From a virus: DNA of 31,458 nucleotides. The notes under the pieces are model-generated. The model made no database searches. It had not been told where the DNA came from and worked only from the letters and a program-made list of their open reading frames with translations. Numbering within the stretch: the first letter of the stretch is position 1; every line of letters begins with the position of its first letter. Location of the stretch: positions 1-31,458 of IMG/VR virus record IMGVR_UViG_3300032229_000683; one strand, 5' to 3'. This document shows, piece after piece, positions 1 through 31,458 of this stretch. The position numbers and the translations under genes are program-made.

Positions 1-123
1 ACGTCAAGTAAGTACGACATGTGGTTAAGACAAGATACAAGGGATAAGTTAGTAATCTGGTCAAAACGCCAAAGCTGGTCGTCAGCCAACCTAGATATGG
101 CTGCATACCATCCCCAAAATTCC
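1..123. repeat. Terminal direct repeat, left copy (contig overlap)
   Basis: These 123 bases are identical to the last 123 bases of the window. A gene reads without interruption across the join, so the repeat is best read as the overlap left when a circular or circularly permuted genome is assembled. It lies inside a coding region, which argues against a packaged terminal repeat. The true unit length is 31,335 bp. Confidence 0.95.
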
Positions 124-703
124 CCAAAGCTATTCTGAGTTTCATTATCTTCCACAATCTCGGATTCTGGGAATAGAGTTGAGAAAGCTCTTGTAATCCC
201 CTTTCTAAACTCAATAAAAAAAAAAGCGATGACTCAACATACTTTACGGGAATGTCTTTCATCTCCTCAATTCTTTTTGGGAAATCACTATCAGAATAAC
301 TTGTACCTTCCTCTGTATATAGATAGGCTGCTAGTTCATTTAAGTTAGCAATTCTATATGCTTCATCTTTCTTAAGAAATGTTTCAATATCCACGAACTG
401 ACCAAATGAAATCTTGTTGAAGTCGACCAATTTATAGGTTATACCCTTGTGTTCAAACGTTGGATATAGTTGTCTTGTATCTTTGTTAAGATAGTCTTTT
501 AACTTTTCCCCAACTTCTGTTATTTGGCTTGCATCTGCTTTTAGAATATCTTCTCTTGATAAACCTGTTATAACAGAAATCATCTTGATGAACATTTCTT
601 CCTCATCCAAGAGCTCTTTGAACTTCATTACTTCAGACCATACTTTAATTGTTGGCTCTTGTAGAACATAATGTTCTCCGTTGTACTCAATAAATTCAAT
701 CAT
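1..703 (-). CDS. Tail assembly chaperone-like protein, N-terminal part (runs across the contig junction)
   Basis: The gene starts at ATG 703 (MIEFIEYNGE), 21 bases after the terminase stop, and continues through position 1 into 31335. It is split only by linearisation of a circular contig. In the starting frame it reads 252 codons to a stop at 31280. A -1 shift at the T10 run (mRNA sense, 225-216) gives a 247-residue product ending at 31296, six bases before the next ATG. The -1 product looks more protein-like at its C-terminus, with an aromatic FGEFWGWY motif, an amphipathic helix and a charged tail. The N-terminal half has features I associate with phage tail-chaperone-like proteins (TIKVWSEVMKFK, SVITGLS, ISFGQFVDIETFL). 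Its place right after TerL and ahead of the tail genes fits a tail assembly role. The chaperone assignment is an inference; that this is a real gene is much surer. Confidence 0.72.
   Translation of the reverse strand, partial: MIEFIEYNGEHYVLQEPTIKVWSEVMKFKELLDEEEMFIKMISVITGLSREDILKADASQITEVGEKLKDYLNKDTRQLYPTFEHKGITYKLVDFNKISFGQFVDIETFLKKDEAYRIANLNELAAYLYTEEGTSYSDSDFPKRIEEMKDIPVKYVESSLFFLLSLERGLQELSQLYSQNPRLWKIMKLRIALGNFGDGMQPYLGWLTTSFGVLTRLLTYPLYLVLTTCRTYLT
215..226 (-). other. Putative -1 ribosomal frameshift site (U UUU UUA)
   Basis: The mRNA carries C followed by ten U and then A. Counting codons from ATG 703, codons 160-163 read CUU UUU UUU UUA, so the heptamer U UUU UUA (221-215) sits exactly in the phase needed for simultaneous -1 slippage. 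It is the same heptamer as the HIV-1 gag-pol slip site. After slippage the reading continues AUU GAG. Polymerase slippage on the ten-base run, or a one-base sequence error, would give the same join, so the mechanism is not settled. Confidence 0.55.
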
Positions 704-724
704 AACTATTAATAAATATAATTT

Positions 725-1906
725 TTAATATACGTAAACCCCTGAATTTCTCATCATCTTCATTTGAAGCACATATCTGATTGCATCAAGTAAGTGGTTG
801 TTTTTATCTTCAGGTTCATCAAGGTTGTTTCCGTTCTTATCTGTCTTCCAAACATATGAATTTAATTCTTCAATTAAGTTCTTGGAATCCTGTTGAACAT
901 AAAATGAATTACGTTTAATTTGGTCAATACCTGATAAGATTGTATCCTTCTTCACTGGCTTAGCATTTATCCCCGCCCTGACCATTTCTTGTATTGCTTG
1001 GGGGTTAGCACTATCACATATAAAATCGTCTGTTAAATTGAGTCCTAAGTCCTTTATCTTATAAATGAAATCAGGAATGGTTACATTCCTTAGGTAAAGT
1101 AATTCCTTACAATAAATCGTATCATTTAGTCTGTGAATTGAAACAAGTGTTGTGGGGTCGTTATACCCAAAGTCAGCACCATATCCCAATAACTTTGCTC
1201 CTTGTGGTAATTCGTTGTAGTATTTTTGATGGTTAAATACAACTCTTGTGGGGACCCCTCTCTTACCCTCACCGAATACCTTCCATAAGTTTTGGTCTTT
1301 GTCTCGTAGCTTCTCGATTTCTTCAACCAGTGATGCTTCTAAGAATGGGTTGTCCTTATAGGTTACGACAGTATAGAACACATCATCTTGTCCTTCAAGG
1401 TCATATATCCATGAGTTCCATAACGAGGGGTTAAGGTCAATAACAATCCTTCCTGAAGTTCTTAGAGCTAATTGAATATACTCATCGTATGATACCTCAG
1501 TTGCTTCGTTGATGAATAGGTAATCTCTTTTTCTACCTCTTAGTTTTGTTTCATCATCGACAGAGAACCATTCAATTATGTTTGTTCCAAGTTCATAATA
1601 ACCATCAACTGAATGCCACTTCTCAGGTTCATACACCCCAAACTTAATTAGTAGTTCTTTTAGGTCTCTTAGGATTGAACCTTTAAGTGCTGGTAGAGTC
1701 TTTCTTACAATGGATAATACTTTGTCTTCTTTTTGCAATAGGTCTGCAATAAAAAACAAAAGTATGTTATAGGTTTTACTAGCTCTTGAACTACCCTGAA
1801 ATACACAGATTCTTTTATCCGTTGATATTAAGTCTTGGAAGACTCTCGTCGTTTGTAGTCTCAGCGTCTTTCTTTGATTCGTAATATCTTCTCCAAAGTT
1901 CATCAT
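725..1906 (-). CDS. terL: Terminase large subunit (ATPase plus nuclease)
   Basis: Packaging motor of 393 aa that drives DNA into the prohead and cuts it. The N-terminal ATPase has a P-loop at residues 38-45 (GSSRASKT, K44), a Walker B at about 128-134 (DYLFINE, catalytic E134) and a following DLNP motif at 157-160. The C-terminal RNase H-like nuclease has its three acidic positions in GADFGYNDPTT (D245), FICDSANP (D298) and NHLLDAIRY (D374). Order and length fit the Terminase_3/phage_term_2 type. The P-loop departs from the usual GGxRSGKT, with serines at the second and third positions. No in-frame ATG lies between the start at 1906 and the P-loop, so the long overlap with the preceding 61-aa gene appears genuine. 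The tail gene at 703 follows after 21 bases. Confidence 0.95.
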   Translation of the reverse strand: MMNFGEDITNQRKTLRLQTTRVFQDLISTDKRICVFQGSSRASKTYNILLFFIADLLQKEDKVLSIVRKTLPALKGSILRDLKELLIKFGVYEPEKWHSVDGYYELGTNIIEWFSVDDETKLRGRKRDYLFINEATEVSYDEYIQLALRTSGRIVIDLNPSLWNSWIYDLEGQDDVFYTVVTYKDNPFLEASLVEEIEKLRDKDQNLWKVFGEGKRGVPTRVVFNHQKYYNELPQGAKLLGYGADFGYNDPTTLVSIHRLNDTIYCKELLYLRNVTIPDFIYKIKDLGLNLTDDFICDSANPQAIQEMVRAGINAKPVKKDTILSGIDQIKRNSFYVQQDSKNLIEELNSYVWKTDKNGNNLDEPEDKNNHLLDAIRYVLQMKMMRNSGVYVY

Positions 1907-2000
1907 GTGCTTCTTTGAACTTTTTTTCTAGTTCAACCTTTCTTTTTTTTATTCTCTTGTTGTGAGCTTTGCGTCCACCTCTAACTTTGCTTCTTGGCAT
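1815..2000 (-). CDS. Small very basic protein overlapping terL
   Basis: 61 aa. The N-terminal half is strongly basic (VRGGRKAHNKRIKKRK), and the middle is a predicted amphipathic or coiled helix rich in Lys and Glu. It starts 20 bases inside the end of the 175-aa gene and its last 92 bases overlap the terL start in another frame. Its place in the packaging cluster and its charge suggest nucleic-acid contact, but I cannot assign a function. Short basic proteins of this kind occur near terL in other phages, which supports a real gene. The long overlap is the main doubt. Confidence 0.6.
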   Translation of the reverse strand: MPRSKVRGGRKAHNKRIKKRKVELEKKFKEAHDELWRRYYESKKDAETTNDESLPRLNING

Positions 2001-2508
2001 ATTTTCTTTTTGTTATTAGTTCTTTATGGAAGGTCATCTTATCAGAATTCTGTAATGCATTTCTCCATATCTCCATTGAGAGCCTATTCAGTTCATCAGT
2101 CACATCATCGAATTCCATCTCCCTTTTTAGAAAGAATGTATATTCAAGTTTTGTATATGATTTACCAGTATAGACAAATGAATCAGAGATTTCTTTTGTG
2201 CAGATAAACTCTTCTCTGAATTTCCTTCTATCAATTGCATTGTGAATTACTTGAGAGATATTCTTACACGTACGGTGAATAGCTTTATTCTTATCTTCTT
2301 CGTGTGTTTCAAATGTTCCCCTTAGTTCAAGATAACAAGCCTTTAATGGGTCTCTTGATTCTGTACCCGCTCTGAATTGAATGTTGGGGTATTCTCTAAT
2401 TAAAAAATTTTTAGCTCTCCTGTCTTGACCCATTTCTCTTAAAATAACTTGATTTAGAATTATGTTTGTTGTAGGACTTGCAAGCTCTTCCTTTCTTTCT
2501 TTTACCAA
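1981..2508 (-). CDS. Hypothetical protein between small- and large-terminase genes
   Basis: 175 aa, not recognised. It is highly charged, with no membrane segment or signal peptide. It has helical stretches (about 10-40 and 140-170) and a Lys/Arg-rich C-terminus (ELITKRKYAKKQS). Cysteines are scattered and do not form a zinc motif. It follows the small-terminase-like gene by 20 bases and overlaps the next gene by 20 bases, so it belongs to the packaging operon. A packaging or DNA-binding accessory role is a guess from position only. Confidence 0.75.
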   Translation of the reverse strand: MVKERKEELASPTTNIILNQVILREMGQDRRAKNFLIREYPNIQFRAGTESRDPLKACYLELRGTFETHEEDKNKAIHRTCKNISQVIHNAIDRRKFREEFICTKEISDSFVYTGKSYTKLEYTFFLKREMEFDDVTDELNRLSMEIWRNALQNSDKMTFHKELITKRKYAKKQS

Positions 2509-2528
2509 AGCTTATCTTCCTTTGTTCA

Positions 2529-2864
2529 CTACTCCCCTTCTTTTTCATTTGGTTTGATTATTTCTATTTCAATCTTAGTTGAAGTGTTAATGGATTGTCC
2601 GTTGGTAGTCAAGTCGATTGATTCTTTTGCTTTTCCATATCCTCTATCCAAAAGGATTTGTGCTGCTTTGGTATCACCATTTCTTGCTTTTGTTCTAAGA
2701 GCTTCAAGGATTCTTTGAGCCTGAGTTTTGCCATGGTCCTTGTCTCCCAATACTTCTGCAAGTAGGATATCAAGTTCAGGTAATTTCTTTGGTCTTCCTG
2801 GTCCTCCCTTCCATCCTTTCTTGAATGGTTTTAGATTATCTGCTGCGTTTGGATTGTTCGGCAT
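2529..2864 (-). CDS. Small terminase-like DNA-binding protein (DUF5681-like)
   Basis: 111 aa. The N-terminus holds KKGWKGGPGRPKK (about 14-27), the Gly/Arg/Pro-Lys signature of DUF5681-type proteins and resembling an AT-hook. A helical region follows with GDTKAAQILLDRGYGKAKE (about 63-81), again typical of that family. Members are often found beside terL and are thought to act as small terminase subunits that recognise phage DNA. The order here (this gene, two unknowns, terL) fits, although the two genes between are unusual. The C-terminal 25 residues are polar and probably disordered. The family call comes from motif memory; the terminase role is inferred. Confidence 0.7.
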   Translation of the reverse strand: MPNNPNAADNLKPFKKGWKGGPGRPKKLPELDILLAEVLGDKDHGKTQAQRILEALRTKARNGDTKAAQILLDRGYGKAKESIDLTTNGQSINTSTKIEIEIIKPNEKEGE

Positions 2865-2887
2865 TCTATCTTTTTTTTATCACTTTA

Positions 2888-3169
2888 TCAAACAAGCACT
2901 TTTAATTCAAGTTCATGAATTCTTTTTACTTGTCTTTCCATACATACGGGGTCACAATAATTCCCTAATACTTCCCCGAAATGATTGAGTACAAAGTTAT
3001 GGAAGTGTTGTCTTCCTTCTTCTGTTTTAACTCTTGCTTTAAGGTAATCTTTTACCTTTGTTATTTCTTCTATCTTTGGTAACTCAATTGGAGTTACATC
3101 ATTTGATGTTATTACTCCTTTGTTTACCTTTACTGGTTCTGAGGGTTTCCCCTTACAATTGCAACCCAT
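2888..3169 (-). CDS. Small protein with N-terminal CxC motif
   Basis: 93 aa, beginning MGCNCKGK. A second cysteine pair lies near the C-terminus (NYCDPVC), so four cysteines (two CxC/CxxxC pairs) could bind a metal or form disulfides. The middle is charged and helical (about 30-65) and the end (RQVKRIHELELKVLV) could form a short coil. Small proteins opening with MGCNCK are familiar from Bacteroidota phages, usually unannotated. It lies 9 bases after the sigma-like gene and 23 before the small-terminase-like gene. Function unknown. Confidence 0.7.
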   Translation of the reverse strand: MGCNCKGKPSEPVKVNKGVITSNDVTPIELPKIEEITKVKDYLKARVKTEEGRQHFHNFVLNHFGEVLGNYCDPVCMERQVKRIHELELKVLV

Positions 3170-3178
3170 GTGATTACT

Positions 3179-3694
3179 TTATAATAATTTATTTCTTTGT
3201 TTCCTTAAAAACTTTCTGGCTTTATTTATATCTCTACTAACACTATTGAGTGGTATTGTTGTCCTCTTTGATAGTTTGGATATTGATGCTCCTTCTTCAA
3301 TATATAACTCCATAAGTCTTTTATAATACCATCCAAGTTCTTCTAGTTCATTGAGAACCCACTTTACATCTATCACACTTTCTTCAGTAGTCTCGTCTGG
3401 TATGTTATAGTTTTCCAACTCTGAGAACTTAAACTTTCTATATTGAGCATGATAGGGGGAACTGGTTGAATTGTAATTATTTGTTACAATCTTTGTGAAG
3501 AAGAATAGTTTATCTTTTTCTTCTAGTGTTGACGTTCTTTTATTCTTGAGGAATTGTTCTATGCAGCACTGGCATAAATCATCAAAAGGTTGTCCCTTTG
3601 ATACTCGTTTGCATATTTGCTCTAATTTCGAATAGTTAGTTGAAACCCAAAGACTGCTCAATACATACGATATAATAAAATTATCCAATTGCAT
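3179..3694 (-). CDS. Sigma-factor-like protein (region-4-type helix-turn-helix)
   Basis: About 171 aa from the start chosen here. The C-terminus (last 40 residues or so) reads as a sigma region 4 helix-turn-helix: ISKLSKRTTIPLNSVSRDIN, then a basic KARKFLRKQRNKLL tail. Ahead of it is a stretch with WVLNELEELGWYYKRLMELYIEEG, like the helix that leads into region 4. The N-terminal half is helical with no clear region 2. It may direct host RNA polymerase to the late genes that follow. The frame is open up to an ATG at 3739, but ATG 3694 leaves only a short overlap with the preceding gene (stop 3681), so it is preferred. The sigma call is moderate; a plain HTH regulator is the alternative. Confidence 0.65.
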   Translation of the reverse strand: MQLDNFIISYVLSSLWVSTNYSKLEQICKRVSKGQPFDDLCQCCIEQFLKNKRTSTLEEKDKLFFFTKIVTNNYNSTSSPYHAQYRKFKFSELENYNIPDETTEESVIDVKWVLNELEELGWYYKRLMELYIEEGASISKLSKRTTIPLNSVSRDINKARKFLRKQRNKLL

Positions 3695-3932
3695 TTCCTT
3701 TGTACAATCTTCTTGGAACATAAGTACCATCTGATTCAAATTGCTTTAGAATTGAAGTGAGAGCTTGTTTCTTAACAAGTCCCAATACCTTTTTTCTAAC
3801 AGCAATTAAGGGTATGCCTGTGATTTGGCTTAACTGTTGGTTTGTTAATTTGGAATATCCTAACTTATTCATTCTGATATCATCCATTATCACTTGAAGT
3901 AGGTTTAATTCTCTTGGATTCGTTAGTTTCAT
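3681..3932 (-). CDS. Small helix-turn-helix regulator
   Basis: 83 aa. Residues about 27-58 (LTNQQLSQITGIPLIAVRKK followed by VLGLVKKQALT) read as a helix-turn-helix or winged-helix core, with a basic C-terminus (YVPRRLYKGNAIG). It is the first gene after a candidate promoter at 3949-3978 and overlaps the sigma-like gene, so both probably come from one transcript. It may repress its own operon or act as an early-to-late switch with the sigma-like protein. No membrane or export signal. The DNA-binding role is inferred from the predicted fold only. Confidence 0.65.
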   Translation of the reverse strand: MKLTNPRELNLLQVIMDDIRMNKLGYSKLTNQQLSQITGIPLIAVRKKVLGLVKKQALTSILKQFESDGTYVPRRLYKGNAIG

Positions 3933-3948
3933 AATTGTTTCTTTTTCT

Positions 3949-3978
3949 TAAATATAATCAGGGTGCATCAAGGTTCAA
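3949..3978 (-). promoter_or_regulatory. Candidate promoter for the HTH/sigma/packaging operon
   Basis: On the minus strand TTG (3978-3976), 19 bases, then TATATTTA (3956-3949), with ATG 3932 lying 16 bases further on. This fits the Bacteroidota pattern TTG-N19/20-TAnnTTTG except for the last base. TATATTTA also occurs ahead of other starts (for example 720-713), so it may partly reflect AT-rich leaders. Confidence 0.35.
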
Positions 3979-4219
3979 TACTAAAATTAAATAATTCTCT
4001 TTTAATTCTTTTATATAAATCAGCTAGTTCAAATTCATCTTGCATTTCAGACTCATGCATATGTTTATTTACCAAGTGAATGTACACTGGTACTAGTGTT
4101 TTATCTGATTTTAATTTATGAAAAATGGTATGTACAACAAGAATTGCTAAGTAATTCCTTTCTTTGGAAGATAATCGAAAATAATCCGATACTTGTATAT
4201 CGTACTTATCTTCCAACAA
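3968..4219 (-). CDS. Hypothetical helical protein, TTG start
   Basis: About 83 aa from a TTG at 4219. No ATG is available upstream before an in-frame TAA, and a neighbouring TTG at 4222 is equally possible. The sequence is polar and helical (SSKERNYLAILVVHTIFHKL, ELADLYKRIKRELFNF) with no motif I recognise. The origin-like repeats lie upstream, and the candidate promoter of the next gene overlaps its 3' end. Amino-acid composition looks real, but the absence of an ATG lowers confidence. Confidence 0.5.
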   Translation of the reverse strand: MLEDKYDIQVSDYFRLSSKERNYLAILVVHTIFHKLKSDKTLVPVYIHLVNKHMHESEMQDEFELADLYKRIKRELFNFSIEP

Positions 4220-4386
4220 CTGGTCAATATCGATATAAAATCTTGTTATGATAGTATGAGTTTAATAATAAATATCGTTGAAGTGTAGAATATTTAATCT
4301 CTTCTTCTTTTTCTAATAATCCAAAGAGCAATTACATATCCCAACAATATTTGATAAGCTAATGTTTCCAAAGGGTTTTAATTATT

Positions 4387-4519
4387 TGAGGGGGTGGGTA
4401 AAGTTTTTTAAGGGGGTACTAGATATATACTATATTAATATTAATTTATTATATAGTATTTGTTATAGTATCAGCCTCAAGTTTCTTTAGGGGGGTATTA
4501 AGTTTTTTAATGGGGGTGG
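4387..4519. other. Origin-like repeat cluster around an AT-rich dyad
   Basis: Two pairs of G-runs lie on the plus strand at 4390-4394 and 4412-4416, and at 4490-4495 and 4512-4516, each pair about 22 bases apart (two helical turns). Three of the four sit in a repeat close to AAGTTTTTTAAGGGGGTA (4401-4418, 4479-4497, 4500-4518). Between the pairs is an AT-only stretch with a perfect 9-bp inverted repeat, ATACTATAT at 4427-4435 and ATATAGTAT at 4451-4459. Iterons flanking an easily melted region, overlapping the 3' end of a DNA-binding gene, resemble an origin next to its initiator, as in lambda O. An operator or termination region is the alternative. Confidence 0.45.
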
Positions 4520-4886
4520 ACCCTTCCTCAAGGAATTCAAATATCGCAATCACATTGAGATAGTATAGATTGAAAGTCTCTCCTTCAACTCTAACTTCTT
4601 TTAATTCAATTAACCCTTTTGATTTCAAATCACTTTCTATTGTTCTTTGCTGATAAGATGATAGAGATAACTTTTGTGTGAGTTCTCTTCTGTAGATAGA
4701 CATACCTTCATTCTCATCCAACTGTTTGGATTTTACTAGATATTCGTATTTGTCTAATAGATAGGTAAGGAAGCAAGCTCCATTCGGAGTTAACTTTTGA
4801 ATCATATTTAGATTCAACATCAGGAATTTATCTTTTCCAAGTATACCCCTAATAATTTCTTCAATTTCAGTTTTCATTCTTTTCAT
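4449..4886 (-). CDS. Winged-helix DNA-binding protein, candidate replication initiator
   Basis: About 145 aa from ATG 4886 (MKRMKTEIEE); ATG 4877 is also possible. The middle carries MSIYRRELTQKLSLSSYQQR followed by TIESDLKSKGLIELKEVRVEG, which reads as a winged helix with its recognition helix and wing. The frame is open further upstream to 5018, but that part would overlap the divergent plus-strand gene and both promoters, so it is rejected. The C-terminus (STPIKKLNTPLKKLEAD) is encoded by the G-run repeats of the origin-like cluster. Initiators often sit beside or over their own iterons, which is the basis for the replication guess. An ordinary transcription regulator is the alternative. 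Confidence 0.65.
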   Translation of the reverse strand: MKRMKTEIEEIIRGILGKDKFLMLNLNMIQKLTPNGACFLTYLLDKYEYLVKSKQLDENEGMSIYRRELTQKLSLSSYQQRTIESDLKSKGLIELKEVRVEGETFNLYYLNVIAIFEFLEEGSTPIKKLNTPLKKLEADTITNTI

Positions 4887-4891
4887 AAAAA

Positions 4892-4933
4892 TAAATATAT
4901 CATTTATTAAAAAAGTAATCAACCCTATATTTA
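4892..4933. promoter_or_regulatory. Divergent promoter pair
   Basis: Mirror-image TATATTTA boxes lie at 4899-4892 (minus) and 4926-4933 (plus), each exactly 5 bases from its ATG (4886 and 4939). The minus box has a TTG 20 bases upstream (4922-4920); no good -33 element is visible for the plus box. The short distance would give leaderless or nearly leaderless transcripts, or mean that ATG 4877 is used on the minus side. Confidence 0.4.
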
Positions 4934-4938
4934 TCCGT

Positions 4939-5292
4939 ATGAAAGTATGTAGAACCTGTAAAGAGACAAAAGAACTAACTGAGTTTGGTTCAAGGAAATA
5001 TAATAGAGATGGACTCAATAGTCAGTGTAAAATTTGTGAGAGAGAATATCAAAAGCAATATAAAAAAGGACATCCTATCAAAAGTCAAAATAAGGATATC
5101 GATACTGAACATATTGATATGAAAGGACTAAGGAAGTCAGAATGGTGTGAGACGTACAGAACCCTATCTAAAATCGGTTATAATCCTGATTTGGATATAC
5201 ACTCCCAATTCATACAAAGACACCCGCAATTGACCTTAAAATCACGTCCAAGAAAGAACATCCTTTACTTCACTTGGCAGGACTGCAAATAA
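4939..5292 (+). CDS. Cys4 zinc-binding protein, HNH-associated type (only plus-strand gene)
   Basis: 117 aa. The N-terminus carries CRTCKETKELTEFG, then CKICEREYQKQYKKG, two CxxC pairs 26 residues apart. This arrangement is familiar from the zinc ribbon at the start of many small HNH endonucleases and recombination endonuclease VII-like proteins. The HNH core is not visible: His residues occur (IDTEHIDMKG, DIHSQFIQRH), but without the usual H-N-H spacing. It may be a zinc-binding regulator or a degenerate endonuclease. It is divergent from the winged-helix gene, with which it may form a switch, and ends at a strong bidirectional terminator. It could be a moron, given its lone orientation. Confidence 0.75.
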   Translation: MKVCRTCKETKELTEFGSRKYNRDGLNSQCKICEREYQKQYKKGHPIKSQNKDIDTEHIDMKGLRKSEWCETYRTLSKIGYNPDLDIHSQFIQRHPQLTLKSRPRKNILYFTWQDCK

Positions 5293-5320
5293 AAACCCCC
5301 ATCATTACGACAGGGGTTTT
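5292..5320. terminator. Bidirectional intrinsic terminator
   Basis: AAAACCCC (5292-5299) pairs with GGGGTTTT (5313-5320) across a 13-base loop. It ends in T on the plus strand and has a T-run on the minus strand. It lies between the convergent ends of the zinc-binding gene (stop at 5292) and the outer-membrane gene (5339). Confidence 0.8.
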
Positions 5321-5338
5321 ATCATCAAGAAACAGAAA

Positions 5339-5869
5339 TTAAAACGAATAGGTCAAACCAAATTTTGGTCCTGAGAATGTATCATATCCAACCAAAGCTC
5401 CAATCTTATTTACCTCATATGTAATCTGACCACCAAGAAGTACATTAATACCAGCAGATTCAGTAGTATAGTAAAATCCTCGAGAACCTAAAATACCGTA
5501 TTTATCAACAGCGTTATGATACGTTTGTTTTGTCCAAATTCCTGTGTTTATTTGGACAGCTAATTTATCAGTAATCTTACGTCCTACAATAGCGTAGATT
5601 GAAGTATGAGGTGCTGTGATGTGTTGATATACATCTTGTGGGTATTTAGTCCAATGAAAGATTGTTGTAAAATCTTCACCAACATATGACTCACCGTAAT
5701 ACATTCCAACACCAAGACCTAAAATAACGTTTTTTCCTCCTGTGATTTGAAATCCTACAGTGTTCTTGGTTCCACCATATAGATTCATAGATACGTGACT
5801 TTTTGTGTCTTGAGCTATACAAACAATAGATACAAGGACAAGAGCGATAGATGCAATAAACTTATTCAT
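5339..5869 (-). CDS. Exported outer-membrane beta-barrel-like protein
   Basis: 176 aa from ATG 5869. The frame is open upstream to 5944, but ATG 5869 begins a textbook signal peptide (MNKFIASIALVLVSIVCIAQ, likely cut after AQ), so this start is chosen. The mature part of about 156 residues has alternating polar and hydrophobic strands with Gly and aromatic residues (VILGLGVGMYYG, AGINVLLGGQITYEV) and ends GLTYSF, with the C-terminal Phe typical of outer-membrane barrels. The size suits an eight-stranded barrel. No catalytic motif is seen. A phage-coded outer-membrane protein could change or mask the receptor and exclude other phages, or help lysis. That is inference; export and barrel fold are well supported. 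Confidence 0.75.
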   Translation of the reverse strand: MNKFIASIALVLVSIVCIAQDTKSHVSMNLYGGTKNTVGFQITGGKNVILGLGVGMYYGESYVGEDFTTIFHWTKYPQDVYQHITAPHTSIYAIVGRKITDKLAVQINTGIWTKQTYHNAVDKYGILGSRGFYYTTESAGINVLLGGQITYEVNKIGALVGYDTFSGPKFGLTYSF

Positions 5870-5925
5870 AAAATTAATGTTCAGATAGCTGTCCCCCTGT
5901 TTTATTTGTGTTTGATTTTTTTTAA

Positions 5926-6132
5926 TTAAGAACCTACAATCCAAGTTTCTGTTTTACCATAAGGTATAATACATTCGACTACCAAATCCTCGATGTAGTG
6001 GTTGTTTACTTCAATGTTGTGTTTGTTCATATACTGATGAAGATAGAGGGTTCGGTCTTCGCAAGAGTTGAATTTTTTTGTTACTTGGAATTCTAAGTTA
6101 AGACCAGGATAGTCAATCATGATAGCTTTCAT
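5926..6132 (-). CDS. Small hypothetical protein (promoter-linked block)
   Basis: 68 aa, soluble, with no recognised motif. The sequence alternates beta-like and helical parts (LNLEFQVTKKF, EDRTLYLHQYMNKHNIEV, HYIEDLVVECIIPYG). It resembles small ssDNA- or host-protein-binding accessory proteins only in size. It has its own TATCTTTG promoter and a 43-base leader nearly identical to that of the 51-aa gene, so the two are likely expressed alike, probably early. The exported barrel gene follows 56 bases downstream with no terminator seen between them. Confidence 0.7.
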   Translation of the reverse strand: MKAIMIDYPGLNLEFQVTKKFNSCEDRTLYLHQYMNKHNIEVNNHYIEDLVVECIIPYGKTETWIVGS

Positions 6133-6170
6133 TGTAGTTGTGTTTTGTTGTTATTGAAAAAACAAAGATA
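6128..6170 (-). repeat. Promoter-leader repeat, copy 1
   Basis: 43 bases that match 6324-6366 with one difference (6160 region, A in place of G). The copy runs from the start codon of the 68-aa gene back through its TATCTTTG box, so promoter, transcription start and leader are all duplicated. Confidence 0.85.
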
Positions 6171-6192
6171 TATTAGTTTTCCCACTCGGCAA
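6163..6192 (-). promoter_or_regulatory. Bacteroidota-type promoter for the 68-aa gene
   Basis: Minus strand: TTG (6192-6190), 19 bases, TATCTTTG (6170-6163). The box is a full match to TAnnTTTG and lies 30 bases ahead of ATG 6132, overlapping the stop of the upstream 51-aa gene. Confidence 0.75.
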
Positions 6193-6328
6193 TCATTTCT
6201 TTACATTCTTTTTTCAACTTGCCTTGAGCTAGTAAAGAATATACCAAGTCCTTGATTTGTTCATCATTTAGAATCTGAGCTAAAGTCCAAACGCAAGTGT
6301 CTTCTGAGGTAACTAGTAATTTTTTCAT
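6173..6328 (-). CDS. 51-aa hypothetical protein
   Basis: ATG 6328 to TAA 6173, 51 codons. The protein begins MKKLLVTSEDTCVWTLAQIL and ends MIAEWEN; it is mostly helical and acidic to neutral, with two cysteines and no membrane segment. It is too short to have scored as a long reading frame, but it has its own TATCTTTG promoter (6359-6366), the same leader as the next gene, and a start at the same distance from its box. This makes it a convincing gene. Function unknown. Confidence 0.75.
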   Translation of the reverse strand: MKKLLVTSEDTCVWTLAQILNDEQIKDLVYSLLAQGKLKKECKEMIAEWEN

Positions 6329-6366
6329 TGTAGTTGTGTTTTGTTGTTATTGAAAGAACAAAGATA
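6324..6366 (-). repeat. Promoter-leader repeat, copy 2
   Basis: 43 bases matching 6128-6170 with one mismatch. It carries the start region, leader and -7 box of the 51-aa gene, pointing to duplication of a regulatory cassette rather than of the coding region. Confidence 0.85.
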
Positions 6367-6390
6367 AGGAGGTTGAATTAATCTGCCAAA
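6359..6390 (-). promoter_or_regulatory. Bacteroidota-type promoter for the 51-aa gene
   Basis: Minus strand: TTTG (6390-6387), 20 bases, TATCTTTG (6366-6359), 30 bases ahead of ATG 6328. Its -33 element lies within the last codons of the upstream 66-aa gene. Confidence 0.75.
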
Positions 6391-6578
6391 AGTTTTTTTT
6401 CAACATCAAAAATAATTTCTTGGAGTTTGGTCTGAACTTCTGAATACCCAATCATATCAGGATAATCGATTAGGATATCCACGCAAGCATTGTGAAGGAT
6501 TTTAATCTGTCCCAAAGTTAATTTTAGACTTACTGGTACGTCGTTCGTATTGTTGACTAAGGTTGTATATGTTTTCAT
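6378..6578 (-). CDS. 66-aa hypothetical protein
   Basis: Soluble protein, probably two or three helices after a short beta-like N-terminus (MKTYTTLVNNTNDVPVSLKL). The rest (LGQIKILHNACVDILIDYPD, VQTKLQEIIFDVEKKLLAD) is amphipathic. No motif recognised. It has its own promoter (6596-6626) directly after a terminator, so it is regulated separately from the two genes upstream. No terminator follows it, so reading into the 51-aa gene is possible. Confidence 0.75.
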   Translation of the reverse strand: MKTYTTLVNNTNDVPVSLKLTLGQIKILHNACVDILIDYPDMIGYSEVQTKLQEIIFDVEKKLLAD

Positions 6579-6595
6579 TTTATAATTGATTTATG

Positions 6596-6626
6596 CAAAG
6601 ATAATGACCTTATATGATATGGCAAA
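6596..6626 (-). promoter_or_regulatory. Bacteroidota-type promoter for the 66-aa gene
   Basis: Minus strand: TTTG (6626-6623), 19 bases, TATCTTTG (6603-6596), 17 bases ahead of ATG 6578. The -33 element is formed by the end of the T-run of the preceding terminator. Confidence 0.8.
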
Positions 6627-6650
6627 AAAAACCCCCATAAAATATGAGGG
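6624..6650 (-). terminator. Intrinsic terminator after the 71-aa gene
   Basis: Minus strand: CCCTCATA (6650-6643), loop TTT, TATGGGGG (6639-6632; one G-U pair), then eight T (6631-6624). It follows the stop of the 71-aa gene at 6673. Confidence 0.8.
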
Positions 6651-6672
6651 AATTTTAACTACAACATGGGAA

Positions 6673-6888
6673 TTAATTTTTCTTATTCTTTTCAGATTGA
6701 ATATAAGCTTCCATCTTCTCGAAACGAGTTAGGACCTCTTTGGTAGGTCCTTTGATTGCAAAGTCAACCATAACATCTGTTGCAAGAGCAATCATAAGTA
6801 ATGATGGACAAATACCACAATCTGTGAAATACTTTTGAACCAAGTGTGACTGGTTCTGAAATACGATTTGTTCTTCTTTAGTTCTCAT
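6673..6888 (-). CDS. 71-aa hypothetical protein
   Basis: Mostly helical. The middle (CGICPSLLMIALATDVMVDF) is hydrophobic but too polar and broken for a clear membrane helix. The C-terminus is charged (FEKMEAYIQSEKNKKN). It contains a CxxC (CGIC), which could be a redox or metal site but stands alone. Its ATG lies 2 bases after the stop of the 55-aa gene, so the two form an operon closed by the terminator at 6624-6650. Function unknown. Confidence 0.75.
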   Translation of the reverse strand: MRTKEEQIVFQNQSHLVQKYFTDCGICPSLLMIALATDVMVDFAIKGPTKEVLTRFEKMEAYIQSEKNKKN

Positions 6889-6890
6889 AA

Positions 6891-7058
6891 TTAAATTGAT
6901 TTATATAGGTCACATAAATGTTGTTCATAAGCTGCTCTTTCAGCTTCTTTTCTTTCTTCTAACCAAATTTCATAATCCATATCCAAGTCTTCAGGATATG
7001 ATGTATCGTCGAGCTCTAAGTCGAAGATAGTGTCCAATAGTTTTTTTGTCTGTCCCAT
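6891..7058 (-). CDS. 55-aa acidic hypothetical protein
   Basis: Starts at ATG 7058 (MGQTKKLLDTIFDLELDD). The frame is open up to an ATG at 7109, but that longer form would cover the promoter (7078-7109) and encode its -7 box, so the inner start, 19 bases after the box, is preferred. The protein is strongly acidic (SYPEDLDMDYEIWLEERKEA), helical in its second half and lacks any known motif. Short acidic early proteins in phages often bind host proteins, but nothing here shows a target. First gene of a two-gene operon. Confidence 0.7.
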   Translation of the reverse strand: MGQTKKLLDTIFDLELDDTSYPEDLDMDYEIWLEERKEAERAAYEQHLCDLYKSI

Positions 7059-7077
7059 TTTGATTTGTTTTATATTA

Positions 7078-7109
7078 CAAAGATAAGGGTTCACCCCGAT
7101 ATAATCCAA
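7078..7109 (-). promoter_or_regulatory. Bacteroidota-type promoter for the 55/71-aa operon
   Basis: Minus strand: TTG (7109-7107), 21 bases, TATCTTTG (7085-7078). It follows directly after the terminators that close the late genes, so it starts the small-gene block. Confidence 0.75.
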
Positions 7110-7117
7110 TATAAATG

Positions 7118-7145
7118 AAAAAAAACCCGAGAATTTTTTCTCGGG
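7118..7145 (-). terminator. Intrinsic terminator, second of a tandem pair
   Basis: Minus strand: CCCGAGAA (7145-7138), loop AAAA, TTCTCGGG (7133-7126), then eight T (7125-7118). A perfect 8-bp stem and U-run. It backs up the terminator just upstream at the end of the late genes. Confidence 0.9.
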
Positions 7146-7161
7146 CTTAATATATTGAGTT

Positions 7162-7233
7162 AAAAAAAAAAACGAGGGGGGAAAATGGGATAATAGTAGT
7201 ATTAGAATGAATCTGCAAGAAAAGCCCCCCTCG
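7162..7233 (-). terminator. Long-loop intrinsic terminator, first of a tandem pair
   Basis: Minus strand: CGAGGGGGG (7233-7225) pairs with CCCCCCTCG (7181-7173), followed by eleven T (7172-7162). The loop is 43 bases, unusually long, with no obvious inner structure. It lies 37 bases after the stop of the last late gene (7270). Confidence 0.75.
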
Positions 7234-7269
7234 ACTATAAATATAGGATACTTTTCAAATTATACAATA

Positions 7270-8184
7270 TTATTCTTTGATTGGAACGCAGTTTGGAACA
7301 AGTTTTCCATCTTTCAATTTCAAACCGATTGCCTCGTATCCCTCGTAACAAGCATCTTCCAAACCCATTTCATAATCGACAGCAGAAGAAATAATGTCGA
7401 CATGTCCGTCCATATAATCAACATCATAAGTTTCACCAACCTCTTCCATAATTTCAGACATAATATCTTTGAAATCATTTACAAGAAGTCTTGCTTCTTC
7501 AACTTGTTCTGTTGTTGCTTTGCCAGCCTTCATTACCTCATCTTCAATTCTGAAAACATTATCGGCAACTTGTGCTGCGCTACGAACCATTCCTGTGGTT
7601 TCTTCGTCTAATGGTAAATCTAATAGTTGCTCAAATGTACTTTGAGCGCCAGGACATAAGTGGAAAAATCTTGTTTTATAACCCAATACATCCATGTTAC
7701 CTTCAATGAAAGCAACTGGTTCCACAAGTAAGTCTTCGTTTAGAACGATAGGTCCTGGTTGAACAACAACAGAAGAAGCACATCTTGCATATGATTCTTT
7801 ATAATCATATCCTTGTGCTTTTTTCTTTGCTATACATGCTCCCAAAGCGGAATCTTTAGGAACAGAAAAACTATCAAGTTTAGCCCAATATTTGTAATAC
7901 TCCCCAAAACTTGAAAGACAGAAACCTAATCTATCTTTCAAATTGAGGAATTGTTTTTTCATTTTTGTATTGGAAGAACAACGTGTGAGGTAAGCACCTC
8001 TTGTTTCTTTCTTCCTTGGCATAAGAACAAAAAGTTCATCTTTGCTCATCTTTTCTCCCCTCTCTTTATAAGAATTACATACAGCAAATCTTTGAGCATT
8101 ATCAGGAAATTCATTTTTGAGTTCGCTCATACAACGAGATATGAATTGCTCGTCAGTTTCATTTTTTCTTTTAGATGTCGGCAT
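7270..8184 (-). CDS. Cys-motif repeat protein at the end of the late operon
   Basis: 304 aa, last gene of the late block. The N-terminal half holds spaced repeats of a Cys-containing motif: DEQFISRCMSEL with FPDNAQRFAVCNSY (10-38), RGAYLTRCSSN with LKDRLGFCLSSF (62-93), and ALGACIAKK with ESYARCASS (113-137). The C-terminal half is helical and ends DACYEGYEAIGLKLKDGKLV and PNCVPIKE. The xxFxxRC...QRxAVC pattern and the CYEGYExIG...PNCVPI tail are known to me from phage head or prohead-associated proteins, usually as tails of larger proteins. A virion role is likely from position, but its activity is unknown. No signal peptide. Lysis enzyme motifs are absent. Confidence 0.7.
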   Translation of the reverse strand: MPTSKRKNETDEQFISRCMSELKNEFPDNAQRFAVCNSYKERGEKMSKDELFVLMPRKKETRGAYLTRCSSNTKMKKQFLNLKDRLGFCLSSFGEYYKYWAKLDSFSVPKDSALGACIAKKKAQGYDYKESYARCASSVVVQPGPIVLNEDLLVEPVAFIEGNMDVLGYKTRFFHLCPGAQSTFEQLLDLPLDEETTGMVRSAAQVADNVFRIEDEVMKAGKATTEQVEEARLLVNDFKDIMSEIMEEVGETYDVDYMDGHVDIISSAVDYEMGLEDACYEGYEAIGLKLKDGKLVPNCVPIKE

Positions 8185-8185
8185 A

Positions 8186-8440
8186 TTATAGGTTTCCTTT
8201 TAGTCTTTTATTTTCGGCGTGTAATTCGTCTATTTTCTTCTCTAAATCCTGTATTTTTATATTCAGACCTTCAATTTCTTTCTTCAAATCGTTGATTATT
8301 TGAGAATAAAGATTAACACTAGTCTCAAGGTTTTTCAACACAATTGAGTCTGTTTCAGCATTTGTTTTTCTTCTACCAACAAACCAACCCGCAATACCAG
8401 TTAGGACATTTGATAATAAAAGTAATAACTCGTTATTCAT
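8186..8440 (-). CDS. Membrane-anchored coiled-coil protein (holin-like candidate)
   Basis: 84 aa from ATG 8440, which overlaps the upstream stop as TAATG; this supports it over an in-frame ATG at 8464. Residues about 4-23 (ELLLLLSNVLTGIAGWFVG) form one membrane helix, followed by RRK, and the remainder is a long heptad-like coiled coil (IINDLKKEIEGLNIKIQDLE and onward). The basic residues after the helix suggest that the coil is cytoplasmic. One membrane helix plus a coil occurs in some holins and spanin-like proteins, but also in unannotated Bacteroidota phage proteins of this layout. It is the only membrane protein late in the operon, hence the lysis suggestion; weak evidence. Confidence 0.7.
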   Translation of the reverse strand: MNNELLLLLSNVLTGIAGWFVGRRKTNAETDSIVLKNLETSVNLYSQIINDLKKEIEGLNIKIQDLEKKIDELHAENKRLKGNL

Positions 8441-9063
8441 TAGTAACACCCTCCCCATAGACATGCATATTCAGGACCAGAGTAGTATCCGATACCAGCT
8501 CTTGCGAAACCTGAAGCCCATAGATATTCTGAACCAACTCCATTTGTTAAATGAACTCCACCAAAGTAGTTCTGAGAAATATGAGGGAATAAACCTTCTG
8601 AAGAGTTGAAGTTGTAAACTAGTGGATAGTTGTTTGAGTTGAAGATAAGCTCTTGTCTAGTTCTTTCTCTAAAGAATTGTGCTCTCTCATCTGCTTTATC
8701 TGTGAACCACTGCATTTCTTTTAGAGTGATTGATTGTTCAGCACCATTAACAATACCATTATTTTTAATACGACCCCACACAGATGGTAAACATTCCGCG
8801 TAAGCTTGCCATAAAACCCAAGGCTGTAAGAAATACTCCAAGAAATTCTGATTGATTAAAGTTAAAGTATTACCTGAAATTTCATTAAGTAACTGAACGT
8901 AATAGGGGCGACCTATTAAGTACTCAACGTGCATCTGTTGTACAACACCAATGAATGGTAATAAAACAGCACTTGTTACATTGCCATCAATATCAGTAAA
9001 ATTTTTAATCTTGGTCTCAGAAACCATTAAGATATTCTGAGGAACGAGTGCTTGGTATGCCAT
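8440..9063 (-). CDS. Head-tail connector-like protein (DUF6712-like)
   Basis: 207 aa, directly after the portal gene (1 base between). The N-terminal part (FTDIDGNVTSAVLLPFIGVV, then QQMHVEYLIGRPYYVQLLNE) matches the helical pattern of head-completion/adaptor proteins of Bacteroidota phages: a run of short helices with an xxQxxYIxxxxGxxYYxxLLxxI motif. The C-terminal 60 residues are Gly-, Tyr- and Asn-rich (LWASGFARAGIGYYSGPEYA) and end CLWGGCY, which may be exposed. Likely role: ring under the portal that closes the filled head and receives the tail. Family name from memory; role from position. Confidence 0.65.
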   Translation of the reverse strand: MAYQALVPQNILMVSETKIKNFTDIDGNVTSAVLLPFIGVVQQMHVEYLIGRPYYVQLLNEISGNTLTLINQNFLEYFLQPWVLWQAYAECLPSVWGRIKNNGIVNGAEQSITLKEMQWFTDKADERAQFFRERTRQELIFNSNNYPLVYNFNSSEGLFPHISQNYFGGVHLTNGVGSEYLWASGFARAGIGYYSGPEYACLWGGCY

Positions 9064-9064
9064 A

Positions 9065-10258
9065 TTAACCAGTTATATTTTCTTGTTTATCTACACCGAC
9101 AACTTCTTCTTTATTAACATCAACAGTTTCAATTGGTGCTTTATCAGGAACTGTTACCATTTGGAATTGTTTAATATCTATCTCTGCTGGCTTCTTATCT
9201 CTAAGTAATAATAACTTTTCGAATACCTTTTTAATCTCTTCTTGGATTGGTTTAATAACCAAGTGTTGGAAGTGGTCCTGAGCTTCTAAGTGGTCTGCAG
9301 AACCAAGTCTTCCTGGAGTTTGTATACCAAGTAATTCAGGAGAACTAATTTGATGTGATGTAAGAATTGCCTGTTGAACAGAATCACTCATTTCCAGCCA
9401 CATCTTATCTGAACCATTAGCGGCGATTGTTGTAATATCAGGTGCTTCTTCTTTTGAATTAGCGAATGTAAGCATCAATTTTCCTGGATTGTTGGATGAG
9501 CTATACTTCGCAGTTAAAGTTTTGTAAATCTGTTCTCTTTCTTCAGGACCAGGAACCCCGTTATTTAGAGATATAAATAGACTTGGATTAAGACCATTTA
9601 TAATATTTGAGTGCCACCAATTGTATACTTCTACTTCTGTAGAAATTGCTGTTGCTCCACCCCAATATGAAGGTGTTGCATAATATTCGTTACCTGGCGA
9701 ATGTGTTGTATAATAGAAAACTTGTGATGGTTCAGGTGATTCCAAACTAAATGATGGGATTATTCTTGGTGGAAATTTCTTTGGATATACCCAATCACTT
9801 GAATAGAAGTAGTTAACAACTCTATCATTAATATCTGCTCTTTCAGCTCTTAGTTTTGATGTATCCATTGCATACATTTCAAAACCTAAATCTCTATCAC
9901 GACGCCATACGATGTTGATACTAAATGCACCATAGAGAATAAAATCTAGTGTTGCTCTATTCCACAAATCATATACTGTCTCACCAAGTGAATTAGCCAT
10001 TTGTAGTCTTTGATTATCCCCGTCTTTGAGAGATATTTCCTCTCCCCTAACACCATACCATTTGGACATTACACAGGCTCTATGAGTCGGAGAACTATTA
10101 TAAAGACGAATTAATTCTTGTGGTGCAAGATTTGCAATACCATAAAATACCCATGGCGTTCTATTGTTTAATGCTGGTTGTTCTTCAATGATTGGAACTC
10201 TAGCAGTCATGAAATCAAAGACCTCAAAAATTCTTTCGTTATTTTTTTGTTCACTCAT
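9065..10258 (-). CDS. Portal protein (HK97 type)
   Basis: 397 aa, within the range for short HK97-type portals. It would form the dodecameric ring at the head vertex through which TerL pumps DNA. Supporting features: a wing and stem region with LAPQELIRLYNSSPTHRACV (about 44-63), a beta-rich part with FILYGAFSINIVWRRDRDLG (about 106-125) and a clip/crown segment near the end with ISSPELLGIQTPGRLG (about 302-317), then a helix HFQHLVIKPIQEEIKKVFEK. These are hallmarks of Phage_portal proteins. The last 35 residues are charged and probably disordered. Unusually, the gene lies downstream of capsid and tube genes rather than beside terL. Confidence 0.88.
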   Translation of the reverse strand: MSEQKNNERIFEVFDFMTARVPIIEEQPALNNRTPWVFYGIANLAPQELIRLYNSSPTHRACVMSKWYGVRGEEISLKDGDNQRLQMANSLGETVYDLWNRATLDFILYGAFSINIVWRRDRDLGFEMYAMDTSKLRAERADINDRVVNYFYSSDWVYPKKFPPRIIPSFSLESPEPSQVFYYTTHSPGNEYYATPSYWGGATAISTEVEVYNWWHSNIINGLNPSLFISLNNGVPGPEEREQIYKTLTAKYSSSNNPGKLMLTFANSKEEAPDITTIAANGSDKMWLEMSDSVQQAILTSHQISSPELLGIQTPGRLGSADHLEAQDHFQHLVIKPIQEEIKKVFEKLLLLRDKKPAEIDIKQFQMVTVPDKAPIETVDVNKEEVVGVDKQENITG

Positions 10259-10291
10259 ATTATTAAATATATAAAATTGTGGCTATAATGC

Positions 10292-10714
10292 TTATGGTGT
10301 GATTTCACCAGGAGCGAATATATAGTTTGAATTATTTTCGTTATTTGAGATATACTCAACATAGAAATCGTTTGTGGTGGTTGCAGATTGTGCTACCACA
10401 ATTGCTTGACCATTTTCAATAACCCCATCACTAAGTGCAGGATTTAAGTTCCCACTACCATTTGGTTGTTGATAGATTGCATACGTATAAAGTCCTTCAT
10501 ATGGAAATCTAATTTCACCAACTCCATTACCTTCTACAACCTCAAATTCATCATATCTTGATTTGTGTGATGAAACATCTACAGGAATAAATCTAACTTG
10601 TTGTTTGGAAAATATATGCGTAAAAGAAAACAACCACTCAGGGTTGGATATAGTTGCATTTTGAGATACTGTAACAACTAAACTGTTAAGAGAATTGGTT
10701 TTAATTATTAACAT
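10292..10714 (-). CDS. Small beta-rich virion protein
   Basis: 140 aa with repeated beta-strand patterns (LIIKTNSLNSLVVTVSQNA, GVGEIRFPYEGLYTYAIYQQ) and no helices of note. It lies between the tube-like gene and the portal, and a G/C hairpin precedes it. Proteins with this layout (short beta domain, a GxYxYxIYxQ strand, then xxVENGxxVV; here GVIENGQAIVV) recur in Bacteroidota phages beside capsid genes. They could decorate the capsid or form part of the neck. The exact role is unknown. Confidence 0.65.
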   Translation of the reverse strand: MLIIKTNSLNSLVVTVSQNATISNPEWLFSFTHIFSKQQVRFIPVDVSSHKSRYDEFEVVEGNGVGEIRFPYEGLYTYAIYQQPNGSGNLNPALSDGVIENGQAIVVAQSATTTNDFYVEYISNNENNSNYIFAPGEITP

Positions 10715-10725
10715 GGCTAAAATAA

Positions 10726-10744
10726 GGGGGGTATTTAACCCCCC
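10726..10744 (-). other. G/C hairpin after the tube-like gene
   Basis: GGGGGGT (10726-10732) and ACCCCCC (10738-10744) with a 5-base loop. On the minus strand it is followed by TTATTTT, so it may act as a weak terminator or protect the 3' end of the abundant upstream mRNA. A near twin lies at 11322-11337. Confidence 0.6.
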
Positions 10745-10753
10745 AATTATTTA

Positions 10754-11281
10754 TTAAGATTGAACTGTGATACCTTGAGCAATTGATGCTAAAGAGCCAG
10801 AAAGTTGGTTCATTGGGTTTGGTTCAAGATAATTGAAGTTAATTGAATAACCATTCTTGTCTCCCAATTGAAGTCCACTCGCACTGTTTCCACCACCTAC
10901 GTAACAACCGTAAGTTTGTCCACAGTAGAAGAACTGACCATTGTTATCTTCAACAACGATAGCTAATCTTTGAGATTGTGCTAAAGTTTTTAAGATATTT
11001 CTTTTGGTCTGCTCTAACTTATTGAAGTAAGTTACGATTTCACCACCATAGAAAACTGTACCATTTTCAAGTGAAGCGTTAACTGTTTCAGTAAGCTGAC
11101 TCGTAGTTCTGATTAATTGAAACTCATAGAAAGTTCCACTACCAGAAATTGCAGTGATTGTATCTCCAGTTGACTGAGTGATTGATGTTACATTATCATA
11201 ATCAGTAATCCAAAGAGTCTTAAGACCCCCTGTATTGTCGCGACATCCGATTTGAATGCCAGCTGTGAGGTTACAAGCCAT
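10754..11281 (-). CDS. Tail-tube-like virion protein
   Basis: 175 aa, beta-rich. It opens MACNLTAGIQIGCRDNTGGL, then has strands leading to LTETVNASLENGTVFYGGEI, a helix FNKLEQTKRNILKTLAQSQR, and strands LAIVVEDNNGQFFYCGQTYG. The plan of an N-terminal strand pair, a long loop, one helix and a final beta sheet is like that of tail tube proteins; the motif with VEDNNGxFFxxG is common in Bacteroidota phage structural proteins of this size. Hairpins flank the gene on both sides, which fits high and separate expression. A capsid decoration protein is the main alternative. Confidence 0.6.
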   Translation of the reverse strand: MACNLTAGIQIGCRDNTGGLKTLWITDYDNVTSITQSTGDTITAISGSGTFYEFQLIRTTSQLTETVNASLENGTVFYGGEIVTYFNKLEQTKRNILKTLAQSQRLAIVVEDNNGQFFYCGQTYGCYVGGGNSASGLQLGDKNGYSINFNYLEPNPMNQLSGSLASIAQGITVQS

Positions 11282-11321
11282 TTTATTATAATTTATTAAG
11301 TTAGTTTATATGTTATTGATT

Positions 11322-11337
11322 GGGGGTATTAACCCCC
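11322..11337 (-). other. G/C hairpin between capsid and tube-like genes
   Basis: GGGGGT (11322-11327), loop ATTA, ACCCCC (11332-11337). Same design as the hairpin at 10726-10744, so the tube-like gene sits between two matching stem-loops. No long T-run follows on the minus strand, so RNA processing or stability is likelier than termination. Confidence 0.55.
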
Positions 11338-11362
11338 CGACCAAATATTTTTGGTTTAACAA

Positions 11363-12334
11363 TTAAGATAAACCGTTAGTTACAAAGTACGTTGGGAAAG
11401 CAATTGCAGTACCCAATTTCCATGCAGCCATCATTCTTACTTCTTGGAAGTCTTGAGACCACCATGCTCTGTAAGAATCCTCATCTGACTGAAGGTCAGT
11501 TCCAACTAAGAAGTATTGTTGAGCACCTGCAACGATTAAATCAGAACCGTTAAGACCAGGAACACCTACAACTTTGTAGTTAGTTTGAGGATGGTATACA
11601 GAATAAACTGAACCTAATTTATTTTCAGCTGAATCAATGTAGAAGTTGTTAACATTACGTATTGCAACTAAATAACATTTGAATGCAGTTTGACTCATGA
11701 AGATAACGATATCATCTCTGTCGTAGATGTTTCTATCGATTCTTGCGATGATGTTATCGATTTGAGCTAATACAGCGTTTGCCTTCTCTTGAGAAGTAGC
11801 ACCTGTTACAGAACATAATGCAGTTTGACCTGTTAATTTAACAACACCTGAAGTGTTAGCGAAGATTTCTTTGAAACCAGAGAAAGCTGAAGTTGCACTT
11901 GAAGCATTCCAAAGCAAATCTTCATTATATCTCTTAATCATACGAGTTTGTTGGTCGATGATAGCTTGTTCAAATGGAGCAGTTTCGTTATATGAACCTG
12001 GATTCAAATATTGACCCAACCATAGTGTATTTAGCTCTTGCAAACAAAGTGATTGGTTCACTTTTAATGCTTGAACAGTTACTGGAGCTACAGTAAAGTC
12101 TACTGTTCCAGCGTCATTCCATCCACATGTTGTACCAGTCTGCACAACCAATGTTTCAGAAAGTAAGTTTACGTTTTGAGTTCCTTTGATACCTGGAATT
12201 ACGTTTACATATTCCATTGTAACAGGAGACAAAATCGCTTCTGAGATAATGTCTGCGTTAAGCTGGTCTACATAAGCTGATAGTCCACCCAAATCGTAAC
12301 TAAAATTCAATTTAGAAAGATTCTTGTTTTTCAT
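11363..12334 (-). CDS. Major capsid protein
   Basis: 323 aa, typical for an HK97-fold capsid protein without delta domain. An N-terminal helix region (LSKLNFSYDLGGLSAYVDQL) is followed by beta-rich E-loop/P-domain-like parts with TLVVQTGTTCGWNDAG, a spine-helix-like stretch (EQAIIDQQTRMIKRYNEDLL, about 122-141), an A-domain region (IDNIIARIDRNIYDRDDIVI, about 192-211) and a C-terminal sheet with VRMMAAWKLGTAIAFP. It follows the scaffold gene by 24 bases, the standard neighbour. It is probably the most abundant virion protein, and the hairpin after it could help to uncouple its level from later genes. The family is inferred from pattern and context. Confidence 0.82.
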   Translation of the reverse strand: MKNKNLSKLNFSYDLGGLSAYVDQLNADIISEAILSPVTMEYVNVIPGIKGTQNVNLLSETLVVQTGTTCGWNDAGTVDFTVAPVTVQALKVNQSLCLQELNTLWLGQYLNPGSYNETAPFEQAIIDQQTRMIKRYNEDLLWNASSATSAFSGFKEIFANTSGVVKLTGQTALCSVTGATSQEKANAVLAQIDNIIARIDRNIYDRDDIVIFMSQTAFKCYLVAIRNVNNFYIDSAENKLGSVYSVYHPQTNYKVVGVPGLNGSDLIVAGAQQYFLVGTDLQSDEDSYRAWWSQDFQEVRMMAAWKLGTAIAFPTYFVTNGLS

Positions 12335-12358
12335 CTTATTTTATTTTTTATTTTGTTT

Positions 12359-13399
12359 TTAGTTTTGAGCAAATTGTGCTCTTAATCTTTTCCACCCCTC
12401 AACTCTTGAGTTCACAGGTTTTGAAAAAGTATCTTGGTTTAATTGTTTTGGAACTTTTGCTCCTGCTGGTTCACTAGAAAACTTTTTGAATTTTGCTTCC
12501 AAAACGTCATATTTCTTTTCCATTGAATCTAGCTTTGATTCCAAACGCTTCATTGCTTCAGCAAATGCGTCTGTGAATGCTTTCATTTCATCCATCTCTG
12601 GTTCTTCAACGTTTTCACGTTCAACGATTTTTCCGTCTTTAACCATAACACGAATTTTTACTTCGTTGCCTTCTGAATCTTTCAACATGATTTGATGTTC
12701 CCCATCAGGTGCTGGTGACTTCTCACCATCTTTAACGACATCAATTGTTTCACCAACATCGAATGTTGGAGAGTCAACAATTGCACCATCATAGGTCTTC
12801 GCTTCCACAAAAGCTTCAGAATGTGCTTCTCTTTTGAATTTTCCGCCTTCCATTTCTTTTTCTTTTTTAGACATAATACCTACAACCTGTCCTCCAGTGA
12901 TAGTAATAACTTCACCAGATTTCGTTTCAAAATCACCATCATGTATTGCAGATAATGAACCATCATATCCAACCTTCTTAACACGAACACCTTCTTCTAA
13001 AACATCCATAGACATTCTAAGAATTGTTCCGTCAACAAGTTCGATATCACCTTTTGCTGAGTGTGGTGGAATTTCTTTGCTTTCAGCCATTGAGTCTTCT
13101 TTGGTTACGATTTCTTCCTTCTCGATTTCTTTTTTTGCATCTTCGGTTTTACCCATCTTGATTTTGGAAACCATACCCATTTCATCAACTTCAATTTCTG
13201 AACCATCTTCCATCATATACACTCCTGCTGGTGCTGGAATCATACCTTCATCTGTAGCAACGTATAACACCTTTCCAACTTCCATATCCTCTGATTCCAT
13301 TTTCATCGTTAACCCTTGAGAGGTTTTTGCTTCATAGAAATTTTGAGAAGTGAAGTTCAAAATCGTCATAATCTTTTTGATTGCTTCTTTACTGGTCAT
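12359..13399 (-). CDS. Scaffold-like capsid assembly protein
   Basis: 346 aa, very acidic and Lys/Glu/Met-rich with few aromatics. It has repeated small beta units built around DG turns (AIHDGDFETKSGEVITITGG; VKDGEKSPAPDGEHQIML; VKDGKIVERENVEE). A coiled coil of about 40 residues follows near the C-terminus (AEAMKRLESKLDSMEKKYDV) and then a short basic tail (SRVEGWKRLRAQFAQN). Charge, the DG-type repeats, the coil and the basic C-terminal end that could bind capsid protein fit an assembly scaffold that the prohead protease removes. Its start overlaps the end of the protease gene by 11 bases and the capsid gene follows at once. Confidence 0.72.
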   Translation of the reverse strand: MTSKEAIKKIMTILNFTSQNFYEAKTSQGLTMKMESEDMEVGKVLYVATDEGMIPAPAGVYMMEDGSEIEVDEMGMVSKIKMGKTEDAKKEIEKEEIVTKEDSMAESKEIPPHSAKGDIELVDGTILRMSMDVLEEGVRVKKVGYDGSLSAIHDGDFETKSGEVITITGGQVVGIMSKKEKEMEGGKFKREAHSEAFVEAKTYDGAIVDSPTFDVGETIDVVKDGEKSPAPDGEHQIMLKDSEGNEVKIRVMVKDGKIVERENVEEPEMDEMKAFTDAFAEAMKRLESKLDSMEKKYDVLEAKFKKFSSEPAGAKVPKQLNQDTFSKPVNSRVEGWKRLRAQFAQN

Positions 13400-14891
13400 C
13401 TTTGATTGATTTAAGTAATTTTCTTATTTTGTTTATTTGTTTGTCTTCCTTCGAGAAAAATGCTTTTTCTGCGAATAATCCCTCAACTGAGAAACCAGTT
13501 AGAGATTTCTCCTTAATCATTTTCCATATCTTATCATCTTGTACCTTCATTGCAACATACCATGTACCTGCAGGAAGCTCAAAACCATAGAAATGAGATT
13601 TATCAAGGACTGGGTCTTCAGACACCCAAGATTCAGTAATGAATACTTTATCAGACCCAAGTTTTTTACCGTCATGCTCAACTGAGGTTTCATCTGTACG
13701 CTTCTCTCTAAGAAACTTATCAGCCATCATCTTAATAGATTTCTTTGAAAAGAAAACATAATAGAGATTCCCCAAGTCATCATAACGATGAATCATTTTA
13801 TTTGGCACCATTGCTGCTCCCACCAAGATTCTTTTCTCTTCGTCAAAAGAAAAAACCATCTTCTCTTTGCTAACTTGCTCAAGTTTTGATTCAGCCCATT
13901 TAAGTGCTGACTCACCACCCCAAGCATCATACATTAATTTTCCACATCCATCACCATATTCTTTGGAACTTGTAAGGTCACTCTTGTGTCTTGATAAATA
14001 AGAATACATGCGTTTCACCGTGTCTATTGAGATGTTTTCACCCTTACTTAACTGCGATGCTCTTTGCTTTCCCACACCTGTTCCACAAGAACCCCAACCA
14101 TTTTCCTCAGCATATTTAACAGCTCTCTTAGCTGCGTTTTTAACACTCTCAGGATAGTCAGATATTGTCTCTGCGAAATCCTCAGGTGCTAAATTCATTT
14201 CATCGAACTTACCTTGTCTTGGAGCAACTGTTCCTCTTTGGTCTTGAGGTACAGTATTTGGTTGTAATTCAGGTCCAAGTCCTTCAACACCTGTAACACC
14301 AATTCTTGATGATGCATTGTTAATGATTGTTCCCTGTCTTTTATATAGTAGTCTTACCCATACGTGTCTACAGTTAAATGAACCACGCCATAGGAAGATT
14401 GAATAGTATCCGAATTCTGAATTGGCTACCTGTGCTGTTAATTGGTCAATATCTTCGATTCTATAGACTCTGTTTTGAGCCATCATATCTGCACAGAATT
14501 GTCTATTTCTTTCGTCTTGAGGACCCACATACTTAAATCTTACTCTATATTCATCTGTATCTAACTCTGAATTTTCATTGGGAGCTGATGTAATGAATTT
14601 TTGATTCCTGTTTGTAATCTCATTAATCTTTTGTGGGGTCATCTTTTCAACCTTAACAATTTCCCAACCCTCGTCGATTAATTGTGAATAAGGTTCACCA
14701 AGACTTTGAAGTGATGGTAAAGTATTACAGAAGTCTTCAGGCACAACTTTGTAAGGAGAATATTCATCTTCCTTATTGAATGCGTGCCAAGTTTCTTCGT
14801 GTGCTGGCTTGGATACTAAAGAAATAGCTTCAATTCCAGCCTCTTCGTAAGTCTCGTCAATGAAGAGTTCTACAATTTTGGTTTTATCCAT
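13389..14891 (-). CDS. Prohead protease fused with head-morphogenesis domains
   Basis: 500 aa, several parts. Residues 7-38 (ELFIDETYEEAGIEAISLVS, then KPAHEETWHAF) resemble the start of XkdF-type prohead proteases. Residues about 115-185 hold QFCADMMAQNRVYRIEDI and a FLWRGSFNCRHVWVRLLY Cys/His segment as in Mu F/SPP1 gp7-like morphogenesis proteins. Residues 249-335 hold a Cys-rich domain (NGWGSCGTGVGKQRASQLSK ... YGDGCGKLMYDAWGG) known from phage head proteins. Residues 345-476 are the protease core with VEHDG (H406) and TGFSVEG (S468) as likely catalytic His and Ser. The protease thus seems interrupted by about 300 residues. It cuts scaffold and capsid parts during prohead maturation. Overlaps the scaffold gene. 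Confidence 0.75.
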   Translation of the reverse strand: MDKTKIVELFIDETYEEAGIEAISLVSKPAHEETWHAFNKEDEYSPYKVVPEDFCNTLPSLQSLGEPYSQLIDEGWEIVKVEKMTPQKINEITNRNQKFITSAPNENSELDTDEYRVRFKYVGPQDERNRQFCADMMAQNRVYRIEDIDQLTAQVANSEFGYYSIFLWRGSFNCRHVWVRLLYKRQGTIINNASSRIGVTGVEGLGPELQPNTVPQDQRGTVAPRQGKFDEMNLAPEDFAETISDYPESVKNAAKRAVKYAEENGWGSCGTGVGKQRASQLSKGENISIDTVKRMYSYLSRHKSDLTSSKEYGDGCGKLMYDAWGGESALKWAESKLEQVSKEKMVFSFDEEKRILVGAAMVPNKMIHRYDDLGNLYYVFFSKKSIKMMADKFLREKRTDETSVEHDGKKLGSDKVFITESWVSEDPVLDKSHFYGFELPAGTWYVAMKVQDDKIWKMIKEKSLTGFSVEGLFAEKAFFSKEDKQINKIRKLLKSIKDDQ

Positions 14892-14929
14892 TATCTATAA
14901 ATATTAAAAAAATAAAAAATTCCCATTTG

Positions 14930-17752
14930 TTATATCAAAGAACGTGATTTAATTGTTCTATCGAATTGTTGTTGGTTAGACATTTCATTTGCAACCACAT
15001 AAGTTTTAATAGGTCTCTCAGTCATTCCTGCTAAAAGGTCTAAACCACCTGTTGTAGGTGCACTTTCAGGAGTAACGGGACCTCCTAAAGCAAATTGTAA
15101 TCTTGGTTGTTGTCCAGCAGAGTTGATTGCATTTAGTAGTCCACCAAACATTGATGTGGACCTTGCATTAACAACAAATTCCCCATTGGAGAGCATTGCT
15201 GGAATTGAATCTGATGTTCCTGTACCTTGACCTGAAACGAATCCACCTCTTGCACGACCACCCGCTTGAACCTGTATTGGTCCAACAGGAGTTGAGCCAG
15301 GAGGAGTTTGTCCTTTCGAACCACCATCACCCCCTGGAATCGGTGTTGATAAGATTTTTCTAACTTGAACAAAACCAACAAGACCTGTAGCTATAGCTTG
15401 AGCAATTGCAAAACCAGGAATTGGAACACCTGCGAATGCTTTCAATTGACCTGCAATGGCTGCATAGGTATTGATTAAGGTAGCTGCAACCGCAAAAGCT
15501 TTACCCGCTCTTGTTTGTTCACCTACAATATTTGATAATGACGATAAACCTGAACCGATAGCTTGGAATAAAGCTATTTGTGATTCAAGTTCTGCTTGTC
15601 TAATTGAATTTCTTGCATCACTAAACTCTTTGATTCTTTGGTTATATTCCTCTTCTGTAATTTGTTTTTGTTGAAATAAATCCTTTGTTCTTTGAATCTC
15701 TTGATTGTAAAGCTCCTGTTGTTTTGTATAATACTCAGAATAGGTTAATTCACTATTCATGAGTTGATTATCAATCTGAACTAATTCGTCAGCAATTCTT
15801 CTATCATTGAGTTCGAGGATTTTTGCATTAGTATCTTCAACAATCTTTAATTTCTCAGCTGCTGTATAGTTTTCAGAATTAACAATCTGTTGTTGAAATT
15901 CTTTATATAATTGAATCTGAACTTCAAAATTTCCCTCATTAGCTGCAATATCAGCAACTAATTTATCTTCACGTTGTTTGTTTTCTAAGTCTCTAATTTG
16001 TTGGTCATACTTCGCAATCAATGCTTGTCTTTCCTCAAGTAATAACTCTGTATTTTCAAGTTCAATATCCCTCTTATGTAATAATAATTTCTTTAGTCTC
16101 TCAACATCCACTTCAGCGGCACTCTCTTCTTTCTCAATGATTGCATCAATACTTCTAATTCTTATATCTGTGTTCCTATCTATGTCCTCTTTCAGAGCCT
16201 CAGTTAACTTATCTTGGTTTTCTTGTTGAGCTAAAAGTAATTGTGCACCAGTCAGTTTTTCGAGGTCTAATCTTTGTTTTTGAAGTTTCTCTAATACATC
16301 TTTTCTTGTGGTTTCACTTCTTATTTCTAATTCAATTTGAGCATCAAGTTCAGCTTTTCTTTTTGCTAATGCATCAGCTGCATCTTTGTCTCTTTTCTCT
16401 TTGTTCTTCTGAGCATTAGCTTCATTTTCCTTATTGATTGCAGCTCTGTTTTCTGCTTCTAAAACTCTATATGATGATAGAGCATTTCTTGTATCTTCAC
16501 CTCTCTTGGTTAGGTTATCTCCTAATTTTTTTAATGTCTCTTGGTCGGCTTTTCCAAGTGCATTATTATATTGTCTTATAGCTTCTTTCTCATTATCAAA
16601 TGCTCTACTATAAGAATCATATCTATCCTTGAGTTGTTGTCCTCTGATTTGTTTTTCAGTTGCACCAGTAGCTTTTAGATTTGCAATTCTCTCTGCATTT
16701 GCTCTCTCAAAAGTAGCTTTATCTAACTCGATTAATTCGTTTGTTCTTTCTAACTCGTCATTGAGTTTTTTCTGTGCGGCTTCAGCTTCTTTTGTTGAAC
16801 TAGCCCACTCAATAACTTGACTAATAAGTTCACCTATGAGTACGATAATAGCACCAATACCAAGTGAAATTAAAACACCTTTAAGAACACGACCTGCAGT
16901 GGCTGCTGCCGTTTCAGCTGCGGCTAAAGCTGTATTAGCCGCGGCATTTGCACTTGCTCCTGCTGCTGCACCTTTTTGAGCAACAGAATTTTGTTGTTGA
17001 ACCCCTGTGTTAACTTCAGTTGCTGTGGTTGAAGCTTGTAATTCTTGATATTGCTTACTTAATGCGGCTCTTTTTTTATCAAACTCTTTCTGAGACATCT
17101 GAGAAACATCTATATTACCCATTTGAGTTTTTATATACTCTTGTTCTGACTGATTCAATTTACCAATTCCACCAGTCAACTTCTCTTGGTCTGCAATAAG
17201 TTTGTTTTCGGCTTCCGATTTTTGTTTGGTAGCCTCTGTTAAGTTTTGTAATTGAGCTAAAGCACCAATGTTAGCAGCCTGATTCGCATCAACAGCGGTT
17301 GTTAAATTATCAGTCTTACTAGCGAGATTATCATTAGCATCTGCAGCTTTGTCTGCAACCTCACCAATTGAACCAATAGAAGCAAATACCTCTTTTAAGT
17401 CTCTACCCAAACCAGCAAATTGTGATTGTAGGTCTGATAACTTAAACTGAGAAAAAGTTTTAAGTAAGGAAATACCACCATCCAATTTGGAAGATATCTC
17501 ACCAATTGGACCAGGAAGTAAACTAAATGAATTGAATAGTTCACCTGACCTTGCTTTCACAGACCTTAACTGGTCTTGAGTATCATTTAATTTCTTTGAT
17601 AATACTTTGAATGATTCAGAGCTTGGGTCAACATTCTGAATTTCTTTGGATAATAATCTTATTTGTTGTTGTAATGATAAAACTCTGTCCGTCGCAAACT
17701 GGACGTCTTTGCTTTCAACATCAACAACGACTTCTATTCTTCTTTCTGCCAT
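14930..17752 (-). CDS. Tape measure protein
   Basis: 940 aa. It sets tail length and helps to pass DNA through the host envelope. The N-terminal 70 residues form a coiled start (VLSLQQQIRLLSKEIQNVDP). An Ala-rich stretch and a membrane-like helix follow (about 290-312, KGVLISLGIGAIIVLIGELI), then a very long charged coiled coil (about 320-740), a second hydrophobic region (about 757-806, AAIAGQLKAFAGVPIPGFAI), a Gly/Pro-rich segment, and a conserved-looking GEFVVNARSTSMFGGLL near the end. At roughly 0.15 nm per residue, the usual rule for tape measures, the tail would be near 140 nm. It is preceded by a 49-aa gene and followed by the head genes. Confidence 0.9.
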   Translation of the reverse strand: MAERRIEVVVDVESKDVQFATDRVLSLQQQIRLLSKEIQNVDPSSESFKVLSKKLNDTQDQLRSVKARSGELFNSFSLLPGPIGEISSKLDGGISLLKTFSQFKLSDLQSQFAGLGRDLKEVFASIGSIGEVADKAADANDNLASKTDNLTTAVDANQAANIGALAQLQNLTEATKQKSEAENKLIADQEKLTGGIGKLNQSEQEYIKTQMGNIDVSQMSQKEFDKKRAALSKQYQELQASTTATEVNTGVQQQNSVAQKGAAAGASANAAANTALAAAETAAATAGRVLKGVLISLGIGAIIVLIGELISQVIEWASSTKEAEAAQKKLNDELERTNELIELDKATFERANAERIANLKATGATEKQIRGQQLKDRYDSYSRAFDNEKEAIRQYNNALGKADQETLKKLGDNLTKRGEDTRNALSSYRVLEAENRAAINKENEANAQKNKEKRDKDAADALAKRKAELDAQIELEIRSETTRKDVLEKLQKQRLDLEKLTGAQLLLAQQENQDKLTEALKEDIDRNTDIRIRSIDAIIEKEESAAEVDVERLKKLLLHKRDIELENTELLLEERQALIAKYDQQIRDLENKQREDKLVADIAANEGNFEVQIQLYKEFQQQIVNSENYTAAEKLKIVEDTNAKILELNDRRIADELVQIDNQLMNSELTYSEYYTKQQELYNQEIQRTKDLFQQKQITEEEYNQRIKEFSDARNSIRQAELESQIALFQAIGSGLSSLSNIVGEQTRAGKAFAVAATLINTYAAIAGQLKAFAGVPIPGFAIAQAIATGLVGFVQVRKILSTPIPGGDGGSKGQTPPGSTPVGPIQVQAGGRARGGFVSGQGTGTSDSIPAMLSNGEFVVNARSTSMFGGLLNAINSAGQQPRLQFALGGPVTPESAPTTGGLDLLAGMTERPIKTYVVANEMSNQQQFDRTIKSRSLI

Positions 17753-17753
17753 G

Positions 17754-17903
17754 TTATAACTTTATTTTGCTCATTTCCAAATACTTGGCATTTTTAATCA
17801 AGCTTGGTAGGAATACAAGGAGTTTCTCCATATAGAAATTCATTTTATTCATACTCTGAGACTTAGGCTCTTCATTAAGAAATATCTTTAATTCAGGTTT
17901 CAT
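17754..17903 (-). CDS. 49-aa protein ahead of the tape measure
   Basis: ATG 17903 to TAA 17754. The protein begins MKPELKIFLNEEPKSQSMNK and ends LIKNAKYLEMSKIKL; it is amphipathic and helical, with no membrane segment long enough to be certain. It fills the space between the 1213-aa adhesin gene (stop 17909) and the tape measure ATG (17752), with 5 and 1 bases on either side. This tight packing supports a real gene. Position just ahead of the tape measure suggests a tail assembly role; no motif shows this. Confidence 0.6.
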   Translation of the reverse strand: MKPELKIFLNEEPKSQSMNKMNFYMEKLLVFLPSLIKNAKYLEMSKIKL

Positions 17904-17908
17904 AATTT

Positions 17909-20900
17909 TTAATATTTTAATCCCCATTTATTCTTCAAGTAATTGAGTAGGTCAGTAGTTTCAGTAGATGTTAATTCTCTTGTAAACATCAGGATTTCAC
18001 CCACCTGTGATGTAAATGTTGAACCAGGCGATGCTTGGTTAAGAATGTTCAATGTTGAAGCTTGTGGGTCACCGTTAAATACTGCATTTGTACAAGAGGA
18101 ACCAGCTACTGTTGTTTCTGTTGCTGCTGAGCCGTTGAATGAACTATAACTTACTCTGGTAGATGCAGATGTAGAAACATATTCAAGATATGTCTGACCT
18201 GTGCTTGGTCTGTTAGTCAAACTACAATCTATTCTACAATATCTTCCTGTAGGACCATCGTAGAATGCTTTTCTTGTTGAGGTAGCCGATGATTGTCCAT
18301 AGGTATCATATGCACTTCCTAAACCACTTTCTGTCCATCTATAATCCCAATAAGCATTATTGTCGTTATTACCAATCACAATCACTCTTGTACAATTGGT
18401 CATTGCAGTTGTTGAAATATTAGATGTTAACCAGTTATCACCTGTTGTTACAGCACTTAGTCCTGATGGGAACTGAGTTGATGCAGACACTGATGGTTGG
18501 TTAGCTTGAGTTGTTTGAGTAAATGCTGTTAGACCTCCATATACACCTTTGTTTGTAATTCTTTCCAAGAAGTTAGTACCTGTTCTGAAAGTCATTGTGG
18601 ACGTATCAGAGAAGTCAACCCAAATTACTGGATTTAGACTTGATGGACTGAATGTTGGAGTAGATGTAGGAGTTCTTGTTAATGTTGGTGTTATAGAAGC
18701 GGTAGGTGTTTGAGTAGCTGTTGTGGTATTTGTTGGCGTCATTGTTTGAGAAGCTGTGATACTCGGAGTTGGACTATTAGATGGTGTTAAAGTCGGAGTA
18801 GCAGTTCTTGTTGGTGTTTGTGAAGGAGTAGCCGTTAATGTTGTTGTAGTTGTAGGAGTCTGAGTTTGAGTTGTTGTATTTGTTGGTGTATTAGAAGGTG
18901 TTAGAGTCGGTGTTGCAGTATTAGTAGGTGTAGGAGTAGGTGTTGGACATAATCCCAAGAAAGTAGCTGTAAATGAGTTTACACCATATACCCTAACAGG
19001 TAATGTTCTTGAACATCTTTCAACTGTTGTTAATGGACCTAAGTCTTCAGTAATTGTTGCCCCATCAGAACATCTTGTATAACTAAATCCAAGTGTACCT
19101 GATGATGAAGAGTTTTCACAACTGTAGTTATTACATGCTGGTACCGATGGACTTGGAGTAATCGTAGTTGTTGGAGTAACTTGTGGTGTTCTTGTTTGTG
19201 TTGGTGTTATGGTATTTGTTGGCGTCATAGTTTGAGATGCAGTAATACTTGGAGTAGGAGTATTAGTTGCAGTTCTTGTGATAGTAGGTGTCTGCGTAGG
19301 AGTAGCAGTCAACGTAGTAGTCGTAGTCGGAGTTGGTGTGGATGTTCTTGTGTTAGTCGGTGTTTGTGTAGGCGTTGCAGTAAGCGTAGTTGTAGTAGTA
19401 GGCGTTTGAGTAGATGTTTGAGTATTAGTAGGAGTCTGAGTTGGAGTTGCGGTTAAAGTCGTTGTAGTAGTAGGCGTCTGAGTCTGTGTTGGTGTTGTAG
19501 TTGGGGTTGGGGTAATACAATTAGGAGGTACACAACCACTATTTTCCTCTTGAACTATTTCACCAGCTAATCCCACTTTTATCCATCTATTCAAGTTTGT
19601 GAATTGAACTAAGAAGGTATTGTTAGGAACAGGTATTGTGATACCAGCATCTAGGTAAACATATTCCCCAACATTAAGAACAGGTCCTGAAACAGGTGAT
19701 GAATAAACAGTAACAGTTCCTGCAGAGAAACATGCAGGACACTCACTTGACCCTGAATAACATTGATAGGATAGATATGCAATCGTTTTAGTTGGAGTAG
19801 GAGTTGTGGTGTTAGTTGGCGTTAAGGTATTAGTAGGAGTTTGTGTTGCAGTCTGAGTAGGAGTTGCAGTCAATGTTGTCGTAGTAGTTGGCGTAGGTGT
19901 AGTTGTCGGAGTTTGGGTTGCAGTTGCAGTTAATGTAGTTGTTGTTGTAGGCGTAGGACTTGATGTCTGCGTTGGTGTTGCAGTCAATGTCGTTGTAGTA
20001 GTAGGAGTCTGTGTTGCAGTCTGAGTGGGAGTTTGAGTAGGCGTAGCAGTTAGCGTAGTTGTGGTTGTAGGGGTTTGGGTTGTTGTTTGAGTGGGAGTTT
20101 GTGTTTGAGTTGGAGTTCTAGTAGCAGTTAGCGTAGTTGTAGTCGTAGGAGTTGGTGTAGAGGTTGTTGTACTTGTTGGTGTAAGGGTTGGAGAAGCGGT
20201 TATGCTCGGTGTTGGGGTAGCAGTAGGACATATAGGTGGATATGCTATATAAGAAACAATACTAAAATTATTCTGTAATCCTGTTGCTGGATATACATAA
20301 TCCCCAACTGTTATTCCACTATTTCTAAGTGGATAATCTTCTAATATATTAACACTAGCAGGTCCATCGAATAATGGTATATTACTTCTAAACCCACTCC
20401 ACTCTGTATTACCATTAAGGGTTCTTATAATTGTGAAATAATTAGGCGCAACATAATATTGATATACAGGGTACTTTTTACCATCTGTTGGGAATAATGT
20501 ATTAGGATAAGGCGTTCCATATGTAGTTGTAGTTCCTGATTCATCCCAATATCCATAGTCGAATGTGCCACCTGTATAAGTGTGTAATCTTGGATATATT
20601 GCATCGGGAAAATCTAATGGATTACCTGAGAATGATAATTCCTCAGGACAAGCAGGATATGGTGTTTGTGTTGGCGTTTGTGTAGGAGTTCTAGTTTGAG
20701 TTGGTGTAACACAATTTGTTGGATATAATATATCACCTAAGATATAGTTACCTTCTTCAGGTAATTTCTTTAATAATATTGAGAAGTAGGTTGCATCTAG
20801 TTGAGCTGAATTGTCCAAAACCCCGCCATTATTAATTGAAGCTCCTGTTGTTTGATATATCGCAGAATTTTGTAATGAACCAGTATTATTGGATTGCCAT

Positions 20901-21550
20901 ATAACGTTTGTGAATGTGGTTCCTGATTGGCATACATAAACAGCATAACTTTCACCAAGTGGTGTAGAACCATTAACCCAATTTGAGAAGAATGTGTTAT
21001 AGTATCCAATACCTGAATAAACATAAGGACCTGTTGGATAATCAAATCCACTTGGGTTATCTATAAATGTGAAACTCAACATACAACTCGGTAAGGGGGT
21101 CATTGACGGAGTTAATGTTGGAGAAGGTGTTACAGATGCTGTTAATGTTGGGCTTGGCGTTAAAGTTGGTGATGATGTAATTGTTGGTGTTGCAGTATTT
21201 GTAGGAGTAGATGTTGAAGTCGCTGTTGGACTTGGAACAGGAGTTCTTGTTTGTGTTGATGTTGGTGTAAAAGTTGGTGTATTAGAAGGCGTGCTTGTTT
21301 GCGTAGGAGTCTTAGTAGGAGTTACAGTTCGTGTTGGTGTTGTAGTCTGTGTTGGAGTTGCAGTTGGGGTTGGTGGAATGCAAGGAGCTTCAATATCCAA
21401 ATCCCCACACACATAGATTGGTAGGTCAACATTCATACAAATTGCTTGACCCACTGCAAGTGTAAAACCTGATGCTCCTGAATAACACGTTGTACCAGAC
21501 ATGAAGACTGGTTCTGAGGTGTTATTTACATATACGTAACATTCTGCCAT
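17909..21550 (-). CDS. Large stalked adhesin with C-terminal LamG-like domain (receptor-binding candidate)
   Basis: 1213 aa. A Cys-rich N-terminal module (1-58, [10 protein letters not shown] ... SGTTC) is paralogous to the start of the 300-aa gene that precedes it. Then Thr/Pro stalks alternate with globular modules: stalk 60-155, module 156-280, short stalk, module 300-441, long stalk 442-587, a Cys module, stalk, a second Cys module, and a last stalk. The end (about 973-1213) begins [10 protein letters not shown] and closes [20 protein letters not shown] followed by [11 protein letters not shown], the hallmark of LamG/concanavalin-like glycan-binding domains in Bacteroidota and their phages. 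It probably projects from the tail tip and binds host surface glycans. The unit [10 protein letters not shown] occurs about nine times in the stalks. No enzyme motif seen. Confidence 0.8.
18640..18947 (-). repeat. Thr/Pro stalk repeat, segment nearest the LamG domain
   Basis: Coding repeat on a 6-base period (Thr at every second codon). Plus strand is G/T-rich. It links the last Cys module to the LamG-like domain of the 1213-aa protein and contains [10 protein letters not shown] and [14 protein letters not shown] units also present in other stalks. Confidence 0.85.
19145..19514 (-). repeat. Thr/Pro stalk repeat, third long segment
   Basis: Encodes alternating Thr residues between two Cys modules of the 1213-aa protein. 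Contains three spaced [10 protein letters not shown] units separated by TPTNT-type spacers, so the repeat has both a 6-base period and a longer higher-order unit. Confidence 0.85.
19790..20227 (-). repeat. Thr/Pro stalk repeat, longest internal segment of the 1213-aa gene
   Basis: About 145 residues of threonine-alternating sequence with five [10 protein letters not shown] units. The repeats differ at third codon positions, so they have diverged and are unlikely to be an assembly artefact. Confidence 0.85.
21086..21373 (-). repeat. Thr/Pro stalk repeat, N-terminal segment of the 1213-aa gene
   Basis: About 96 residues after the first Cys-rich module. More Ser and Pro than the later stalks (TPSPTLTPS) and no [10 protein letters not shown] unit, so the stalks are not all recent copies of one sequence. 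Confidence 0.85.
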
Positions 21551-21572
21551 TTATTATAAATATCTTTTTTTA

Positions 21573-22475
21573 TTAGAGCGGAACACAACTTCCACCTGTA
21601 CAAACATATATTCCAAGTATTTCTCCACTACCATCAATATCTGCTATTCTGAATGGTCCACTTGTTGTATCAGTTGATACATTTGAGTAAGCCAAATAAC
21701 CTGATTGACCAGCATATCCATAAATGAAATCCCCAATTGTTAATGAAAAATAACCCTGACTAGCACAGTCTTGAGTTGAAATATTATAGTTTGTATTACA
21801 ATAGTCAGAACAGGTGAAAAGTATTGCACCATGCGTATAAACAAATGTTGAACAAGGTGGTGTTGATGTTGGCGTTGGTGTAGGATTTGGTGTTGAACCA
21901 AATGTAGGGGTTGGACTAGCTGTCGGTGTCGGAGTTGCTGCTTGTGTTCTCGTTGGAGTAGGAGTTGCCCCTTGAGTTCTTGTAGGGGTTTGCGTAGGAG
22001 TTGAAGTAGGTGGAGGTGTAGTTCCAACTGTTGAACTTGGGGTCATTGTGGGGGTTGTGGTAATCGTTGGCGTAGGTGTTGGAGTAACACAAGCTCCACT
22101 TATAGTTACTGATATCTCATTTACGTTATAAACTAAAGAACCTTCCCTACCACAAAAAGATATTGTCTCAAGTTCACCAGGATTCATCGCAGGATTATAT
22201 AGGTCTTGAGATTGAGAAACACCTTGGCAATCAGTCCAAGCGATTGGACTCATCAATAAAAATGTTGGTAATTTGGTTGCAACATAATTAAAACAACTAA
22301 CACAAGATTCTGAGATATAGAAATTATTACAAGCAATTGTTGGGTCAATAGAACTTAAACATATAGAATCCCCATATGTTAAATTAGTTGACGTAGGTGT
22401 TCCATCACAGGTTGTTCCTGAGATGAATTTAGTAGTTCCAAATTCTTGGTTTATATAGTTGTAACAATTACCCAT
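21573..22475 (-). CDS. Stalked Cys-rich virion protein (paralogue of the 1213-aa adhesin)
   Basis: 300 aa. The N-terminus (MGNCYNYINQ ... FISGTTCDG ... GDSICL) aligns with the start of the 1213-aa protein. A second Cys module (about 58-129; IAWTDCQG, ISFCGREG, SGACVT) closely matches a module near the end of the 1243-aa protein. A Thr/Pro stalk (131-207) leads to a C-terminal Cys-rich domain with six cysteines (208-300). No membrane segment or signal peptide, as expected for a virion protein. It starts 8 bases inside the end of the 1243-aa gene and is followed by the adhesin gene, so the three share one transcript. Likely a tail-tip or fibre component; details unknown. Confidence 0.72.
   Translation of the reverse strand: MGNCYNYINQEFGTTKFISGTTCDGTPTSTNLTYGDSICLSSIDPTIACNNFYISESCVSCFNYVATKLPTFLLMSPIAWTDCQGVSQSQDLYNPAMNPGELETISFCGREGSLVYNVNEISVTISGACVTPTPTPTITTTPTMTPSSTVGTTPPPTSTPTQTPTRTQGATPTPTRTQAATPTPTASPTPTFGSTPNPTPTPTSTPPCSTFVYTHGAILFTCSDYCNTNYNISTQDCASQGYFSLTIGDFIYGYAGQSGYLAYSNVSTDTTSGPFRIADIDGSGEILGIYVCTGGSCVPL
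21855..22085 (-). repeat. Thr/Pro stalk repeat in the 300-aa gene
   Basis: 77 codons, looser than the other stalks, with RTQAATPTPT-type units. Same 6-base period and strand bias as in the neighbouring gene. Confidence 0.8.
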
Positions 22476-25400
22476 AACATACGTAAGATTGAGTTAGGTC
22501 GAGACCTGTTATTGTGACTGGTGTTCCGTCCACAGCACATACTCCTGAACCTGGTCCAACATATGCTGAGAAATAGAAGTTTCCGAAACAATCTTGGTAA
22601 TCACCAATCCAACCTGTTCCATGTTCATTGAAATAGTATGAACAGTTGAATACTTGTGGTGTTGCAGATGGAGTAGGACTCGGTTGAGGAGTCTCACTTG
22701 GTGTAGGAGTTGGAGTAGGAGTAACAGATGTAGGTGTAGGAGTTGGTGTAATACATCCATCGAAACATAATGTTCCTGCAGATACTGAAACCCCACCATT
22801 TACTGTTCCTTGTCTAACACATGGAACGTAATATGTTTGTCCTTCAAGAAGGAAAGTATCACTTAATATTCCATCACAATCCAACCAAGTAACAAGACCT
22901 GTTGTATTTGCTGTAATTGAATAAGGGAAACACTGTATACAAGAACATTCCAAACAAGTATTGAATGATGCAATGTCTCTAAAATTAACTGATTGAATAA
23001 ATGTACCTGTGATACCTGATAGACAATATGTTGTTTGGAATGTTGGGTCATAGATTCTATAGATGTCTCCTGTAGTTTCAAGGTTTCCTGTTGTTGAACT
23101 GAATACATAGTTTGTACTTCCATCACATACTGTTCCTGAATAGAAGAATGGAACAATATCTCCTGGCTCTTGTTGAACAATATCCATCTGCGTTCTACCA
23201 GTACAAGCACAATTATCAAATACTTCAACTAGTGTTGGGGTAAATGCTGATGCGATATAATAGTGTTGGTAGTTATATGCTGGATTATAAGAACCCACTT
23301 GAACCTGATGGCAACCTAAGTAGTTAAGATTATCATCAAATAATTTCACATAGTTATTAGCGTATGCATATAGGTGATAATTCAAATCTGAGTTTGAATG
23401 TCTTGTTCCACTATCACATGATACAAGGTTATAATATATCTTCTTATGAGCTTCGTAGTCTCTTGTAAGTTTAACAAGTTCAATATCACAGATTGATGGT
23501 TCTAAGGCATTGAAGTTGGTTATTTTATTGATTCTGAAATATGAGTTGTTGATAATGATTTTCTCATTCCAATTTAGAGCTTTAATCTCTTGTGGATAAA
23601 GATATATCTTGGCAGAATAGATTTTATTCTCTTCATTAAGAACATCATCTACATAAGGTTTGTAATACAAGTCATATAAGTCAGGAGAAACGAAACTATA
23701 TTCAGATGGGGTAATGTTTGTTTTATCCTCACCTCTGAAGTTGCAGTAGTGTGATAAACCAGTATAGGAGAATGGATAGGTTGTATATCTATTGATGTTA
23801 GCAAATCTATCTTGAGGTGTTCCATCCAAATACCAATTCTGATAGAATGATGGTTGAGATAATACCCCTCCACATGGAGTTCCACTTGTTGTAATTGTGA
23901 AATTACCTAAGTCAGCATAAGGTATTCCGACAGCTATTGTTGAAGGGTTGATACAATTAGCTCCAAAGTTATATGTACCAGTATTGAAGTATTGATATGT
24001 TAGAGTTCCAAAACAATCAGCATATTTTAGATAGCCAGAGTCTGTGATGTTTAATGTTACGCCTGATGTACAGAATGAGTTACCAGTAGTTGTTCCTGAA
24101 CCCCCAATAAATCCATAGTTATCTTGAGGTAATGTTGGACCTCTGAATGTAATCTTTGGTAATACCTTAAATGGAACGAATGTCTGTTGAGACCTACCAT
24201 CTTTATCTACGGTTTTAACCTTAGACATTGATGATAATGTAATTAATGGAACAAACGAGTTATTGATTGTGATATCAATTGGAGATGAGAATAGATAATC
24301 AAACTTGGTTGTCGCATCTTTATACTCTTGACTAAGTTGGAATTTGTCTGTCCCAAATGTTCTATTTGTTTGTGATTTGAAATCAGCATTTGCATAGTCT
24401 TGGTCCAACTTAAATTCATATTCAAGTGTACCATTTAATAATTGTGATGTAGGATAGAGATTCTGTGTTTGAGAGAAATCAATCTTTGTTGTCCAATCAA
24501 GTATTTCACCTTTACCAACATAGTCAATAATAGGCTCAATCCTTAGTAGATTCGGCTTATCGTTATCAGGTACCACAACCAAATTGAAATACCTATTAAC
24601 ACTTGTAATGAAGTCTATTTGTTTGTAGTCATTATCAGGGAATTCCAAACTATAATCAATCAGAGTTCCATTAGGAATGAATCTCGGAGAATTGACCATC
24701 GTTTGTTTGAATCCACTTATTGTAATGTTTTCCCCAAACCAATAGAGTTTGAATGCAGATTGTCCTGTAAAATTGAATTGTTGTTCGAATGAAACAGAGG
24801 TTGGCTTACCATCACAAAACCAGTTATTATAGATTGTAATTGGTGGTTGTACTCCATCAGAAAATTGAAGTGCAGCATATGAATAGTTACCAAATACGAA
24901 ATCACATTCAGGGACAGTCGGAGTTCCTGTAAATGAAAATCTAAATGTATAAAAACCAGTGTAAGCTGAAGGGACAATAAAGGTTGTTGTATTTGCTGAC
25001 CAACCCAAAGAATTACAAGTTACACCTGAACTCGGATTGGTATATGTTTCAGTTGGTGGTATCTGCGGTATAATGTTATCATTCACATAGTCATAACAAG
25101 CTGGTATTGCATTTCTTGAATATACTGTCTCATCAACAAACTTCATCGGCATATAGAAATGCTTGAAGTAGTCTGTATCAAAGAAGTCTGATTGGATTTC
25201 ATAACCAGCATCTTCACAGATTTGTTCATAGAGTGTTTTAACCTGAATGGTTGGCTTAAAATAATAATCCCTTACTGGTGTTCCCGAGAAATCGAAGTTG
25301 GGAGGAATGGGGTTATATTGACCTGTGGTAAAGTTTACAGGAGAGAATTGAAGAAGTGGTGTTGTGAATAAATCAACAATCTGTCCTGAGGCTAAAGATG

Positions 25401-26199
25401 TTAATGTGAAGGACCAACTATTTTGCGAACCACTACCCTCCGTTGCAGTTATATTAACAATTAAAACTCCTGTTTGGTAGTTATAACTTGTAACAGTTCC
25501 AAACATGAATCTTGTTGTGTCGTGAAAACATTTAATTCCATCCCCAATTTGATATGGTAAGTTTTTTTGTGTATTAAATGTTTTTGAACCTGGTCCAATT
25601 GATACGTTTGTTACAGATGTTGCATTGAAGAACTGAGTGTATGCAGATGTTGTATTGGTATAGTTGTATCCGATGTTATATAGACTCCACATTGTCTTAC
25701 CATTCTGATAAGAATAGTTTGTAGAACCAGTTAATGCAAATAAAGATGGGTCTAATTGAGAATAATAAATTACATCATCTGTATATGGGTGAGTAAGTCC
25801 TGATAGGTTTGTTTGAGCTAAGAACTTATCCCCAATATTTGCCATCAAATCCCCAACCTGATTATAGAACGTAACTTGATAGATTATTTCACCATCAGAA
25901 AGTGTAACACCATTCAACCTAATTGTACCAGTCATGATTTCAAAACCATCCCACATAAGAGTTGCATTGAACTTGTTATTGGGATTGAAATCTGTGGGGA
26001 TTGCATTTAAGTCAAAAAAGAAATTGAATATTTCGTTGTTTAACTTAGAACCAGGTAGATTAAATTGTTGAGAAAAGTTTGAGTTCTTCTTGGTAATATC
26101 TTGCAGTTCAGCAAAGGATAGATTAAGAAGAACAGGTTCATCTTTATATAAATCGAGAAATACTTTCTTGTTACCAACGGTTGTTCTAATTTGCAGCAT
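22468..26199 (-). CDS. Large tail hub/baseplate-like protein with Cys modules and a stalk
   Basis: 1243 aa. The N-terminal region (FLDLYKDEPVLLNLSFAELQ, FSQQFNLPGSKLNNEIFNFF, TGTIRLNGVTLSDGEIIYQV) has the look of tail hub/tail-associated proteins of Bacteroidota phages: a description of a small deformation, an FxxPGSxxNN motif and repeated strands. The middle is beta-rich with domains that may bind sugars. From about 1000 on there are Cys modules (VTWLDCDGIL, YYVPCVRQG), then a short Thr/Pro stalk (1151-1181) and a last Cys-rich domain. It overlaps the next gene by 8 bases and follows the 550-aa tail gene by 3. Probably the central baseplate protein that carries the fibres; no peptidase motif could be confirmed. 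Confidence 0.72.
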   Translation of the reverse strand: MLQIRTTVGNKKVFLDLYKDEPVLLNLSFAELQDITKKNSNFSQQFNLPGSKLNNEIFNFFFDLNAIPTDFNPNNKFNATLMWDGFEIMTGTIRLNGVTLSDGEIIYQVTFYNQVGDLMANIGDKFLAQTNLSGLTHPYTDDVIYYSQLDPSLFALTGSTNYSYQNGKTMWSLYNIGYNYTNTTSAYTQFFNATSVTNVSIGPGSKTFNTQKNLPYQIGDGIKCFHDTTRFMFGTVTSYNYQTGVLIVNITATEGSGSQNSWSFTLTSLASGQIVDLFTTPLLQFSPVNFTTGQYNPIPPNFDFSGTPVRDYYFKPTIQVKTLYEQICEDAGYEIQSDFFDTDYFKHFYMPMKFVDETVYSRNAIPACYDYVNDNIIPQIPPTETYTNPSSGVTCNSLGWSANTTTFIVPSAYTGFYTFRFSFTGTPTVPECDFVFGNYSYAALQFSDGVQPPITIYNNWFCDGKPTSVSFEQQFNFTGQSAFKLYWFGENITISGFKQTMVNSPRFIPNGTLIDYSLEFPDNDYKQIDFITSVNRYFNLVVVPDNDKPNLLRIEPIIDYVGKGEILDWTTKIDFSQTQNLYPTSQLLNGTLEYEFKLDQDYANADFKSQTNRTFGTDKFQLSQEYKDATTKFDYLFSSPIDITINNSFVPLITLSSMSKVKTVDKDGRSQQTFVPFKVLPKITFRGPTLPQDNYGFIGGSGTTTGNSFCTSGVTLNITDSGYLKYADCFGTLTYQYFNTGTYNFGANCINPSTIAVGIPYADLGNFTITTSGTPCGGVLSQPSFYQNWYLDGTPQDRFANINRYTTYPFSYTGLSHYCNFRGEDKTNITPSEYSFVSPDLYDLYYKPYVDDVLNEENKIYSAKIYLYPQEIKALNWNEKIIINNSYFRINKITNFNALEPSICDIELVKLTRDYEAHKKIYYNLVSCDSGTRHSNSDLNYHLYAYANNYVKLFDDNLNYLGCHQVQVGSYNPAYNYQHYYIASAFTPTLVEVFDNCACTGRTQMDIVQQEPGDIVPFFYSGTVCDGSTNYVFSSTTGNLETTGDIYRIYDPTFQTTYCLSGITGTFIQSVNFRDIASFNTCLECSCIQCFPYSITANTTGLVTWLDCDGILSDTFLLEGQTYYVPCVRQGTVNGGVSVSAGTLCFDGCITPTPTPTSVTPTPTPTPSETPQPSPTPSATPQVFNCSYYFNEHGTGWIGDYQDCFGNFYFSAYVGPGSGVCAVDGTPVTITGLDLTQSYVCYG
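22657..22749 (-). repeat. Short Thr/Pro stalk repeat in the 1243-aa gene
   Basis: 31 codons (residues 1151-1181) of [12 protein letters not shown]-type sequence between two Cys modules. Shortest of the long stalks. Confidence 0.8.
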
Positions 26200-26202
26200 A
26201 TA

Positions 26203-27855
26203 TTAAAAAGGTATAAAATAATCTCTATAAGGAACCTGTTTAAGTTCAATAGTATATTGGAAAATTCTTTCGTATTTGTTTATATATTGTTTTACCTCTT
26301 TATTTTGTACTGTACAAGGAATTAGATATGGGAATATTTGTGTCTGAGGTGTTACAGGTGTATAATTGTCCATTATCTGATAAACATAAGGGGACATCAA
26401 TAACTCCTCAATAATCTGCACATCATTTTGTATAACAAAGTTTGAATCAACTGTTACAATTTCATCTGCTGTTCCATAGAATACTGATTCAGCTCTATCA
26501 TAAGATTGTCTATTCCAAGTTGTGGTATTAAGGGTCTTTTGTTGTCTGAATGTTTTCTTCTCAGGGATAAATGTTTTGCTATATTTCTTTGTGAAAGTAT
26601 ACGTATCCCAAACACCTTGTCTATTCATAAATAGAAACGATACAGGGTCATTAAAACATTCTTCCCCAACCATCTTATACTGAACTATCTCTGAAACTCC
26701 TGATGCAATTGTGGGGTCACAACCACCACTTGATAAAAAGATTGCAACATCTGATTGTGTTCTAACATTTGGATTTTGTTTCCAAATCGCATATGCTATT
26801 CTCTGATTCAGATATGAATTGGTATTACCAGGTCTTGAAGTAAAATCTATTGGTGAAGCTAATAACACATCATAGTTTAATGTGGTATTAACTGAACTTT
26901 TTTGTAAGAATGAAATTGATTTAACACAAGCACTATTATCGAATAATGGATTTTCCCCATACATAAATCCACATACAATTGGACACTTGTAATAGTGTGT
27001 TCTGTATCTTGTGTTTTGGACTGCTCCACCGAATGCTTTCATTGGGATTGTTTCATCACCAAATGTTGCCATGAACAAACCTTGTCTATTAAAAGGATAT
27101 GTTCCTGTATTCATTGCATATGAGTAAGCTCTTGTATTGTGATAGTTGTAATCGGGGTCTGTTGTGTAATATGGATTAAAAGCAGGATTTGTAGCAACCC
27201 CAACTTGTTTATTCGGTTGTACGCCAGGATATATCATCACACCATAAGGTTGTGTTGCAGCAGAAGCTGGATTGATAGATTGACCTGTCCAACCTGAATA
27301 AACATTATAGTTGGTTGTGTCTATCACTTGAACTGTAGTCCCACCTGAAGTCCATTGTAGACCAAAAATTAAACGATATTCGTTAACTTGATACAAGGGT
27401 TGATAACCATCTTCAGCTCCGTTAAACCCGTTAGAAAACCCTACATTAGAAGGTCTCTCATTAACAATCGTGGCTTGGTTTGATTGTGCAGAATATGATA
27501 AAGAATTTGCTGAGTAATATTCAACAAGGAATGGATTGTTCTCAGATGTTCCTGATGTTACACCTGTGATAACCATACTTAAGTTTCTTGGATTAGCTTG
27601 AACAAAATCTCTGATGATTGTTTCTACGTTGAATATGCAATTACCATATTCGTTTACAGGAACAATAAGTCTTGCTTGTTTCCCTGATATTTGTATTGGA
27701 CCTAAATCTGAACTATAAGGATTCTTATACACATCAACCATTAGTTTGATGTCTGTATATGCAGAATAATCATTCACCCTAACATTCCATGTATGGTCTG
27801 AGTGGGTTTCAGTTACATCTAAAGGTTTTTGTAATATATCTAAATTAAATGCCAT
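26203..27855 (-). CDS. Tail/baseplate protein
   Basis: 550 aa, mostly beta-strand, with no signal peptide or membrane part. The C-terminal half contains SFLFMNRQGVWDTYTFTKKY (about 405-424) followed by a KKTFRQQKTLNTTTW stretch, a pattern I associate with distal-tail or baseplate proteins of Bacteroidota phages. The final residues (YTIELKQVPYRDYFIPF) end in aromatics. It lies between the neck-like 190-aa gene and the hub-like 1243-aa gene, with gaps of 1 and 3 bases. Likely function: connects the tail tube end with the hub. This rests on position and pattern only. Confidence 0.68.
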   Translation of the reverse strand: MAFNLDILQKPLDVTETHSDHTWNVRVNDYSAYTDIKLMVDVYKNPYSSDLGPIQISGKQARLIVPVNEYGNCIFNVETIIRDFVQANPRNLSMVITGVTSGTSENNPFLVEYYSANSLSYSAQSNQATIVNERPSNVGFSNGFNGAEDGYQPLYQVNEYRLIFGLQWTSGGTTVQVIDTTNYNVYSGWTGQSINPASAATQPYGVMIYPGVQPNKQVGVATNPAFNPYYTTDPDYNYHNTRAYSYAMNTGTYPFNRQGLFMATFGDETIPMKAFGGAVQNTRYRTHYYKCPIVCGFMYGENPLFDNSACVKSISFLQKSSVNTTLNYDVLLASPIDFTSRPGNTNSYLNQRIAYAIWKQNPNVRTQSDVAIFLSSGGCDPTIASGVSEIVQYKMVGEECFNDPVSFLFMNRQGVWDTYTFTKKYSKTFIPEKKTFRQQKTLNTTTWNRQSYDRAESVFYGTADEIVTVDSNFVIQNDVQIIEELLMSPYVYQIMDNYTPVTPQTQIFPYLIPCTVQNKEVKQYINKYERIFQYTIELKQVPYRDYFIPF

Positions 27856-27856
27856 T

Positions 27857-28429
27857 TTATTTTGAAGGTTGTCTTGAGGTTAATTGTTTTTCCAATATTT
27901 TTACCACATCTTCGGCTGTAGCTTGTAATACTTTTTCAAGTGCTGCATCTACTGGTCCTGCTGGTGGATTTTCAATTAAACTGAGAATACCTTCCAACCC
28001 CCTATCATAAATATTGGCAGGAGCTATACCAAACTTGAAAATGTTTGTTTGAATCGCAAATGCTAAACTAAGTGGAGGTATATCTCTACCCTTTTTATCT
28101 CTCACTTGTATTCCCCTAACTGCAATCCAATTAAGTAGAGCATTGATTGGAACTTTTTTCTGTTTTGGTCTTCTACCTTCGTTTACATAATCAAAATAAT
28201 CAACATAAGATAGAACAAGAACAGGTTGACCTGTAACATCTGTTTCAATTGAATACTTGATTGATTCATATAACTGACCTGTTGCATATTTGTTTCCATT
28301 ACCTCTTAATGTTCCTCCACCTGCATAACCTGGCGCATAAGGAAACTGTTGAATTAACAACTGTTCTTTCAAGTAGTTTGTGAATACTTGACCAAATGCG
28401 TTCAGTGCTTCTTCAGTGAATTCAAACAT
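27857..28429 (-). CDS. HK97 gp10-like tail completion/neck protein
   Basis: 190 aa. It starts with a helix (LNAFGQVFTNYLKEQLLIQQ), then has NKYATGQLYESIKYSIETDV and a strand-turn leading to YVDYFDYVNEGRRPKQKKVP (about 76-95), INALLNWIAVRGI, and a C-terminal helix. The YxxYVNxGR-P...W(I)xxxGI layout is that of HK97 gp10-like proteins, which sit at the neck or finish the tail. The ATG is shared with the stop of the preceding gene (28429). Its place before tail genes fits. Moderately sure of the family, less of the exact joint. Confidence 0.72.
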   Translation of the reverse strand: MFEFTEEALNAFGQVFTNYLKEQLLIQQFPYAPGYAGGGTLRGNGNKYATGQLYESIKYSIETDVTGQPVLVLSYVDYFDYVNEGRRPKQKKVPINALLNWIAVRGIQVRDKKGRDIPPLSLAFAIQTNIFKFGIAPANIYDRGLEGILSLIENPPAGPVDAALEKVLQATAEDVVKILEKQLTSRQPSK

Positions 28430-29217
28430 TACTTAACGACATTTAATCCAAATCCCCAGTTTACACCGTTAACAGCATTCCATTGGTTTTGTATATCTGA
28501 TTTGGAATAACTTGCTTGAACAGTATTCAAAACGCCCATTAAAGATTGTAGTGGTGCCTTTGAGCCAGGTACTAATGAGGTTCCTGCAAAGGTTAAGAAA
28601 AAACCCATTGAATCAAAGTTTGAATATGACCCAACTGCTGTATTTCTTGTTGTAAATCTTATGGTTGGAGTTGCAGCTGTTGTTGTTATTACATATCCGT
28701 AGATGTAATATCCACCCCCACTATAACCTGAGAAACTTACATTACTTACCAAATTTGTTTTTTTAACACCTGTTGTTCCTGTTGTAGTCATTGAAACACC
28801 GCTCAAAATTAAATCTTTTGGTGCAATTCCAATACCATCTACCATCTGTGCAGTATAGAGTGAAAATGTTACAGTATCATTTGTTGTTGTTAATGTTTGT
28901 AGGTTATAAGTTAATGCAGAATATGCATTTACACCTGAATCCCAAAATGCACTATAAATTACCCTATTGTTTATGTTTGCTGAGTTTGCAGCTGAACCAG
29001 TACCAAATCCTACACCGCCATAATCAGGAACAAACTCATTGTAAAAGTTTAGTAGATTAGGTGCTGCAAGATAATTAGTTGCAATGTTTAGTCCTGTATC
29101 ATTTCCAAAACCATCTGTAATTGCTTGTGGTGTTGATGTAATTCCAGTAGTAGCTACGTTAAGATTCAATAAACCTGGATATGTTGATTGAATTGTTTGA
29201 CCTGATAAATTTGCCAT
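28429..29217 (-). CDS. Beta-rich tail structural protein
   Basis: 262 aa, rich in Thr, Ser, Gly and Asn, almost no charged residues in the middle. The N-terminus (MANLSGQTIQSTYPGLLNLN ... ITDGFGNDTGLNI) is a pattern I know from many Bacteroidota phage fibre-like or tail proteins (xSGQxIxxTYxGLLN...TDGxGNxxxLxI). The body has long beta-strands (YYIYGYVITTTAATPTIRFT) and the C-terminus is a short helical part (MGVLNTVQASYSKSDIQNQW). Likely a fibre, sheath-like or decoration component. It ends at the neck-like gene with a 1-base overlap. No receptor-binding motif seen. Confidence 0.68.
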   Translation of the reverse strand: MANLSGQTIQSTYPGLLNLNVATTGITSTPQAITDGFGNDTGLNIATNYLAAPNLLNFYNEFVPDYGGVGFGTGSAANSANINNRVIYSAFWDSGVNAYSALTYNLQTLTTTNDTVTFSLYTAQMVDGIGIAPKDLILSGVSMTTTGTTGVKKTNLVSNVSFSGYSGGGYYIYGYVITTTAATPTIRFTTRNTAVGSYSNFDSMGFFLTFAGTSLVPGSKAPLQSLMGVLNTVQASYSKSDIQNQWNAVNGVNWGFGLNVVK

Positions 29218-29228
29218 ATATTAAATTT

Positions 29229-31289
29229 TTATATTAAATTCCATTGTTGATTTTCGTTATTCCACAAATCACCATTTGTATTCCACAATTGTGCAACAGC
29301 TGGTGTACGAGTTGGAGTAGGTGTATTGGTTGGTGTTTCTGTGTTTGTAGGTGTTTGTGTTATTGTTGGCGTTTGAGTTGCTGTAACTGATGGTGTATTG
29401 GTTGGTGTAGATGTTATGGTTGGTGTTTGTGATGCTGTGATTGTAGGAGTATTTGTAGGGGTTTCTGTAGGTGTCTTTGTTGTTGTTACAGTTGGTGTTT
29501 GTGAAGCAGTTAGTGTTGGTGTCTGAGTAACTGTTGGTGTTGTTGTTGGTGTTTGAGATGCTGTAATAGAAGGTGTAGGTGTCTGCGTTTGTGATGCAGT
29601 TATACTTGGTGTAGGTGTAGAAGTATTTGTAGAAGTCTGAGTTGGAGTAGGTGTTTTTGTTTCTGTTACAGTAGGAGTTTGTGTAGTTGTATTAGTTGGT
29701 GTCTGTGTAAGTGTTGGCGTAGTAGTTGGTGTCTGAGATGCAGTAATAGAAGGTGTTGGTGTTGAAGTTTGTGTAGGAGTTTGAGTTGGAGTCTTAGTAG
29801 GTGTTGGAGTATTGAATGGTCTAAATGCTGCATCACATCTATCAAGAGAATCCATTACCTCAATTGATAATGTTGCTGTCCATCCCCCAAGCAAGTCATC
29901 AAACTTCTCAAGAAATGGTGTACAAACAACGGGTGTTTTTAGATAATACTTCTCATTAAAATTCCCAAGAGCATTAGTTACAGATAGTCTAAACTGACCA
30001 ATGATATCATCCATTATCTGATTGGTATCTGATAGGACATCTGTTTGATTTACTAAGTCCCTTTCAATAATGTCTGCAACAATTACTTGGAATTGATAGG
30101 TCATAAGTCCAAATTGTTGTTGCACATTACCAGGAACAACATACATAAGTGGATAGTAGGGTGATTGATAGTGTTCGTTTTCTTCTTTGTCTCTTGACTC
30201 GGTCCAATATGTGAAGTCTTGATATGAACCAAAACCAAATGATTTTAACTGCTTATGATGGTCAGCTAATAATCTAAAGTCATCATGGAATGTTTTGAAG
30301 TTGATTGTCTGATGAACAATTGGGGTACCAGTAAAAGTATTGTAGGCTGCAGCACATCTATCAAGACTAGTCATTGTCTTAATCTTTAGAAGTCCTGTCC
30401 ATCCGTTTAACAGGTCATCATATTTCTCCAAAAATGGAACACATGATACTGAGTCATCCAAATAATATTTGTCGTAGTAATCGCCCTGTATTTGACTTAC
30501 AGACAATCTGAACTGAGAGATAACATCTTGTAGAATCTGAAGGGTATCACTTGAGATATCTGTTTGATTATTCAAATCTCTTTCCAAGATATCTGCAATA
30601 ACTGTGTTGAAGTTCCATGTCTTGAATTGAAGATTGTTTTCTACAGTTGAAGGGACAACATATAGAAGTGGATAGTAAGGAGATTGTGAGTGCTCGTTCT
30701 CTACATTGTCTCTGAACTGAGTCCAATAAGACATCTGATTGATATCCCCCAAACCAAATGAATTAATTTGCTTATGAGCCGCAGCTAATCTTTGAAAATC
30801 ATTAGCTAAGGTTTTGAAGTTAATTTGTTTTGGTGTCTCACTTGGGGTAGGTGTTGGCGTAGGAATATTTGGTGTTCCTGTATTCGTAACAGTTTGTGTT
30901 GGTGTTACATCAGGTGTGGGAGTTTGTGTGGGTGTTTCATTTGGAGTAGGTGTAGGTGTTGGGGTTTCATTGGGAGTAGGTGTTGGAGTGGGACCATTAA
31001 CACAACTCATAAAACCAGCACCTTGAGGGAAACCTCCTACAATATACCAAGTTGCAAATTGATTTGCACCAGGGTCATATAGATTGGAATAGTATCCATC
31101 TCCAACGAGGATTGTAAGAGCAGGGTCAAGAAATACTTGTTGAGATGTAGTTAAACAAGGCCAACAAGTAAAACTTGGGGGACAGGTAAAACAATTTGCA
31201 TCATCAGCATACACATTAAAAGATGGTGATGTTAAACATGCGTCAACCTGAGTTGAACCTGATGATACTAAAAATGTTACTACTGCCAT
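29229..31289 (-). CDS. Stalked virion protein with a tandemly duplicated tail-terminator-like domain
   Basis: 686 aa. Residues 1-99 form a Cys-rich N-terminal module ([13 protein letters not shown]). A Thr/Pro stalk (100-154) follows, then two copies of one domain: 156-316 ([20 protein letters not shown] ... [10 protein letters not shown]) and 329-490 ([20 protein letters not shown] ... [10 protein letters not shown]), starting 173 residues apart. Each copy has the SPYYPLxYVVP, DxxERDLxNQTD and SQFRLSV/GQFRLSV motifs of small tail proteins that usually stand alone. A long stalk (493-664) leads to a Trp-rich tail ([20 protein letters not shown]). It begins 6 bases after the -1-frame stop of the chaperone-like gene. 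Role of the single domain is probably tail completion; the fusion to stalks suggests an exposed location. Confidence 0.78.
29298..29813 (-). repeat. Long Thr/Pro stalk repeat in the 686-aa gene
   Basis: 172 codons with Thr at nearly every second place and several [17 protein letters not shown] units. These are shared with stalks of the 1213-aa gene almost 10 kb away, which suggests exchange between the genes. Confidence 0.85.
30828..30992 (-). repeat. Thr/Pro stalk repeat, N-terminal, in the 686-aa gene
   Basis: 55 codons with [10 protein letters not shown] units repeated in tandem. It joins the N-terminal Cys module to the first copy of the duplicated domain. Confidence 0.85.
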
Positions 31290-31295
31290 AATTGT

Positions 31296-31458
31296 TTAAG
31301 TTCCTTTCTGAGCTTCTTGTTTTCTTTGTTGATAAACGTCAAGTAAGTACGACATGTGGTTAAGACAAGATACAAGGGATAAGTTAGTAATCTGGTCAAA
31401 ACGCCAAAGCTGGTCGTCAGCCAACCTAGATATGGCTGCATACCATCCCCAAAATTCC
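31296..31458 (-). CDS. C-terminal end of the chaperone-like gene (-1 frame)
   Basis: This is the right-hand piece of the gene that starts at 703; bases 31336-31458 duplicate 1-123. In the -1 frame it contains the WGWYAAISRLADD segment and ends with QKGT and a TAA at 31296-31298, just ahead of the ATG at 31289. In the unshifted frame the reading stays open as well and stops at 31280-31282, overlapping the next gene by 10 bases. The -1 frame is preferred because its residue mix is normal for a soluble protein, whereas the other frame is rich in Leu, Thr, Tyr and Cys. Confidence 0.65.
   Translation of the reverse strand, partial: EFWGWYAAISRLADDQLWRFDQITNLSLVSCLNHMSYLLDVYQQRKQEAQKGT
31336..31458. 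repeat. Terminal direct repeat, right copy (contig overlap)
   Basis: Exact copy of positions 1-123. Removing one copy joins the gene that starts at 703 on the minus strand to its 3' end at 31296, directly ahead of the next tail gene. Confidence 0.95.

Follow-up and report, generated by a model that had tools for sequence, protein, structure and literature searches.

A strict T9/T10 tract behind the terminase gene as candidate slippage site for two C-terminal isoforms of a probable phage tail assembly chaperone

The window analysed here is the complete IMG/VR virus record IMGVR_UViG_3300032229_000683 with its 31,458 nucleotides. Its first 123 bases are identical to positions 31336-31458, and with this 123-bp terminal repeat the record is most simply read as a complete circular genome of 31,335 bp. 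The gene described below crosses the junction of the circle, where base 1 is followed in its reading direction by base 31335. It belongs to a tailed phage whose hosts are probably Bacteroidota. The following features are referred to in the text:

1-123, no strand: direct terminal repeat, copy 1, identical to copy 2
31336-31458, no strand: direct terminal repeat, copy 2, identical to copy 1
725-1906, minus strand: terminase large subunit gene terL, adjoining upstream gene (phrog_2, E 2e-33; synteny)
226-703, minus strand: N-terminal part common to both products, codons 1-159 (ORF; matches to phrog_166, Pfam Phage_TAC_7 and by fold)
216-225, minus strand: T10 slippage tract, exactly 10 T (A10 on the plus strand)
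224-218 and 221-215, minus strand: heptamers U_UUU_UUU and U_UUU_UUA in the T10 tract
1-225, minus strand: doubly coded stretch, part 1, with the zero-frame tail and the -1 tail (FFFIEFR...WGWY...), crossing the circular junction
31280-31458, minus strand: doubly coded stretch, part 2, containing both stops (31336-31458 repeats 1-123)
29229-31289, minus strand: downstream gene of 686 aa, annotated without a function, its first 10 bases overlapped by the zero frame
14930-17752, minus strand: tail-length tape-measure-like gene (phrog_25241, E 6e-15, and ten other tape-measure families)

The chaperone-like gene starts with the ATG at 703-701 on the minus strand, directly behind terL, which is its upstream neighbour in most relatives as well. 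From here it is about 13.5 kb in the direction of transcription to the tape-measure-like gene with its start at 17752. This arrangement agrees with a preliminary description of the window, which had placed the gene right after terL and the tape measure more than 13 kb further on.

Two further families recur within the window. The portal family phrog_33693 (560 positions) is matched by two genes, with positions 12-338 in the gene at 9065-10258 and positions 336-513 in the gene at 13389-14891 (both minus strand), where the phrog_33693 segment is followed by a head-maturation-protease-like part; in this phage the portal may be divided between two genes, its C-terminal half being joined to the protease. 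The family phrog_15511, of unknown function, is matched by three proteins encoded on the minus strand at 29229-31289, 21573-22475 and 17909-21550, which perhaps have a repeated structural module in common.

Codons 160-163 of the chaperone-like gene read CTT TTT TTT TTA (226-215). The preliminary description had reported U UUU UUA at these codons in the phase for -1 slippage, and this reading holds, with a run of exactly 10 T. On the circle the -1 frame leads to a product of 247 aa, which includes the sequence FGEFWGWY and ends with TAA at 31298-31296, six bases before the ATG of the downstream gene at 31289. The unshifted product comprises 252 aa and ends with TAG at 31282-31280, 10 bases inside that gene. 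Both ends, as well as the WGWY motif, had been given correctly in the preliminary description and are recovered on the 31,335-bp circle. Each C-terminus contains peptides unique to it, for example LADDQLWR in the -1 isoform and GLQELSQLYSQNPR in the unshifted isoform. When synonymous codons are shuffled in a set of 138,430 coding codons, most of them belonging to terminase genes of related loci, T10 should occur on the sense strand about 0.4 times by chance.

Scanning with the window protein led to six distant loci and a wider scan to further families. In each of the six distant loci a zero-frame ORF with a T9 tract is overlapped by a -1 ORF with the [WY]GW[YF] motif. In addition, three terminase queries (window, P12024S and L008), which are blind to the tract, gave 80 loci each, and all ORFs of all loci were searched with a profile of the N-terminal part only. 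This search resulted in 259 matches, 249 of them scorable; the ten matching ORFs without a T-run are cut by contig ends. The scorable homologues comprise 213 unique sequences, which form 115, 84 and 37 lineages at 90, 70 and 50% identity. At the end of the shared part all 249 carry a run of either nine (n=140) or ten (n=109) T's, while runs of 7, 8 or 11 T at the tract are found in none of them. An apparent T7 case (L229) was a wrong pick, the true site being T9. The search for homologues that encode the protein in one continuous frame without the run yielded none, split frames and a T-run being present in every scorable case.

The run is placed in three codon registers, namely TTT TTT TTT G, NTT TTT TTT T and NNT TTT TTT TT. 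Those runs that start later reach further in the 3' direction and those that stop earlier start earlier. On the tree at least five changes of length and at least four changes of register are found in the T-run, the length always remaining at 9-10.

A protein search revealed the same layout in two cultured phages, Nonlabens phages P12024S and P12024L. At their loci (L015 4935-5629 and L016 2935-3629) a T9 tract joins the two annotated halves in the -1 frame, P12024S_38 corresponding to the unshifted product and P12024S_39 to that portion of the -1 tail which has been annotated. In the public annotation of both phages the fusion is missed. The joined protein of the window gave no match in a tblastn search against cultured phages and the -1 tail alone, used as a query for close relatives, gave none either; relatives were obtained by means of patterns from the N-terminal part together with terL synteny, alignment A2 being too diverse for scanning collections. 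No prophage relatives were found in two scans of genome contigs. At three loci (L214, L240 and L263) the place directly after terL is taken by an ORF of about 180 aa that looks different, has no T-run and is not matched by the N-terminal profile. A distant homologue of the N-terminal part (E 5e-5) is gp10 of Flavobacterium phage 6H (L276 10352-10927, minus strand), which is without a T9 run and has a -1 ORF directly downstream.

Ten-base homopolymers are error-prone in some technologies, and the preliminary description had considered a one-base error in the run, with a true gene continuous over 11 T. Such an error of sequencing or assembly can be dismissed in practice: all 249 scorable homologues, which come from many metagenomes, show the same frame relation and T9 or T10, two separately sequenced cultured phages share the layout, and selection on the zero-frame tail, described below, would make no sense under it.

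The -1 tails of 37 non-redundant lineages of the window clade have a mean pairwise identity of 52%, with FFF, G, Y, L and N-H as invariant positions. Across lineages a [WY]-G/S-W-[YF] C-terminal domain is kept in the -1 frame, and the WGWY motif is common to this tail and the distant families. The structure model of the tail is poor (pLDDT 54). The stretch could in principle be a separate gene with its own start, as in the public annotation of P12024S and P12024L, where two genes are given at the locus. However, between the preceding -1 stop and 25 codons past the slip site an in-frame ATG is found in only 10 of 84 lineages (51 of 84 if GTG and TTG are counted), and the conserved -1 sequence begins at the T-tract itself, which makes a separate gene very improbable compared to a fusion with the N-terminal part.

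The zero frame behind the tract remains open for 82-89 codons in all 37 window-clade lineages and its stop lies within about 32 bases of the -1 stop. The preliminary description had regarded such openness as unlikely by chance, which is borne out by synonymous shuffling as well as by the presence of the arrangement in every scorable relative. If the -1 protein is recoded synonymously with ordinary codon usage, the zero frame stays open with P<=0.01 in each of the 37 lineages and with a probability of 0.0007 in the window. With the biased codon usage of the tail itself, a usage that is in turn shaped by stop avoidance, the value for the window is 0.07 and those for the 37 lineages are 0.02-0.26. 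Among 16 independent pairs, only 2 changes that create a zero-frame stop are seen as compared to about 20 expected, whereas 11 changes are silent in both frames where 2.4 would be expected.

The best control for dual coding is provided by relatives with an earlier zero-frame stop, where the overlap can be compared with the zone beyond the stop of the same genes. Third positions of the -1 frame change at roughly half the rate within the overlap that they show beyond the zero-frame stop, both for long zero tails (0.055 versus 0.096 per codon) and for short ones (0.088 versus 0.150). Furthermore, zero-frame replacements are depleted among the changes that are silent in the -1 frame (omega 0.14, p=1e-4; omega 0.11, p=9e-7), the same measure being 0.45 (p=0.08) in the window clade alone. 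The long zero tail has a single origin on the tree. The unshifted product is modelled by AlphaFold2 at good confidence (pLDDT 80.6), with helices in the tail. This tail is more hydrophobic than its synonymous recodings in 22 of 37 lineages, the window not among them, in a comparison that is not conditioned on stop avoidance and forms the basis for no membrane claim. Aligned in both frames, the homologues thus display conservation in either one, and judged by these substitution patterns the same DNA is under purifying selection in both. We regard the frame transition as real, conserved and functional, and predict that one gene encodes two C-terminal isoforms over the doubly coded stretch. The tract with its conserved length, the two open frames and the conservation and selection acting on both are evident at the level of sequence; that both proteins are made we infer from them, and likewise the level at which the slippage takes place.

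As to the function of the protein, the N-terminal part matches phrog_166, labelled 'tail protein' (E 2.5e-6), in 23 of 37 clade members, and shows a sub-cut-off match to Pfam Phage_TAC_7, the P2 gpE-type tail assembly chaperones (E 0.006). By fold it matches predicted viral proteins in BFVD that carry the name tail assembly chaperone, with E values of 0.012-0.2 and probabilities of 0.98-1.00, one of these matches aligning 75 columns at 2.6 Å. No PDB entry is matched, either by sequence or by fold. Other families of the group match phrog_32199, a family of unknown function, over the N-terminal part, and this is the commonest PHROG match of the relatives. Taken together, the weak profile matches, the fold matches and the two-isoform layout make it likely that the window gene is a tail assembly chaperone.

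Alternatively, the two isoforms could be real and the protein something else, for example a neck or packaging factor, in line with the weakness of the profile matches, the location beside terL and tail-completion-like genes, and the prevalence of phrog_32199 among the relatives. The 'tail protein' family, the trace of TAC_7, the folds of named chaperones and the two-isoform architecture itself speak against this alternative, which we consider rather unlikely. A position directly before the tape measure gene is a usual, although not absolute, feature of chaperone genes, and the 13.5 kb that separate the two genes here depart from it. The gene is filed here as one that works like a G/GT-type chaperone, not as a proven member of that class.

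With regard to the level at which the frame changes, purely ribosomal -1 programmed frameshifting on U_UUU_UUU, with U_UUU_UUA as a second in-phase heptamer in the window, would correspond to the situation in lambda G/GT and P2 E/E+E', and the studied tail-chaperone cases cited in PMC5009743 are all ribosomal. An in-phase U_UUU_UUU is indeed found in every homologue. However, this heptamer comes automatically with any run of at least nine T's in every register, so that its phase is uninformative and constitutes weak evidence. Many relatives have T9 followed by GG, AC, AT, CG or GC and do not contain U_UUU_UUA. It is the length of the run that is conserved. From the G/GT-like mechanism proposed in the preliminary description, the conserved -1 transition (249 of 249) to an extended product, probably in a chaperone gene, and the coding character of both frames are strongly supported; the HIV-type U UUU UUA finds no support as the key element.

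Seven T's suffice for ribosomal slippage, yet 7 or 8 T's are found in none of the 115 lineages, and even lineages with the register that needs the fewest T's (NNT TTT TTT) still carry 9-10. A stimulatory RNA structure, a frequent though not obligatory companion of ribosomal -1 sites, is not apparent near the tract, where no consensus pairs are detected and the mean fold z scores over 82-84 lineages are -0.06 and -0.12 downstream and 0.13 upstream. Since the run keeps its length in all three registers and no RNA structure is seen at the site, the polymerase is at least as likely to slip as the ribosome. In the other long genes of the loci A-runs of at least nine are strongly avoided (2 seen, about 23 expected); T-runs of this length give low numbers (1 seen, 4.6 expected). 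Length nine is where a large share of bacterial genomes begin to show selection against A/T runs, and known polymerase-slippage genes use such runs, T. thermophilus dnaX for instance A9 (PMC1088944). On the other hand, the hydrophobic residues encoded at the slip site (V/L/I, F, F, L/F) would lead to a preference for T on both sides of it in any event, so that the run length does not cleanly prove slippage by the polymerase.

A stop in the +1 frame within four codons past the tract is present in 77 of 84 lineages, compared to 52.5 expected (in the window within 205-215), and at one arginine of the -1 frame near the tract AGG is strongly preferred over AGA in the 84 lineages. The excess of +1 stops was dropped as support for polymerase slippage, as it can be forced by coding in the zero (L-G) and -1 (F-R) frames, and it is probably a by-product of coding in these two frames.

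On balance we lean slightly towards the insertion of one extra U by RNA polymerase at the T9/T10 tract, whereas frameshifting by the ribosome alone is given somewhat less than an even chance; both processes may act. The wider proposition, that in a large phage group with mostly uncultured members the proportion of the two chaperone isoforms is determined by polymerase slippage on a strict T9/T10 tract in place of ribosomal frameshifting, and that the unshifted isoform of one clade has evolved a full-length C-terminal domain of its own, encoded by the DNA that also encodes the shifted one, comes close to even but stays below it.

In the proposed mechanism, slippage at the T10 tract would move a fraction of the products to the -1 frame after a shared part of about 160 residues. 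An unshifted isoform of 252 aa with a helical, basic C-terminal tail would thereby coexist with a shifted isoform of 247 aa, nearly equal in length, that carries the WGWY domain, and the two would be the counterparts of lambda G and GT. Both of these lambda proteins bind the tape measure, and the T portion of GT brings in the subunits of the tail tube (PMC5009743). By analogy, the isoforms of the window phage would chaperone the tape measure and recruit tail-tube subunits. The explanation as a whole, a chaperone-like gene after terL with two C-terminal isoforms generated by slippage on T10 as a G/GT counterpart, we hold to be very probable.

Among the closest known systems are phrog_32199, which covers the N-terminal part, and gp38 plus gp39 of P12024S, which belong to the same gene family as the window gene and have been annotated as two unrelated hypothetical proteins. 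The fusion protein had escaped notice both in hundreds of phage contigs and in the two phages in culture, the annotation of which is hereby corrected, and with P12024S and P12024L isolates that carry the site are at hand, which renders it directly testable.

Two-isoform tail chaperones are textbook examples of ribosomal recoding, and the frame slip itself is known from lambda. Lambda gpG/gpGT and P2 E/E+E' give rise to a short and a -1-shifted longer product with a common N-terminus and overlapping frames, a layout that the window gene resembles. In contrast to these, the unshifted tail of the window is about as long as the shifted one, is encoded by the same DNA and is itself under selection; furthermore, the group has a strictly fixed T9/T10 tract at the slip site, and the gene is located after terL, 13.5 kb away from the tape measure. 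New are the strictness of the tract, the ending that is doubly coded with selection acting on both frames, and the post-terL position far from the tape measure. A phage tail chaperone described as using polymerase slippage was not found in searchable open-licence papers. In potyvirus P3N-PIPO, overlapping frames likewise supply alternative C-terminal tails to a single N-terminus, the second frame being reached by polymerase slippage, but there it is an RNA virus polymerase that acts on another motif in an unrelated protein. A long A/T run at the frame change that is kept in homologues is likewise found in T. thermophilus dnaX (A9), in Shigella mxiE, where an added U in a U run fuses two frames, and in IS elements (PMC1088944, PMC5009743). 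With a homopolymer of fixed length built into a chaperone of this design, polymerase slippage could do the same job as the ribosome, which offers a natural comparison of two slippage mechanisms, as has been carried out for dnaX.
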